Assembly (NCBI GenBank): GCA_016194905.1
Contig: JACQAP010000019.1
Location: 124,001-188,000, forward strand
Direction of reading: 5' to 3'
From: Betaproteobacteria bacterium
GTDB taxonomy: Bacteria > Pseudomonadota > Gammaproteobacteria > Burkholderiales > JACQAP01
DNA length: 64,000 bases
Shown: piece by piece, positions 1 through 64,000 of the stretch
Numbering within the stretch: the stretch's first letter is position 1
Layout of the letters: the number at the start of each line of letters is the position of its first letter
Notes under the pieces: model-generated
Told to the model about the DNA's origin: nothing
Seen by the model: only the letters and a program-made list of their open reading frames with translations
Database searches by the model: none
Translations under genes and position numbers: made by a program

Positions 1-695
1 CGCGCAAGCTCAAGATCCGCGAGGCGATGAAGCTCCTGACCGAGGAAGAGGCGGCGAAGCTGGTGAACGACGAAGACCTGAAACTGAAAGCTCTCACCAA
101 CGTGGAGCAGAACGGCATCGTGTTCATCGACGAGATCGACAAGATCACCAGCCGCCAGGAAACCGGCGGCGCCGAAGTTTCCCGCCATGGCGTGCAGCGC
201 GATCTTCTGCCGCTCGTGGAAGGCACCACCGTCAATACGAAGTATGGAATGATCAAGACCGACCACATTCTGTTCATCGGCAGCGGCGCCTTCCATCTTT
301 CCAAGCCTTCCGACCTGATCCCGGAATTGCAAGGCCGCTTCCCGATCCGCGTCGAGCTCGAGAGTCTGTCGGTAGAAGATTTCGAACGCATCCTGACGTC
401 CACCGACGCCTGCCTCACGCGGCAGTATCAGGCGCTTCTGGAAACGGAAGAAGTCAAGCTCGATTTCCGCCCGGACGGCATACGCCGCATGGCCGAGATC
501 GCCTGGCAGGTGAACGAAAAGATGGAGAACATCGGCGCGCGCCGGCTCTACACCGTCATCGAGAAGCTGCTGGAAGAAGTCTCATTCGAGGCGAATCGCC
601 GGCAGGGCAAGGTCATCGTTATCGATGCGGCTTACGTGGATGCCCGGCTGAAGGAGCTCGCACAGAGCGAAGATCTCGCGCGCTACGTACTATGA
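1..695 (+). CDS. hslU: ATP-dependent protease ATPase subunit HslU, 3' part
   Basis: C-terminal half of the AAA+ unfoldase that feeds substrates to the HslV peptidase in the cytoplasm. The reading frame is open from base 3, so the gene starts outside the window; about 230 residues are visible. The Walker B motif [10 protein letters not shown] is followed by sensor and HslU-type C-terminal sequence ([18 protein letters not shown]) and ends in ARYVL, close to the usual HslU C-terminus. The Walker A half and hslV, normally just upstream, are not in view. The 115 bases between this gene and the phosphorylase hold nothing I can name. Confidence 0.97.
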
Positions 696-810
696 TCGAG
701 GCAGGCGCTTTGATCAGTCTCCCTCGCAATCCGCCCGCTCGCAATCCGTCATGGCGCCGCTATTCCCCAAAGCCAGCATTTCCTGATACTTTGCCGCCTC
801 AGGATTCCCT

Positions 811-3369
811 ATGACCAGCGGCACCGCATTCGCCCTAGAAGTCAATCCGAAGCTTCCGCACCAGCTCGTGCGGCTGGAAGAACTCGCCAACAACCTGCTG
901 TACAGCTGGGACCGGCAGACACGGCTGCTGTTTTCGCGGCTCGACCCGCATCTCTGGGGCGAGGTCGGCCACAACCCGAAAGCTTTCCTCAAGCGCATTG
1001 ACGAGCACAAGCTGGTCGATGCCGCCGACGATCCGGTTTTTCTGGGAAACCTGAACAGAGTGCTGTCGGCATTCGACGTTTATCTGAAGGAACCCCTGCG
1101 CCGCAATGGTTCGGAGTGGCTGCGCAAGAACGATCTCGTCGCCTATTTTTGCGCCGAGTTCGGCTTCCACGAAAGTCTGCCGATCTACTCCGGGGGCCTG
1201 GGCATTCTCGCCGGCGATCATTGCAAGTCGGCGAGCGACATGCACCTGCCCTTGGTCGGCGTGGGACTGCTGTATCGCCAGGGCTATTTTCACCAGACCA
1301 TCGACAGCGAAGGCAACCAGCATGCACTGTACGCCGATTCGGACTTCGAGGATCTTCCCGTTACCCCCTGCCTGTGCACCGACGGATCGGAAGTGCGCGT
1401 CAGCATCGAGTTTCCAGGCAGGAACGTGCAAATCAAGGTGTGGCAGGCGCGCATCGGCCATGTAACGCTCTATCTGCTCGATACCGACCTGGCCGGGAAT
1501 TCTGCGGATGATCGCAATATTACCCACCGCCTGTACGGCGGAGACCGCACCACCCGCATCCAGCAGGAAATCGTGTTGGGCATCGGCGGCGTACGTGCGC
1601 TGACCGAGATGGGCATCAAACCGACGGCGTGGCACATCAACGAAGGACATCCGGCTTTCCTGGTCCTCGAGCGAGCGCGCACACTGGTTGCGCAGGGACT
1701 CAGTTTCGACGCCGCGTCCGAAGCGGTCGCTGCGAATACCGTGTTCACCACGCATACACCTGTTCCCGCAGGACACGATCATTTCAGCACTGAGGCGATC
1801 AGCGCCTACTTCCCGTGGCTGCGCAAACAGCTTGGCCTGACGGAGGAACAGTTTTTTGCATTAGGACTCGTCAACGGGGGACACGAATTCAACATGACCG
1901 CGCTGGCAATCCGCGGTTCGCGCTTTCAGAACGGCGTGAGCCGCACCCACGGCGGCGTATCCTCGCGAATCTGCGCGCCGCTGTGGCCTGAACTCGATCC
2001 AAGCGAAAACCCTCTTTCCTACGTAACCAACGGCGTGCACGTACCGACTTTCCTCGCGCCGGAATGGGCCGACCAGTTCGACAAATTTCTCGGTTTCGAC
2101 TGGTCGCACCACGCCGGCAGCCACGGCTTCCAGGAACGCCTGGAAGCCATGCCGGACCATCTATTCTGGAGCGTGCGGCAATCGCTGAAAGCACAGATGC
2201 TGCATCTGGTGCGCCATCGCGTGGCACGGCAGCATTTCCGCAACAACGGTTCGGAAGCGCATCTTGACCGGTTACTGCGCAACGCCGACCCGATCAATCC
2301 GAACGTGCTGACCGTGGGTTTCGCGCGCCGATTCGCAACCTACAAGCGCGCCACGCTGTTGTTCCAGGATCTCGCCTGGCTGCGCACGATTCTCGGGGAC
2401 GAAGCGAAACCGGTCCTGTTCATATTCGCCGGCAAGGCCCACCCCGCCGATGTCCCCGGACAGGACGTCATCCGCGAGCTGAACCGGATCGCGCGCATGC
2501 CGGCGTTCGAAGGCAAGATCCTGCTGCTCGAAGACTACGATCTGCATCTCGCGCGCCGGCTGGCTTTCGGTGTGGACGTCTGGCTGAACAATCCGACGTA
2601 TCCGCTGGAAGCAAGCGGGACTTCCGGCATGAAAGCCGGCATCAACGGCGTGCTCAACCTCTCCGTCCTCGACGGTTGGTGGGGGGAAGGCTACGACGGG
2701 CACAACGGCTGGGCGATCAAGCCGGTGGCGGAAAACCTGGAGGAGGCACGCCGCAATTTCGAGGACAGCCGCACGCTATACGAGTTGTTGCAGGACCACG
2801 TCATTCCGACCTACTACCGCCGCGGCGACATGGGTTATTCGGCCGAATGGATCCGCATGGCCAAGCGTTCGATCACTTCTATCCTGCCGCGCTTCTCGTC
2901 GACCCGCATGGTCAACGAGTACCTGGCGAAATTCTATCTGCCGGCGACCCGGCAGGGCCGGCGCTACGCGGAATCCGATTTCGAGCCGGCGCGTCGCCTG
3001 GCGCAGTGGAAGCAGCAGGTGCGCGAAATCTGGCCGAAAGTGGCGATGCGGCGGCTGGATGCCCCGCAGAAGCGCATCGCCTTCGGCGATGGACTGCGCC
3101 TGGAAGTCGGCGCTTTTCTCAACGGACTCAAGCCGGAGGACGTCGCGCTCGAACTGCTGATTGCGAAACAGACGGGTCGCGAAGAGGACAGCCAGCCGAA
3201 ATCCTACCGGTTCGAATCCGAGGGCCTGCTGACCGAGCAGGGCGAACAGCGCTTCGTGCTCGAACTGAGTCCGGAAGTCTGCGGCAAGCTGGAATACCGC
3301 GTACGCCTGTACCCGCAACATGAATTGCTCACGCATCCGTTCGAACTGGGCATGATGCGCTGGCTGTAA
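811..3369 (+). CDS. glgP: alpha-glucan (glycogen/maltodextrin) phosphorylase, GT35
   Basis: 852-residue phosphorylase that releases glucose-1-phosphate from alpha-1,4-glucan using pyridoxal phosphate. It has the N-terminal DUF3417-like region (LPHQLVRLEELANNLLYSWD) of the bacterial/archaeal alpha-glucan phosphorylase subgroup rather than the classic E. coli MalP form. The PLP lysine lies in EASGTSGMKAGING (about K608), followed by LDGWWGEG. The ATG at 811 has an AGGA about 8 bases upstream. It stands alone on the plus strand, 11 kb from the glycogen synthesis genes, and probably supplies the breakdown half of the same pathway. Glycogen versus maltodextrin preference cannot be read from sequence. 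Confidence 0.93.
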   Translation: MTSGTAFALEVNPKLPHQLVRLEELANNLLYSWDRQTRLLFSRLDPHLWGEVGHNPKAFLKRIDEHKLVDAADDPVFLGNLNRVLSAFDVYLKEPLRRNGSEWLRKNDLVAYFCAEFGFHESLPIYSGGLGILAGDHCKSASDMHLPLVGVGLLYRQGYFHQTIDSEGNQHALYADSDFEDLPVTPCLCTDGSEVRVSIEFPGRNVQIKVWQARIGHVTLYLLDTDLAGNSADDRNITHRLYGGDRTTRIQQEIVLGIGGVRALTEMGIKPTAWHINEGHPAFLVLERARTLVAQGLSFDAASEAVAANTVFTTHTPVPAGHDHFSTEAISAYFPWLRKQLGLTEEQFFALGLVNGGHEFNMTALAIRGSRFQNGVSRTHGGVSSRICAPLWPELDPSENPLSYVTNGVHVPTFLAPEWADQFDKFLGFDWSHHAGSHGFQERLEAMPDHLFWSVRQSLKAQMLHLVRHRVARQHFRNNGSEAHLDRLLRNADPINPNVLTVGFARRFATYKRATLLFQDLAWLRTILGDEAKPVLFIFAGKAHPADVPGQDVIRELNRIARMPAFEGKILLLEDYDLHLARRLAFGVDVWLNNPTYPLEASGTSGMKAGINGVLNLSVLDGWWGEGYDGHNGWAIKPVAENLEEARRNFEDSRTLYELLQDHVIPTYYRRGDMGYSAEWIRMAKRSITSILPRFSSTRMVNEYLAKFYLPATRQGRRYAESDFEPARRLAQWKQQVREIWPKVAMRRLDAPQKRIAFGDGLRLEVGAFLNGLKPEDVALELLIAKQTGREEDSQPKSYRFESEGLLTEQGEQRFVLELSPEVCGKLEYRVRLYPQHELLTHPFELGMMRWL

Positions 3370-3613
3370 GTCGCGGTCAGCCTGTTAAACTCGCCTTCGT
3401 TTCTGCCTGGTTCGTTTCATCGCGATGTTCGCCTCGCGTCTGAATCGTTGACAGTCGGGGGAGCGGGACATAGCATTACGCTCCCCGGCCATGTCAATGC
3501 TCGCAGTCCCCGTCACGTTTCATTTGAACGCCCGGGAGTACCATCCAGGGCAAATGGAAGCGGAGATGCTGCGACGCGGCGCCTGAAAATATAAAATTCA
3601 TCGGGAGGAAATC
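3370..3613 (+). promoter_or_regulatory. 244-base leader upstream of the branched-chain amino acid importer
   Basis: Non-coding stretch between the phosphorylase and the solute-binding protein gene. It contains an 8-bp inverted repeat (3458-3465 with 3479-3486, loop 13 bases) without a T-tract, so it is a doubtful terminator. A good ribosome site, GGGAGGAAATC, directly precedes the ATG at 3614. I do not see a convincing -35/-10 pair. Confidence 0.4.
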
Positions 3614-4744
3614 ATGCGTGTATCGCTCTTGAGCGCTCTGTCGGCTGGCGCCATTGCATCGCTTTTTGCCTTTTCTGCGGCAGCGGACTCGATTCGCATC
3701 GGACTGATCAGCGAAATCACCGGGCCGAATGCCGAGGCCGGCAGCTATACCCTCAACGGCGCCAAGCTCGCTGTCGACGCAATCAACCAAAAGGGCGGCA
3801 TTCTCGGCAAGCAGATCGAACTGGTGATCGAAGACAACCAGTCGACCAACCCCGGCACGGTGCTGGCATTTTCCAAGTTGGGCGGCAACACTGACATCCC
3901 GGCGATCATCGGCCCGATCCGCAGCACGCAGATCCAGGCCGCTTCGCCTTCGATTCAAAAGGCCGGCATCCCGACGATGATCGGCGGCACCGACCCGAGC
4001 CTGACGCACGTCAACAATCCGTGGGTGTTCCGCTGCCGGCCGAACGACATGTTCTCTTCGCGCGTGATCTCCGACTTCGGCGTAACCAAGCTGAAGCTGA
4101 AGAAGTGGGCGATCGTGCACTCGACCGATGCGTTCGGTTCCGGTGGACAGAAAGCACTGGTCGACGCACTGAAGGCGCTCGGCGTCGAACCGGTGCTGAT
4201 CCAGGGCTACACCAACAATTCGCAGGACTTCACGCCGGTGGTGCTGGCGATCAAGAAGTCCGGTGCCGACGTGATCGGCACCTATATGACCAACTCGCAG
4301 GACCTTGGCATCTTCGCCAAGCAACTGCGCCAACTCGGTGTAACCGCGACCTGGGTCGGATCGCCCTCGATTGTCACCGACACGGCAATGAAGCTGGCGG
4401 GCGAATCGCTGCACGGCACCTATGGCATCGCCGATTTCAATCCGGATGCCAATGCCGAGGCCAAAATCTTCGCGACCGCGTACCGCGCCAAGTACAATCT
4501 CGAACCGGACGTCTATTCGAGTTGGGCCTACGATGCGCTGTATGTCATCGCCACGGCCATGAATACGGCGAAGAGCACCAAGCCGGACGACATCCGCAAG
4601 GCCATCCTCGGGCTGAAGAACTGGAAGGGCGTCGAGGGCAACTACACGTTCGACGAAAACGGCGACGGGCTGCGTGGCTACAACATCGTCAAGAACGAAG
4701 GCGGCAAGGTCAAGTTCGTCGAACACATCAACGTCGACAAATAA
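3614..4744 (+). CDS. branched-chain amino acid type ABC transporter substrate-binding protein
   Basis: 376-residue periplasmic binding protein of the LivK/peripla_BP_6 family. A signal peptide spans about residues 1-24 (hydrophobic core, then SAAA before DSIRIG). The mature protein starts with GLISEITGPNAEAG and NGAKLAVDAINQKGG, typical of the first lobe of this family. It heads a transporter operon with livH, livMG and livF directly downstream. The ligand could be leucine-type amino acids, but this family also binds amides, urea, aromatic acids and other solutes, so the substrate is not assigned. Translation signal GGGAGGA is strong. Confidence 0.93.
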   Translation: MRVSLLSALSAGAIASLFAFSAAADSIRIGLISEITGPNAEAGSYTLNGAKLAVDAINQKGGILGKQIELVIEDNQSTNPGTVLAFSKLGGNTDIPAIIGPIRSTQIQAASPSIQKAGIPTMIGGTDPSLTHVNNPWVFRCRPNDMFSSRVISDFGVTKLKLKKWAIVHSTDAFGSGGQKALVDALKALGVEPVLIQGYTNNSQDFTPVVLAIKKSGADVIGTYMTNSQDLGIFAKQLRQLGVTATWVGSPSIVTDTAMKLAGESLHGTYGIADFNPDANAEAKIFATAYRAKYNLEPDVYSSWAYDALYVIATAMNTAKSTKPDDIRKAILGLKNWKGVEGNYTFDENGDGLRGYNIVKNEGGKVKFVEHINVDK

Positions 4745-4813
4745 GCGCGCCGGCAACACGCCCGTCGGCATCATCGATGACGGCGGACAGATGAACAAGG
4801 GGGACGACGCGCC

Positions 4814-5695
4814 GTGGATGCGCTAGCCAATAATTTCCAGGTGCTGTTCCAGGGCCTCGCGCTCGGCAGCATCTATGCGCTGGTTGCGCTGGGCTTCGTG
4901 CTCATCATCCGCGCCACCAACGTAGTGAACTTCGCCCAGGGCGATTTCGCCATGCTCGGCGCCTACATGATGGTCGCCTTCCTGGTCAGTGTCGGCCTGC
5001 CTTATTGGCTGTCCTTCCTGCTCGCGCTGCTGGGCATGGGTGTGTTCGGCCTCGTCTTCAACTACGGGGTGTACTACCCGCTGCGGCATCGAGGGTTCCT
5101 GCCGGTAATCATTTCCACCCTCGGCGCCTCGATTTTCCTGCAGAACTCCGTGCTGGCGATCTTCGGTGCGCAACCTAAGCGCCTGGACAATGTCATCGCC
5201 GGGGGCGTGCAGATCGGCTCGGTGTTTCTCGACAGCCAGTACCTGGTGATTCTCGCGGTGACGATGGTAATGGTGGCGTTCCAGTATTTCTTCTTCGAGC
5301 ACACCATGCTCGGGAAGAAGCTGCAAGCCACGTCGCAGGACAAGGACATGGCGCGCCTGCTCGGCATCCCGGTGGCGCTGATGATCGCCATCACCTTCGT
5401 CTATAGCTCTGCTCTCGGCGGACTGGCCGGCGTACTGGTGGGCCCGGTGCTGTTCGTATCGATCGGCATGGGTTCGATCATCGCGCTGAAGGCATTCGCC
5501 GCGACCATCATCGGCGGCTTCGGCGACGTCAAGGGCGCCATCGTCGGTGGCATTTTCATTGGCGTGATCGAAAGCTTCGCGGCCTTCTACATTTCCGTCC
5601 CCTATAAGGATGCTTACGCCTTCCTGATGCTGTTCCTGGTGCTGGTATTCCGGCCGCAGGGCTTCTTCGGCGAAAGGGTTTCCGAGAAAGCATGA
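4814..5695 (+). CDS. livH: branched-chain amino acid type ABC transporter permease LivH
   Basis: 293-residue inner-membrane permease with about eight hydrophobic segments and the family signature NVVNFAQGDFAMLGAY near residues 36-52. The best start is a GTG at 4814 with AAGGGGG upstream. It pairs with the LivM half of the next gene to form the transmembrane channel. Its stop overlaps the next start by four bases (ATGA), pointing to translational coupling. Confidence 0.95.
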   Translation: MDALANNFQVLFQGLALGSIYALVALGFVLIIRATNVVNFAQGDFAMLGAYMMVAFLVSVGLPYWLSFLLALLGMGVFGLVFNYGVYYPLRHRGFLPVIISTLGASIFLQNSVLAIFGAQPKRLDNVIAGGVQIGSVFLDSQYLVILAVTMVMVAFQYFFFEHTMLGKKLQATSQDKDMARLLGIPVALMIAITFVYSSALGGLAGVLVGPVLFVSIGMGSIIALKAFAATIIGGFGDVKGAIVGGIFIGVIESFAAFYISVPYKDAYAFLMLFLVLVFRPQGFFGERVSEKA

Positions 5696-7491
5696 GCACG
5701 CAAACACTCGAAGCGGCGCGCGCGCGCCGCCTCTCGCCCTGGCCGTTCATTCTTTTTGCGATCGCCGTCGCAGTGCCGCTGCTGCCTTACTTCACCAATG
5801 TCAGCCACTTCGTGTTGTCGATGTTCATGCAGGCGACGACTTATGCGATCGCGGTGCTGGGCATGGTGGTGGTGCTTGGCTATACCGGACAGATCAATCT
5901 CGCACAGGCCGCGTTCTTCGGCTTCGGCGCCTATGGCGTCGCGCTCGGCACGGTGATCTACGGCTTGTCATTCTGGGTCTCGCTGGCGATCGGCATCGGC
6001 ATCGCCGGCATCGCCGGTGGCATCCTCGGACTGACCACACTGCGCCTGGGAGGCCACTACCTGGCGATGATCACCATCAGCTTCCAGCAGATTTTCGATC
6101 TGGTGGCGGTCAACTGGATCCAGGTGACGCACGGGCCCGACGGGATTGCCGGGATAGCGCGGCCGTCGCTGTTCGGACGCGAGCTATCGGACGATCGCGC
6201 CTATCTGTTGCTGTGTTCGCTGGTGCTGTACGCGATGATGGGCGCGGTTTGGTATCTGCCGCGGACGCGGCTTGGTCGCGCGATGCGCGGCGTGCGCGAA
6301 AATGAACTTGCCGCGGAAGTCGTCGGCGTGCATACGCTGAGAACGAAGGTCATCGCGTTCACGTTGTCCGCGGCGCTCGGTGGCGTCGGCGGTGGCCTTT
6401 ACGCGGGCGGCTTCGCCTATATCAGTCCGGACAATTTCAACTTCCAGCGCGCGGTGGAATTCCTGTCCATGGTGCTGCTGGGCGGCGCACAGTCGCCGTT
6501 CGGTGGTGCACTCGGCACCACGTTGCTGATCCTGTTGCCTGAATGGCTGAAGGAGATGCCTCCCAGCCTGCAATTCATCAAGGATGTATACCTGGCGATC
6601 TACGGCATGGCGGTGATTCTGATCATGGTGTTCATGCCCGAAGGGATCTGGGGCCTGCTGCGCAACGGCTGGAAGAAATTCAGGACGACACTGCCGGTCG
6701 ATACGTCCGGCATCATGCCGCTGAATCTCGATATCACTGTGACGGAGACGATGCCGTTGCTCAAGCTCGAAGGCATGCAGAAGTACTTTGGCGGCTTGCG
6801 CGCGGTTGACGGCATCGATCTGGAAGTCTCCCGCGGCACGGTGCATGCGCTGATCGGGCCGAACGGTTCCGGCAAGACCACCATGCTGAACGTCGTCAAC
6901 GGCATCTACAAACCGACCGGCGGCCGTATCATCATCGACGGCAACGACGTCACCCTGAAGTCGCCGCACGAGCGTGCGGCGCACGGTTTGGGCCGCACCT
7001 TCCAGAACATCCGGCTGTTCCCAAGCATGTCGGCGCTGGAAAACGTGATCGTCGGCGCCCAGCGCGACAATAATCCGATCGAGCCGGGTGGAAAGGCTTT
7101 GCGCGCCCGCGCAATGTCGGCGCTGCAGTTCGTGGGGCTCGCCGACAAGGCCGACGTCATCGTGCGCAGCCTGCCTTACGGTCACCAGCGGCTGGTGGAA
7201 ATCGCCCGCGCGCTGGCCGGACATCCGAAGCTGCTGCTGCTCGACGAACCCGCGGCCGGATTGAACCAGACCGAGAAAATGGAGCTGGTGGAGTTGCTGA
7301 AGAAATTGCGCAGCGGCCATGGCCTGACCGTTTTCCTGATCGATCACGACATGGGGCTGGTGGAAAAAGTCTCGGATCGCATCACCGTGCTCAACTTCGG
7401 CAAGAAGATCGCGGAGGGTACGCCACAGGAAGTGCTGCGGCATCCGGACGTGATTGCCGCGTACCTGGGAGACAGCAATGCCGCTGCTTGA
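5692..7491 (+). CDS. LivM-LivG fusion: ABC permease joined to its ATPase
   Basis: 599-residue protein. Residues about 1-330 are a LivM-type permease with many membrane helices (GYTGQINLAQAAFFGFGAYG early; a cluster ending in MPEGIWGLLRNGW). After a short linker, residues about 355-599 are a LivG-type ATPase with Walker A GPNGSGKTT (389-397), the LivG signature LPYGHQRLVEIARAL, Walker B LLLLDEP (514-520) and a switch histidine in IDHDMGLV. No stop or frameshift separates the halves. It overlaps livH by four bases and its end overlaps livF. Permease-ATPase fusions of this type are known in the family, so this is likely functional. Confidence 0.94.
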   Translation: MSTQTLEAARARRLSPWPFILFAIAVAVPLLPYFTNVSHFVLSMFMQATTYAIAVLGMVVVLGYTGQINLAQAAFFGFGAYGVALGTVIYGLSFWVSLAIGIGIAGIAGGILGLTTLRLGGHYLAMITISFQQIFDLVAVNWIQVTHGPDGIAGIARPSLFGRELSDDRAYLLLCSLVLYAMMGAVWYLPRTRLGRAMRGVRENELAAEVVGVHTLRTKVIAFTLSAALGGVGGGLYAGGFAYISPDNFNFQRAVEFLSMVLLGGAQSPFGGALGTTLLILLPEWLKEMPPSLQFIKDVYLAIYGMAVILIMVFMPEGIWGLLRNGWKKFRTTLPVDTSGIMPLNLDITVTETMPLLKLEGMQKYFGGLRAVDGIDLEVSRGTVHALIGPNGSGKTTMLNVVNGIYKPTGGRIIIDGNDVTLKSPHERAAHGLGRTFQNIRLFPSMSALENVIVGAQRDNNPIEPGGKALRARAMSALQFVGLADKADVIVRSLPYGHQRLVEIARALAGHPKLLLLDEPAAGLNQTEKMELVELLKKLRSGHGLTVFLIDHDMGLVEKVSDRITVLNFGKKIAEGTPQEVLRHPDVIAAYLGDSNAAA

Positions 7492-8200
7492 GCTGAAGAA
7501 CGTCGCCAGCTATTACGGCAGCGTGCAGGCGCTCAAGAGCGTGAGCCTGCGCGTCGAGCAGGGCGAAGTGGTCACGCTGCTCGGCGCGAACGGCGCCGGA
7601 AAAAGCACGACGCTGCGCACGATATCCGGGCTGCTGCGGCCGGCAAGCGGCGAGGTGTGGTTCGAGGGCCAGCCTATTCATGACATGGCGCCGGAGAAGA
7701 TCGTGCGGCTCGGCCTTTCGCACGTGCCGGAAGGCCGGCGGATTTTCCCCGGACTCACCGTGCGCGAAAACATCATGCTCGGCACGTCCAATCGCGGCCG
7801 TTTGCCGAAGAAGCAGATGGACGAAGAGGTCGCGGAAATGTTCGACATCTTCCCGGTCATCAAGCCCTTCGAGAATGCGCTGGGCTGGACGCTCTCCGGC
7901 GGCCAGCAGCAGATGCTGGCGGTGGCGCGCGGACTCATGGCGAAGCCGAAATTGCTGCTGCTCGACGAACCATCGCTCGGACTCGCGCCGGTCATCGTGC
8001 AGCAATTGTTCGCCACCATCCGCGTAATTCACGCCCGCGGCACCACCATTCTTCTGGTCGAGCAGAATGCGAACATGGCGTTATCCGTCGCCAATCGCGG
8101 CTACGTGCTGGAAACCGGCGAGATGAAAGTCGAAGGTTCGCCGAAGGAATTGCTTGGCAACGAGGAAGTTCGCGCTGCCTATCTGGGCGGCCACGGCTGA
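7478..8200 (+). CDS. livF: branched-chain amino acid type ABC transporter ATPase LivF
   Basis: 240-residue ATPase with Walker A GANGAGKST (36-44), signature LSGGQQQMLAVARGL, Walker B LLLLDEP and LVEQNANMAL after the switch region. I chose ATG 7478 because MPLLELKNV is the usual LivF beginning and a GGGAG lies just upstream; a longer reading from 7454 would start deeper inside livG. The gene overlaps the end of the livM-livG fusion by 14 bases and closes the transporter operon. Confidence 0.95.
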   Translation: MPLLELKNVASYYGSVQALKSVSLRVEQGEVVTLLGANGAGKSTTLRTISGLLRPASGEVWFEGQPIHDMAPEKIVRLGLSHVPEGRRIFPGLTVRENIMLGTSNRGRLPKKQMDEEVAEMFDIFPVIKPFENALGWTLSGGQQQMLAVARGLMAKPKLLLLDEPSLGLAPVIVQQLFATIRVIHARGTTILLVEQNANMALSVANRGYVLETGEMKVEGSPKELLGNEEVRAAYLGGHG

Positions 8201-8267
8201 CCGCCGGCGCATCGATTTTGTCGCGGGTTTACACTGGCGGCATCGCCGGTCGCTCAGGAGATGTCCG

Positions 8268-8789
8268 ATGAAACCCAGCCGATGGCTTGCTGTCCTGCTG
8301 GCCGTGCTTAGCGCCGCGGCGGCCGCCCAGACGACAGTCGAGGAAGTCCGCAAGAATTGGCCGGATTTCCGTTATCTCAATCCCGGCCAGTTGCGCGAAC
8401 TTCCGGAAGTCATCCGCGCCGACATGGAGAAGCTCGGTTGCCGCGTCCCGAAGTTCATCAAATGGGACGCCAGACACAACGCCATCCAGGGACAGTTTTT
8501 CAAGCCGGGGCAGACGGATTGGGCCGTGCTCTGCCAGGTCGGCGACAAGACCGGAATTCTGCTCTATCCCGGCGGGGCAGCGTCCGACTTGCCCATGCTG
8601 CGCAGCGAACCGACCGACCCTAGCCGCACGATTCATGTCGTCAGTGCTTTCGTCCTGCAGAAGCGCGCCGTACGCGATCACCCGGATGAGCCGCCTCCGG
8701 CATTCGATCATGATGGCATCGAAGACGGGCCCATCCAGAAAGCCGGCCGCGTAATCTATCACCGCGACGACGAATGGGCGGAATTTTGA
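8268..8789 (+). CDS. exported protein of unknown function
   Basis: 173 residues. The N-terminus MKPSRWLAVLLAVLSAAAAAQ is a clear signal peptide with a likely cut after the alanine run. The mature part has WPDFRYLNPGQLRELPEV, KFIKWDARHNAIQGQFFKPGQTDWAVLCQVGDK and an acidic C-terminus with DHDGIEDG; I recognise no named domain. ATG 8268 has an AGGAG seven bases upstream, which decides against a longer frame starting inside livF. It is followed after seven bases by the LOG gene and may share a transcript with it. Confidence 0.8.
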   Translation: MKPSRWLAVLLAVLSAAAAAQTTVEEVRKNWPDFRYLNPGQLRELPEVIRADMEKLGCRVPKFIKWDARHNAIQGQFFKPGQTDWAVLCQVGDKTGILLYPGGAASDLPMLRSEPTDPSRTIHVVSAFVLQKRAVRDHPDEPPPAFDHDGIEDGPIQKAGRVIYHRDDEWAEF

Positions 8790-8796
8790 AGACGCA

Positions 8797-9384
8797 ATGA
8801 AGCGCGTATGCGTGTTCTGCGGCTCCAACGCCGGCATTCGCGCCGAATACGGCGTCGCGGCGCAAGGGTTGGCCGCCGTGTTGGCTCGTCGCGGTCTCGA
8901 ACTGGTTTACGGTGGTGGAAATGTCGGCCTGATGGGCCTGCTCGCCGATTCAATGCTGGAGGCGGGTGGCAAGGTCATCGGGGTGATTCCGCAGTCCCTC
9001 GTTGCAAAGGAAGTTGCCCATCACGGCGTCACCGAATTGCGCATCGTCGACACCATGCACCAGCGCAAGGCCTTGATGAATGAATTGTCCGACGCGTTCA
9101 TTGCACTGCCCGGTGGCTTCGGCACCCTGGATGAATTCTTCGAAATCCTCACCTGGTCGCAACTGGGCATTCACGGCAAGCCCAGCGGATTGCTGAATGT
9201 TTCAGGATATTACGACAGCCTGCTGGCGATGCTCGACCATGCCGTCGCCGAAGGATTGCTGCGGCCGGCTCATCGCGAGCTTGTGATCGCCGATATCGAT
9301 GCGGATTCGCTTCTGCAGCACCTCATGTCATTTGCTCCCGTTCAAGCCAGGAAGCGCGCGAATGCGACGGGGAACTTTCCGTGA
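8797..9384 (+). CDS. LOG family protein (TIGR00730, nucleotide 5'-monophosphate phosphoribohydrolase type)
   Basis: 195-residue cytoplasmic Rossmann-like protein. Diagnostic motifs are GGGNVGLMG (39-47) and PGGFGTLDE (105-113), the nucleotide-binding and catalytic PGGxGTxxE motif. Characterised members cleave ribose 5-phosphate from AMP or cytokinin nucleotides; many bacterial members have unclear physiological roles. It lies seven bases after the exported unknown gene. Family assignment is firm, the substrate is not. Confidence 0.93.
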   Translation: MKRVCVFCGSNAGIRAEYGVAAQGLAAVLARRGLELVYGGGNVGLMGLLADSMLEAGGKVIGVIPQSLVAKEVAHHGVTELRIVDTMHQRKALMNELSDAFIALPGGFGTLDEFFEILTWSQLGIHGKPSGLLNVSGYYDSLLAMLDHAVAEGLLRPAHRELVIADIDADSLLQHLMSFAPVQARKRANATGNFP

Positions 9385-9473
9385 CCTGCGCATCAAACTC
9401 GCGGAGGTAGAAATTCGGTACGCGAAACAATCGCGCTTGACGTTTCACAAGAACCTTTTCGAGAGGAATGCCC

Positions 9474-9956
9474 ATGAAGAAGACCCTGCTTTCAATCAGT
9501 CTCGTATCGCTGTTCACCGCGCTGGCCGGCTCGGCCATGGCGTTGGAGCAACGCCCGATCCTGACATTGGATGTCGCCAAGAAAATGGCGGTGGCGTGCG
9601 AAGCAAGAGCAAAACAGGAAGGCTGGAAGATGAACATCGCCATCGTCGACAACGGCGGAAATCTGAAATACTTCCTGCGCCAGGACGACGCGTTCCTGAA
9701 GAGCATAGAGATTGCCCAGCTCAAGGCCGGTACTTCGGCCGGCTTCCCCTTCTCGACGAAGCAGATCGGCGAGATTACGGCCAAGGTGCCGGGCATCGCA
9801 TTCGTACCGGGCATCGTGACCTTCGAGGGCGGATTGCCGATTCTGACTGCCGATGGCAAACAGATTGGCGCTATCGGCGTGTCGGGCGGTACCGCCGAGC
9901 AAGACGGATTGTGTGCCCAGGCTTCGGTCGAAGCAGTCAAGAATGACCTGAAGTAA
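9474..9956 (+). CDS. exported GlcG/HbpS-like (DUF336) protein
   Basis: 160 residues from ATG 9474. The signal peptide MKKTLLSISLVSLFTALAGSAMA precedes a GlcG/HbpS fold: LTLDVAKKMAVACEARAKQEGW, IAIVDNGGNLKYFLRQDDA, and the glycine-rich end IGAIGVSGGTAEQDGLCA. An ATG two codons earlier abuts the GAGAGGA ribosome site, so 9474 (spacing about 7) is the better start. HbpS binds haem or corrinoids extracellularly in Streptomyces; GlcG-type members have no settled function. A strong terminator follows directly. Confidence 0.9.
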   Translation: MKKTLLSISLVSLFTALAGSAMALEQRPILTLDVAKKMAVACEARAKQEGWKMNIAIVDNGGNLKYFLRQDDAFLKSIEIAQLKAGTSAGFPFSTKQIGEITAKVPGIAFVPGIVTFEGGLPILTADGKQIGAIGVSGGTAEQDGLCAQASVEAVKNDLK

Positions 9957-9970
9957 GCACCCTGAAAAAG

Positions 9971-10001
9971 AAAAAGCCCGGCTGTAGCAGCCGGGCTTTT
10001 T
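9971..10001. terminator. bidirectional rho-independent terminator
   Basis: A 14-bp stem (9971-9984 with 9988-10001) closed by a 3-base TAG loop contains AGCCCGGCTG / CAGCCGGGCT and is flanked by A-runs on the left and T-runs on the right. It lies between the convergent exported DUF336 gene and larB and can end transcripts from both sides. Confidence 0.93.
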
Positions 10002-10011
10002 TTCCGCCGGA

Positions 10012-10671
10012 TCAGTTCGCGCGCAGAATGCGCAACGCGGCGCACGCGGCACCGTAGCCGTTGTCGATGTTGGTCACCGTCAGTCCTGGCGAGCAACTCG
10101 CCAGCATCGCGCGCAACGCGGTTTCTCCGCCATAAGCCACACCGTAACCGACCGAGGTCGGTACACCGATCACGACACTGGATACCAGGCCGCCTATCAC
10201 GGTAGGCAGGGCTGCATCCATGCCCGCGACCGCAATGACGACTTTCATCTTGCGGATTTCCTCGATGCGCTCCAGCAAACGCCACAGCCCGGCGACGCCC
10301 ACGTCGCTGATCTCGGCGGCCGGCTCACCGTAGAAACGCAGCGTGCGTGCAGCTTCACGGCTGACCGCGGTATCCGAAGTACCGGCTGCGACGACCGCAA
10401 TCCGTGTCTCGGCGCGCAGTTCATGCGCGCCGCCGAAATAACCGGTGCGCGAAAGCGGATCGTAGTCGATGGCGGCGCGATGGCTTTGAGAAAGTCCCGC
10501 GAACTGCTCGGGCAGCAGACGCGTGAGCAGTAAGTGCCGGCTTTTTCCCTGCACCTGGTCGAGGATCACCGAAAGATGGGCGATCGACTTCGACGCGCAC
10601 AGCACCGCTTCCTCCAGCCCGGTGCGGGCATCGCGCGCAAAATCCAGCATTACATCCTTATGCAAAGTCAT
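10012..10671 (-). CDS. larB: nickel pincer cofactor biosynthesis protein LarB
   Basis: 219-residue carboxylase/hydrolase that in the known pathway carboxylates and hydrolyses nicotinic acid adenine dinucleotide, the first step of nickel-pincer nucleotide synthesis. The C-terminal PurE-like part shows VVAAGTSD, SVGYGVAYGG, the cysteine of LASCSPGL (C193, matching the LarB cysteine that bonds the pyridine ring) and NIDNGYGAA. The N-terminal part (LDFARDARTGLEEAVLCASKS) is shorter than in many LarB proteins. It is the last gene of the lar cluster, separated from larE by a 214-base repeat-bearing gap. Confidence 0.93.
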   Translation of the reverse strand: MTLHKDVMLDFARDARTGLEEAVLCASKSIAHLSVILDQVQGKSRHLLLTRLLPEQFAGLSQSHRAAIDYDPLSRTGYFGGAHELRAETRIAVVAAGTSDTAVSREAARTLRFYGEPAAEISDVGVAGLWRLLERIEEIRKMKVVIAVAGMDAALPTVIGGLVSSVVIGVPTSVGYGVAYGGETALRAMLASCSPGLTVTNIDNGYGAACAALRILRAN

Positions 10672-10693
10672 TCATCTACACCCTAAGATCGTC

Positions 10694-10868
10694 GACGCAG
10701 AGTTCACAGAGGGATAAAGAGAGAAAACCGGAGAAATGCCATCGGCAAAATATGAAAATAACGTGCCGTAGGATCAATGGCATGTACATCTACATTTCTC
10801 AACTTTTATTGTCTCTGTTTCGTCTTTCTCTGTGTCCTCTCTTGTTTTTCCTCTGCGTCCTCTGCGTC
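10694..10868. repeat. intergenic inverted-repeat element made of GCAGAGGA-like units
   Basis: Fills the gap between larE and larB. The left arm (10694-10733) reads GACGCAGAG, CACAGAGGG, AAAGAGAG. The right arm (10810-10868) is roughly its complement, with CTCTGTGTCC and the doublet CTCTGCGTCCTCTGCGTC. The centre is AT-richer and unlike the flanks. No reading frame here looks coding. A similar element lies at 33266-33406. Confidence 0.75.
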
Positions 10869-10885
10869 AACGCTTTTGAATTGGC

Positions 10886-11710
10886 TTAAGCGGCGTCGCG
10901 CTCAAGACGGACGAGAAATGCACTGCCGGTGCGATAAGGCGCCAGCGACACCGCGTACTCGAATCCGCCATCACGAAACAACGTGCCGACATCGCCTTCA
11001 ATCGCATCGCGTGCCGCCGAATCCAGCGCAGCGAGCTTCTGTTCATCGAGTTCTATCACCACGCCCGTGGCGCGTACCCGGCAACGCACCGTGCGCGGGG
11101 CGAGCGATCTCGACACCAGGAGTTCCGCGGCATGCACCAGCTTGAGCATGTCCGGATCGATCGCGATGCCGGTTTCGATGCGGCTCGACAGACAGGGTGC
11201 GGAAGGCAGCTCGGCGACGTCCCCGAGATCGAGATGGCGCGCGATGGCGCGCACCGTTTTCTTGTCGATGCCGGCTTCGACGAACGGATGGCGCACGCCG
11301 TGGTTCTTTGCCGCGTCCAGACCCGGGCGGTATTCGCCGAGATCGTCGAGGTTCGTGCCGGCGACGATTTGCGCCGTCGTATGCGGCACCAGTACGCCAT
11401 ACAGATTGGTCTTGCAGTAAAAGCAGCGATTTACCGGGTTGCTGCGATAGTTCGCATCGCCAAACTCACCCGCGTCGACCACCGACAACTTCCAGCCTTC
11501 GCGCGCTGCAAGCGTGCGCACGCGATCGGTTGCTTCCCGCGGCACGGCGGGAGAAACTGCATGGAACATTTCGACTTCGCCGCGCAATGTGCGATGAGCG
11601 AGTGTTGCCAGCGTCAGGCTGTCCACGCCGCCGCTCACCGCAACTGCAACGGGTCCGATGTCACGCAGGACGCTCTCCAGTTTCGCCAGAGTGTCCTTCA
11701 CGTCGCTCAC
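10886..11710 (-). CDS. larE: ATP-dependent sulfur transferase LarE (nickel pincer cofactor)
   Basis: 274-residue PP-loop enzyme that inserts sulfur into the NaMN-derived precursor of the nickel-pincer nucleotide. The PP-loop SGGVDS is at 26-31. Three cysteines stand out: C96 and C99 in NRCFYCKTNLYG, and C173 in PSAPCLSSRI, the position of the sacrificial cysteine of Lactobacillus plantarum LarE. I start at GTG 11710 because it has AAGGA six bases upstream and overlaps the larC stop as GTGA; a TTG two codons earlier is too close to the ribosome site. Confidence 0.94.
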   Translation of the reverse strand: MSDVKDTLAKLESVLRDIGPVAVAVSGGVDSLTLATLAHRTLRGEVEMFHAVSPAVPREATDRVRTLAAREGWKLSVVDAGEFGDANYRSNPVNRCFYCKTNLYGVLVPHTTAQIVAGTNLDDLGEYRPGLDAAKNHGVRHPFVEAGIDKKTVRAIARHLDLGDVAELPSAPCLSSRIETGIAIDPDMLKLVHAAELLVSRSLAPRTVRCRVRATGVVIELDEQKLAALDSAARDAIEGDVGTLFRDGGFEYAVSLAPYRTGSAFLVRLERDAA

Positions 11711-12966
11711 TTGCAATCCTTGCGCAAGACAACCTGTTCGGCTTCGCGCTGCAGTCGTTCGCGTTCTGCGCGGCCGCCGATCACATTCAACAGATCGTCG
11801 GCTTCCACTTTTGCGGTTTTTCTGCCCGGACGTTCGGCAACCTTCACCCGCATCTGCCGGCCTGCGGCCTCGACCGTAGTGCTGGCGCGCGCGAGCTTGC
11901 GGCGCTGCATGACCTGATAACGCAGGCCAATGGTCGTGGTTTCGCTAAAGCAGGCATCGAATACGCCGTCCATGTCCGCGACGTCGGCGAGCAGTTGGAT
12001 ATGCATGGTCATCCTGCCCTTCTTGCCGAACGCAGGCGTCTGCAGCACATCCAGCACCGACGGATGCGAACGCAGCTTGTCGAGCGCGATCGCAAGATCC
12101 TCCGGCGTCTGATCGTCCACTTCGAACTGAACTTGCGCGACTTCGTCACTGCCGCGACTCTCCCGGGCTTCCTCGAAAGCCAGAACGCGAAGCACATTGC
12201 TGATGCCAGGGAAAGTCCGGGCGCCGAATCCGATGCCGGTGCGCAGCAGCCGGCGTGAGCGGCGCGATGCAGCCTGAGTGCAACCCAGATGCCGCAAAAT
12301 CGCTGCGCCGGTCGGCGTAACGCGTTCACCCTCGAGGCCGTCATCGGTAAACTCGAATCCCTCGAGCAGCAGCACCGTGGCGGGCGTGGGAACGGGCAGC
12401 ATGCCGTGCGCCGTTTTCACCTTGCCGCGCCCGAGCGGAAGGCTGCTCACCGACCAGGTGGACGCCACAGCATCGATCAGAGCCATGGGTTCGATCAGAG
12501 CCCCGGTTTCGATCAGAGCCACGGCGTCGATCAGATACGCCGCGCCGACGATATCGGCAATCGAATCCCATTCGCCAAGTTCGTGGAAACTGACGGTATC
12601 GACGGTCTTGCCGTGAACCTTCGCTTCAGCTTCTGCCAGCACGCTGAAAATTTCTATCGCGTGCGTCCGTACCGCCGGGGTCAGCGCACAGGCCTGCAGA
12701 TGAGTGCGGATATCGGCGAACGGGGTATGCGGATGATGGTGCGCGGCAACCATCAGTTCGGCCACGCGCGGTTCGATCACGCGGAAGCGCAACCCGGTCA
12801 GGGCGTGGTCCTGATGCTCGGCGAAGCCGACGTGAACGTCCGCCGGTAGGCCCGCGGCGCGAATCGCCGCCAGCACGCCGTCGCGCAGATCGGGAAACGC
12901 GTCGAGCATGGCGGCGATGAACATATCGCCTGCCACGCCTCCGACCGCGTCGAGATGGATGTGCAT
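11707..12966 (-). CDS. larC: nickel pincer cofactor biosynthesis protein LarC (nickel insertion)
   Basis: 419-residue CTP-dependent nickel insertase. It begins MHIHLDAVGGVAGDMFIAAM, typical of LarC, and contains SFHELGEWDSIADIVGAA and LPLGRGKVKTAHGMLPVP. In L. plantarum LarC is made from two ORFs by frameshifting; here it is one uninterrupted gene. Between DIVGAAYLIDAV and WSVSSLPLG lies an extra hexapeptide repeat (IETGAL-IEPMAL-IDAVAS). It overlaps larE by four bases and starts 27 bases after the larA stop. Confidence 0.93.
   Translation of the reverse strand: MHIHLDAVGGVAGDMFIAAMLDAFPDLRDGVLAAIRAAGLPADVHVGFAEHQDHALTGLRFRVIEPRVAELMVAAHHHPHTPFADIRTHLQACALTPAVRTHAIEIFSVLAEAEAKVHGKTVDTVSFHELGEWDSIADIVGAAYLIDAVALIETGALIEPMALIDAVASTWSVSSLPLGRGKVKTAHGMLPVPTPATVLLLEGFEFTDDGLEGERVTPTGAAILRHLGCTQAASRRSRRLLRTGIGFGARTFPGISNVLRVLAFEEARESRGSDEVAQVQFEVDDQTPEDLAIALDKLRSHPSVLDVLQTPAFGKKGRMTMHIQLLADVADMDGVFDACFSETTTIGLRYQVMQRRKLARASTTVEAAGRQMRVKVAERPGRKTAKVEADDLLNVIGGRAERERLQREAEQVVLRKDCK
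12475..12534. repeat. 18-base tandem repeat inside larC
   Basis: Three consecutive imperfect 18-base units (12475-12492, 12493-12510, 12511-12528), each beginning GATCAGAGCC, with a partial fourth GATCAG after them. Read on the minus strand they encode six-residue units of the form (I)(D/E)xxAL. The unit length is a multiple of three, so the larC frame is kept. Confidence 0.85.
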
Positions 12967-12993
12967 ACCGGAAGACCCGGGAAGCCGCAGCGA

Positions 12994-14319
12994 CTAGGCC
13001 GCCGCGTGCTCCCGGTGTTTGCCCAGCATCGGGTAGAGATTGCCCTTTGCATCGAACTTGAACGGCTCGGGGCTGCCGACAATTTCGAACAGCGACGGGT
13101 TTGCCTTGATGATCGGCAGCATCGGCTCCGAGACATGGATGTCCATGATCTCGAGCGTGGTCGCAATGCGCACGATCTTGGTGTCCTGCGACTTGACCCT
13201 GACCACGGTCTTGACGGCGAGACGGATCGCGTCTTCGTCGGTGTTCATGATGATCGGGATCGCGCCGCCGTCCAGATACGTCGATGTAATGATGTTGGCG
13301 TAAGTCTTGGCGACATCGAGTTCCTTGTACAGCTTCATGGTCGTCACGTCCGCACCGCCGATGCCGCAGGCGTTGCCGTAAGTTTCCGGCGTAAGGCCGA
13401 GCACCGCGATTTTCTTCACGAAGGGCTTCATGTTCCATTCGATGAAGCGGCAGTTGCGGCCGGTGATGTTGGGATCCATGCCCGAACCGGAAATGTTCTT
13501 GCCGATCTTTTCCACCACCAGCACGTCGATCTCGTCGAATTGCAGGCGCGGCATCAGTTCCTTGGCCTTGGCGAGCAACACGGGTTCACGTTCGAATATC
13601 TGCTCGGACGGGACGATCTCGATGATCGCGGTTTCGTCCGCGGCGTTTTCCACCATGGCGACGCCGAACAGGACGTTCTTCCGGGCGATGATGAGCTTCG
13701 CCACCTTGGGCAGCAGTTCGCCGAACATGTCCATGCCGTAAGTGTGCAGCGTGGTGGCGCCGATGATCTTGCCCATGCCGATGGCCAGCATCTTGACGAT
13801 GCCGGATTCGATCTGCGCGCGGAAGTTGGTGTGCGGCTTGACGCGCGGGATGATGACGACTGCGTCGGCTTCGGCGGCATGCTTATCCATGTAAACGGGC
13901 ATGCCATCGTCAAGCTTGCCCAGTTCCACGACGTCCATGCCGGACCTGATCGGGCAACCGACATAGTTTTCCGTGATGCCATAGCCTTCCAGCACTTCGC
14001 GCTGGCCTTCGGCGGTTGCGCCGCCGTGGCTGCCCATGGCCGGAAAGATGAAAGGCTTGGCACCGAGCGCCTTGAGCTCGGCGACCACTGCCTTGGCGCA
14101 TTCGGCTATGTTGTTGATGCCGCGCGAACCGCAACCGACTGCGATGGTCATCCCCGGCTTGATCTTGGCCCGCACTTCGGGGCGCTTGAACTGTTCGACG
14201 ACCGTCTTGGTGACACTGTCGAGTTTCTTGGTCTGGAACTTCTGGCGCACATGCACCATGCGCGGCAGGGCAACATCGAGTCCGCCGGCCATGTTGACTT
14301 CGATGCGATCACCAATCAT
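12994..14319 (-). CDS. larA: LarA-family nickel-pincer enzyme (lactate racemase family, DUF2088)
   Basis: 441-residue enzyme of the family whose founder racemises lactate with a Ni-pincer cofactor. Residues matching the LarA active site appear in order: H98 in MGSHGGAT, H163 in VKPHTNF, K176 in SGIVKMLAIGMGK (cofactor-bound lysine position) and H192 in TTLHTYG. The substrate may not be lactate: family members act on several 2-hydroxyacids. I start at ATG 14319, which has GGAGG eight bases upstream, rather than the ATG at 14334 that contains this ribosome site. Maturation genes larC, larE and larB follow on the same strand. Confidence 0.88.
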   Translation of the reverse strand: MIGDRIEVNMAGGLDVALPRMVHVRQKFQTKKLDSVTKTVVEQFKRPEVRAKIKPGMTIAVGCGSRGINNIAECAKAVVAELKALGAKPFIFPAMGSHGGATAEGQREVLEGYGITENYVGCPIRSGMDVVELGKLDDGMPVYMDKHAAEADAVVIIPRVKPHTNFRAQIESGIVKMLAIGMGKIIGATTLHTYGMDMFGELLPKVAKLIIARKNVLFGVAMVENAADETAIIEIVPSEQIFEREPVLLAKAKELMPRLQFDEIDVLVVEKIGKNISGSGMDPNITGRNCRFIEWNMKPFVKKIAVLGLTPETYGNACGIGGADVTTMKLYKELDVAKTYANIITSTYLDGGAIPIIMNTDEDAIRLAVKTVVRVKSQDTKIVRIATTLEIMDIHVSEPMLPIIKANPSLFEIVGSPEPFKFDAKGNLYPMLGKHREHAAA

Positions 14320-14414
14320 TTCAGCATCCTCCATCCAGTATGGTTTTTTGGCGCCGCTGACCCGGAAATGGCCACACAGCGAAGAACGAACATTTTACTC
14401 CAGTGCGCCCTTCC

Positions 14415-15881
14415 CTAGCCAACCGGTAGCGCGCGGTACAGATCGAGGTATTGCTGTGCGCGGGCTTCCCAGCTGAAGTCCCGCTTCATGCCATTCTTCT
14501 GCAATTGCCGCCAGATTCTCTTGTCGTGATAAGCGGCAACGGCCCGGCGGCAGTTCTCCAGCAGCGTGGCCGGGTCGAGCGGCGCAAATACGAATCCGGT
14601 CGCCATGTGATTCTTCAAGGCTGCCGGAGTGCAATCGACCACCGAATCGCGCAATCCGCCAGTACCGTGCACCAGCGGCGGCGTGCCGTAACGCTGGCTG
14701 TACATCTGGTTCAGTCCGCAGGGTTCGAAACGCGAGGGCATCGCGAACAAGTCCGCACCGGCTTCGATCTGGTGAGAAAGGCTTTCGTCGAATCCGATCT
14801 GTACGGCGACCTTGCCGGCGTGACGCTGTGCGAGCGCCTGGAAACGGCGCTGCAACGCCGGGTCACCCGAGCCGAGGACGACCAGCTGCGCCGGCAGCTT
14901 CACGAGGTCGTCCGCAACGTCAGCCAGGACATCGGGGCCTTTCTGGTCCGTCAATCGGCTCACCGCCCCGAACAGTGGCGTCTCCGGCGCGTCCCGCAGG
15001 CCCATGCGCCGCTGCAGCGCGCGCTTGTTGTCCTGCTTCGCCGCCAATCTCGACGCGTTGTAATAGCGCTCGATGTAGGGATCCGATTCCGGATCCCACG
15101 CATCGACGTCGATGCCGTTGAGAATTCCGGTGAGCACGTCTTTGCGATGGGCAAGCAGGCCCTGCAGCCCCATCCCCAGCGGTTCACTCTGGATCTCCTG
15201 GGCATAGCTGGGGCTCACCGTCGTGATGCGGTCGGCGAATCGCAGTCCGCCCTTCAGGAAAGACATGTTGCCGTAGTACTCCACGCCGTCGATGGTGAAC
15301 GCCTGCGGCGGCAGTCCAAGCCGGTTCGCGCTCTGCAGTGGGAAAATGCCCTGGAACGCGAGATTGTGAATGGTCATAACGGTGCGTGCCCGCGGCCCGT
15401 GCACGTAGTTCAGATAGACCGGCGTGAGCCCGGTCTGCCAATCGTTGCAGTGGACGATATCCGGCTTCCAGGAGGGAAACGGCGAGCCGGGCGTGGATAG
15501 CAGCGCACCAACGTAGGACAGCAAGCCGAAACGCAGGTCGTTATCCGGCCAATCTGTGGCGGAGCCATCCTGATACGGACCGCCGCTGCGATCGTAGATC
15601 GGACACTCGACCACGAGCAGCGGCAACCCCGACGGGAGTTTCGAGGCGATCAAAGTCGCGGGAGGTACGCCGGGCAATCCCGGCAACATTGCGACACGGC
15701 TCCTGGTCTTGAGCGCCTCCATGACCTGCGGATAACCCGCCACGAGCACGCGAACATCCACACCGAGCGCGCTCAGCGCCACGGGCAGCGCGGCACTGAC
15801 ATCAGCCAGTCCGCCGGTCTTGATCAGCGGCGCGACTTCGGACGTCGCGAAGAGGACCTTGAGTTTCTCAGTTACGGCCAT
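14415..15881 (-). CDS. glgA: glycogen synthase (ADP-glucose type, GT5)
   Basis: 488-residue glucosyltransferase that extends alpha-1,4-glucan from ADP-glucose. KTGGLAD at 21-27 is the sugar-nucleotide binding motif; HCNDWQTG, TIHNLAFQG and the C-terminal RFEPCGLNQMY, GTGGLRD block are characteristic. Length matches bacterial GlgA. It lies downstream of glgB on the minus strand, 69 bases after its stop, and upstream of larA. Confidence 0.97.
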   Translation of the reverse strand: MAVTEKLKVLFATSEVAPLIKTGGLADVSAALPVALSALGVDVRVLVAGYPQVMEALKTRSRVAMLPGLPGVPPATLIASKLPSGLPLLVVECPIYDRSGGPYQDGSATDWPDNDLRFGLLSYVGALLSTPGSPFPSWKPDIVHCNDWQTGLTPVYLNYVHGPRARTVMTIHNLAFQGIFPLQSANRLGLPPQAFTIDGVEYYGNMSFLKGGLRFADRITTVSPSYAQEIQSEPLGMGLQGLLAHRKDVLTGILNGIDVDAWDPESDPYIERYYNASRLAAKQDNKRALQRRMGLRDAPETPLFGAVSRLTDQKGPDVLADVADDLVKLPAQLVVLGSGDPALQRRFQALAQRHAGKVAVQIGFDESLSHQIEAGADLFAMPSRFEPCGLNQMYSQRYGTPPLVHGTGGLRDSVVDCTPAALKNHMATGFVFAPLDPATLLENCRRAVAAYHDKRIWRQLQKNGMKRDFSWEARAQQYLDLYRALPVG

Positions 15882-15950
15882 TGCGGTTTTTGTATTTCGA
15901 CTTGTCGGCGCGTTTCGGTCGTGAGTGCCGTGAAACTCCCTTCGTCGTTT

Positions 15951-18137
15951 TCACGGCCTTTCATGCCGCAGGATGAGCGCTCCCAGGGGCGGCAATGTGA
16001 CGGCGGCCGATTGATCGTGGCCCATCCAGGGAAAAGGCTGCGAAGGAATGATGCCGGCGTTGCCGGCATTGGAGCCGGCGTAGAACACCGAATCGCTGTT
16101 GAACGCTTCCCGCCAGTTACCGGATTTCGGCAAACCGACGCGATAGCCGTGCCTCGGTACCGGCGTGAAATTGAGCGCCACCACAATGGATGATCCGTCG
16201 CGGGCGCGGCGCTCGAAGCACAGAATCGACTGGTCCGCGTCGTTGCAGTCGATCCAGCGGAAACCGTCCAGTTCGAAGTCGAGTTCGTGCAAGGCCGGTT
16301 CGTCGCGGTAAAGGCGCGAAAGATCGCGCATCATGGTCTGCACCCCACGGTGCCAGTCGATGCCGAGCAGCCCCCAGTCGAGTTCCCCGCCCGCGCGCCA
16401 CTCGCGTCCCTGCGCAATTTCGTTGCCCATGAAGGTGAGTTTCTTGCCGGACGCGACGAACTGGTAGGCGATCAGCAATCTCACATTGGCGAATTTCTGC
16501 CAGGCGTCCCCAGGCATCTTGCCGAGCAGCGATCCCTTGCCGTGCACCACTTCGTCATGCGACAGCGGCAGCAGGAAATTCTCGCTGTAAGCGTAAACCT
16601 GGCCAAAGGTGAGCTGGTTGTGGTGGAAGCGGCGGTGCACCGGATCGTTCTGCATGTACGACAGCGTGTCGTTCATCCAGCCCATGTTCCACTTCATCGA
16701 GAATCCGAGCCCGCCGAGATACACCGGCCGCGAAACCATCGGCCAGGCGGTGGATTCTTCGGCGCAGGTCAGCGCGCCGGGAAAATCGCGATGCACCATC
16801 ACATTCAGTTCGCGCAGGAACTCGATGGCTTCCAGATTTTCGCGCCCGCCGTACTTGTTCGGAATCCACTCGCCGGCCTTGCGCGAGTAATCGAGATAGA
16901 GCATCGAGGCGACCGCATCGACCCGCAATCCGTCGATGTGGCACTCCGCCAGCCAGTAGTGCGCGCTGGACAGCAGGAAGCTTTTTACCTCCTTGCGCCC
17001 ATAGTTGAAAATATGCGTGCCCCAATCCTGGTGGAAACCCAGGCGGGGATCTTCGTGTTCGTAAAGCGCGGTGCCGTCGAAGCGCGCCAGTGAAAACGCA
17101 TCGGTCGGGAAATGCGCGGGTACCCAGTCGAGGATGACGCCTATGGAGGCCTGGTGGCAGGCATCGACGAAGGCTTTGAATGCGTCGGCCGTGCCGAACC
17201 GGCTGGTCACCGCGAAGTAGCCCGTGGTCTGGTAGCCCCAGGATTCGTCCAGGGGGTGTTCGGATACCGGTAACAGTTCGATATGCGTGTAACCCAGCTC
17301 GACGACGTACGGGATCAGGCTTTGTGCCAGTTCCGCGTAGGTGTAAAAACGGCCGTCGGGGTGCCGCCGCCACGAGCCCGCGTGCACTTCGTAGATATTG
17401 ACCGGGGCATGCAGCCAGTCCCAGCGGGAGCGGGCGCTCATCCACTCCTGGTCGCGCCAGGCATACTCATCGGCGACGACTTGCGCGGCCGTGCCGGGAC
17501 GCAATTCGTGAAAACGGGCATAGGGATCGGTCTTGACCAAGACTTCGCCGGTGGCGCGGTTGCGGATCTCGTACTTGTAGAGCGTACCGGCATCGATGCC
17601 GGGAATGAACAACTCCCATACCCCGCTCAACCCGTGCGCGGACATCGGGTGCGCGCGCCCGTCCCAACGATTGAATTCACCGACTACGCTGACCCTCGCG
17701 GCATTCGGCGCCCAGCAGGCGAAGCGCGCGCCACTGACGCCTTCGCGCTGCTCGAGACGGCTGCCGAGTACGCGATAGGCTTGTTCCAGGCGGCCTTCGT
17801 TGAACAGGTACAAATCGTTCGCGCCGATGGCCGGTACAAATGTGTAGGGATCGCAGGTTTCGAACTCCCGTCCCGATTCGCTGATCCGCAACACGACCGG
17901 GTGCGCCGGCGGATCGGCACCCTGCCAGGCGAATACCCCCTGCGCATGGACGCGTTTCATGGGCGCGAATCCTGCCGCCGTGCGCACCGAAACGCTCGTG
18001 GCGTAAGGCCGGAACACGCGCAAGGACCAGTCCCGGCCGGCGCGGTGCAACCCAAGCAGGCTGAACGGATCGTGGTGGCGGGCGCCAACCAGGGCCTCTA
18101 GATCATCGGCTGCGGGCAATTGGAAAGTGTGGATCAT
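15951..18137 (-). CDS. glgB: 1,4-alpha-glucan branching enzyme
   Basis: 728 residues from ATG 18137, the same length as E. coli GlgB. It makes alpha-1,6 branches in glycogen. N-terminal CBM48-type modules ([32 protein letters not shown]) precede a GH13 barrel with nucleophile D407 in [12 protein letters not shown], acid/base region CAEEST (E460) and [22 protein letters not shown] longer reading from 18269 adds 44 residues that look untranslated. No ribosome site is clear at either start. It is divergent from glgC. Confidence 0.96.
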
Positions 18138-18356
18138 CGTGGCGGGACGGGCGGCGTCATGCGCCGTCAGGGAATTCGTGACGGCAGACGACGTCGCACC
18201 TATTATAAGCAGAGCCCTCCGGTTCAGGCCTTTCTTTAGTGCCGGCTGGAAATCCGACGGCGAACCCATGGACGGCGGACGGCCACGGCATGGGTAAAAG
18301 CCAGCAGGAGTGCGGGCCGCAAACCCGATCGTTCAACGTCTGCATCAGGAACAATC
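18138..18356. promoter_or_regulatory. divergent control region between glgB and glgC
   Basis: 219 bases from which the leftward glgB-glgA and rightward glgC-GH57-GH57 units must both be expressed. A ribosome site CAGGAAC precedes glgC. I cannot point to a confident -35/-10 pair. Confidence 0.4.
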
Positions 18357-19640
18357 ATGATCGACACCGACCTCAATGTCCGCTTCGTCAGCGTTCTGAC
18401 CAAGAATACCTACGCGCTCGTGCTGGCCGGCGGACGCGGTAGCCGGCTGAAGAACCTGACCGACTGGCGTGCCAAACCGGCCGTGCCTTTCGGCGGTAAA
18501 TTCCGCATCGTCGATTTTCCTTTGTCGAACTGCGTGAATTCCGGGATCCGCCGCATCGGCGTAGCCACCCAGTACAAGTCCCACAGCCTGATCCGGCACA
18601 TCCAGCGCGGCTGGAGTTTCCTCGACGGCCGTTTCCAGGAGTTCGTCGACATCCTACCGGCCTCGCAGCGCACCGACGAGGAGAACTGGTATCAGGGAAC
18701 GGCAGACGCCGTGTATCAGAACCTCGACATCCTGCGCTCCTACGAACCGGACTACATCGTGATACTTGCCGGGGACCACATTTACAAGATGGACTACGGA
18801 AAAGTGCTGGCCTATCACGTCGCCAAGAATGCCGATATGACGGTGGCCTGCCTGGAGGTGCCCCGGGAGGAAGCTATTGCGTTTGGCGTCATGGGAGTAA
18901 ACGACGACTGGCGCATCACCGATTTCATAGAAAAGCCGGCCAACCCGCCGTCCATCCCCGGCCGGCCGGACATGGCGCTCGCCAGCATGGGCATCTATGT
19001 GTTCAACGCACCATTTCTGTACGAACAGCTTGTGCGCGACACCCTCACCCCCAACTCCAGCCACGACTTCGGCAAAGATCTCATACCGCATCTGGTGCCA
19101 CGCTATCGAGTGTACGCGCAGCGCTTCGACGACAGTTGCGTCGGCCAGCGCGACAAGGCCGCGTACTGGCGCGACGTAGGCACGGTCGATGCTTATTGGG
19201 AATCGAACCTCGACCTGACCCGGGTCACGCCGGATCTCAACATGTATGACCAGGAGTGGCCGATCTGGACGCATCAGGAGCAATTGCCGCCGGCCAAATT
19301 CGTGTTCGATGACGAAGGCCGGCGCGGCGGAGCAGTCGATTCAGTCGTGTCCGGCGGTTGCCTCATCAGCGGAACCACCGTGAGACGCTCGCTGCTGTTT
19401 TCGAATGTGCGCGTGCACAGCTATGGCAGCATCGAGGACTCGGTGATCCTGCCGGAAGTCGTCGTGAACCGGCATGTGAAGCTTCGACGCGCGGTGGTGG
19501 ACAAGAGTTGCGTGCTGCCGGAAGGCCTCACGGTGGGCTTCAATCCGGAAGAGGATCGCCGGCGTTTCCATGTTTCCGAGCGCGGCATCACGCTGATCAC
19601 GCCGGAAATGCTCGGCCAGGAAGTTTTCCATCAACGCTGA
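18357..19640 (+). CDS. glgC: glucose-1-phosphate adenylyltransferase (ADP-glucose pyrophosphorylase)
   Basis: 427-residue enzyme making ADP-glucose, the committed step of glycogen synthesis, usually allosterically controlled. Signature motifs: [20 protein letters not shown] near the N-terminus, [27 protein letters not shown], and [14 protein letters not shown]; the C-terminus is a left-handed beta-helix ([19 protein letters not shown]). CAGGAA precedes the ATG. The stop codon lies in a perfect palindrome, and a GH57 gene follows 66 bases on. Confidence 0.97.
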
Positions 19641-19662
19641 GCCGCGCGTGACGCGCGGCTCA
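19638..19662. terminator. perfect 12-bp palindrome spanning the glgC stop codon
   Basis: TGAGCCGCGCGT at 19638-19649 is exactly complementary to 19651-19662, with one base between. The glgC TGA is its first three bases. No T-tract follows, so it may slow or protect the mRNA end rather than terminate by itself. Confidence 0.55.
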
Positions 19663-19706
19663 GGCTGGTTACCGGCCGTGGGCATGCGCCGCGATTTCGA
19701 TATTTC

Positions 19707-21404
19707 ATGAGCGACCAAAAAAAACTCGATCTGGTGATCTTGTGGCATATGCACCAGCCGGATTTCCGCGACCATGCCAGCGGAGAATTCGCGCAGCCCT
19801 GGGTGTACCTGCACGCCATCAAGGACTACAGCGACATGGCCGCGCATCTCGAAGCGCACCCGGGCATGCGCGTAGTGCTGAACTTCACGCCGGTGCTGCT
19901 CGACCAGCTCGATGATTACACCGACCAGTTCGCCACCGGAAGATTTCGCGACCCGTTGCTGCGCCTGCTCGCACAACCGGATCTGCAGCAACTCGACCAA
20001 GCCGGCCGTGACCTCGTTTTGAAGTCCTGCTTCAGAGCCAACCAGCAGAAGCTGATCGATCCTTACCCGCCATACAAGCGACTGCTCGAGTTCTTCCGAG
20101 TCGCGGAAAGCCATGGCGACACCGGCGCCACCTACCTGTCGGCGCAATACCTCGGCGATCTGCTGAGCTGGTACCACATCTCATGGATGGGCGAGACGGT
20201 ACGCCGCTGCGACGGCAGCGTGCCTGGTCTGATCGCAAAAGCGCACGGTTTTTCGCACGACGACCGACTGCAGTTGCTCGAAGTCATCGGCCGGGAGGTA
20301 CGCGATGTCATTCCGCGCTACCGCAAATTGTTCGAAGCGGGTCGCATCGAACTGACCACCACGCCGGAATACCATCCGATCGGTCCGTTGCTGCTTTCCT
20401 TCGAAGTCGCGCGGGAAGCAGCCCCGGACGCGCCGCTGCCCCAGAGTCCGAATTATCCGGGTGGACGCGAGCGCGCCCGCGCACAAGCGGACGCGGCGAT
20501 GCAGAGTCATGCCCGGCGCTTCGGCCGGCCGCCACGCGGTATATGGCCGGCGGAGGGTGCGGTGTCGCGCGATTTCGCCGACTTGCTGGCGCAGGGCGGC
20601 TGCGAATGGATTGCCAGCGGCGAAGGCGTCCTGGTCCACAGCCTGCAAAGGAGTCGCGGCACGCTGCCCGAGCGGCCGGAATATCTTTTCCGGCCCTACC
20701 GCATCGACAACGGTCGAACCGCGATCACCTGTTTCTTCCGCGACGATCGCCTGTCCGACCTGATCGGTTTTGAATATGCGAAATGGCACGGCAAGGACGC
20801 GGCGGCGCATTTCGTCGCCACGCTCGAGGACATCGCCGGCAAGGCGGGGAAAGGCGAACGGCCGGTGGTCAGTGTGATTCTCGATGGCGAGAATGCCTGG
20901 GAGTATTACCCTTACAACGGCTATTACTTTCTCGACGAGCTCTACGCGGCGCTGGAAAAACATCCGCAAATAGCAACGGCGACGTTTGCGCAACTGCTCG
21001 ATGAAAAACGCGAACCAGCTCCGCTGCCTGCACTGGTGGCTGGAAGCTGGGTATACGGCAATCTCGCCACCTGGATCGGCAGTGACGACAAGAACCGTGC
21101 ATGGGATCTGTTGTGCGCGGCCAAGCGGAGCTTCGATGCAATCATCGCGAGCGGTCGATTGAACGACCGGGAAATAGAACAGGCCACGCGCCAGCTCGCC
21201 GATTGCGAGGCCTCCGACTGGTGCTGGTGGTTCGGTGATTACAATCCCGCGGAATCGGTGATGGCGTTCGACGAGCTTTACCGCCAGAAACTCGCCCATC
21301 TGTATGGGCTGCTGAAACTGCCCGCGCCTGGCGAACTCGACATTCCGATCAGCCACGGCAGAGAAGGCTCGGAAGCCACCAATGCGATGCGTCGTGCGTC
21401 CTGA
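19707..21404 (+). CDS. glycoside hydrolase family 57 protein (amylase-like)
   Basis: 565-residue GH57 enzyme. Motif 1 is WHMHQPDF near residue 14; the nucleophile is probably E283 in GIWPAEGAVS; the acid/base aspartate probably lies in FFRDDRLSDLIGF; DGENAWEYYPYNG is a further family signature. There is no signal peptide, so it acts in the cytoplasm, presumably on glycogen or maltodextrin. The second GH57 gene begins 19 bases after its stop, and both follow glgC. Exact activity (alpha-amylase, amylopullulanase-like, transferase) cannot be decided. Confidence 0.9.
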   Translation: MSDQKKLDLVILWHMHQPDFRDHASGEFAQPWVYLHAIKDYSDMAAHLEAHPGMRVVLNFTPVLLDQLDDYTDQFATGRFRDPLLRLLAQPDLQQLDQAGRDLVLKSCFRANQQKLIDPYPPYKRLLEFFRVAESHGDTGATYLSAQYLGDLLSWYHISWMGETVRRCDGSVPGLIAKAHGFSHDDRLQLLEVIGREVRDVIPRYRKLFEAGRIELTTTPEYHPIGPLLLSFEVAREAAPDAPLPQSPNYPGGRERARAQADAAMQSHARRFGRPPRGIWPAEGAVSRDFADLLAQGGCEWIASGEGVLVHSLQRSRGTLPERPEYLFRPYRIDNGRTAITCFFRDDRLSDLIGFEYAKWHGKDAAAHFVATLEDIAGKAGKGERPVVSVILDGENAWEYYPYNGYYFLDELYAALEKHPQIATATFAQLLDEKREPAPLPALVAGSWVYGNLATWIGSDDKNRAWDLLCAAKRSFDAIIASGRLNDREIEQATRQLADCEASDWCWWFGDYNPAESVMAFDELYRQKLAHLYGLLKLPAPGELDIPISHGREGSEATNAMRRAS

Positions 21405-21423
21405 CTAGGAATCGAACGGCCAG

Positions 21424-23394
21424 ATGAACAAGAAAATTTCGCTGCTCTTCGGCGTGCACGCCCACCAGCCGGCCGGCAATTTCGAGCACGTGATCGACGA
21501 CGCGCACGCGCGTTGCTACAAGCCTTTCCTGGAGACCGTCTACCGCTATCCGCAGTTCAGGCTGTCGGTGCATTTCAGCGGATGGTTGCTCGACTATCTG
21601 CTCAGACGATATCCGGACGATATGGCGAAACTGCGCGAGATGGTGGCGCGCGGCCAGGTAGAAATGTTCGGCGGCGGCGACACCGAGCCGGTGCTGGCAT
21701 CGATTCCGGAACGCGACCGCCGTTCGCAGCTCGCGGCCTTGTCGAGCCGGCTCGACGTGTCACTTGGCCAGCGACCGGTCGGCGCCTGGCTGACCGAACG
21801 CGTCTGGGAATCGTCAGTGGCATCCGCGCTCGCCGATTCCGGCATTCGCTACGTCACGGTCGACGACTATCACTTTCTCTGCGCCGGAAGACAGGTCGGG
21901 GAACTGACGGGCCACTTCTCGACGGAAGAAAGCGGCAACCGTCTCGACCTGTTTCCGATCTCGGAAGCGCTGCGTTATCGCATTCCGTTTTCCACCGCGC
22001 CCGAAGCGATCCAGTACCTCGAATCGCTGGCCACCGAAGATGGCACCGCGGCGGCGATCTACTTCGACGACATCGAAAAACTGGGCATCTGGCCGGAGAC
22101 CTACCAGTGGGTCTATGAAAAGCAGTGGCTGAAGCAGTTCATCGAAGGGGTGCTTGCCGCGCCGTCGATCGAGCCTGCGCTTTATCGCGACTTCCATAGC
22201 GACCAGCGCACCCGGGGGGTGGTGTACCTGCCAACCACCTCGTACATCGAGATGAACGAATGGACGCTGAACGCCGAGCGTGCGGACCGCTACGCGGAAC
22301 TGGTCAAGCGGGAAAAGGATCATCATCGCTACGAGCAGACGAAACCCTTCCTGCGGGGCGGCATCTGGCGCAACTTCATGTCGCGTTACGCCGAATCGAA
22401 CTGGATGCACAAGCGCATGCAGCAACTTTCCGCGCGCGTCGCCGATCTCGGCGCCAAGGCGACGGCGCGCATGCGCGAACTGTTGCATCTGGCGCAGGCC
22501 AACGACGCCTACTGGCACGGATTGTTCGGCGGCATCTACCTGCCGCATTTGCGCCGCGCGGTATGGAATGCGCTCGTCGAACTGGAAGCGCTGCTCGACA
22601 AGGCCGCGCCTCGCAAATCGACCGCCCTCGATCTCGATCTGGACGGCTGCGACGAGTTCTTCCTCGGTAACGAGGTGCTGCAGGCGGTCATTCGCGATGA
22701 CGGCCTCGGCGCGATCCACGAACTGGATGCCTACCGGCTGCGCCACAATTTCGGCGACACGCTGGCGCGGCGGGCCGAGCATTACTATCGCAAGATCCGC
22801 GATCATCGCGCCGGGCAGGGCGAGCGTCACGGCGAAGGCATTGCCTCCGCGCATGATCGCGTCAATTTCCGCCATCCGGTCTCACCCGACGACCTCAATC
22901 CAGATGCCGTGGCGCGCGTTCTATTCGTCGATCGGCAGAACGGGCAGCCGGTGCGATACCATCGACCGTCCGTGCAAGGCGCTCGCGCCGAGCTGTCGGC
23001 GAATGGCATCGGCAAGACCATTTCGATCGACGGCAACCGGTTGAGCGTCGAATACAAGAACGCCGAGGCGAACAAGCCGCTAGAAACCGAGGTCAACCTG
23101 GCCATGCCGAGTTGCGATGGCTTCCTCGGGCGTTATGTCGTGAACGGCGAAGTGCCCGGCGGATTCGGACAGCCCTACACATGGGACAACATCACGGCGC
23201 TGGTGCTGGAAGACGGCGTGCTGGGCGGCAAGGTAATGCTGACGGCGACCCAGCCGCTCACCATTCATGCCGCGCCACACCAGACTGTTTCGCAGTCGGA
23301 AGACGGATTCGAGAAAATCATGCAGGCCGTGACGCTGCGCATCGTCCATCCCCATCCGTCCCATGGACTTAGCATCGTCCTGGCGGTCGAGTAG
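21424..23394 (+). CDS. GH57 alpha-amylase / 4-alpha-glucanotransferase with DUF1925 and DUF1926
   Basis: 656-residue GH57 enzyme of the Thermococcus 4-alpha-glucanotransferase type. LLFGVHAHQPAGNF is motif 1; E125 in AWLTERVWE and D215/D216 in IYFDDIEKLGIWP fit the nucleophile and acid/base of that family. The C-terminal half matches the DUF1925/DUF1926 beta-rich region (LDGCDEFFLGNEV; VNLAMPSCDGFLGRYV). No signal peptide. It probably trims or rearranges alpha-glucans beside the branching and synthase enzymes. Confidence 0.91.
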   Translation: MNKKISLLFGVHAHQPAGNFEHVIDDAHARCYKPFLETVYRYPQFRLSVHFSGWLLDYLLRRYPDDMAKLREMVARGQVEMFGGGDTEPVLASIPERDRRSQLAALSSRLDVSLGQRPVGAWLTERVWESSVASALADSGIRYVTVDDYHFLCAGRQVGELTGHFSTEESGNRLDLFPISEALRYRIPFSTAPEAIQYLESLATEDGTAAAIYFDDIEKLGIWPETYQWVYEKQWLKQFIEGVLAAPSIEPALYRDFHSDQRTRGVVYLPTTSYIEMNEWTLNAERADRYAELVKREKDHHRYEQTKPFLRGGIWRNFMSRYAESNWMHKRMQQLSARVADLGAKATARMRELLHLAQANDAYWHGLFGGIYLPHLRRAVWNALVELEALLDKAAPRKSTALDLDLDGCDEFFLGNEVLQAVIRDDGLGAIHELDAYRLRHNFGDTLARRAEHYYRKIRDHRAGQGERHGEGIASAHDRVNFRHPVSPDDLNPDAVARVLFVDRQNGQPVRYHRPSVQGARAELSANGIGKTISIDGNRLSVEYKNAEANKPLETEVNLAMPSCDGFLGRYVVNGEVPGGFGQPYTWDNITALVLEDGVLGGKVMLTATQPLTIHAAPHQTVSQSEDGFEKIMQAVTLRIVHPHPSHGLSIVLAVE

Positions 23395-23474
23395 GGGTTC
23401 GATTCCGGCAGGTCGCGTTTTTCTGACCTATAAAGAAAGCAGGTGGCACACAACGACGAGGAGGAGGCGCAATC

Positions 23475-23774
23475 ATGATGACGCGCGAGCAATATGTGGA
23501 GCAAATGAAAAAACAGCTCGACGAGTGGAATGCGAAGCTGAGCAAATGGGAAGAAGAGGTGCAGAAGGCGCAGGCCAATGTGAAAGCGCAATACGGAGCG
23601 CAGATCAAGGCCCTGGAAAAACAGCGCGACGAGGCTGTCAAACGCCTGAACGAAACCCGCGACGCCAGTCAGGCGGCCTGGATGGAAGTCAGCAAAGGTG
23701 CCGAGGCCGCTTGGAAGGGCATGCAATCGAGCTTCGAGAAAGCCTGGGGAGAATTTCACAAAAAGAAGTCTTGA
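23475..23774 (+). CDS. small coiled-coil protein, resembles sll1863-type stress proteins
   Basis: 99 residues, almost wholly helical and charged (EQMKKQLDEWNAKLSKWEEE; AKVQYGAQIKALEKQRDEA-like heptad/hendecad pattern), with regularly spaced tryptophans in the second half (AAWMEV, AAWKGM, KAWGEF). No signal peptide or membrane segment. The ATG pair at 23475/23478 follows a very good GGAGG. Resemblance to the sll1863 family is from memory of its pattern and not certain. Confidence 0.75.
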   Translation: MMTREQYVEQMKKQLDEWNAKLSKWEEEVQKAQANVKAQYGAQIKALEKQRDEAVKRLNETRDASQAAWMEVSKGAEAAWKGMQSSFEKAWGEFHKKKS

Positions 23775-23942
23775 TCGAGCGGCGGCACCAAGTTAGAGCA
23801 CCGGTCTGGCGGCTTGCCCGGCACCGGGGCATGGTCTGGCTCTAAACCACGGGCAAGTCCGCTTTTGCGCGTGGCCCCGAATTTGCAAGAGCAGGCGCAT
23901 TGCCGGCCGTGGCTTCGGGCCGGACGCGCAAAAGGAGGCGTC

Positions 23943-24221
23943 ATGACCACAGCCCAGACCGGGAAATCGCGCACGACCCGCAAGACTCCCCCCGTCACGA
24001 CGACGACGCGCAGCAACTCCCCGGTAGCACCCGCTGTAAAGGTCTCGAAAGCGAGGAAATCCAGGCCGGTGATTGCCGAAGACGTCTGGCGCGAAATGGT
24101 AGCGACCGCCGCCTACTACCGTGCGCAGGCGCGCGGCTTCCAGCATGGCTCGCCGGAGCAGGATTGGCTGGCGGCCGAAGCCGATCTGAAACAGCAGCTC
24201 GGCGAAATCGTCAAAACCTGA
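23943..24221 (+). CDS. DUF2934 domain protein
   Basis: 92 residues. A basic, proline/threonine-rich N-terminal 40 residues is followed by a DUF2934 helix pair: AYYRAQARGF, then SPEQDWLAAEADL. ATG 23943 has AAGGAGG seven bases upstream, which settles the start against an upstream frame at 23814. Function unknown; genes with this domain often sit beside glycogen or trehalose genes, and here it follows the glycogen cluster. A terminator follows. Confidence 0.82.
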   Translation: MTTAQTGKSRTTRKTPPVTTTTRSNSPVAPAVKVSKARKSRPVIAEDVWREMVATAAYYRAQARGFQHGSPEQDWLAAEADLKQQLGEIVKT

Positions 24222-24266
24222 AGCCCGGCCGGGTGCGTGGCGCAGCTTCTCCTTAAGTAGTTCCCG

Positions 24267-24294
24267 GCCCGGTGCTGGCACCGGGCTTTTTCTT
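24267..24294 (+). terminator. rho-independent terminator after the DUF2934 gene
   Basis: An 8-bp GC stem (24267-24274 GCCCGGTG with 24279-24286 CACCGGGC), 4-base loop, followed by TTTTTC. It closes the transcript of the coiled-coil and DUF2934 genes. Confidence 0.9.
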
Positions 24295-24385
24295 TCCTTC
24301 CCCACACCAGATGCCCGCCTTTCCGGCAGTGCGCGGCTGTTGTACGCTTCGATCCACAATCGAATAAATACAAGCGAGGAGAAGC

Positions 24386-26113
24386 ATGGGCAAGAAGAAG
24401 AAACCCGAAAAGCTGCGCAGCTATCGCTGGTACGGTGCACAGGATCTGCGGTCCTTCGGACATCGTTCGCGCACGCTGCAGATGGGCTTCGCGCACCAGG
24501 ACTACAAAGGCAAGCCGGTCATCGCCATCATCAATACCTGGAGCGACATCAATAATTGCCATTCGCATTTCAGGCAGCGCGCGGAAGAAGTCAAGCGCGG
24601 CGTCTGGCAGGCGGGAGGTTACCCACTGGAAATGCCGGCGATCGCGCTCGCGGAAGTGTTCCAGAAGCCGACCACGATGATGTATCGCAATTTCCTCGCC
24701 ATGGAGACCGAGGAATTGCTGCGCTCCTATCCGGTCGATGGCTGCGTGCTGATGGGCGGTTGCGACAAGACCACGCCGGGACTGCTGATGGGCGCGATAA
24801 GCATGAACATTCCGGCGATCTTCATGCCGGCGGGTCCGATGCTGCGCGGCAACTGGCAGGGCAAAACACTGGGCTCCGGATCGGACGTCTGGAAATACTG
24901 GGACGAATTGCGCGCGGGCAATATCACCGGACGCGACTGGACGGAAATCGAGGAAGGCATCGCGCGATCGGCCGGAACCTGCATGACCATGGGCACGGCT
25001 TCGACGATGACGAGTGTCGCGGAAACGCTCGGGTTCAGTCTTCCCAATTCATCGACGATTCCGGCCGTGGATTCGAATCACAGCCGCATGGCCGATTTCA
25101 CCGGCCGGCGTGTCGTGGAAATGGTCTGGGAAGATCTCAAACCGCGCGACATCCTCACCGGAAAATCCTTCGACAACGCGATCAAGGTACTGATGGCGCT
25201 GGGCGGTTCCACCAACGGACTGATCCATGTGATCGCCATGGCCGGCCGCGCCGGCATCCCTATTCCGCTCGAGCGCTTCGAGGAAATCGGCCAGCGCACG
25301 CCTTATCTGGTGAACATGCGCCCGTCGGGCAAGTATCTGATGGAAGATTTCTATTACGCTGGCGGGCTGGCAGCCATGCTCGAAGGCATGCGCCATTTGC
25401 TCGATGTGGGTGAGCTCACCTGCACAGGCAAAACGCTCGGCGAGAATATCGCCGGCGCCAAAATCCATAACACCGACGTGATTCGCACGCCGGACAATCC
25501 AATGCAACCGGAGGGCGGCCTCATCGTGTTGCGTGGCAATCTCGCGCCTGACGGGGCCGTCATCAAGTCGACAGCGGCCGATCCGAAGTTGCTAAAGCAC
25601 GCCGGCCGCGCGATGGTCTTCGACGATTACAACGACATGGCCGCGCGACTCGACGACCCGAATCTGGATGTCGACGCGGATTCGGTGCTGGTGCTGCGCA
25701 ACGCGGGCCCGCTCGGCGGTCCCGGCATGCCGGAATGGGGCATGCTGCCGATCCCGAAGAAATTGCTCAAGCTGGGCGTGCGCGACATGGTACGCATTTC
25801 CGATGCGCGCATGAGCGGGACCAGTTACGGCACCTGCGTGCTGCACGTGTCGCCCGAGTCGTGGATCGGCGGACCGCTCGCGCTGGTCAGGACAGGCGAC
25901 CTCATCGAACTCGACGTGCCGGGCAGGAAATTGACGTTAAAGGTCAGCGAAGAGGAGCTGGCGAAGCGGCGCGAGGTTTGGAAACCGAAGGCGAGAAAAT
26001 ACGAGCGTGGCTACGGCAAGATTTTTTCGCAGCATGTCTCCCAGGCCGACAAGGGCTGCGACTTCGACTTTCTCGAAGGCACGGCACCTATCCCTGAACC
26101 GGAAATCCACTAG
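24386..26113 (+). CDS. IlvD/Edd-family dehydratase, L-arabinonate dehydratase-like
   Basis: 575-residue Fe-S dehydratase. Three cluster cysteines are visible: C58 (NNCHSH), C126 (GGCDKTTPG) and C199 (SAGTCMTMG), spaced as in the [2Fe-2S] L-arabinonate dehydratase of Rhizobium; the catalytic serine region is [11 protein letters not shown]. The length and the [19 protein letters not shown] start favour the aldonate (pentonate) dehydratase branch over biosynthetic IlvD. No other pentose-pathway genes are nearby, so the exact sugar acid is open. A single-gene unit preceded by a terminator. Confidence 0.86.
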
Positions 26114-26117
26114 AGAC

Positions 26118-27059
26118 ATGTCCGCGATTCGATGGTCCGTTGCATTGTTTATCCTGCTCTCTGCGGGGAGTGCGCCCGGAGCCGAGACAGCGGAAAGATC
26201 CGGAACATCGCCTGCGACCAGCGAAATCAGGCTCGCCGACGCGACAATCGAGCTTAGTTACACTGGCGATGCCGCTGGTCTGGACCGTAACGAGTTGCGC
26301 GAATGGATCACTGCGTCGGCGAATGCCGTACAAAGTTATTACGGGTGTTTTCCGGTCAAGCGCGTGCGCATCCGGATCGAGGCCGGGGAGGGGCGCGGCG
26401 CGCGGTCGGGCACAACCTACGCTTACAACGGTGCGTTGATCCGGGTGGGCGTAGGGCGTTACAGCGACAGCGCCGACCTGAAGCGGGACTGGATCATGAC
26501 CCATGAAATGGTTCATCTGGCGATGCCGGAGTTCGCCGATCGATACGCCTGGCTGGAGGAAGGCCTGGCGACCTACGTCGAGCCGATCGCCCGCGTTCAG
26601 GTCGGGCAACTGACCGAGGAAAAGATCTGGCGCGACATGCTCCAAGACATGCCCAAAGGCCTGCCTGCCGCAGGCGATCAGGGACTGGACAACACGCATA
26701 CCTGGGGCCGCACCTACTGGGGCGGCGCGCTGTTCTATCTTCTGGCCGACGTACGCATCCGCGAACGCACCGGTAATCGCGCGGGACTGCAGGATGCGTT
26801 GCGCGCCATTGTCGCGCATGGGGGCAACGTGGAAGTGTCGTGGGACGTGCGACGCACACTGGCGATGGGAGACCAGGCCACCGGCACGAAGGTGCTGATC
26901 GAACTGTACGACGAAATGCGGGCCACGCCGGTTTCGCCGGATCTCGCACAATTGTGGCTACGCCTCGGCGTGAAGCTCTTGGGTGACGGTGTCGAGTTCG
27001 ACGATGCGGCGCCGCTTGCCGCAATCCGGCGGGCCATCACCGCCAAGCGGGGTGCCTGA
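26118..27059 (+). CDS. exported Peptidase_MA-like protein with HExxH motif
   Basis: 313 residues from ATG 26118. A signal peptide (SVALFILLSAGSAPGA) leads to a domain with HEMVH at 129-133 and WLEEGLATYVE about 12 residues later, the zinc-site pattern of clan MA(E) peptidases (Peptidase_MA_2 type). A C-terminal helical part resembles the tail of such proteins. Likely periplasmic or envelope-bound. Starts four bases after the dehydratase stop, so it is probably co-transcribed. Substrate unknown; proteolytic activity is inferred from the motif only. Confidence 0.82.
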   Translation: MSAIRWSVALFILLSAGSAPGAETAERSGTSPATSEIRLADATIELSYTGDAAGLDRNELREWITASANAVQSYYGCFPVKRVRIRIEAGEGRGARSGTTYAYNGALIRVGVGRYSDSADLKRDWIMTHEMVHLAMPEFADRYAWLEEGLATYVEPIARVQVGQLTEEKIWRDMLQDMPKGLPAAGDQGLDNTHTWGRTYWGGALFYLLADVRIRERTGNRAGLQDALRAIVAHGGNVEVSWDVRRTLAMGDQATGTKVLIELYDEMRATPVSPDLAQLWLRLGVKLLGDGVEFDDAAPLAAIRRAITAKRGA

Positions 27060-27088
27060 AGAGCGAAACGCCGCTGCAGGCCGGGGGA

Positions 27089-27544
27089 TTACTTGTGCAA
27101 GTCGTCAGTCCAGCACACGCTTTCCGGCTTTTCCACGACAGGAATGTCGAGGTTCACCACGACCGGTTCCTGGCCCGATCGCACCAGCACACAGGACAGC
27201 GGCTCGGTGTCCGACGCGTTGATTTCCTGATGCGGGACATACGGCGGCACATGGATGAAATCGCCGGGTCCCGCCTCCGCCACGAATTCGAGATGGTCTC
27301 CCCAGCGCATGCGCGCCTGCCCGCTGACCACGTAGATCACGCTCTCGACCGGGCCATGATGATGAGCTCCAGTCTTGGCCTTCGCATGGATTACCACCGT
27401 CCCGGCCCACAGTTTTTCGGCTCCGCAGCGCGCATGGGTGATGGCGGCTGCCCGATTCATGCCGGGCGTCTGCGCCGTATTGGTGTCGAGCTCCGACGCT
27501 TTGACGATGCGGATGCCATGAACCTTCCACTTGGAGTCGATCAT
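27089..27544 (-). CDS. cupin-domain protein
   Basis: 151 residues. Cupin motif 1 is seen as AKTGAHHHGPVESVIYVVSG with three clustered histidines and a glutamate that would bind a metal; motif 2 is PGDFIHVPPYVPHQE. Cytoplasmic. Starts 13 bases after the small membrane protein gene on the same strand. Cupins range from enzymes to sensors, so no function is assigned. Confidence 0.88.
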   Translation of the reverse strand: MIDSKWKVHGIRIVKASELDTNTAQTPGMNRAAAITHARCGAEKLWAGTVVIHAKAKTGAHHHGPVESVIYVVSGQARMRWGDHLEFVAEAGPGDFIHVPPYVPHQEINASDTEPLSCVLVRSGQEPVVVNLDIPVVEKPESVCWTDDLHK

Positions 27545-27557
27545 CGAGGTTTCCCTG

Positions 27558-27875
27558 TCAGCGGAAGTGCAGCATGACGAGCAGCAGCACGGTTGGAATG
27601 ATGGTGTTCACCAGCGCCAGCGCGAACAGCGGGCGCGAACCTTTCTGATTCGCGGTGATGTGGATGAAAGCGGTAATGCCCGACACTGCGACAACGAGGC
27701 CGCCGATCGCATACAGCATGGAGAAGATCTGGAATTCGCCCTGGCGCTGAAAATAAGGCACGAGATTGAGTTGCCATACCAGATAAACGATCAGGCCGAT
27801 ATTGGCCAGTAACGGCAGGTAATAGAGCAGAAAGCGCTTCAGTTTACCGTTCAACCGCGATTCCCTCGGCGACAA
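27558..27875 (-). CDS. small integral membrane protein, unknown function
   Basis: 105 residues with three predicted membrane helices (FLLYYLPLLANIGLIVYLV; FSMLYAIGGLVVAVSGITAF; PLFALALVNTIIPTVLLLVM) and a basic N-terminus (SPRESRLNGKLKR), suggesting cytoplasmic N-in topology. Lies 15 bases downstream of the FAD/Fe-S dehydrogenase and upstream of the cupin; the three may form one transcript. Confidence 0.78.
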   Translation of the reverse strand: MSPRESRLNGKLKRFLLYYLPLLANIGLIVYLVWQLNLVPYFQRQGEFQIFSMLYAIGGLVVAVSGITAFIHITANQKGSRPLFALALVNTIIPTVLLLVMLHFR

Positions 27876-27890
27876 CCCTGGCTTGTGCAG

Positions 27891-30800
27891 TCACTTCTTC
27901 AGCGCCATTTGCAGCACCCTCGCCACATGCAGCGCTTCACGGCCGGATCCATCGTGAATCTGATGGCGGCAGCTCGTGCCGTCGGCGACGACCATGGTTT
28001 CCGGCTTCGCTTGCCTTACCGTCGGAAGCAACGACAGCTCCGCCATTCTCATGCTGACGTCGAAATGCTCCGCCTCGTAGCCGAAGCTGCCGGCCATGCC
28101 GCAACAGCTCGATTCGACGGTTTCCACTTTCAATCCGGGGATCATGTCCAGAACCTTGCGCACCGCCGGCATCGCATCGAAGGCCTTCTGGTGACAATGT
28201 CCGTGCAGCAAAGCAGCGCTCGTGGCGAGCGGCGCAAGTTCAAGCCGGAACGCACCGGCGTCCATCTGTGCAGCGATGAATTCCTCGAACAGCAGGGCAT
28301 GCCCGGCGAGCCGGGCAGCCTCGTCGCCGAGACCCATCGCCAGATATTCGTCGCGCAGCGTCAGCAGGCAGGACGGCTCCAACCCGACGACGGCGACACC
28401 GCGCTCCACGTAAGGCCGCAGCGCTTTCAGCATGCGTAGCGCTTCAACCTTTGCTTCTTCCACCAGGCCCGCGGCAAGAAACGTTCTGCCGCAACACAGC
28501 GGCCGGCCATTGTCCGCTGGCGCAGCGACCTCGACCCCATAGCTGGCCGCTTCCAGCACATCCGCCGCCGCCTGGGCATTTTCCGGTTCGAAATAGCGGC
28601 TGAACGTATCTATGAACAAAACGACTTTTTGTCCTCCCTCTCCGCTCCGGGGAGAGGGCTCCGCCGACACGGCGTTCGCGGAGCGATCCGGGGCGGGAAG
28701 CGGAGCGGATGCGCGCTTCCCGCGGACGGGCGACATTGTCGCTAACGAATCCGCGCGCAGGGGTGAGGCGCTCCAGCGCGGCAGGCTGCGCCGCGCGCTC
28801 AGGCCGAACAGCTTTTCCGTGAGCCATGCCGCGCCGGGAATCGCGTCGCGCAGATTCAGCAGCGGCGCCAGCTTCGAAGCGGCGGATGCGTAGCGCGGCA
28901 GATACGCGATCAGTTTCTGCCGCAGCGTAAGACCGTGACGCCGGGTGTACTGGCTCAGAAATTCTATCTTCATGCGCGCCATGTCCACCCCGGTCGGACA
29001 TTCACGCCGGCAACCCTTGCAACTGACGCACAATTCCATCGTGTCGCGCATCGCATCCGATACCAGCGCGTCCGCGCCGAGCTGGCCGGAAATTGCCAGC
29101 CTGAGGGTATTGGCGCGTCCGCGAGTCAGATGCTGTTCATCGCCGGTGGCGCGAAACGAGGGACACATGGTGCCGGCGTCGAACTTGCGGCAGTGGCCGT
29201 TGTTGTTGCACATCTCGACCGCGGGCGCGAAGCCACCCCACGCCGACCAGTCGAGCGCCGTTTCGATATGCTGCGCGCGGTAGCCGGGCTTGTAGCGGAA
29301 CAGACTGCGGTCATCCATACGCGTCGGCCGCACGATCTTGCCGGGATTCATCAGGCCCTTCGGATCCAGCAGCGCTTTCACTTCGGCCAGTGCCCCGGTC
29401 AGCCGCGATCCGAGAATCGGCTCGATCCACTCGGAGCGCACCAGGCCATCGCCGTGCTCGCCGGAATAGGCGCCCTTGAACTCCCTGACCATTGCACAAG
29501 CTTCTTCGGCTATCGCGCGCATTTTCTCGGCGCCGTCGCGGCGCATGTCGAGTATCGGGCGCACGTGCAGCGTGCCCACCGACGCATGTGCGTACCAGGT
29601 GCCCCGCGTGCCGTGCTTCTCGAAGACTTTCGTGAGCCGGTCGGTATATTCGGCGAGGTGTTCCAGCGGTACCGCGCAGTCCTCGATGAAGGACACCGGC
29701 TTGCCGTCGCCTTTCATCGACATCATGATATTGAGCCCGGCCTTGCGCACCTCCCAGATTTCCTTCTGCAGCGCGGGCTCTGTGATCTGCACCACGCTGC
29801 CGGGAAGGTCGAGATCACCCATCAGTTCGACGAGCCGCGCGAGCCGGGCAACCAGTGCTCCCTTGTCCTCGCCCGCGAACTCCACCAGCAGAATGGCTTC
29901 GGGCTCTGCCTGCAGAAACTTGTCGACGATCGGGCGAAACGCCGCATTGCCGCGCGCAAGATCGATCATGGTCCGATCCACGAGTTCCACCGCGTCCGGA
30001 TCCAGCGTGACGATGTGCCGCGTCAGGTCCATCGCCTGATAGAACGTCGGGAAATGCACGACGCCCAGTACCTTGTGCGCCGGGATCGGCGAAAGCTTCA
30101 GCGTGATGCGTTTCGAAAACGCGAGCGTGCCTTCCGAACCGACCAGCAGATGCGCGAGATTGTGGGCCAGCGGATGCGTACCGCTACCGGGCTGGATCAT
30201 ATCGAGGTTGTAACCCTGCACCCGCCGCAGCACGTTTGGCCAGCGCGCTTCGATCTCGGTGGCCTCACGACGCACGATGGCGTGAATCTTTTCGACCAGT
30301 GCGCGATAGCCTGCCGGTGCGCCGCCCAACCCGGTGCTGGCGCCGAAATGGAATTCATCGCCGCCGGTGAGCCATGCATCCACGCCGAGCACGTTGTGCA
30401 CCATGTTGCCGTAGCGGATCGAGCGCGAGCCGCAGGAATTGTTGCCGGCCATGCCGCCGATGGTAGCCTGTGCCGAAGTCGAAACATCGACCGGAAACCA
30501 GAGTTTGTGTGATCGCAGGCGGACGTTCAGATGATCGAGCACCAGGCCGGGTTGCACCGTGGCTTCGCGTTTGTCTGCGTCGATGCGGATGACCTCGTCG
30601 AGGTATTTCGAACAATCGATGACCAGCGCTGCGCCGACGGTTTGTCCGCACTGCGACGTTCCCGCGCCGCGCGGCAGGATCGGCACGCCTTCCTCCGCGG
30701 CGACCTGCAGCGCAACGCGGGCGGCCTCTTCGGTGCGTGGTATGACCACGCCGATCGGGTCGACCTGGTAGATGGACGCGTCGGTGGAATAACGACCTCG

Positions 30801-30914
30801 CGAAAACGCATCGAACAGTACGTCCCCTTCAAAGTTCGCTCGCAGCCGCTGTTCGAGCGGGTTGCGAACGCCCGGGTGCGGGTGAAACCGTATGGGTGTT
30901 GCGGGAGCGTTCAC
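27891..30914 (-). CDS. FAD/Fe-S D-2-hydroxyacid (D-lactate/glycolate type) dehydrogenase
   Basis: 1007-residue fusion of a GlcD-like FAD subunit and a GlcF-like Fe-S subunit. In order: FAD-binding domain (PRGAGTSQCGQTVGAA, GGMAGNNSCGSRS), FAD-linked oxidase C-terminal domain (SGEHGDGLVRSEW), Fe-S cysteines (CNNNGHCRKF...MCPSF and CVSCKGCRRECPTG), then two CCG domains (LCCGRTFL, SCCGMAGSFGYE). It oxidises a D-2-hydroxyacid and passes electrons to the respiratory chain; substrate unproven. Residues about 716-761 are a repeat-derived insert in frame. The lar cluster upstream makes a lactate link attractive but unproven. Confidence 0.88.
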   Translation of the reverse strand: MNAPATPIRFHPHPGVRNPLEQRLRANFEGDVLFDAFSRGRYSTDASIYQVDPIGVVIPRTEEAARVALQVAAEEGVPILPRGAGTSQCGQTVGAALVIDCSKYLDEVIRIDADKREATVQPGLVLDHLNVRLRSHKLWFPVDVSTSAQATIGGMAGNNSCGSRSIRYGNMVHNVLGVDAWLTGGDEFHFGASTGLGGAPAGYRALVEKIHAIVRREATEIEARWPNVLRRVQGYNLDMIQPGSGTHPLAHNLAHLLVGSEGTLAFSKRITLKLSPIPAHKVLGVVHFPTFYQAMDLTRHIVTLDPDAVELVDRTMIDLARGNAAFRPIVDKFLQAEPEAILLVEFAGEDKGALVARLARLVELMGDLDLPGSVVQITEPALQKEIWEVRKAGLNIMMSMKGDGKPVSFIEDCAVPLEHLAEYTDRLTKVFEKHGTRGTWYAHASVGTLHVRPILDMRRDGAEKMRAIAEEACAMVREFKGAYSGEHGDGLVRSEWIEPILGSRLTGALAEVKALLDPKGLMNPGKIVRPTRMDDRSLFRYKPGYRAQHIETALDWSAWGGFAPAVEMCNNNGHCRKFDAGTMCPSFRATGDEQHLTRGRANTLRLAISGQLGADALVSDAMRDTMELCVSCKGCRRECPTGVDMARMKIEFLSQYTRRHGLTLRQKLIAYLPRYASAASKLAPLLNLRDAIPGAAWLTEKLFGLSARRSLPRWSASPLRADSLATMSPVRGKRASAPLPAPDRSANAVSAEPSPRSGEGGQKVVLFIDTFSRYFEPENAQAAADVLEAASYGVEVAAPADNGRPLCCGRTFLAAGLVEEAKVEALRMLKALRPYVERGVAVVGLEPSCLLTLRDEYLAMGLGDEAARLAGHALLFEEFIAAQMDAGAFRLELAPLATSAALLHGHCHQKAFDAMPAVRKVLDMIPGLKVETVESSCCGMAGSFGYEAEHFDVSMRMAELSLLPTVRQAKPETMVVADGTSCRHQIHDGSGREALHVARVLQMALKK
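28632..28770. repeat. palindrome-rich repeat carried in frame inside the dehydrogenase gene
   Basis: Contains CCCTCTCC (28636-28643) pairing with GGAGAGGG (28651-28658), a second 10-bp inverted repeat GCGGGAAGCG (28693-28702) with CGCTTCCCGC (28714-28723), and GGGGTGAGG at 28760-28768. This CCCTCTCC...GGGGTGAGG layout is that of REP-like elements usually found between genes. Here it is translated (EPSPRSGEGG and flanking) between the Fe-S and CCG regions. Confidence 0.75.
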
Positions 30915-31031
30915 GCCGAAGCTGCAATCCTTGGTAGACGATGCTGCAAATGATACCCGAGGCTCTCCCGAGCGCGCTTGTTACGGCCGGGGATTTTCAG
31001 TAGGCTCAATTTCTTTGCCCGGCACCCAGCC
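30915..31031. promoter_or_regulatory. divergent control region
   Basis: 117 bases between the leftward dehydrogenase and rightward aminotransferase starts. It must carry both promoters; no clear consensus elements or ribosome site for the aminotransferase are visible. Confidence 0.35.
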
Positions 31032-32258
31032 ATGACTTTTCGCAGCGGACGCCATTTCCTCCAGATTCCCGGCCCGACCAACGTGCCCGACCGTGTGCTG
31101 CGCGCCATGGACCGGCCCACGATCGACCATCGCGGTCCGGAATTCGCGCAACTCGGCCGCGAAGTGCTGGAAGGCATCAAGCTGATTTTCCGGACCAGCA
31201 GCCCGGTCATTATCTATCCGGCTTCCGGCACCGGCGCCTGGGAAGCGGCACTGGTCAATACGCTGTCGGCAGGCGATCGCGTTCTGATGTCGGAGACCGG
31301 TCAGTTCGCGACGCTTTGGCAGAAGCTTGCGGCACGACTCGGACTCAAGATCGATTTCATCCCGGGCGACTGGCGCCATGGCGCCGATATGGAAATAATC
31401 GAGCGCAAACTCGTGGAGGACCGTGGTCACACGATCAAAGCGGTCTGCGTGGTACACAACGAAACCTCGACTGGCGTCGTCAGCCGCATTCCGCTGGTGC
31501 GCAAGGCGCTCGACCGCACCGGCCATCCGGCGCTGCTGTTGGTCGACACGATCTCGTCGCTGGGATCGATCGATTACCGCCACGACGAATGGGGTGTCGA
31601 CGTCACCGTGGCGGGATCGCAGAAGGGCTTGATGTTACCGCCCGGCCTGAGCTTCAACGCGATCAGCGCAAAGGCGCTTGCCGCGGCGAAGACCGCCGGA
31701 TTGCCGCGCAGCTACTTCGACTGGGACGAAATGCTCGGCCCCAACAAGTCCGGCTTCTTTCCCTACACCCCCGCGACCAACCTGCTGTACGGATTGCGTG
31801 AAGCGCTGCGGATGCTGCAGGAAGAAGGGCTCGACAATGTTTTTGCCCGCCACGCCCGTCACGGTGAAGCCACGCGTTGTGCGGTGCGCGCCTGGGGGCT
31901 CGATATCCTGTGCGCGGATCCCACGGAATACAGTAATTCATTGACAGCAGTACTGCTCCCCGCCGGCCAGGACGCGGATACGGTCAGACAGATCATCCTC
32001 GAGCGTTTCGACATGTCGCTCGGTGCCGGGCTCGGCAAACTGCAGGGCAAGGTCTTCCGCATCGGCCACCTCGGCGATTTCAACGATCTCGCTTTGGCCG
32101 GCACGTTGTGCGGCGTGGAAATGGGGCTGCAGCTCGCCGGCGTGCCGATCCGGAAAGAGGGCGTTGCCGCGGCACTGGACCATCTGTTGCATCCGGGCGA
32201 ACGGGCCGCCGGCAACCAGGCCCGCGTGCGGCTCCTGAACCACGGGGATGCAGCCTGA
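31032..32258 (+). CDS. serine-glyoxylate / alanine-glyoxylate type aminotransferase
   Basis: 408-residue class V PLP aminotransferase. It has the family opening RHFLQIPGPTNVPDRVLRAM, DTISSLGSIDYRHDEWGVDV and the PLP lysine in VTVAGSQKGLMLPPG. Such enzymes convert glyoxylate plus serine or alanine to glycine, in photorespiratory-like or serine-cycle metabolism. The first ATG (31032) is the best start; a TTG at 30978 would add a basic stretch without family support. Opposite the 2-hydroxyacid dehydrogenase, which could make glyoxylate if glycolate is its substrate. Confidence 0.9.
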   Translation: MTFRSGRHFLQIPGPTNVPDRVLRAMDRPTIDHRGPEFAQLGREVLEGIKLIFRTSSPVIIYPASGTGAWEAALVNTLSAGDRVLMSETGQFATLWQKLAARLGLKIDFIPGDWRHGADMEIIERKLVEDRGHTIKAVCVVHNETSTGVVSRIPLVRKALDRTGHPALLLVDTISSLGSIDYRHDEWGVDVTVAGSQKGLMLPPGLSFNAISAKALAAAKTAGLPRSYFDWDEMLGPNKSGFFPYTPATNLLYGLREALRMLQEEGLDNVFARHARHGEATRCAVRAWGLDILCADPTEYSNSLTAVLLPAGQDADTVRQIILERFDMSLGAGLGKLQGKVFRIGHLGDFNDLALAGTLCGVEMGLQLAGVPIRKEGVAAALDHLLHPGERAAGNQARVRLLNHGDAA

Positions 32259-32270
32259 AAGGAGCGCGGT

Positions 32271-33263
32271 TTAGCGTCCCGCACTGACCGGCGGCGCAAC
32301 CGGATCCGGCGTCGCCGCGCGACCGAGGCGGTCGCGTATCGCGGCCCATTCCGGCAACGCAGGCGGTGCTTCGACGACGATCAGCCGGCAGCCGGATACA
32401 TCGAGCCGACGCAAGGTGCCGTAGAGCAGGCGCGCATAGTCATCCGGCAGTTCCGGAGCCACCTGCCACAACGTGGCTTTCGAATCCCGCGGCCGACTGC
32501 GGCGCGATAGCACCGCCACCGACGTGCCCGCCCGGGCGCGCAGATAGTTTTCGATCTCGTCGGGATGCACGATCTTGAGCGGCAGGCCCGGCGCATAGTG
32601 GGACTCCAGCGATCCCGACACACGGGGTCGTCCGACTGCGGACTCACCGAGTTGGGCAAGCAATGCATCCGCAATCTGCTGCGCGCTGATGCGGCCCGGG
32701 CGCAGTACAGCCGGCGTTTCGCGCGTGAGATCGACGATAGTCGACTCGATGCCGACATCGCACGGGCCGCCATCCAGCACGAGATCGACCGCATCGCCGA
32801 GTTCTTCACGCACATGTTGCGCCGTGGTCGGCGAAAGACGCCCGAATCGGTTGGCCGACGGCGCTGCGATCCCGCCGCCGAAAGCTTTCAGCAATTGCTG
32901 TGCAACCGGATGCGAAGGAACCCGCAGGCCGACGGTATCCTGCCCCCCGGTGATGAGATCGCTGACGCGGGCGGCCCGCTTGAACACCATGGTGAGCGGC
33001 CCCGGCCAGAATTTTTCCGCCAGCAACCACGCAGAACGCGGAACGTCCGCCGCCCAGTGCTTCAGATCGCTGGTGCCGGCGACATGCACAATCACCGGAT
33101 GATCGGCCGGACGCCCCTTTGCCGCAAAGATCTTCCTGACCGCCGCCGGATTCGAAGCGTCGGCACCGAGTCCGTATACCGTCTCGGTCGGAAACGCCAC
33201 CAGCCCGCCGGCGCGGAGGATCTCTGCGGCTTTCTCGATTTCCTGTTCAGAGATCACGAACAC
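32271..33263 (-). CDS. L-threonylcarbamoyladenylate synthase (Sua5/TsaC, long form)
   Basis: 330-residue enzyme for the first step of tRNA t6A37 modification. The YrdC domain (GGLVAFPTETVYGLGADA, KGRPADHPVIVH, PSANRFGRLSPTT) is followed by a linker and a Sua5-type C-terminal domain (residues about 215-320), so it is the Sua5 form rather than the short TsaC. It is the last gene of the purE-purC run. Its start codon is directly next to a GCAGAGGA-type repeat element. Confidence 0.94.
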   Translation of the reverse strand: MFVISEQEIEKAAEILRAGGLVAFPTETVYGLGADASNPAAVRKIFAAKGRPADHPVIVHVAGTSDLKHWAADVPRSAWLLAEKFWPGPLTMVFKRAARVSDLITGGQDTVGLRVPSHPVAQQLLKAFGGGIAAPSANRFGRLSPTTAQHVREELGDAVDLVLDGGPCDVGIESTIVDLTRETPAVLRPGRISAQQIADALLAQLGESAVGRPRVSGSLESHYAPGLPLKIVHPDEIENYLRARAGTSVAVLSRRSRPRDSKATLWQVAPELPDDYARLLYGTLRRLDVSGCRLIVVEAPPALPEWAAIRDRLGRAATPDPVAPPVSAGR

Positions 33264-33265
33264 TT

Positions 33266-33406
33266 CTCACCGCAGAGGACGCGGAGGACGCAGAGGAAAA
33301 GCAGGTGATATGAACGCGAGGAGGGATTTTCATCTTCAACATCTGTGCGCTGAATAACAGCTTTCGAAGATACACTACTCTGCGTCCTCAGCGCCTTAAG
33401 GTGAAA
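33266..33406. repeat. second intergenic GCAGAGGA-type inverted repeat
   Basis: Left arm 33266-33305 reads TCACCGCAGAGGACGCGG and GACGCAGAGGAAAAGC; right arm 33378-33406 reads CTCTGCGTCCTCAGCGCC then TTAAGGTGA. The outer ends (TCACC / GGTGA) are complementary. It fills most of the gap between purC and the t6A synthase gene. Compare 10694-10868. Confidence 0.78.
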
Positions 33407-33441
33407 CACCTACGGCTGAAGCTGCTGCGGTTAGCGTTGCT

Positions 33442-34329
33442 CTATTCGGTAAGGAGTTTGAGCGCTTCTTGGTATTTTTCACCGGTTTTCCGCAGTACAT
33501 CGGCAGGCAGGGCCGGTGCCGGTGGCTGCTTGTTCCATTTCTTTGCTTCCAGCCAGTCGCGCACGAACTGCTTGTCGAACGAAGGCGGGCTGGTGCCGAC
33601 GCGGTACTGGTCTCTTGGCCAGAAGCGCGACGAGTCCGGGGTCAGGGCTTCGTCGATCAGATAAAGCTTGCCGGCGTTGTCCTGACCGAACTCGAACTTG
33701 GTATCCGCGATGATGATGCCCCGCGTCGCGGCGTACGCTGCGGCCTCGGAATACAGCTGGATCGTCTTGTCACGCACTTGCGCAGCAAGCTTGGGAGCGA
33801 TAATTTTTTCCATTTCCGCGAAGGAAATGTTCTCGTCGTGGGCGCCGATCGCCGCTTTTGTCGACGGCGTGAATAAGGGCTGCGGCAACTGCTGCGCCTC
33901 CTTCAGGCCTGCTGGCAACGGTATGCCGCAAATCATCTGGGTTTTGTGATAATCCTTCCAGCCCGAACCCGTGATGTAACCGCGCACGATCGCTTCGATC
34001 GGCAGCGGTTTGAGCTTCCGTACCACGAATGCCCTGCCTTCGACCTGCTCACGCTCTCCCGCCACGACCACGGACTCCGGCGCCACGTCGAGAAGATGGT
34101 TCGGAATCACGTGCCGCAATTTCCGGAACCAGAAATTCGACATGGCGGTCAACACGCGCCCTTTCCCGGGTATCGGGGTAGGCAGGATGACGTCGAAGGC
34201 GGAAAGCCGGTCGGTCTGAATGATCAGCATGCGCTCGGCGTCGACTTCGTAGAGATCGCGTACTTTCCCGCGATGCAGGAACTTGAGCGACGCGAGACTG
34301 GTTTCGTGCAGCGGCTTGTTCGTGCTCAT
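33442..34329 (-). CDS. purC: phosphoribosylaminoimidazole-succinocarboxamide synthase
   Basis: 295-residue SAICAR synthase of purine biosynthesis. It shows [47 protein letters not shown] and [13 protein letters not shown], all family landmarks. Starts 22 bases after the purE stop. The enzyme acts on the product of PurE, so the pair is functionally linked. Confidence 0.97.
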
Positions 34330-34351
34330 TTCATCGTTCTGCGGACGAACT

Positions 34352-34873
34352 TCAGGATAACTCGGGCAGTTTCGCTGCCTTTACCGCATCGGCTTGCTTG
34401 ACGCGGAAGGCTTGCAGCCGGCGGCCAAGCTTTTCATCGCTCATGGCCAGCATCGCCACCGCGAACAGTCCGGCATTGGCCGAGCCCGCATCGCCGATGG
34501 CGAACGTCGCAACCGGGATCCCCTTTGGCATTTGCACCATGGACAGTAGCGAGTCCAGCCCTCCAAGGTGTTTGGAGGGGATTGGCACGGCCAGTACCGG
34601 CAAGGTTGTCAGGGCCGCGACCACGCCGGCCAGATGCGCGGCGCCGCCGGCACCGGCAATGAAGCATCGCGTTCCGCCGGAAATACATTGTTCAACATAC
34701 TCGGCAAGCAGTTCCGGCGTGCGGTGCGCGGAGAGGACACGCGCTTCGTAAGACACACCAAAATCCTTCAATTGCCTCGCGCCGTGCTGCATCACGTCCC
34801 AGTCGTTGCTGCTCCCCATGAGAATCGCGACCGCGGGTGCGCCTTTGCGCCTGGACGTTTTATTGATTGCCAT
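34352..34873 (-). CDS. purE: N5-carboxyaminoimidazole ribonucleotide mutase
   Basis: 173-residue class I Pur[27 protein letters not shown] and [14 protein letters not shown] are the substrate-binding motifs. Class I PurE needs PurK, often the next gene, but none is present in this window. Co-oriented with purC. Confidence 0.97.
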
Positions 34874-34951
34874 GATTTCTCCCGCACCAGTAAAAACTGA
34901 ATTGAACTCACGATTGCCGATCGGGCAGAACCAGCGCCTATCGAGCCTGTG

Positions 34952-35395
34952 TCATTCCTTGTGAAATCCCGGCTGCTCGCTGCTTCCCGGGCGTACCGCA
35001 TCTTCCGAATACGGGAAACGCACATGGCCAAAGCGGATCACGAGAACTGCCACCGAGATCAAAAGGACCGAGCCAGATACCGCCAGCATGCGCTAGACAT
35101 CGAGCTCCTTAATGTCGAGAATGAGATAGCGCGCCAGCGCAACCATGGCGATGTACAGCGGAAAGCGCACCGGCAGTTTGCCGGAGTTGTAGTACAGCCC
35201 GACCATGGTGAGCACTTCCAGATACAGGAACATCAGCAGCAGATCGGCCAGCGTCACTTTGCCGTTGTCCACCATCAGCGCCACTTCATGGTAACCGGCG
35301 ACGACGGTGGCGATGCCGATGATGATCAAGCCGATGTTCTCGACCACCTCCAGGCCGAAAAGGGTGTAACGCGCGGTCCTGGTTTTTGTCGGCAT
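34952..35395 (-). pseudogene. psiE: PsiE-family membrane protein gene interrupted by an in-frame amber codon
   Basis: The first 100 codons encode three PsiE membrane helices and RYLILDIKELDV, then TAG (bases 35095-35093). Without any frameshift the reading frame continues RMLAVSGSVLLISVAVLVIRF-GHVRFP and 18 more residues to a TGA at 34952; this is the missing fourth helix and conserved C-terminus of PsiE. Total length 146 residues plus the amber position fits the family. A TGG-to-TAG change (tryptophan) would explain it. It could be a real nonsense mutation, a base-call error, or readthrough. PsiE is a phosphate-starvation-induced protein of unclear function. Confidence 0.85.
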
Positions 35396-35436
35396 TCCTC
35401 TAAATCCCCGCTTACGCGATCAGTTGACTACGGCCT

Positions 35437-36870
35437 TCAGGGCTTGCGGCTTTCACCGACCTTGACGATCTTCATGGTGTTGGTACCGCCGGGGGAACCA
35501 ATCGGTTCGCCGAATGCGATGACGATCAGATCGCCCTTCTGCACCAAGCCGGCGGCAACCAACTGATCTTCCGCTTCCTGCAACAAATGGTCGCGGTCGT
35601 GGCCGACATACTTGATCATCAGCGGATAGACGTCGCGGAACAGGCTCAGGCGATAGCGGGTCGAGATTTCCGGCGTCAGTGCGTAGATCGGCACGCCGCA
35701 GTTGAGCCGCGAAATCCACAGCGCCGTCGAACCCGATTGCGTCAACGCGGCGATCGCCTTGACCTTCAGATGGTAAGCCGTGAACAGCGCCGCCATGGCG
35801 ATGGACTGATCGACGCGCGTGAATACGCGATTGAGGAATTCCCGGTCAAGCGTGAAATCGGCGGATTTATCGGCTTCGAGGCAGATGCGTGCCATCGACT
35901 CGACGGTTTCCACCGGATATTTTCCGCTCGCCGTTTCAGCGGAGAGCATGACCGCATCGGTACCATCGAGAACGGCATTCGCCACGTCGGATACTTCCGC
36001 CCGCGTCGGCACCGGACTCGCGATCATCGATTCCATCATCTGTGTGGCGGTGATTGTGAGCTTGTTGCGCTCACGCGCCGTGCGAATCATGCGCTTCTGC
36101 AGCGCTGGCACTGCAGCGTCGCCGACTTCCACCGCGAGGTCGCCGCGCGCAACCATGATGCCGTCGCAGGAATCCAGAATTTCGTCCATCGCCACGATGG
36201 CTTCGGTGCGTTCAATCTTGGCAATCAGTATCGAACGGCCGCCGGCGGCACGCATCAGTTCCCTGGCCATGTACATATCGGCACCGCTCTTGGGAAACGA
36301 TACCGCGAGGAAATCGGCCTTCATTGTCACGGAGGTCTTGATATCCTCCATGTCCTTGGCGGTCAGCGCTGGAGCGGTCAGTCCGCCTCCCTGGCGGTTA
36401 ATGCCCTTGTTGTTCGACAAGACGCCGCCGACGCGAACTGTGGTGGTAATGCGGGCACCTTGTACTTTTTGCACGTCGAGCACCAGCCGGCCGTCGTCGA
36501 GCAATAGCACGGCACCGGGAGCCACGTCGCGCGGCAGTTCCTTATAGTCGAGGCCGACGTGCTGCTGATCGCCTATCGCGCAATCCGCATCCAGCGTGAA
36601 CGTGTCGCCCTTGTTAAGGATGATCCTGCCGGTTTCGAATTTTCCGATGCGGATTTTCGGCCCCTGCAGGTCGCACATGATGCCGACCGTGCGTTCAAGA
36701 GAGCGCGCGACATCGCGCACCATCTCCGTGCGCGCGAGATGTTCCTCCTTGGTTCCGTGGGAGAAATTCATGCGGACCACGTCGACACCCCCTGCGATCA
36801 TGCGCATAAGAACATCGCGATCGCTGGAAGCCGGGCCGAGGGTTGCCACGATTTTCGTGCTTCTTTGCAT
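35437..36870 (-). CDS. pyk: pyruvate kinase
   Basis: 477 residues from ATG 36870 (MQRSTKIVATLGPAS), the normal pyruvate kinase beginning; a frame open to 37134 overlaps pgk and is not coding. MNFSHGTKEEH, CDLQGPKIRIG, DGIMVARGDLAVE and TATQMMESM are the catalytic signatures. It converts phosphoenolpyruvate and ADP to pyruvate and ATP. It starts four bases after the pgk stop, in a gap-pgk-pyk run. Confidence 0.97.
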   Translation of the reverse strand: MQRSTKIVATLGPASSDRDVLMRMIAGGVDVVRMNFSHGTKEEHLARTEMVRDVARSLERTVGIMCDLQGPKIRIGKFETGRIILNKGDTFTLDADCAIGDQQHVGLDYKELPRDVAPGAVLLLDDGRLVLDVQKVQGARITTTVRVGGVLSNNKGINRQGGGLTAPALTAKDMEDIKTSVTMKADFLAVSFPKSGADMYMARELMRAAGGRSILIAKIERTEAIVAMDEILDSCDGIMVARGDLAVEVGDAAVPALQKRMIRTARERNKLTITATQMMESMIASPVPTRAEVSDVANAVLDGTDAVMLSAETASGKYPVETVESMARICLEADKSADFTLDREFLNRVFTRVDQSIAMAALFTAYHLKVKAIAALTQSGSTALWISRLNCGVPIYALTPEISTRYRLSLFRDVYPLMIKYVGHDRDHLLQEAEDQLVAAGLVQKGDLIVIAFGEPIGSPGGTNTMKIVKVGESRKP

Positions 36871-36874
36871 GATT

Positions 36875-38071
36875 TCAGTGTCCCCCGCCCTGGCCAGCGG
36901 CCCGCGCCTCGAGGATGTCCACGGCAGGCAGTTTTTTACCTTCGAGGAATTCGAGGAAAGCTCCGCCTCCCGTGGAAATGTAGCCGATCTTGTTTTCGAT
37001 TCCGTATTTCGCGATGGCAGCGACGGTATCACCACCGCCGGCGATCGAGAATGCCGCCGAACCGGCAATCGCCTTCGCGAGTGTCTTCGTACCCTCGCCG
37101 AAGCGCTCGAATTCGAACACGCCGACCGGGCCATTCCAGACGATGGTGCCGGCCTTGCCGAGAATACCAGCGAGTTGCGAAGCCGTCCTCGGCCCGATGT
37201 CCAGGATCAGATCGTCGGCTGCGACCTCTTTCGCATCTTTCACCATTGCCTTGGCATCTGCCGAGAATTCCTTGGCGCAAACCACATCCACAGGGATCGG
37301 CACACCGCCGCCTTTCGCTTCGATGATGGCCATGATGTTCCTGGCTTCGCCGACAAGATCGGCCTCGGCCAGCGATTTGCCGATCGACAGACCGCAGGCA
37401 AGCATGAACGTATTCGCGATTCCCCCGCCGACGATCAGCTGGTCCACTTTTTTCGCCAGTTCGCCGAGGATGGTGAGCTTCGTGGACACCTTCGAGCCGG
37501 CGACGATCGCCACCAGCGGGCGTTTGGGATCGCGTAAAGCCTTGCCCAGTGCGTCGAGTTCCGCCGCCATGAGCGGCCCGGCGCACGCGACCGGCGCATA
37601 TTTGGCGATGCCGTGGGTAGTCGCTTCCGCACGGTGCGCCGTGCCGAACGCATCGTTCACGTAGACATCGCAGAGCGCGGCCATTTTTCTCGCCAGCGCG
37701 TCGTCGTTTTTCTTTTCGCCCTTGTTGACGCGACAGTTTTCCAGCAACACGACCTGGCCGGGTTTGACGTCCACGCCAGCGACCCAGTGCGCCTTCAGCG
37801 GCACCGGCATGTCGAGCAGTTCGGACAGACGCTGCGCGACTGGCGCCAGCGAATCCTCGGGTTTGAATTCGCCTTCGGTCGGTCGACCTAGATGCGAAGT
37901 CGCCATGACCGCGGCGCCGGCCTTGAGCGCATGGCGCAACGCCGGGACGGAAGCGCGAATACGGGTGTCGTCGGTAATGTTGCCGGCATCGTCCTGCGGA
38001 ACGTTCAGGTCGGCGCGAATGAACACGCGTTTGCCGCGCAGGTCGAGATCGGTCATCCGCAGGATAGTCAT
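36875..38071 (-). CDS. pgk: phosphoglycerate kinase
   Basis: 398-residue glycolytic kinase. It begins with [25 protein letters not shown] and has [11 protein letters not shown] and, near the C-terminus, [12 protein letters not shown] and [14 protein letters not shown], the nucleotide-binding hallmarks. It is between gap and pyk; a 113-base gap with a hairpin separates it from gap. Confidence 0.98.
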
Positions 38072-38107
38072 GGCATCAATTCAATCCGCACAAGTATTCA
38101 GGAACGC

Positions 38108-38164
38108 GAGAGGGCACAGAGAACAAGGCCTGGTCCTGCCGGCCTTCTCGTCTCCGTGCCCTCC
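38108..38164. repeat. imperfect hairpin between gap and pgk
   Basis: GAGGGCACAGAGAACAAGGCC (about 38110-38130) pairs imperfectly with GGCCTTCTCGTCTCCGTGCC-CTCC (38141-38164) around a 10-base centre. It shares the CACAGAG word with the larE-larB repeat. It could also set the gap/pgk mRNA ratio. Confidence 0.6.
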
Positions 38165-38184
38165 AGCGGAAAACCGTTTCCGTA

Positions 38185-39198
38185 TTATTTCGCGTTCACA
38201 AACGCAACCGTGGTATCGAGCATGCGATTGCTGAAACCCCACTCGTTGTCGTACCAGGAGCATACCTTGACGAGGGTTCCTTCCGAAACTTTGGTCAGCG
38301 TCGAGTCGAACACGGACGACGCCGGGTTGTGGTTGAAGTCCACCGAGACCAGGGGATCCTTGTTGTATTCGAGAATACCCTTGAGTTCGGCTTCGGAAGC
38401 CTGCTTCACCGCGTTGTTGACTTCTTCTACAGTGGTCGCCCGCTTGGCCACGAAGGAAAGATCGACGATGGACACATTGATGGTCGGAACGCGCATCGCA
38501 AAACCGTCCAGCTTGCCGTTCAACTCCGGGAGCACGAGACCGACCGCCGCAGCCGCGCCGGTTTTGGTTGGAATCATGGACATGGTCGCGGAACGCGCGC
38601 GGCGCAGATCGGTGTGATACACATCGGTCAGCACCTGATCGTTGGTGTACGCATGAATCGTGGTCATCAAGCCGTTGACCACGCCGATGCGATCATGCAA
38701 CGCCTTGACCAGGGGCGCCAGGCAATTGGTCGTACAACTGGCGTTGGAGATCACCGTATGCGCGGCTTTCAGGGTGCCGTGATTCACGCCGTAGACCACC
38801 GTGGCGTCGACGTCCTTGTCGCCAGGCGCGGAAATGATGACCTTCTTCGCTCCGGCCGTCAGGTGGGCGCCGGCCTTGGCCTTGCTGGTAAACAATCCAG
38901 TGCACTCGAGCACCACATCCACGCCGAGGTCCTTCCAGGGCAGCTCGGCAGGATTGCGCTGGGCGCAGACTTTGATCTTGTCGCCGTTGATGACCAGATA
39001 GTCGCCGTCGACCGCCACGGTGCCTGGGAACGTGCCATGGGCGGTGTCGTATTTGGTCAGATGGGCATTGATTTTCGCGTCGCCGAGGTCGTTGATCGCA
39101 ACGATCTGAATGTCATGCTTCTTTCCACCTTCGTAGTGCGCCCGCAGGATGTTGCGGCCGATCCGGCCATAGCCGTTTATTGCAACGCGAACAGTCAT
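38185..39198 (-). CDS. gap: glyceraldehyde-3-phosphate dehydrogenase, type I
   Basis: 337-residue NAD-binding enzyme: [16 protein letters not shown] at the N-terminus, catalytic C155 in [18 protein letters not shown] ribosome site lies about 12 bases before the ATG. First gene of the gap-pgk-pyk run on the minus strand. Confidence 0.98.
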
Positions 39199-39400
39199 TG
39201 GCGAGTCTCCCGATTAAACCTGGATTTTACTGTACTCGGAGCGCCGATCACAGCCATGACCCGATGCGATGACGGGTATGCTGCAGGGTCGGCTGCAGCA
39301 TATCTGCGCAGCAATCCAATCGAGAACACTGACGACGGATCCTTCCAATGCGGCGTTGTTCGATCCCGATCCCGGAATATGAAATACGCGTCGATCGACA
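39199..39400. other. non-coding gap between the SemiSWEET gene and gap, with a perfect hairpin
   Basis: 202 bases with no supported gene. It holds a perfect 10-bp inverted repeat (39277-39286 TATGCTGCAG with 39293-39302), six-base loop, no T-tract. The gap promoter should lie here. Confidence 0.6.
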
Positions 39401-39688
39401 TCAGGCGTCCCCGTTGTCCCTTCTCTGCGGGTCGCGATACCGGATCTTGAGCGCGATGATGGCCAGCGACAGCACCAGCGTAACCACGTTGGAAAGGATC
39501 AGCGGCAGGGACCGCAAAAGGATGCCGTAGATCAACCAGAGCACGAGGCCGGTGGTGAACAGGGAAATCATCCTTGCCGAAATGTCCTTGCCGGATTTGG
39601 TCCGGTAAATCTTCAATACCTGCGGTATGAAAGCCGTCGTGGTCAGCAATCCGGCAATCAGGCCGATGCCGTCGATCAATCCGTTCAT
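39401..39688 (-). CDS. SemiSWEET-type sugar transporter
   Basis: 95 residues from ATG 39688, a single three-helix bundle with the PQ motif: GLLTTTAFIPQVLKIYRTKSGKDIS, then ISLFTTGLVLWLIYGIL and LILSNVVTLVLSLAIIALKI. SemiSWEETs dimerise and move sugars by facilitated diffusion. It starts four bases after the glucokinase stop, so transport and phosphorylation of glucose look coupled. A longer frame from 39748 would overlap glk and lacks family support. Confidence 0.88.
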   Translation of the reverse strand: MNGLIDGIGLIAGLLTTTAFIPQVLKIYRTKSGKDISARMISLFTTGLVLWLIYGILLRSLPLILSNVVTLVLSLAIIALKIRYRDPQRRDNGDA

Positions 39689-39692
39689 GGTT

Positions 39693-40652
39693 TTATCGTG
39701 CGTCGTGAAAAAGCGTGGCGAGACCGCGTAGTGCAGGCGTCTGTGCAAGAATCACGTAGGTCGGCACCGCCGCAACATAGCTGGAAAACCTTCCTTTTGT
39801 TTCGAAACGGGCGCGAAACGGCGAGCGGGCGAAGTAATCCCCGAGCCTTGGTACAATGCCGCCGCCGATATAGCAACCGGCACGCGCGCCCAGCGTGACC
39901 ACCAGGTTCGCAGCGGCGGTGCCGAGGATTGCACAGAACATTTCCACGGCTTCCGCGCACCGGGCATCGCTGCTGGACAACGCCGCCGCTGTAATTTTAT
40001 CCGGGCCGAGAGATTGCGCTTCCACGCCTTCCAATGCGCATAACGCCCGGTAGAGATTTTCCAGTCCCATGCCGCTGACCACGCGTTCCGTGGATACATG
40101 ATCGTACTGCTGTTGCAGCCAGCGCAACACGCCGATCTCTTTCTCGTTCATCGGACCGAACGCGGTATGACCGCCTTCGCCCTGCAACGCGACCCAGCCG
40201 TTGCCGACGGGGACCAATCCGGAAACACCGAGGCCGGTGCCCGGACCGATGACCGCAATCGGCGTTGCTGGAACCGCCGCTCCACCACCAATCTGCTGCA
40301 GTTCATCCGGACGCAGGATCGGCACCGCCAACGCGAGTGCGGTGAAGTCGTTGACGACCTGCAGCCGGTCGAGCCCCAGATTGCGACGGATCTGCTCGAT
40401 GGAAAATCCCCACGGCCCATTCGTAAGCCGCACGAAATCACCGGTAATGCCCGTGGCGACATCCATTGCAGCTTCGCGCACCGCCGGATTGCCGTTTTCC
40501 TGCAGATAGCGGCGCACGGCTTGCTCCAGTCCTTCGAAATCGGCGCAGCGCACCGTCTTCTCGTGTTGTGGTTGCAACGAACCTGCGGCGACCAGCGCAA
40601 GCCGCGCATTGGTGCCGCCGATATCAACGACCAACCGCATGGCGTCTTGCAT
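39693..40652 (-). CDS. glk: glucokinase
   Basis: 319-residue ROK-unlike bacterial glucokinase (Glk family): LVVDIGGTNARLALV at the N-terminus, VIGPGTGLGVSGLVP, LQGEGGHTAFGP. It phosphorylates glucose to glucose-6-phosphate with ATP. Two possible starts lie four codons apart (40652 or 40640). It follows tkt by 45 bases and precedes the SemiSWEET gene by four. Confidence 0.95.
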   Translation of the reverse strand: MQDAMRLVVDIGGTNARLALVAAGSLQPQHEKTVRCADFEGLEQAVRRYLQENGNPAVREAAMDVATGITGDFVRLTNGPWGFSIEQIRRNLGLDRLQVVNDFTALALAVPILRPDELQQIGGGAAVPATPIAVIGPGTGLGVSGLVPVGNGWVALQGEGGHTAFGPMNEKEIGVLRWLQQQYDHVSTERVVSGMGLENLYRALCALEGVEAQSLGPDKITAAALSSSDARCAEAVEMFCAILGTAAANLVVTLGARAGCYIGGGIVPRLGDYFARSPFRARFETKGRFSSYVAAVPTYVILAQTPALRGLATLFHDAR

Positions 40653-40697
40653 GGCTTGTCCTCAACGGCCGCCGCGCGACCAGCGACGAAACGTTCT

Positions 40698-42683
40698 TCA
40701 GATCAAACGTTTCACCGCGTCCGCGACGGCTTCGGCGGTGATGCCGAAGAATTTGAACAGTTCACCCGCGGGCGCCGATTCACCGAAGCGATCGAGTCCG
40801 ACCACCGCACCCTCAAGCCCAACGTACTTGCGCCAGAAGTCCGTCACGCCGGCTTCCACTGCGACGCGCTTCACGCCCTTGGGCAGCACCGCTTCGCGAT
40901 ATTGTGCCTCCTGGCGGTCGAACACGTTCGTACTCGGCATCGACACGACTCTCACTGCAACACCGGCGTCGGCCAGCAACTTCTGCGCGGCCATAGCCAG
41001 CGAAACTTCGGATCCGGTCGCGATGATGATTGCTTTTGCACTCGCGGCATCCGAGAGCACGTAACCGCCGCGCGCAATCTGTTTGATACGTTCGGCATCG
41101 CGCGCCTGGCAAGGAAGGTTCTGACGCGAGAACAGCAGGCACGCCGGTCCGTCCCGGCGCTCGATCGCGGCTATCCACGCCACCGCAGATTCCACCGAAT
41201 CGCAAGGTCGCCAGACGTCCATGTTCGGGATCAGGCGCAGACTGGCTGCATGCTCGACCGACTGGTGCGTGGGTCCGTCTTCGCCCAGGCCGATGGAATC
41301 GTGGGTGAACACGAACAGCGTGCGAATCTTCATCAGCGCCGCCATGCGTAGAGCATTTCGCGAATAGTCCGAGAATGTGAGGAAGGTCCCGCCGTAGGGA
41401 ATCAGCCCGCCGTGCAGCGTCATGCCGTTCATGATCGCGGACATGCCGAACTCGCGCACGCCATAGTAAACATAGTTGCCGCCACTGCCTTTGCCGACGC
41501 CTTTCGATCCCGACCACAGCGTCAGATTCGAGCCGGCCAGATCGGCCGAACCGCCGATGAGTTCGGGCAGCACCGGTGCCAGCGCTTCGATCGTATTTTG
41601 CGATGCTTTGCGGCTGGCGATCGTCTCGGCCTTCTCGTTGACCTTGGCGAGGAAACCCTCTGCGTGCTGGCGCCAGTTCTGCGGCAGCTCGGCCGACATG
41701 CGGCGCGAAAACTCGGCTGCTTCCTTCGGGAAAGTCTTCGAGTATGCGGCGAACCTGGCATTCCAATCCGCTTCCCGCGCCGCCCCTTTGCCCCGTGCGT
41801 CCCATCCCGCGTAGACATCGGCCGGGATTTCGAACGGCGCATGATCCCAGCCGATATTCCGGCGGGTCGCTGCGACTTCCTTTTCTCCCAACGCGGCACC
41901 GTGGCTGTCGTGACTGCCGGCCTTGTTGGGGGAACCCTTGCCGATGATGGTCTTGCAGCAGATCAGGCTTGGCTTGTCGGCCGTCTTTTTGCTCGTTTCG
42001 ATCGCGGCATTGACGGCATCCACATCGTGGCCGTCGACATTGCGCAGCACATGCCAGCCGTAAGCCTCGAAACGTTTCGGCGTGTCGTCGGTAAACCAGC
42101 CGTCGACATGGCCATCGATCGAGATGCCGTTATCGTCGTAAAACGCGATCAGCTTGCCCAGGCCGAGCGTACCGGCCAGCGAACACGCTTCGTGCGAAAT
42201 GCCTTCCATCAGGCAGCCGTCGCCGAGGAAGACATAGGTATGATGATTGACGATGTTGTGTCCGGGGCGGTTGAATTCCGCGGCCAGCAATTTTTCGGCG
42301 AGCGCCATGCCCACCGCGTTGCTTGTGCCTTGGCCGAGCGGCCCCGTAGTCGTTTCCACGCCGGGTGTCATGCCGAGTTCCGGATGTCCAGGCGTCATCG
42401 AATGCAACTGCCGGAAGCGTTTGATCTCATCCATGGGCAATGCATAACCGGTGAGATGCAACAACGCATACAACAACATGGAGCCGTGACCGTTGGAAAG
42501 CACGAAGCGGTCGCGATCCGCCCACTTCGTATTAGCCGGGTTGTGCCGTAGATGGTGATTCCATAACACCTCGGCGATTTCGGCCATGCCCATTGGCATG
42601 CCCGGATGGCCGGAGTTGGCTTTTTGTACTGCATCCATCGCCAGTGCGCGGATGGCGTTGGCAAGTTCGGTCCTGGTTGCCAT
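40698..42683 (-). CDS. tkt: transketolase
   Basis: 661-residue thiamine-diphosphate enzyme of the pentose phosphate pathway. [20 protein letters not shown] and [13 protein letters not shown] (ThDP/Mg binding) lie in the first half, and [19 protein letters not shown] and FSRQNLP in the second. AAGGAAG is close upstream of the ATG. First gene of the tkt-glk-SemiSWEET-gap run. Confidence 0.97.
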
Positions 42684-42702
42684 GTCTTCCTTTGGAGAAC
42701 AG

Positions 42703-42723
42703 AAAAAACCCCGGGAGCCCGGG
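42703..42723 (-). terminator. rho-independent terminator after the ntrX-like gene
   Basis: On the minus strand, a short GC stem from CCCGGGCTCCCGGGG (42709-42723 on the plus strand) is followed by TTTTTT (42708-42703). It separates the upstream ntrYX unit from tkt. Confidence 0.85.
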
Positions 42724-42761
42724 ATGGAATACGACGCTATAGTAGCCGAGGACGGCTTGGA

Positions 42762-44021
42762 TTATTCCTCGGCGCGACGTGGAAGCTTGACGCCGAGTTG
42801 CTTCAACTTGCGATACAGGTGGGTGCGTTCCAGGCCTACGCGTTCGGCGACCCGGCTCATGTTTCCGCCTTCCCGGCTCAGATGGTATTCGAAATAGACG
42901 CGCTCGAAGGCATCGCGCGCCTCGCGCAATTCGCGATCCAGCGGCAACGTCTGCGCCGGGCTCGGCAGCGGCGCTTCCAGGGTCGCCAGTGCGTTGGTTA
43001 CATCGGCCACACCGATTTCGCCGCCAAGTGCCAGTTGCGCGACGGTCTTGACGACGCTTTCCAGCTGCACCAGGTTCCCGGGCCAGTGGTAATTGCGCAG
43101 CGCATTCAGCGCGGCCGTGTTGAAGCTGCGCGTCGGTGCCTCCTTCGACTCGATTGCACGCGATAGTACGAGATTGGCGAGTTCGGGCACGTCCTCGGCA
43201 CGTTCGCGCAACCCGGGCAGGCGCAGTATTACGCCAGCCAGAATTGCGTATAGCCTGGGTTCAAACGCGCCTTTTGCCACCAGTTCCGCGAGGTCCGTGG
43301 AGCTCGAGGAAAGCATTCGCGTGTTGTAACGCTCCAGTTTCAGCGTCTGGTTGAGCAGGTTTTTTTGCTGGGCACGCGTCATTTCTCCGACTTCGCGCAA
43401 AAACAGGATGCCCTCCGATGCCTGGCCGACCAGGTTGGTCTCCATCTGATCGAATGCTGAAAAATCCTCCGGGGCCACCCACGGTGTGTTGAGTTGGTGC
43501 AGCAGCCGCGCGCATTGTTCCATTCCCGCGCCAGGCTCACCGACAAACAGGGCTGACGATTTCAATGTGCGCAGCCGTTCGAGTTGCGTGCGCAACTGCT
43601 CGACCGCCCTCGATTTGCCGACCGTAGCCGGCACCGCAAGTGCATTGCTCTTGAGCGTCCCCTGCCTGAGCGCGGTGCCCACCGTGCTCAGCAGCTTCTG
43701 CAACGCGATCGGCTTTTCCAGAAACGCGTACGCACCGATGCGGGTGGCCTCGACGGCAGTATCGATGGTGCCGTGACCCGACATCATGACCACTGGCATG
43801 GTCAGCAGGCCGGTGCTGGCCCACTCCTTGAGCAGCGTGATGCCATCGGTGTCAGGCATCCAGATGTCGAGCAGCACCAGGTCCGGCCGGACGCGGACGC
43901 GGATCTGGCGCGCCTCGCCCGCGTTCTGCGCCAGCCGGACCTGGTGTCCTTCGTCGCGCAGGATTTCCGATAGCAACTCGCGTATCCCGACTTCGTCGTC
44001 CACAACCAGTATCTGGCTCAT
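42762..44021 (-). CDS. NtrX-like response regulator with a degenerate sigma-54 AAA+ domain
   Basis: 419 residues in NtrC-family order. The receiver looks intact: acidic pair DDE (8-10), phospho-acceptor D52 in LLDIWMPD, K103 in LEKP. The AAA+ region is worn: Walker A reads GEPGAGME (161-168, lysine replaced by M167), the stretch with GAFTGA is absent, Walker B reads ILFLREVGEM (R209 for aspartate), and WPGN is followed by LVQL not VREL. The Fis-type helix-turn-helix at the end (VAERVGLERTHLYRKLKQLG) is intact. It probably still binds DNA under phosphorylation control but should not drive sigma-54 polymerase. The kinase gene overlaps it by four bases. Confidence 0.9.
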   Translation of the reverse strand: MSQILVVDDEVGIRELLSEILRDEGHQVRLAQNAGEARQIRVRVRPDLVLLDIWMPDTDGITLLKEWASTGLLTMPVVMMSGHGTIDTAVEATRIGAYAFLEKPIALQKLLSTVGTALRQGTLKSNALAVPATVGKSRAVEQLRTQLERLRTLKSSALFVGEPGAGMEQCARLLHQLNTPWVAPEDFSAFDQMETNLVGQASEGILFLREVGEMTRAQQKNLLNQTLKLERYNTRMLSSSSTDLAELVAKGAFEPRLYAILAGVILRLPGLRERAEDVPELANLVLSRAIESKEAPTRSFNTAALNALRNYHWPGNLVQLESVVKTVAQLALGGEIGVADVTNALATLEAPLPSPAQTLPLDRELREARDAFERVYFEYHLSREGGNMSRVAERVGLERTHLYRKLKQLGVKLPRRAEE

Positions 44022-46216
44022 CTTCCCGCCTGCCTGTTGATTCGCAACTCGGCTACCGCGACCCGCGCACTCGGCAGATTGATCGTCACGCTCGCACCGC
44101 CCGACGGATCGTTGGCGACGGCGATCGTGCCGTTGTGCTCTTCAACAATCTTCTTGACGATGGCCAGACCGAGTCCGGTGCCCCTGGACTTGGTAGTGAC
44201 GTAAGGTTCGAATACACGGCTTATCAGCGCCTCGGGGAAGCCGGGTCCATTGTCGCGCATGGTGAGCTGCACGCCCGCGTCTATCGCTTCGGTTCGCACG
44301 ACGATGCGCGGCCCCGCCACATCGGACACCGCTTGCTCGGCGTTCTGCAGCAGGTTGTGGATGACCTGTCGCAGCTTGGCGGTATCGCCCGAAACCAGAG
44401 GAAGATTTGCGGCAAGCTCCAGCTGCATCGCCGAGCGAGACGACTCGTACAGTCCCATCACTTCGCGCGTCAACAGGTTCAAATCGAGCGGCTGCAAGTC
44501 CGGCACGGGCGAGCGGGCATACAGGCTGAATGCATCCACCATCGCCTTGAGCGCCGCCACTTGATTGACGATAGTCTGCGTCGAGCGTTTCAGAATTTCA
44601 GCTTCCTGACTGGGGAGCTTGTCGGCGAGACGATGTTGCAGGCGCTCCGCCGACAGCTGGATCGGGGTCAGTGGATTCTTGATTTCGTGCGCCAGCCGTT
44701 GCGCCACTTCTCCCCATGCGGCAAGACGTTGCGCCTGCCGCATCCGGGTGATGTCGTCGAACACCAGCACCATGCCGGTTTGCGCGCTGGCGGAGAGCCT
44801 GGATCCGCGCAAAAGCAACACCTGCTGGCCGGCAGCGCCGGATAATTCCACCTGTGTTTCCCAAGGTTCGTCGCGCGCTTTCACTAACGCTTCCCGTACG
44901 GCGTTGCCGACCGCGGCCAGCCGCGGCTCGCGGTCCGCCCACTCATTCGGATGTGTGGAAATCAAGTCGCCGACGTCGACGCCGAGAATCTGCTCCGCAC
45001 TGCGGTTGGCCGAGCGCAACCGGAATTCGGCATCGAACGACATTACGCCCGCCGAGAGGTTGCCGAGCACGCTTTCCAGGTACGCCTTGGCAGCGGCAAC
45101 CTGTTCCTGATTGCGCTGCGCGTCGGCCTGGGCATCCGCGAGTTGCATGGTCATGATGTTGAAGGATTCGGTCAGCAATCCCAGTTCGTCATGGGACTTT
45201 ACCGTATGACGCTGGCTGAAATCGCCTTGCGCGACGGCGCGCGTACCGGCGGCGAGCACACCCAGGGGCGCGGACAACCGCCCGCTGAACAGGATAGCCA
45301 GCAGAAGCGCGGAAAGCAGTGCCAGCAGCAGCGACAGCGTGAGCGTTAAGGCATACAACCGTTTCAACCCGAGCCGCGACAGCGACAATTCCTGGTAGTC
45401 GCGGTAGATCTCCTGCACGGTCTGGGCGTCGCGCGCCAGCGCCGGCGGCACCGGCTGAATCAGTTGTAACAGCAATGTCGCCCCCGTCACATCGTTGACT
45501 GGTACCAGAACGCGCAACTGCAGGCCGCCTTCGCCGAGCGCTTCGATCGCACTGTAGGGCTGCTGCATGCGAACCCTGCGAACTACGGACGGCGATGGCA
45601 ATTCCGGTACAAGGCTGGTCGAATCCGCGCTCGAAAACGCGATCACCGAGCCGTCGGTGCGCAAGAGCGTCGCTTCGTTCACTGCCGCCTGTTCGCGCAG
45701 GGTGTTCAGCGTCGCCAGCTGGCGCGGTGTCGCGCGCTCCGACAGCACCAGCGTCATCGATTCCGCCTTGCGCCGCAAATCCTTCAGCATGTTGTCCAGA
45801 TTCACGCGCCCCAGGCTCAGGCCGCCTTCGAGTGCTTTTTCCACCCGCACGTCGAACCAGGATTCGATGGATCGCGAAAGGAATTGCACGGACACTGCGT
45901 AGACCAGCGCTCCGGGTAACACTGCAACCAGCGCGAACAGCAACACCAGCCGCAGCGTCAGCTTGGAACCGAATACGCGCGCGTTGAGCCGCCTTCGCAG
46001 CAACAACAACTGGTAGCCAACAACCAGCATGAGGATCAGGACGACACCGACCCCGAGCGCCAGCAGCAACGGCAAATCGCTGGAAAACCACGGCGTGTTG
46101 GCACTGGCACCGGACAGCAGATAGAGCATCACCGCGCCGAGCGTGAGGACGAGCGCGATCAGAAACTGCATTCCCCGGCTCAGCAGCGAGCGTCTGACGA
46201 TGCGGGCCAGATTCAT
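44018..46216 (-). CDS. NtrY-like sensor histidine kinase
   Basis: 732 residues from ATG 46216, which overlaps the upstream gene's stop as ATGA. Membrane helices near the N-terminus (FLIALVLTLGAVMLYLL; LLLALGVGVVLILMLVVGYQ; LVLLFALVAVLPGALVYAV), an extracytoplasmic part, another helix (LYALTLTLSLLLALLSALLL), HAMP, PAS (LGNLSAGVMSFDAEFRLRSA), then the H-box RLAHEIKNPLTPIQLSAERL and ATP-binding boxes (NLLQNAEQAV, DNGPGFPEAL, GTGLGLAIVKKI). It should phosphorylate the NtrX-like partner. Signal unknown; NtrYX systems in related bacteria respond to nitrogen or redox state. Confidence 0.93.
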   Translation of the reverse strand: MNLARIVRRSLLSRGMQFLIALVLTLGAVMLYLLSGASANTPWFSSDLPLLLALGVGVVLILMLVVGYQLLLLRRRLNARVFGSKLTLRLVLLFALVAVLPGALVYAVSVQFLSRSIESWFDVRVEKALEGGLSLGRVNLDNMLKDLRRKAESMTLVLSERATPRQLATLNTLREQAAVNEATLLRTDGSVIAFSSADSTSLVPELPSPSVVRRVRMQQPYSAIEALGEGGLQLRVLVPVNDVTGATLLLQLIQPVPPALARDAQTVQEIYRDYQELSLSRLGLKRLYALTLTLSLLLALLSALLLAILFSGRLSAPLGVLAAGTRAVAQGDFSQRHTVKSHDELGLLTESFNIMTMQLADAQADAQRNQEQVAAAKAYLESVLGNLSAGVMSFDAEFRLRSANRSAEQILGVDVGDLISTHPNEWADREPRLAAVGNAVREALVKARDEPWETQVELSGAAGQQVLLLRGSRLSASAQTGMVLVFDDITRMRQAQRLAAWGEVAQRLAHEIKNPLTPIQLSAERLQHRLADKLPSQEAEILKRSTQTIVNQVAALKAMVDAFSLYARSPVPDLQPLDLNLLTREVMGLYESSRSAMQLELAANLPLVSGDTAKLRQVIHNLLQNAEQAVSDVAGPRIVVRTEAIDAGVQLTMRDNGPGFPEALISRVFEPYVTTKSRGTGLGLAIVKKIVEEHNGTIAVANDPSGGASVTINLPSARVAVAELRINRQAGR

Positions 46217-46800
46217 CGAGTCAGCGTCCAGCGGAACCATTCCGAAGCAAGATTCCAGTCGCGTGAGGCCAGCGCGTTTATCTGGAACGGCTTGGGCAGT
46301 TGCGAAACGTCGAACCGCATGCGAATTGCCGCTTCGTAGACCTTGCCCTGATCCAACATGTCGGCATCCGCCAAGAAACGCGGCCGCAGGCGACCCATCA
46401 GCGCAAGCGCATCATTGAGCGTGTCGAAATTCTGATGGAGGGCACCCAGTGACAATCGGTACTGGCGGGTAAGCGCGTTATAGGAAAGCCGATAGTGCTG
46501 CTCGAATTCGAGTACCGACTTGTTCCAGAGATAGAGCGTGTACCAGCGCGGCCGGATCAGCTCGAACTCCAAGATGAAATGCAGCGGCAGGCCTTTGTTG
46601 AGCGCATCCTCGAGCGTATGGGTCAGTTCGACCTCGAAATTCGCTTCAAGATAGTAGTCGCCGCCGTTCTGCGAGATCTCTGCGAACTTGACGTGGATGC
46701 CTTCGGTAGCCGCGAACACCGTACTGCACCAGAACACGCACAGTGCCAGCAGCCAGCGCAAAAAATCAGTCTTTCTGGAGGAGGGCGTAATAAAAACCAT
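46213..46800 (-). CDS. DUF4390 protein
   Basis: 195 residues from ATG 46800, with an N-terminal signal peptide or anchor (WLLALCVFWCSTVFA) and a beta-rich remainder (YYLEANFEVELTHTLEDAL, IRPRWYTLYLWNKSVLEFEQHYRLSYN). It begins inside the 3' end of rsmB (35-base overlap) and its stop overlaps ntrY. Conserved next to rsmB and ntrY in Betaproteobacteria; function unknown. A frame start at 46881 is possible but lies deeper inside rsmB. Confidence 0.88.
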   Translation of the reverse strand: MVFITPSSRKTDFLRWLLALCVFWCSTVFAATEGIHVKFAEISQNGGDYYLEANFEVELTHTLEDALNKGLPLHFILEFELIRPRWYTLYLWNKSVLEFEQHYRLSYNALTRQYRLSLGALHQNFDTLNDALALMGRLRPRFLADADMLDQGKVYEAAIRMRFDVSQLPKPFQINALASRDWNLASEWFRWTLTR

Positions 46801-48031
46801 CGTGCTCGTCGTCCGGGAGCAGTAAACCGTCGCGTCCCGGCATTCCTCCCAGAATGCGCGCGTCGGGGTGGCGCGCCGCAAAACTGCCTATCGTCTCGTG
46901 ATCCTCTTCGCTGAAAATCGAACAGGTCACGTAAAGCAATTTACCACCACGGGCGACGACCTTCCACAGTGCTTCCAGCAGTCGCTGCTGCTGCGCGGCA
47001 AATCCGGCGATGTCCGAGGGTCTCCTGAGCCATTTGATATCCGGGTGCCGCCGCACGACTCCGGAAGCGGAGCAGGGTGCGTCGAGCAGCACCCGTTCGA
47101 ATTGTTTACCGTCCCACCAAGCATCCGGCACGGCCGCATCCGCAGCTTGCAGCCGCGCACTCAGCCCAAGACGTTCGAGATTCGACCCCACGCGCTGCAA
47201 CCGCACGGCATCCGCATCGAGTGCCACCATCTCGACATCTGCCAGTTCCAGAATATGTGCTGTTTTGCCGCCCGGTGCCGAGCATGCATCGAGTACGCGC
47301 ATACCGTCTCTGACACCCAGCAACGTCGCCGCGAATTGCGCGCCGGCATCCTGAACTGAAGCCGCGCCATCTCCAAATCCGGGCAATCGATCGACCGGCA
47401 TCGGTCGCGCCAGCAGAAGCGCGCCGTTATCGAGTCTGCGCACCTCGAGTCCAGCCTGCCGCAACCGCTGCAAATAGTCACTCACGCTGCCACGCCTGAC
47501 GTTTGTCCGCAGCGTCATGGGCGGATGGCGGTTACCGATCTCCAGAATGCGCTCGGCATCCGGACCGAAGTCGCGTCTCAGCCTGTCTACCCACCAATCG
47601 GGATAGGAGAAACGTCCCTCGTCGAGTAGTTCGGCATTCGCCAGCAAGACTTCACGCCGGCGCTGATAGTTGCGCAGCACCGCATTGGCAAAAGACCTGA
47701 CATGTTCGCCGCCGAGTTGCACGGCGCATTCGACCGCGTGATCGACCACTGCGTATGGCGCGGCGTCACTGTACTCGAGTTGATAGAGCACCGTCAGCAG
47801 CAAGATCCGCAATTCGGGACTGGCTATCGGTTTTGTAGCGAGCTGGTCGAGCACCGCCGTGAGCTTTCCAAGATACCGCAGCGTCCCGTAGCAGATATCC
47901 TGGATGGCACCGCGATCGGGGGTAGTCAGGTGTCGATTCCGGCGCCAGACCGAATCGAGCGCCACGTTAAGACTGGTGCCTGATATTACATTTGCGACCG
48001 TTTGCGCGGCGAGCCGCTGGATCTGGAGCAC
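46766..48031 (-). CDS. rsmB: 16S rRNA (cytosine-967-C5) methyltransferase
   Basis: 421 residues: N-terminal NusB-like domain (AAQTVANVISG, LLLTVLYQLEYSDAAPYAVVDHAVE), then a SAM-dependent methyltransferase with DACSAPGGKTAHILE, LLDAPCSASGVVRRHPDIKW and VTCSIFSEED, containing both catalytic cysteines. The start is GTG (48031), 12 bases after the fmt stop. Confidence 0.96.
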   Translation of the reverse strand: MLQIQRLAAQTVANVISGTSLNVALDSVWRRNRHLTTPDRGAIQDICYGTLRYLGKLTAVLDQLATKPIASPELRILLLTVLYQLEYSDAAPYAVVDHAVECAVQLGGEHVRSFANAVLRNYQRRREVLLANAELLDEGRFSYPDWWVDRLRRDFGPDAERILEIGNRHPPMTLRTNVRRGSVSDYLQRLRQAGLEVRRLDNGALLLARPMPVDRLPGFGDGAASVQDAGAQFAATLLGVRDGMRVLDACSAPGGKTAHILELADVEMVALDADAVRLQRVGSNLERLGLSARLQAADAAVPDAWWDGKQFERVLLDAPCSASGVVRRHPDIKWLRRPSDIAGFAAQQQRLLEALWKVVARGGKLLYVTCSIFSEEDHETIGSFAARHPDARILGGMPGRDGLLLPDDEHDGFYYALLQKD

Positions 48032-48043
48032 GGACTTGCTTGC

Positions 48044-48973
48044 TCAGGAAGCGAAACGCTCGCCCGGCTCGATCGACAAACCGCGCAGGAAATCCGCAGC
48101 CGGCAGTCGCCTACTGCCTGCTCTTTGCAGCTCCGTTATTTTCAGCGTCCCGTTGCCGCAGGCGACGTCGATCCCGTGCGGTCCGCAACTTAGAATTTCG
48201 CCGGGCACACCCTGTCCGCCGGCGATGGCGAGGCCATGCCATATTTTTACCGTTTCGCTTCTGAGCAGGCTGAAAGCGCCGGGAAAAGGATTGAAGGCGC
48301 GAACCTGGCGACCCACTTCCAGCGAGTCGCGCTGCCAGTCGATCGCCGCTTCAGATTTGGTGATCTTGTGCGCGTAGGTAATGCCGTCGCTTGGCTGCGG
48401 CGCAGGTGCGAGCGTACCATCCGCAATTTGAGGAAGCGCTTCTACAATGCAGCATGCGCCCAGCGCGGCGAGTCGGTCATGCAAAGATCCTGCATCGTTG
48501 TCGGGCAGGATCGGAATGGTCCTGGTGAGATAAACCGGGCCGGTATCCAGTCCTTGTTCCATACGCATGATGGAGATCCCGGTTTCGCGATCGCCGGCGA
48601 GTATTGCACGCTGGATCGGCGCAGCCCCGCGCCAGCGCGGCAGCAGCGACGCGTGAATATTGATGCAACCGGCAGGGAAAAGATCGAGGATTGCGTTCGG
48701 CAGGATCAGGCCATAGGCCGCTACCACCATTGCCCGCGCGGCGGTCGAGCGAAGCTGCGCCATGATTTCTTCGTCGCGCAATGTTCGCGGCTGGGCCAAG
48801 GGCAGGCCGTGACGCAATGCCAGCTGTTTCACGTCGCTGGGCGACTCGCGAAGCCCGCGTCCCGCCGGACGGTCCGGCTGAGTAAGCACCAGCACGACAT
48901 CGAAACGGGCGTCGACCAGCGCCTGCAATGCCACGGCTGCAAACGCCGGCGTGCCTGCGAACACGATGCGCAT
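48044..48973 (-). CDS. fmt: methionyl-tRNA formyltransferase
   Basis: 309 residues from ATG 48973, giving the usual [16 protein letters not shown] start; a frame open to 49219 crosses def and is not coding. INIHASLLPRWRGAAPIQRAI and MEQGLDTGPVY hold the folate-binding and catalytic N/H/D residues. Its ATG overlaps the def TGA by one base (TGATG), so the two are translationally coupled. Confidence 0.97.
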   Translation of the reverse strand: MRIVFAGTPAFAAVALQALVDARFDVVLVLTQPDRPAGRGLRESPSDVKQLALRHGLPLAQPRTLRDEEIMAQLRSTAARAMVVAAYGLILPNAILDLFPAGCINIHASLLPRWRGAAPIQRAILAGDRETGISIMRMEQGLDTGPVYLTRTIPILPDNDAGSLHDRLAALGACCIVEALPQIADGTLAPAPQPSDGITYAHKITKSEAAIDWQRDSLEVGRQVRAFNPFPGAFSLLRSETVKIWHGLAIAGGQGVPGEILSCGPHGIDVACGNGTLKITELQRAGSRRLPAADFLRGLSIEPGERFAS

Positions 48974-49476
48974 CAGAGAGTTTGCCGTTGCTGCTTCCTC
49001 AGCTTGCCGACAATGCGTTTCTGCTTGAGTTGCGACAGGTACTCGACGAAGACCTTGCCTTTCAGGTGATCTATTTCGTGCTGGATGCAAACCGCGAGCA
49101 GGCCGTCGCTTTCGACCTGGAAGGGCTTGCCGTCGATGCCGAGAGCCTGCACTTTCACCCATTCGGCACGGGTCACTTTCTCGAAAATGCCCGGGACCGA
49201 CAGACAGCCTTCCTCGCAATCCGCCTGCCCCCGTGAGTCGAGAATTTTCGGGTTGATCAGGACCAGTAACTGATCGTGGGTATCGGAAATATCGATAATG
49301 ATGATCTGCTTGTGAACATCGACCTGGGTAGCCGCAAGTCCGATCCCAGGGGCGGAATACATGGTATCCGCCATATCCCGCACCAGCTTGCGGATGCTTT
49401 CGTCCACGACAGTCACCGGTGTAGCTATTTTGTGCAATCGGGGATCAGGGTAGTGGATGATCGGTAGTATTGCCAT
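48973..49476 (-). CDS. def: peptide deformylase
   Basis: 167-residue metalloenzyme removing the N-formyl group from new proteins. All three motifs are present: GIGLAATQ (45-51), EEGCLSVP with metal-binding C91, and QHEIDH with the HExxH zinc/iron site at 133-137. First gene of the def-fmt-rsmB-DUF4390-ntrY-ntrX unit. Confidence 0.98.
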
Positions 49477-49599
49477 AATTGCTTGCTAATTTAATAAACT
49501 AGATGCAGAATTTAATCCAAAGTATCGAATCGGGCGCCCGCTCTGCTGCCGGCGCTGGCGTGGGACGCAATTCCGGATCGACAGAAATGGGGGCCTGAG
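49477..49599. promoter_or_regulatory. divergent control region between def and the LysM gene
   Basis: 123 bases; the half next to def is AT-rich (GCTAATTTAATAAACTAG), as expected for promoter DNA. No exact consensus boxes can be fixed. Confidence 0.45.
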
Positions 49600-50679
49600 A
49601 TGGGCAAATCAATTATATCTCTGCTACTGCTGGCGGCTGCCTGGACCTCCGGCAGTACGATAGCGGACGAAATCAAGCTCGCCGAGAACGTGCCTGACCG
49701 CTATGTGGTGGTCAAGGGCGATACGTTATGGGGCATTTCCGCCAGATTTCTCAAGGATCCCTGGCGATGGCCCGATGTTTGGGGTTTGAACAAGGAGGAG
49801 ATCAAGAATCCTCACTGGATCTACCCAGGCGATGTGGTCGTGCTCGATTTCACCGGAAAGACACCCCGATTGCACAAGGATGGCGTCGGTGGAAACGGCC
49901 ACGACGGCAGCGAATCCGAGTGGCGGTTGATGGACGCCAAGTTGAGCCCGACTATCCGCAAGCAGGCGCTGGCTAACGGGGCCATATCGAGTATCCCGAC
50001 CTCTGCCATCCAGGCTTTCCTCGTTAAACCCCTGGTAGTGGGGGAACAGGAACTGAATACAGCGCCGACGCTGGTTGCAGGTCCTGAAAATCGCGTCGTC
50101 CTGTCGGCAGGCGACACCGCCTTCGCCAAGGGTGTGGTTTGGGAGGAGAATGCGGGCTGGAGTGTTTACCGTCCCGGACGCACGCTGACCGATCCCGACA
50201 CCAAGGAACTGCTCGGTCGGGAAGCAATTTATCTTGGAGATGCGCAAATCAGCGAATTCGGTGAAGTCAGCACGGTCTTGCTGACCAAGGCGACGCAAGA
50301 AATTGCTCCCGGCGATCGGCTGGCCAAAGCACCGCCCCCTCAATCGTTGTCCTATGCGCCGCACGCACCCGGCAGTTCGATCAAGGGTCGCGTGATTGCC
50401 GGTCCGGACGGCAGCGTATCGGAAATCGGATCCCTGCACGTGGTGATCATCAATCGCGGCAGCCGCGAGGGCATGGAGATCGGCCACGTCCTGGCGCTAT
50501 ATCGCGATCGCCCATCGGTGACACCGGCAAATGCGGTCGACCCGAAGGAGAAGCTGAGGCTTCCGGCGGAGCGCTATGGGATGGTATTCATATTCCGCGT
50601 ATTCGAGAAAGTTTCCTACGCGCTGGTAATGAATTCCACGCGTCCGGTCAATGTGCTCGACGTAGTTCAGACTCCGTAA
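49600..50679 (+). CDS. exported LysM-domain protein
   Basis: 359 residues. Signal peptide (SIISLLLLAAAWTSGSTIA), then a LysM domain at about 33-82: YVVVKGDTLWGISARFLKDP through IYPGDVVVLD, which should bind peptidoglycan. The remaining 270 residues, mostly beta, belong to the uncharacterised C-terminal part usual for this protein next to dprA in Betaproteobacteria. Starts opposite def, 15 bases ahead of dprA. Confidence 0.92.
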   Translation: MGKSIISLLLLAAAWTSGSTIADEIKLAENVPDRYVVVKGDTLWGISARFLKDPWRWPDVWGLNKEEIKNPHWIYPGDVVVLDFTGKTPRLHKDGVGGNGHDGSESEWRLMDAKLSPTIRKQALANGAISSIPTSAIQAFLVKPLVVGEQELNTAPTLVAGPENRVVLSAGDTAFAKGVVWEENAGWSVYRPGRTLTDPDTKELLGREAIYLGDAQISEFGEVSTVLLTKATQEIAPGDRLAKAPPPQSLSYAPHAPGSSIKGRVIAGPDGSVSEIGSLHVVIINRGSREGMEIGHVLALYRDRPSVTPANAVDPKEKLRLPAERYGMVFIFRVFEKVSYALVMNSTRPVNVLDVVQTP

Positions 50680-50693
50680 CTTTTTCGCGGCGC

Positions 50694-51779
50694 ATGTCGC
50701 CGGACCAGGAGACTCTCGCCTGGCTCAGGCTCGGGTTGATTCCCGAGCTGACCCCCACCGGCTTCCGCAAGCTGCTCGCCGCGCTATTGACACCCGAGAG
50801 CATTTGCGCTGCTGATCGTGCGACTCTGGCTCGCATAGTTTCGGATGATGTCGCCGCGGCCATTGCACGCGGTCCCGATCCGGAACGTCTCGATGTGACC
50901 CAGCGTTGGCTGGAGGATCCCGCCAATCAGTTTGTTACTTTTGCCGACGATGCCTATCCCAGGCTACTGCTGGAAATTACCGATCCACCTCCTGTGCTGT
51001 ACGTGAAAGGCAATCCCGCTCTGCTGGACCGCGCATCGCTGGCCGTGGTGGGAAGCCGAAATGCAACCCAGCAAGGCCGCTCCAACGCAGAAGCTTTCTC
51101 CCGTGAATTATCCGAAGGCGGATTTACCATCATCAGCGGCCTGGCTGTTGGCATCGACGCCGCCGCGCACTCTGGTGGCCTCGCCGCATCGTCTTCGTCG
51201 ATCGCCGTAGTCGGTACCGGCCTCGATATCGTTTACCCCGCACGCAATCGCGATCTGGCACACCGGCTTGCCGAGGAAGGCGCCCTGGTGTCCGAATTCG
51301 TGTTGGGTACACCAGCGCTTGCATCCAATTTCCCGCGCCGCAACCGGTTGATCAGCGGCCTGTCGCGCGGTTGCTTGGTGGTGGAAGCGGCGCTTAAGAG
51401 CGGTTCGCTGATCACCGCGCGCTATGCTCTCGAGCAGGGTCGCGAGGTGTTTGCCATCCCGGGATCCATTCATTCACCCCTTTCGAAAGGCTGCCACCTG
51501 CTCATCAAGCAAGGCGCAAAGCTGGCGGAAAGCAGCCAGGACATTCTCGAAGAACTCGGCACCGCGGTTCACGACCGGGGCACGACAATCGCAACGGACG
51601 ATGAAGTCGTGCCTGACAATCTCCTGCTTGCCGCGCTAGGTTTCGATCCGCTCGATCTCGACACCCTGTGTCAGCGCAGCGGCTTGACGCCGGATACTGC
51701 ATCGGCGATGCTGTTGACACTGGAACTCGAAGGCGTCGTAAGTCGCCTTCCGGGCGGTAAGTTCCAGCGCGTGCGCTAG
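50694..51779 (+). CDS. dprA: DNA-processing protein DprA
   Basis: 361-residue single-strand DNA binding protein that loads RecA during natural transformation. Rossmann-like core with GSRNATQQGR, ISGLAVGIDAAAH and SGLSRGCLVVEA; a C-terminal winged-helix domain (LDLDTLCQRSGLTPDTASAMLLTLELEG). In the usual lysM-dprA-smg-topA order. Confidence 0.96.
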   Translation: MSPDQETLAWLRLGLIPELTPTGFRKLLAALLTPESICAADRATLARIVSDDVAAAIARGPDPERLDVTQRWLEDPANQFVTFADDAYPRLLLEITDPPPVLYVKGNPALLDRASLAVVGSRNATQQGRSNAEAFSRELSEGGFTIISGLAVGIDAAAHSGGLAASSSSIAVVGTGLDIVYPARNRDLAHRLAEEGALVSEFVLGTPALASNFPRRNRLISGLSRGCLVVEAALKSGSLITARYALEQGREVFAIPGSIHSPLSKGCHLLIKQGAKLAESSQDILEELGTAVHDRGTTIATDDEVVPDNLLLAALGFDPLDLDTLCQRSGLTPDTASAMLLTLELEGVVSRLPGGKFQRVR

Positions 51780-51813
51780 CGTGAGGGGCGTCCATACCTC
51801 CAGACAGGGGCTC

Positions 51814-52272
51814 ATGTTTGACATACTCGTCTTCCTGTTCGAAAATTATTTCCATGCCGGCACCTATCCCGATCAAGCAACTCTTTCCAAACGCCTTTCT
51901 GCGGCGGGCTTCGATAGCCGAGACATCTCGCAAGCACTGACCTGGCTAAGCGGCCTCGAACGCATAGGCAAGAGCAGTACCCGTTCCAACTCCATCCCCA
52001 GCAAAGGCTTCCGGTTCTACATAGAACCGGAACTGAGCACGCTTACGGCAGAGGCTCGCGGCTTTCTTCTTTTCCTTGAAAGCGCGGGTGTCATCAGCGT
52101 ATTACAACGCGAACTCATCATCGAACGCGTGGTAGCACTGGACGAACCTGCGGTAGACTTGGACAAGGTCAAACTTATCGTATTGATGGTGTTGTGGAAC
52201 CAGAACGAGACGCTGGACTCGCTGGTTCTGGAAGAATTGATTTCTCCAAACCAGGAACGCTACCTGCAATAG
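51814..52272 (+). CDS. smg: Smg family protein (DUF494)
   Basis: 152 residues from ATG 51814, matching the MFDxLxxLFE start of E. coli Smg (157 residues); a GTG 33 bases upstream is unnecessary. The body (DISQALTWLSGLE, FRFYIEPELSTLTAEARGFLLFLESAGV) is typical. Its role is not established. Lies between dprA and topA. Confidence 0.95.
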   Translation: MFDILVFLFENYFHAGTYPDQATLSKRLSAAGFDSRDISQALTWLSGLERIGKSSTRSNSIPSKGFRFYIEPELSTLTAEARGFLLFLESAGVISVLQRELIIERVVALDEPAVDLDKVKLIVLMVLWNQNETLDSLVLEELISPNQERYLQ

Positions 52273-52365
52273 AGCAATAGAAGGAAGTAGGTCCGTCAAT
52301 CGCGGCGCTTGCTCCGGCGCCACCAAGTTCTTATCATTCCGCCTCCTTTCCTGGCCGGAAGTTCA

Positions 52366-54900
52366 ATGTCCCAAAGTCTGTTGATCGTAGAGTCCCCTTC
52401 CAAGGCAAAGACTCTGAAGAAATATCTTGGCCGCGGCTTCGAAATCGTCGCGTCCTATGGTCACGTACGCGATCTGGAAGCGAAGGAAGGCGCAGTAGAC
52501 CCCAGCGACGATTTCCGCATGCGCTACGCGCTGGTGGAGAAAAACAAGAAGCATGTCGATGCGATCACGAAAGCGGTCGCCAAGGCCAGCAACATTTACC
52601 TCGCGACCGACCCGGATCGCGAGGGTGAAGCCATCGCCTGGCATCTCGCGGAAATCCTGAAAAGCAAGAAACTGCTGAAGAACAAGAAGCTGCACAGGGT
52701 CGTGTTCTACGAGATCACGGAGTCCGCAGTCAAGGATGCCGTTGCCGACCCTCGCAGCATTTCCATGCCGCTGGTGAATGCACAGCAGGCTCGCAGGGCC
52801 CTCGACCATCTGGTCGGTTTCAATTTATCGCCCCTGCTGTGGAAAAAGATCGGCCCCAGCCTGTCTGCTGGCCGGGTGCAGAGTCCCGCATTGCGGCTGA
52901 TCGTTGAGCGTGAACACGAGATCGAGAATTTCAAGAGCCGCGAGTACTGGTCTTTACACCTCGACAGCCACAAGGGAAAACAGAAGTTCAGCGCGCGACT
53001 CGTCCAATACCGCGGCGAGAAGATCGAGCAGTTTTCGATCGTTAGTGAAGACGAGCACCGCAAAGTCATTGCCGATGTCGAGAAGACCGCAAAGGGCTCG
53101 GCCAAAGTCGTCAGGGTCGAGCGCAAACCCAAGAGCCGGCAGCCGGCGCCGCCATTCACGACATCTACGCTGCAGCAGGAGGCGGTACGCAAGCTTGGCA
53201 TGACCACCCGGGGTGCCATGAGTACCGCCCAACAGCTTTACGAGGGCGTAGACATCGACGGCGGCACAGTCGGATTGATCACTTACATGCGTACCGACTC
53301 GCTGGCACTTGCGAACGAAGCTTTGGTCGATATTCGCAACTACATCAAGAAAAAGTTCGAGCCTGATTACCTGCCGCCAGCGGCAATCGAATATCGCAAC
53401 AAATCCAAGAATGCACAGGAGGCGCACGAAGCGATCCGTCCGACTTCAATCGAGCGCACGCCGGACGCCATCCGCAAGTACCTCACCGCCGATCAGGCCG
53501 CGCTCTATGAAATGATCTGGAAGCGCACGCTTTCCTGCCAGATGACGCCTGCAAAATATAATACAACCTCGGTGGATCTGGCTGCCGGCCGCGCCGATAC
53601 GTTATTCCGCGCCAGCGGACAAATCCTGGTGTTTCCCGGCTTCATGGCCGTGTACCTGGAGGACGCGGATGACGTCGAGCAGGAAGAGGAAGCCAGATTG
53701 CCGCTGCTCGAGGAAAAGGAATCGGTTCCCGTCGATCGCGTATTCGGCGAACAACATTTCACCCAGCCGCCGCCACGTTACACGGAAGCGAGTCTGGTGA
53801 AGACGTTGGAGGAATTCGGCATCGGCAGGCCCTCCACTTACGCGAGCATCATTTCGACGCTTCAGGATCGTGGTTACGCTTTGCTTGAGAAAAAACGTTT
53901 CATGCCGACGGATATCGGCAGGCTGGTGAACGGCTTTCTGACGTCTCACTTCAATCATTACGTGGACTACGGCTTCACCGCACGCCTGGAAGAAGAACTT
54001 GACGAGATCTCCAACGGTGACCGCGAGTGGGTGCCGGTGCTGAAAGAGTTCTGGAAGGATTTCGCCCGCACCCTGAAATCCAAGGAGAAAGTCGCTCGCG
54101 GGAGCCCGATGGAAGAAGCCTGTCCCAAGTGTGGGAAACAGTTATTTTTGCAGAACAGTCGGCGCGGGCTATTTGTCGGCTGCTGCGGCTATCCGGATTG
54201 CGACTATACCCGTCCGTGGGGAGATCAGCCGGCAGGTCCAACTGTCCTCGGCAAAGATCCCGTAACGGAAATGGATATTCTGCTGTTGAAGGGGCCCTAC
54301 GGCTTTTACGTGCAGTTAGGCCCCACGCCGGAAGACAAGACTCAAAAACCCAAACGCGCGGCCTGGCCGAAAAGCATTCCCGTAGCCTCGGCCGATCTGG
54401 ATACCGCGCTGAAAATGCTCGCTCTCCCCCGCAAGCTTGGAGATCATCCGGAGTCAGGCAAGCCAGTCGAGGCCAATATAGGCCGCTTTGGTCCGTATGT
54501 GAAACATGACGGCATGTTCAAATCGATCCCCAAGGCCGAGAGCGTCCATGACATTCCGCTGACGCGAGCAATCGAACTGCTGGCGGAAAAGAAAGCGACA
54601 GGCGGTGGCGGTAGATCGCTGGGTGCACATCCGGATGACAAAAGGTCGGTGTCGGTACACAGCGGTCGCTACGGTCCCTATGTGAAATACGGCAAGATCA
54701 ACGCGACTATTCCCGCATCCATCGACCCGGCCAAGATCACGCTCGAAGAGGCCCTCGAATTGCTTTCGGCAAAGACGGCGAAGTCCGGAAAACCCGCGAA
54801 ATCGAGGAAGCCGACAAAATCCGCAAAACCGGACAAATCTACAAAGAGTACGGCAAAGAAAAAGCCGGCTGCCAAAGGCGGCAAACGCAAGTCCACCTGA
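52366..54900 (+). CDS. topA: DNA topoisomerase I
   Basis: 844 residues from ATG 52366 (MSQSLLIVESPSKAKTL, with GGAAG upstream). TOPRIM motifs are VESPSKAKT and DPDREGEAIAW; the catalytic tyrosine is Y307 in TYMRTDS. One four-cysteine zinc finger is visible (CPKCGKQLF...GCCGYPDCDYTRP), followed by topo-C repeats (GPYGFYVQLG, GRFGPYVKHD, GRYGPYVKYG) and a lysine-rich tail of about 45 residues. It relaxes negative supercoils. Runs head-on towards gyrB with only nine bases between stops. Confidence 0.97.
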   Translation: MSQSLLIVESPSKAKTLKKYLGRGFEIVASYGHVRDLEAKEGAVDPSDDFRMRYALVEKNKKHVDAITKAVAKASNIYLATDPDREGEAIAWHLAEILKSKKLLKNKKLHRVVFYEITESAVKDAVADPRSISMPLVNAQQARRALDHLVGFNLSPLLWKKIGPSLSAGRVQSPALRLIVEREHEIENFKSREYWSLHLDSHKGKQKFSARLVQYRGEKIEQFSIVSEDEHRKVIADVEKTAKGSAKVVRVERKPKSRQPAPPFTTSTLQQEAVRKLGMTTRGAMSTAQQLYEGVDIDGGTVGLITYMRTDSLALANEALVDIRNYIKKKFEPDYLPPAAIEYRNKSKNAQEAHEAIRPTSIERTPDAIRKYLTADQAALYEMIWKRTLSCQMTPAKYNTTSVDLAAGRADTLFRASGQILVFPGFMAVYLEDADDVEQEEEARLPLLEEKESVPVDRVFGEQHFTQPPPRYTEASLVKTLEEFGIGRPSTYASIISTLQDRGYALLEKKRFMPTDIGRLVNGFLTSHFNHYVDYGFTARLEEELDEISNGDREWVPVLKEFWKDFARTLKSKEKVARGSPMEEACPKCGKQLFLQNSRRGLFVGCCGYPDCDYTRPWGDQPAGPTVLGKDPVTEMDILLLKGPYGFYVQLGPTPEDKTQKPKRAAWPKSIPVASADLDTALKMLALPRKLGDHPESGKPVEANIGRFGPYVKHDGMFKSIPKAESVHDIPLTRAIELLAEKKATGGGGRSLGAHPDDKRSVSVHSGRYGPYVKYGKINATIPASIDPAKITLEEALELLSAKTAKSGKPAKSRKPTKSAKPDKSTKSTAKKKPAAKGGKRKST

Positions 54901-54909
54901 GGCCTGGCG

Positions 54910-57306
<2,397 letters not shown>

Positions 57307-57325
57307 TTAGATTGATCGACGATGG

Positions 57326-58432
57326 TCAGATGCGCATCGGCATCACGACATATTTGAAATCCTTGTTGCCCGGTACCGAGATCAACATGCTGCTGTTGGC
57401 GTCACCCACTGCACAGTCGACCTCCTCCGTATCGAGATTATTCAGGACATCCAGCAGATAGACGATATTGAAGCCGATATCCAGCGGTTCGCCGGCGTAA
57501 TCCACGGCCAGTTCCTCTTCCGCCTCTTCCTGTTCGGCGTTGCTGCATATGATGCGCAGGCTGTTCGCCGTCAGTACCCAACGCACCCCGCGGAATTTCT
57601 CGTTCGACAATATGGAAGCGCGTTGCAGCGCCTGCTGCAACACGATCCGGCCAATGACAAAGTGCTTCTTGTAATTTGTCGGTATGACGCGGGTGTAGTC
57701 CGGGAATTTGCCGTCGACAACCTTCGAAACAATATCTATCCCCGCGAAGATGAAGCGAACCTGGTTCGGCAGCAACTGAATTTCGACTTCTTCTTCTACG
57801 TCTTCCAGGAGCTTCGCCAGCTCAAGTATCGCTTTTCTTGGAATAATAACTTCCGATCGTTCGACGTCGCTTGCAAGCGTTGTCGATGAATAAGCCAGTC
57901 GATGTCCATCTGTTGCTACCATGGTTAGCTGTTTGCCATCCGCAACCAGCAGCAGTCCATTGAGATAATAACGGATGTCCTGCTGCGCCATGCCGTATTG
58001 AACAAGAGACAGCAGATCGCGGAAAACTTTTTGCGGCAACTTTACACTCGCCGTAGCCGAACCGCCTTCAGCCAGCCGTGGAAAATCCTGAGCCGGCAAA
58101 GTCTGAAGATTGAATTTGCTTTTACCCGCCTTGACCTGTAGTCGTCCTTCCTGGACATCTAGCGTCACAGCCGTACTCCCTGGCAGAGCTCGCAGTATGT
58201 CCTGCAGTTTGCGCGCCGACACGGTTACCGCATGATCGCCTCCGGCCTTGTCCAGCTTCGCTGACGTCGCGATCTGAATCTCGAGGTCGGTAGCCACCAG
58301 ATTCAGATCGGTCCCGCGAGTTTCTAGTATGACGTTAGACAGGATCGGCAACGTGTGCCGGCGTTCCACGATTCCCGATACCGCTTGAAGCGGTCTCAGT
58401 AATACGTCCTTGTCTATATCCAAGATTTTCAT
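57326..58432 (-). CDS. dnaN: DNA polymerase III subunit beta (sliding clamp)
   Basis: 368-residue clamp. DKDVLLRPLQAVSGIVERRHTLPILSNV at the N-terminus and the C-terminal KYVVMPMRI are hallmark sequences. A 176-base AT-rich gap with a DnaA box separates it from dnaA. Confidence 0.98.
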   Translation of the reverse strand: MKILDIDKDVLLRPLQAVSGIVERRHTLPILSNVILETRGTDLNLVATDLEIQIATSAKLDKAGGDHAVTVSARKLQDILRALPGSTAVTLDVQEGRLQVKAGKSKFNLQTLPAQDFPRLAEGGSATASVKLPQKVFRDLLSLVQYGMAQQDIRYYLNGLLLVADGKQLTMVATDGHRLAYSSTTLASDVERSEVIIPRKAILELAKLLEDVEEEVEIQLLPNQVRFIFAGIDIVSKVVDGKFPDYTRVIPTNYKKHFVIGRIVLQQALQRASILSNEKFRGVRWVLTANSLRIICSNAEQEEAEEELAVDYAGEPLDIGFNIVYLLDVLNNLDTEEVDCAVGDANSSMLISVPGNKDFKYVVMPMRI

Positions 58433-58608
58433 TCTTTAAACCTTGATAAGAATAATAGAGTTTGGCAAGTCTGTTAGATCAGCGATAAATATCAAATGGG
58501 CCAAGCACATCGCACGTTGTATAAGTCAAGTAAAGATGGTGGATGAATTGTGGATAAATTTTGATTTCGTAAATTTTCTGAAGTTCTCAACAATTCATCC
58601 CGGGCTTA
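58433..58608. other. AT-rich dnaA-dnaN gap, candidate replication origin segment
   Basis: 176 bases clearly richer in A and T than the neighbouring genes. It holds a perfect DnaA box, TGTGGATAA, at 58549-58557 and weaker look-alikes. The dnaN promoter is expected here too. Confidence 0.5.
58549..58557 (-). promoter_or_regulatory. DnaA box
   Basis: TGTGGATAA is the exact complement of the consensus TTATCCACA. It sits in the AT-rich dnaA-dnaN gap, so it may serve initiation or dnaA/dnaN control. Confidence 0.75.
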
Positions 58609-59946
58609 TCAACCGCGCAATGTCTGCAGTAGTGCAACAAAGTCGCGCGCGATTTCCGGATTACAGGCGCGAAGAGCGACGATTTTCCGGCATGCATGAA
58701 GAACCGTTGTATGATCCCGCCCGCCAAAGGCGTCGCCGATATCCGGAAGGCTCAATTGTGTAAGTTCTTTGGCCAGAGCCATCGCCATTTGCCTTGGCCG
58801 AGCAACGGTTCGTGATCTCTTTTTCGAATACATGTCCGAAACCTTGATCTTGTAGTAATCCGCGACGATGCGCTGAATGTTGTCGACGGACACTTGACGC
58901 ACTTGTACGGCCAGCAGATCCTTCAGTGCTTCTCGCGCGAGATCGAGTGAAACCTTGGTGTTCGCGAATTTTGCGTAGGCGAGCACGCGCTTTAGGCCAC
59001 CTTCCAGTTCACGTACATTTGACTGGATGTGATTGGCTATAAAAAAGGCGACGTCCTCGGCGAGATTCACGCGATCGGCCTCTGCTTTTTTCAACAGGAT
59101 AGCAACTCTCATTTCCAACTCGGGTGGCTCGATGGCAACTGTGAGACCCCAGCCGAAACGCGAGATTAAGCGGTCTTCGATACCGGCGATCTCTTTCGGA
59201 TAGGTATCGCAGGTAATGATGACTTGTTTGTGAGCCTCGATCAGTGCATTGAATGCGTAAAAAAATTCCTCTTGCGTGCGATTTTTCCCGTTGAAGAACT
59301 GGATATCGTCAATCAAAAGCAGATCAAGCGAGTGGTAATATTTTTTGAAGCCGTCAAAAGCCTTGTGCTGATAGGCACGCACAACATCCGAAACATATTG
59401 TTCTGCGTGGATGTATCGCACGTTTGCTGAAGGATTGAATTCGAGCAACATGTTGCCGATAGCCTGAATCAGATGCGTCTTGCCCAGGCCAACGCCGCCG
59501 TAGACGAAGAGCGGGTTGTAGGCAACCCCGGGATGTTCTGCGACCTGGAGTGCAGCGGCACGCGCAAGCTGATTGGCTTTCCCGGTCACGAACGAATCAA
59601 ACGTAAATGAGGGATTGAGCCGCGTCTGCTCTCGGATCTTGGGTTTGGCTGATGGTGCCTCGCTGATCACTGCAGCGCCGGCCGGCAACTCAATCGGTGC
59701 GGCCGTGGATTTTTCGCTGAGGCTTAGCACCACGTCGACTGGTTTGCGCAGGTATTCCGCCGAAAGGCGTTCGATATCCGCCAGAAACTTGTCCTTGACC
59801 CACTCCAGGACGAACCGGTTAGGAGCGGATACCACGACATTTTCACCGTCGAGGTGTGCCTGAAGCGGCTGAATCCAGGTCTTATATTGTTGCGCTGGAA
59901 GGGCTTTTTCGAAATGGCGAAGGCAATGATTCCAGAAGCTATCCAT
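58609..59946 (-). CDS. dnaA: chromosomal replication initiator DnaA
   Basis: 445 residues. Domain I (residues 1-75, [25 protein letters not shown]), a short linker, the AAA+ domain with Walker [10 protein letters not shown] (150-158) and [10 protein letters not shown], and a C-terminal DNA-binding domain ending with [20 protein letters not shown]. It initiates replication at oriC. Divergent from rpmH. Confidence 0.98.
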
Positions 59947-60032
59947 CGGCGCAGAGTATGATTTTTGCTGCAGGATGCGGCCGTGGATGGCCCCCTAGAC
60001 AGAATCGCGAAGTTTACCAGCAAGCCGGCAAG

Positions 60033-60041
60033 TTATCCACA
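60033..60041 (+). promoter_or_regulatory. DnaA box
   Basis: Exact TTATCCACA consensus between dnaA and rpmH. Confidence 0.8.
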
Positions 60042-60064
60042 GGCTTGGTAACTCTTCGCCGAGG

Positions 60065-60094
60065 TTGACAAGCATGTGCGAAAACCCGTGTAAT
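60065..60094 (+). promoter_or_regulatory. rpmH promoter (sigma-70 type)
   Basis: TTGACA at 60065-60070 is a perfect -35 box; TGTAAT at 60089-60094 is a good -10 box with an 18-base spacer. The rpmH ATG is 38 bases further on. Confidence 0.8.
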
Positions 60095-60131
60095 ACCGCG
60101 CTTTTTCCGCCAGTCACTGGAGCAGAGAACT

Positions 60132-60266
60132 ATGAAGCGCACCTACCAACCTTCTAAGACCCGACGTGCACGCACGCACGGTTTCCTCGAGCGTATGAAG
60201 ACCCGCGGTGGACGGGCTGTGATCAATGCTCGCCGGGCCAAAGGACGGGCACGTTTGGCAGTCTGA
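60132..60266 (+). CDS. rpmH: 50S ribosomal protein L34
   Basis: 44 residues beginning [18 protein letters not shown] and ending with KGRARLAV, the full L34 sequence pattern. Too short for many ORF filters but unmistakable. Transcribed from the strong promoter just upstream, divergent from dnaA, and followed without a gap by rnpA. Confidence 0.98.
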
Positions 60267-60607
60267 AGCCGGCGCGCTCCCGGCTGCCTCGCAAGGCGAG
60301 GCTGTGCGGCAGAGCGCAGTTCACCGGTGCATTTGCGGCAAAACGGCAGGGCAAATTTTTTGTCGTCTTGAGCAGAAATAGCCCGCCGGGTGAACAAGCC
60401 CGCCTGGGAATAGTAGTCGGCAGGCATACCGCTCCGCGTTCGGTTACACGTTCCCTGATGAAGCGCACCGTTCGAGAAGTATTCCGTCAGTTGCGTGATC
60501 AGCTGGGTCCAGTCGATGTCGTCGTGAGAGTCCGCCGGCCCGCAGGAAGGTCGGATCTGCCCGCGGCCCGTCATGAACTGGAAAAGCTTCTGCGAGAAAC
60601 TTGCTGA
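60263..60607 (+). CDS. rnpA: ribonuclease P protein component
   Basis: About 114 residues if translation starts at the CTG at 60263, which overlaps the rpmH stop (CTGA). The frame has no ATG, GTG or TTG between there and 60368, yet the family sequence is plainly present upstream of 60368: [18 protein letters not shown]. The RNA-binding motif reads [13 protein letters not shown]. It assists the RNase P RNA in tRNA 5' maturation. The exact start is uncertain; the coding identity is not. Its stop overlaps yidD by one base. Confidence 0.85.
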
Positions 60608-60816
60608 TGCGGGCAACACTCTTAGTCTTCATCCGGCTGTACCAGCTCCTTCTGAGTCCGTGGACCGGCAACAGCTGCCGTTTCTACCCGACCTGTTCGG
60701 AGTATGCCAAGAACGCTATTGGCAAATATGGGGCAGCTCGCGGAGGGTGGTTGGCGACGAGGCGGATCCTCCGGTGCCATCCGTGGCATCCCGGCGGAGC
60801 CGATCCGGTACCTTGA
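60607..60816 (+). CDS. yidD: membrane protein insertion efficiency factor YidD
   Basis: 69 residues from ATG 60607, which overlaps the rnpA stop (TGATG). [20 protein letters not shown] and [12 protein letters not shown] at the end are the YidD signature. Membrane-associated helper of YidC, which is encoded next. Confidence 0.95.
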
Positions 60817-60832
60817 TATAAAAATATCCTCA

Positions 60833-62491
60833 ATGGACAGTCTGCGTTTATTTGCGGCGATGGTGTTCGCCGTTTCCGTGTTCCTGCTGTTCGATGCCTG
60901 GAACAAGGAACGGAGCCCTCAATCCCCTACACCCGATCAAGCTGCGCAACGATCCGACGCGCCAACGCCCTCGCCAACGTTGCCGCCAGGTGTGGCTGCT
61001 CCGCTCGCGCCGACGAATTCTGCGGCCCCGGTCGCGCTGCCCGCTGCAGCGAATCTGCCCCCCTTGGTTGTACGCACCGACGTTCTGATCGCGGAGATCG
61101 ATCCCGTGGGCGGAACGTTGCGCAGGCTCGAGTTCACCGAGCACAAGGACAAGCTCGACAAATCCAAGAATTTCGTCCTGTTCCAGAAAGATGCTGTCCA
61201 TACCTACGTGGCGCAGAGCGGGCTGATCGGCGACGAACTTCCGAATCACACGACGGTATATAGCTCCGCCGCGACGAACTACGAATTGCGCGATGGGAGC
61301 GACGAACTGGTCGTCAATTTGACGGCAAGCGGGACAAAGGCCGTCAGCGTTACCAAGACGCTGACGTTCCACCGCGGCAGTTATCTCATCGACGAGACGT
61401 ATCACATCTCCAACCGAGGCGGGACGGAAATCAAGCCGTTCGCGTATTTTCAGTTGGTGCGTGACGGCACGCCGGCAGCAGGGGATTCCAAAATGGTGCC
61501 AACTTATACCGGCGCTGCCGTATATACCGACCAGTCCAAATTCCGCAAGGTCGCGTTTTCCGACGTCGACAAGGGCAAGACCGACTACCCGAAACATGCG
61601 AACGACGGTTGGATAGCGATCGTCCAGCATTATTTTGTGGCGGCCTTGCTGCCGTCCGGGGAAGTCGCGCGGGAGTTTTACACCCGCGCTCTGGACAGCG
61701 GTCTCTACACAGCGGGCATCATCGTGCCAGCGGGCAACATTGCTCCGGGTGCCGATGCGACGGTCGATATGCGGCTTTACGCCGGCCCCCAGGAGCAGGA
61801 CAAGCTCGCAAAGCTTTCGCGGGGTCTGAATCTCACGGTGGATTACGGTTGGCTGACAATCATTGCCACGCCGTTGTTCTGGGTGCTATCAGCTATCCAG
61901 AAATGGACCAACAACTGGGGTGTGTCGATCATATTGCTTACGGTGATCATCAAGCTGATCTTTTACCCATTGTCGGCAGCAAGCTACCGGTCGATGGCGA
62001 AAATGCGCGTGATGGCGCCCAAGATGCAGAAATTGAAGGAACAATACGGCGACGATCGCCAGCGCATGCATCAGGCAATGATTGAAATGTACAAAACCGA
62101 GAAGATCAACCCGCTCGGTGGTTGTCTACCGATCGTAGTCCAGATACCGGTGTTTATCGCGCTCTATTGGGTACTGCTGGCGAGCGTGGAATTGCGCAAT
62201 GCCCCGTTCATCTGGTGGATCAAGGATCTCTCGGCTCAGGATCCTTACTACATTCTGCCGGTGTTGATGGGAGCGACCATGATCATACAAACCTGGTTGA
62301 ATCCGACTCCGCCGGATCCCGTACAGGCGAAGGTCATGAAGATCATGCCGGTGGCATTCAGCGTGTTCTTTTTCTTCTTCCCCGCCGGGCTGGTGCTTTA
62401 CTGGCTGGTGAACAACATCCTCTCCATTGCGCAGCAGTGGCAGATCACGCGCACGATTGAGCGGTCAAAATCCGCTCATGCGGCACGCTGA
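60833..62491 (+). CDS. yidC: membrane protein insertase YidC
   Basis: 552 residues from ATG 60833. An N-terminal membrane helix (LRLFAAMVFAVSVFLLFDAW) leads to the large periplasmic beta domain (residues about 60-340), then the five-helix insertase core: WLTIIATPLFWVLSAIQKW, NWGVSIILLTVIIKLIFYPL, and FFFFPAGLVLYWLVNNILSI. It inserts proteins into the inner membrane alone or with Sec. A frame from 60704 overlaps yidD and is not used. Confidence 0.97.
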   Translation: MDSLRLFAAMVFAVSVFLLFDAWNKERSPQSPTPDQAAQRSDAPTPSPTLPPGVAAPLAPTNSAAPVALPAAANLPPLVVRTDVLIAEIDPVGGTLRRLEFTEHKDKLDKSKNFVLFQKDAVHTYVAQSGLIGDELPNHTTVYSSAATNYELRDGSDELVVNLTASGTKAVSVTKTLTFHRGSYLIDETYHISNRGGTEIKPFAYFQLVRDGTPAAGDSKMVPTYTGAAVYTDQSKFRKVAFSDVDKGKTDYPKHANDGWIAIVQHYFVAALLPSGEVAREFYTRALDSGLYTAGIIVPAGNIAPGADATVDMRLYAGPQEQDKLAKLSRGLNLTVDYGWLTIIATPLFWVLSAIQKWTNNWGVSIILLTVIIKLIFYPLSAASYRSMAKMRVMAPKMQKLKEQYGDDRQRMHQAMIEMYKTEKINPLGGCLPIVVQIPVFIALYWVLLASVELRNAPFIWWIKDLSAQDPYYILPVLMGATMIIQTWLNPTPPDPVQAKVMKIMPVAFSVFFFFFPAGLVLYWLVNNILSIAQQWQITRTIERSKSAHAAR

Positions 62492-63818
62492 CACAATTGC
62501 CGCGATAGCAACGGCGCCGGGGCGCGCCGGCATCGGCGTGGTACGTGTTTCCGGACCCGCGGTTCGCAACATTGCTGCTGCAATTCTGGGTCGTACGTTA
62601 CAGGTGCGCGTTGCGACGTTGTGCGATTTTCTCGAAGCGGAATCCGGAATTCTGGATCGAGGAATTGCAATTTTTTATCCTGCTCCGCATTCTTATACTG
62701 GCGAGGACGTGCTCGAGTTGCAGGGCCATGGCGGACTGGCAGTCTTGCAGTTGGTCCTGAGAAGGTGTCTTGATCTTGGCGCGCGTCCCGCGCAGCCAGG
62801 TGAATTTACTGAACGCGCATTCCTGAACGACAAGCTCGATCTTGCCCAGGCGGAGAGTGTTGCCGATCTGATCGACGCCAGTTCGGAAGCTGCTGCGCGA
62901 GGCGCGATGCGGTCGCTCGCGGGTGAATTTTCGGGTCGCGTTGGTCAACTTAACGACGCGCTCATCGAACTGCGAACCCTCGTTGAAGCGACCCTGGATT
63001 TCCCCGAAGAAGAGATCGATTTTCTCGAACGTACCGGCGCTCTGGAAAAACTTGGTCGCCTGCGAGCAGAAGTGACGACTTTGTTGGCCGAAGCGAAGCA
63101 GGGCAGGATTTTACGCGACGGCGCCAAAGTCGTATTAATCGGCCAGCCGAACGTTGGAAAATCGAGTTTGCTCAATCGCCTCGCAGAGGAAGAAGTGGCG
63201 ATCGTTACGGAAATTCCCGGGACAACGCGTGATCCTTTGCGGTACGAACTGGCAATCGAAGGCGTGCCCGTGCACGTCATCGATACAGCCGGACTCCGGG
63301 ATGCGACGGATGCTGTCGAGAAAATCGGCATTCAGCGCGCATGGCGCGAAATCCACCAGGCGGATCTGGCTCTGCTGATAGTGGATGCAACGGTAGGTAT
63401 CACAGATGTAGCTCTTAAGATCCTATCGGAACTGCCAGATAGTTTAAAAAAAATCATTATTTTCAATAAAATAGATATTTTAAAACGCGCGCCTGCAGAA
63501 GTTCAAACCATGAGCAGGATCGAAATCTGGCTATCTGCAAAAACTGGTGATGGACTAGATTTGCTGCGCACGGCCCTTTTGCGCAGCATTGGCTGGCAGC
63601 CGACGGAGGAAGGCACCTTCAGTGCCCGCGAACGCCATCTTCAAGCACTGCGCGAAGCAGAGGCTTCATTAAATCGAGCAGCGAACGAACCCAGTTCGCT
63701 GGAATTGATGGCGGAAGAACTGCGTTTGGCCCAGCAGGCATTCGCGAATATAACGGGCAAGTTCAGCGCCGACGACCTGCTGGGCGAAATCTTTTCGCGC
63801 TTTTGCATCGGCAAATAA
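62478..63818 (+). CDS. mnmE: tRNA uridine-5-carboxymethylaminomethyl modification GTPase
   Basis: 446 residues from ATG 62478, overlapping yidC by 14 bases. TIAAIATAPGRAGIGVVRVSG starts the folate-binding domain, the G domain has GQPNVGKSSLLN, PGTTRD, DTAGLRD and NKID, and the protein ends FCIGK with the invariant cysteine. With MnmG it modifies tRNA wobble uridines. Bases about 63439-63491 are unusually AT-rich for this genome. Confidence 0.98.
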   Translation: MRHADTIAAIATAPGRAGIGVVRVSGPAVRNIAAAILGRTLQVRVATLCDFLEAESGILDRGIAIFYPAPHSYTGEDVLELQGHGGLAVLQLVLRRCLDLGARPAQPGEFTERAFLNDKLDLAQAESVADLIDASSEAAARGAMRSLAGEFSGRVGQLNDALIELRTLVEATLDFPEEEIDFLERTGALEKLGRLRAEVTTLLAEAKQGRILRDGAKVVLIGQPNVGKSSLLNRLAEEEVAIVTEIPGTTRDPLRYELAIEGVPVHVIDTAGLRDATDAVEKIGIQRAWREIHQADLALLIVDATVGITDVALKILSELPDSLKKIIIFNKIDILKRAPAEVQTMSRIEIWLSAKTGDGLDLLRTALLRSIGWQPTEEGTFSARERHLQALREAEASLNRAANEPSSLELMAEELRLAQQAFANITGKFSADDLLGEIFSRFCIGK

Positions 63819-63821
63819 CGC

Positions 63822-64000
63822 GTGACGGAAGTCGTAGCACTTTGCGCGTTTGCTTTTCTGGCCGGGCTTGTGGATGCGGTGGCTGGGGGAGGGGGCTTGA
63901 TACAGGTTCCCGCGTTGTTCGCAATTTTTCCCTCTGCGCCACCACCCATTCTCCTTGGAACAAACAAATTTTCTGCAATAACAGGAACCACCATTGCGAC
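63822..64000 (+). CDS. TauE/SafE (TSUP) family membrane permease, 5' part
   Basis: 59 codons from GTG 63822, running off the window. ALCAFAFLAGLVDAVAGGGG then VPALFAIFP and LGTNKFSAITGTT are the repeat-one signature of TSUP/YfcA-like permeases. It begins three bases after the mnmE stop. Substrate (sulfite, sulfonate-derived acids or other anions) unknown. Confidence 0.88.
   Translation, partial: MTEVVALCAFAFLAGLVDAVAGGGGLIQVPALFAIFPSAPPPILLGTNKFSAITGTTIA

Follow-up and report, generated by a model that had tools for sequence, protein, structure and literature searches.

An NtrX-type response regulator of the Burkholderiales with a predicted folded but catalytically dismantled AAA+ domain that appears to have been excised repeatedly within the order

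The closest described relatives of the system analyzed here are the PlrR/NtrX regulators of betaproteobacteria (Bordetella PlrPSR, Herbaspirillum NtrYX and Neisseria NtrYX), which share a similar receiver and helix-turn-helix (HTH) domain, a HEIKN-type kinase, and the gene order rsmB-plrP(DUF4390)-kinase-regulator. In Bordetella, where the PlrPSR gene arrangement has been described, PlrP is the third component of the system, phosphorylated PlrR is needed for viability, and PlrR is presented as a receiver plus a DNA-binding domain; betaproteobacterial NtrX proteins are said in the same paper to lack the AAA+ domain, with reference to Bonato 2016 (PMC13001219). In Neisseria, respiratory genes depend on NtrX, and according to the same review four NtrX classes have been described (PMC12697260), so that part of the domain variation of this family may already be on record. 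Regulators derived from sigma-54 activators (bEBPs) but lacking the GAFTGA motif are able to work at sigma-70 promoters without ATP hydrolysis; such GAFTGA-less proteins, acting on sigma-70-type promoters, include NtrC of Rhodobacter capsulatus and Caulobacter and VspR of Vibrio, and Caulobacter NtrX has also been reported without this motif (PMC10274813). A putative binding motif, GCAn9TGC, has been published; on its own, unsupported by expression data, it is too short to be telling.

The window, a 64,000-nucleotide stretch of a Burkholderiales genome, encodes on its minus strand (42762..44021) an NtrX/PlrR-type response regulator of 419 aa with an ATG start, here designated P0001. Pfam and AlphaFold define a receiver (residues 1-120), an AAA+ domain with its lid (131-347), a linker (348-362) and a Fis-type HTH (363-412), with Pfam matches to Response_reg (4-114), Sigma54_activ_2 (134-271), AAA_lid_14 (272-347) and HTH_8 (371-409). 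The AAA+ region with lid (42981..43631, minus strand) is referred to below as the husk, on the basis of the motif alignment, predicted fold and dN/dS values. The best model of all was the NCBIfam NtrX equivalog, which matched the whole length with 284.9 bits, below its curated cut-off of 600 bits; the receiver with its phospho-acceptor Asp, the Fis-type HTH and the adjoining ntrY gene are those of the NtrYX family. The standard Sigma54_activat model matched P0001 only partially (residues 193-263, 43 bits); six proteins of the same genome scored 193-246 bits with it.

The start of ntrX is overlapped by 4 nt by a gene for an NtrY/PlrS-like sensor kinase (44018..46240, minus strand) with HAMP, PAS, HisKA and HATPase domains. 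As originally predicted, its catalytic boxes are intact: HEIKN (518), NLLQNA (629), DNGPG (663), FEPY (677) and GTGLGLA (687). Further upstream on the minus strand lie a gene for a PlrP-like DUF4390 protein (46213..46881; PF14334, 177.5 bits), whose true start is probably at about 46800, and rsmB for a 16S rRNA methyltransferase (46766..48031; PF01189, 178.7 bits), identified as a conserved upstream neighbor by synteny in the relatives. The arrangement rsmB-plrP-ntrY-ntrX, with rsmB and the DUF4390 gene 5' of the kinase gene, is thus of the PlrPSR type, and it was found in nearly all relatives with enough flanking DNA, whether they carry long or short forms of the regulator or belong to the gammaproteobacteria. 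A system of this type would further entail that PlrP sets the balance between kinase and phosphatase activity of the sensor. P0001 departs from the description of Bordetella PlrR, a regulator without an AAA+ domain, in that it carries an AAA+ remnant of ~215 residues that is predicted to be folded. Other families of the order carry the short form, and Neisseria relatives share the husk form with P0001.

Downstream of ntrX, on the same strand, are genes for transketolase-like (40698-42683, beginning 78 nt past the ntrX stop), glyceraldehyde-3-phosphate dehydrogenase-like (38185-39198) and phosphoglycerate kinase-like (36875-38071) proteins. In Bordetella, the place downstream of the regulator gene is occupied by trkA.

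The original prediction, made from the DNA sequence of the window, was that the receiver and HTH of this regulator are intact while its ATPase domain is dismantled, and in its main points this held. The receiver residues D8, D9, E10, D52 and K103 are present in P0001 and invariant across 148 husk-form relatives, and the HTH is complete. In Walker A (GEPGAGM) the lysine is replaced by M167, in Walker B (LFLREVGEM) the aspartate by R209 with E210 kept, the sensor-II arginine is missing from GNLVQL, and GAFTGA was not found anywhere in the protein. The interval between the Walker motifs is indeed short, although M167 and R209 are 42 residues apart rather than the claimed 44 or so. In addition, the arginine-finger motif FRxDLYY reads FEPRLYA, the Arg of gamma-type NtrX being replaced by E254. 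As controls, three sigma-54 activators encoded in the same genome were examined, and all of them retain the Walker K, D and E, the sensor-II Arg, and a GAFTGA or GSFTGA loop. P0001 shares the fold and domain order of NtrC, ZraR and PspF, but of the features of a sigma-54 activator it has only the AAA+ fold, the ATP-hydrolysis and sigma-54-contact motifs (Walker K + DE, GAFTGA, arginine finger and sensor-II Arg) being absent. The GAFTGA-less regulators mentioned above lack the L1 loop, and P0001 lacks the Walker, arginine-finger and sensor-II residues as well. NtrX of Brucella abortus (5m7n, 5m7o, 5m7p), the best match in both sequence and structure, shows the same succession of receiver, AAA+ fold, lid and HTH and is also without GAFTGA; in contrast to P0001, where only the Walker B glutamate remains, its Walker lysine, Walker B DE and sensor-II Arg are all in place, and it was crystallized with ATP or ADP.

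In an alignment of the 148 husks, 45 gamma-type NtrX proteins and the three control activators, the Walker lysine was found in 5/148 husks, 31/45 gamma-type NtrX and 3/3 controls; the complete K+D+E set in none of the husks, 7/45 and 3/3; and the sensor-II Arg in 1/148, 37/45 and 3/3, respectively. GAFTGA was absent from all 148 husks and also from all 45 gammaproteobacterial NtrX and from Brucella NtrX (5m7n), so its loss is a trait of the family, which removes it as a distinguishing feature of P0001; loss of the catalytic residues is peculiar to the order. Nor is the dismantling a change in the lineage of P0001: it is an old trait found across the order. The occurrence of the same losses in all 148 husk relatives places the pattern far beyond chance. 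A sequencing error or pseudogene in a single assembly was ruled out and has a practically negligible probability, given the uninterrupted 419-aa frame, the 90-93% identical orthologues in two congeneric genomes and these shared losses. The alignment suggests that NtrX probably gave up the contact loop at an early stage, and that the ATP site disappeared in this order alone, some erosion of it being visible already in gammaproteobacteria. Two gammaproteobacterial NtrX proteins of ~420 aa (L134 and L135; same class, family f5) retain the Walker lysine or its neighbor and have lost the contact-loop region and the Walker B Asp; judging from their sequences, this erosion looks separate and parallel.

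From the alignment we infer that the husks have lost nucleotide binding. Against a full loss count the five husks that retain the Walker lysine, the acidic residue at the Walker B Glu position in 131/148, and P-loop G164, kept in 143/148. The latter two features would also fit a husk with a remaining, non-canonical pocket for a nucleotide or some other ligand, whose binding tunes the interaction with DNA, as would the c-di-GMP-bound structures of FleQ and VpsR, both relatives in the fold search. Nevertheless, we consider such a pocket decidedly unlikely, because the Walker K column is highly variable (2.94 bits) and mostly hydrophobic, with A, V, I, L, M, F or P in 124/148 husks, the residues at the Walker B Asp position are close to random (3.10 bits), and no shared replacement motif was found at the nucleotide site among the 148 aligned husks. 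Three other positions have switched class-wide in the husks relative to gamma-type NtrX: Trp takes the place of F181 in 131/148, Asp/Glu that of the arginine finger at 254 in 138/148, and Leu that of Q305 in 129/148.

The distribution of the regulator was examined across 300 evenly sampled genomes of the order. At E <= 1e-90 the long form was detected in 199 of them, with a few more at weaker scores; its bearers include Nitrosomonas, Nitrosospira, Chromobacterium, Thiobacillus, Methylotenera, Accumulibacter, Dechloromonas, Azospira, Aromatoleum and Neisseria. In ~76 other genomes the best match started at residue 1 and stopped at ~120-140 (as far as 168 in a few cases), with an identity to P0001 of roughly 60-78%, and the frames concerned mostly span 210-350 codons; this weaker-match search took in the 300 genomes minus four (G653, G660, G662 and G663). 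The 44 short forms that were read and used consist of the receiver, a low-complexity linker of variable length and the same HTH, without an AAA+ domain, and the remainder of the ~76 were assigned by match span. The rpoN gene was found in 279/300 genomes and in that of P0001, so loss of sigma-54 was rejected as the cause of the dismantling. The searched genomes of family f222 (e.g. G408, G452 and G492) yielded neither a long nor a short NtrX, and no rpoN.

Several divergent relatives were observed in the course of these searches. A 1.4-Mb genome of family f206 (G646) carries a very divergent long form (L251) with 33% identity to P0001, and no plrP match was found between rsmB and ntrY at this locus. 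The genome of P0001 itself encodes a second, orphan NtrX-like regulator (L123:4842-6359; G000:C29:91082-92599, minus strand), 44% identical to P0001, in which the Walker lysine is replaced by Arg, GAFTGA and an adjoining ntrY are lacking, and the C-terminal HTH is duplicated in tandem. This type of orphan was present in 2/150 genomes of the order, the other copy (L269 of G431, 68%) also having the tandem HTH; both copies adjoin a porin gene.

Losses of the whole domain were mapped on a tree of 78 rows built from the receiver, HTH and NtrY, with the AAA+ columns excluded. In this quick tree, in which some rows are long, the gammaproteobacteria fell outside with a support of 100, and the AAA-less forms were nested among the husks at three separate spots: family f205 (100), genus g304 of family f215 (98) and a large clade of eight families (96). 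Enforcing one origin of the short forms cost 179 log-likelihood units (p-AU 4e-83). An NtrY-only tree, likewise quick and with some long rows, recovered the same three groups, its starred branches forcing three changes. A single origin was thus rejected by both analyses. Genus g304 holds both forms, a husk in G650 and short forms in G401, G524 and G590, whose receiver and HTH align end to end with those of the husk form; ntrY and rsmB-plrP adjoin both. These comparisons indicate no fewer than three independent excisions of the AAA+ domain, one of which took place inside a single genus.

Such excisions raise the question of whether the husk is a vestigial spacer heading for deletion that only holds the two ends of the protein apart. 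Its three independent complete removals with the ends conserved, the low-complexity linkers of variable length that take its place, and the higher entropy of the AAA part in husks than in gamma-type NtrX (2.17 vs 1.56 bits) would all be expected of a spacer. However, in close pairs among three genomes of the genus, dN/dS of the husk was 0.064-0.077 (receiver, 0.016-0.024; HTH, 0-0.05), on a par with the 0.055-0.083 obtained for the intact catalytic region of NtrY in these pairs. AlphaFold (64 sequences) predicted the husk with a pLDDT of about 84-95, although the pTM was only 0.59 and the arrangement of the domains is not reliable. With this model, Foldseek returned Brucella NtrX (5m7p, 5m7n, 5m7o) first, followed by NtrC1 and NtrC4, and isolated AAA+ domains, those of NtrC1 and FlrC, matched with a target-normalized TM of about 0.75. 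The length of the husk form is nearly constant over the order (median 420 aa for the protein), and positions 181, 254 and 305 are fixed differently from gamma-type NtrX. The evidence says that the husk is not junk, since its dN/dS equals that of the NtrY catalytic region, an AAA+ fold is predicted, and the arginine finger has become Asp/Glu in nearly all husks. A mere spacer is therefore a rather doubtful explanation.

We propose, with a probability of roughly three in four, that P0001 is a phosphorylation-switched DNA-binding regulator independent of ATP and sigma-54, with a folded, dead husk as a scaffold, and that it arose by stepwise loss. NtrY, as its intact boxes and the published PlrSR work suggest, would phosphorylate D52 of the receiver and thereby alter the dimerization of P0001, and the C-terminal Fis-type HTH would bind DNA and act at sigma-70-type promoters without ATP. 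The catalytically dead but selected husk would serve for oligomerization or spacing between receiver and HTH. As to history, sequences and trees suggest that NtrX first lost the GAFTGA contact loop, a loss common to alpha- and gammaproteobacterial NtrX, that the nucleotide site and the arginine finger went next, in the ancestor of the order, and that later lineages dropped the whole domain at least three times, keeping the receiver, HTH, NtrY and gene order.

The original prediction envisaged a sigma-54-independent DNA binder or repressor. Sigma-54-independent action is strongly supported, because no husk relative has preserved the catalytic and contact motifs and the entire domain is absent in ~1/4 of the order with the receiver, HTH and NtrY kept. 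The repressor role found no support; the published phenotypes of related proteins (NtrX-dependent respiratory genes in Neisseria, the requirement for phospho-PlrR in Bordetella) speak for activation at least as much as for repression. Alternatively, P0001 could join the assemblies of an intact sigma-54 activator of the genome as an accessory subunit and modulate that activator in a dominant-negative manner. The genome does retain rpoN and the six strong Sigma54_activat proteins, but the ring-interface arginine finger and sensor II are gone and domain-deleted lineages retain the rest of the system, which makes this highly improbable. For the proposed scaffold, it should be noted that the independent complete losses show the husk to be dispensable, which sits uneasily with an essential role. 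We also entertain, as a tentative and on balance unlikely idea, that the dead AAA+ domain was remodeled into a nucleotide-free regulatory module, with Asp/Glu at the finger and the husk-specific Trp181, that controls receiver-HTH dimerization or binds a new ligand; the husk regulators would then form an intermediate class between sigma-54 activators and receiver-HTH regulators.

Betaproteobacterial NtrX without the AAA+ domain is partly known, while the prevalence in the order of a folded husk under selection, and its excision at least three times, appear to be new detail. Neither was found in the literature searched, to which the original work defining the four NtrX classes did not belong, and the search found no paper on inactive AAA+ domains in response regulators. 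The family shows how the sigma-54 activator mechanism was abandoned step by step although sigma-54 itself was kept in the genomes: the contact loop went first, then the ATP site, then the whole motor. It offers natural before/after pairs for the role of the AAA+ motor in a response regulator that can no longer use ATP as fuel. The system concerned governs respiratory genes in Neisseria, and in Bordetella its regulator is essential in the phosphorylated state.
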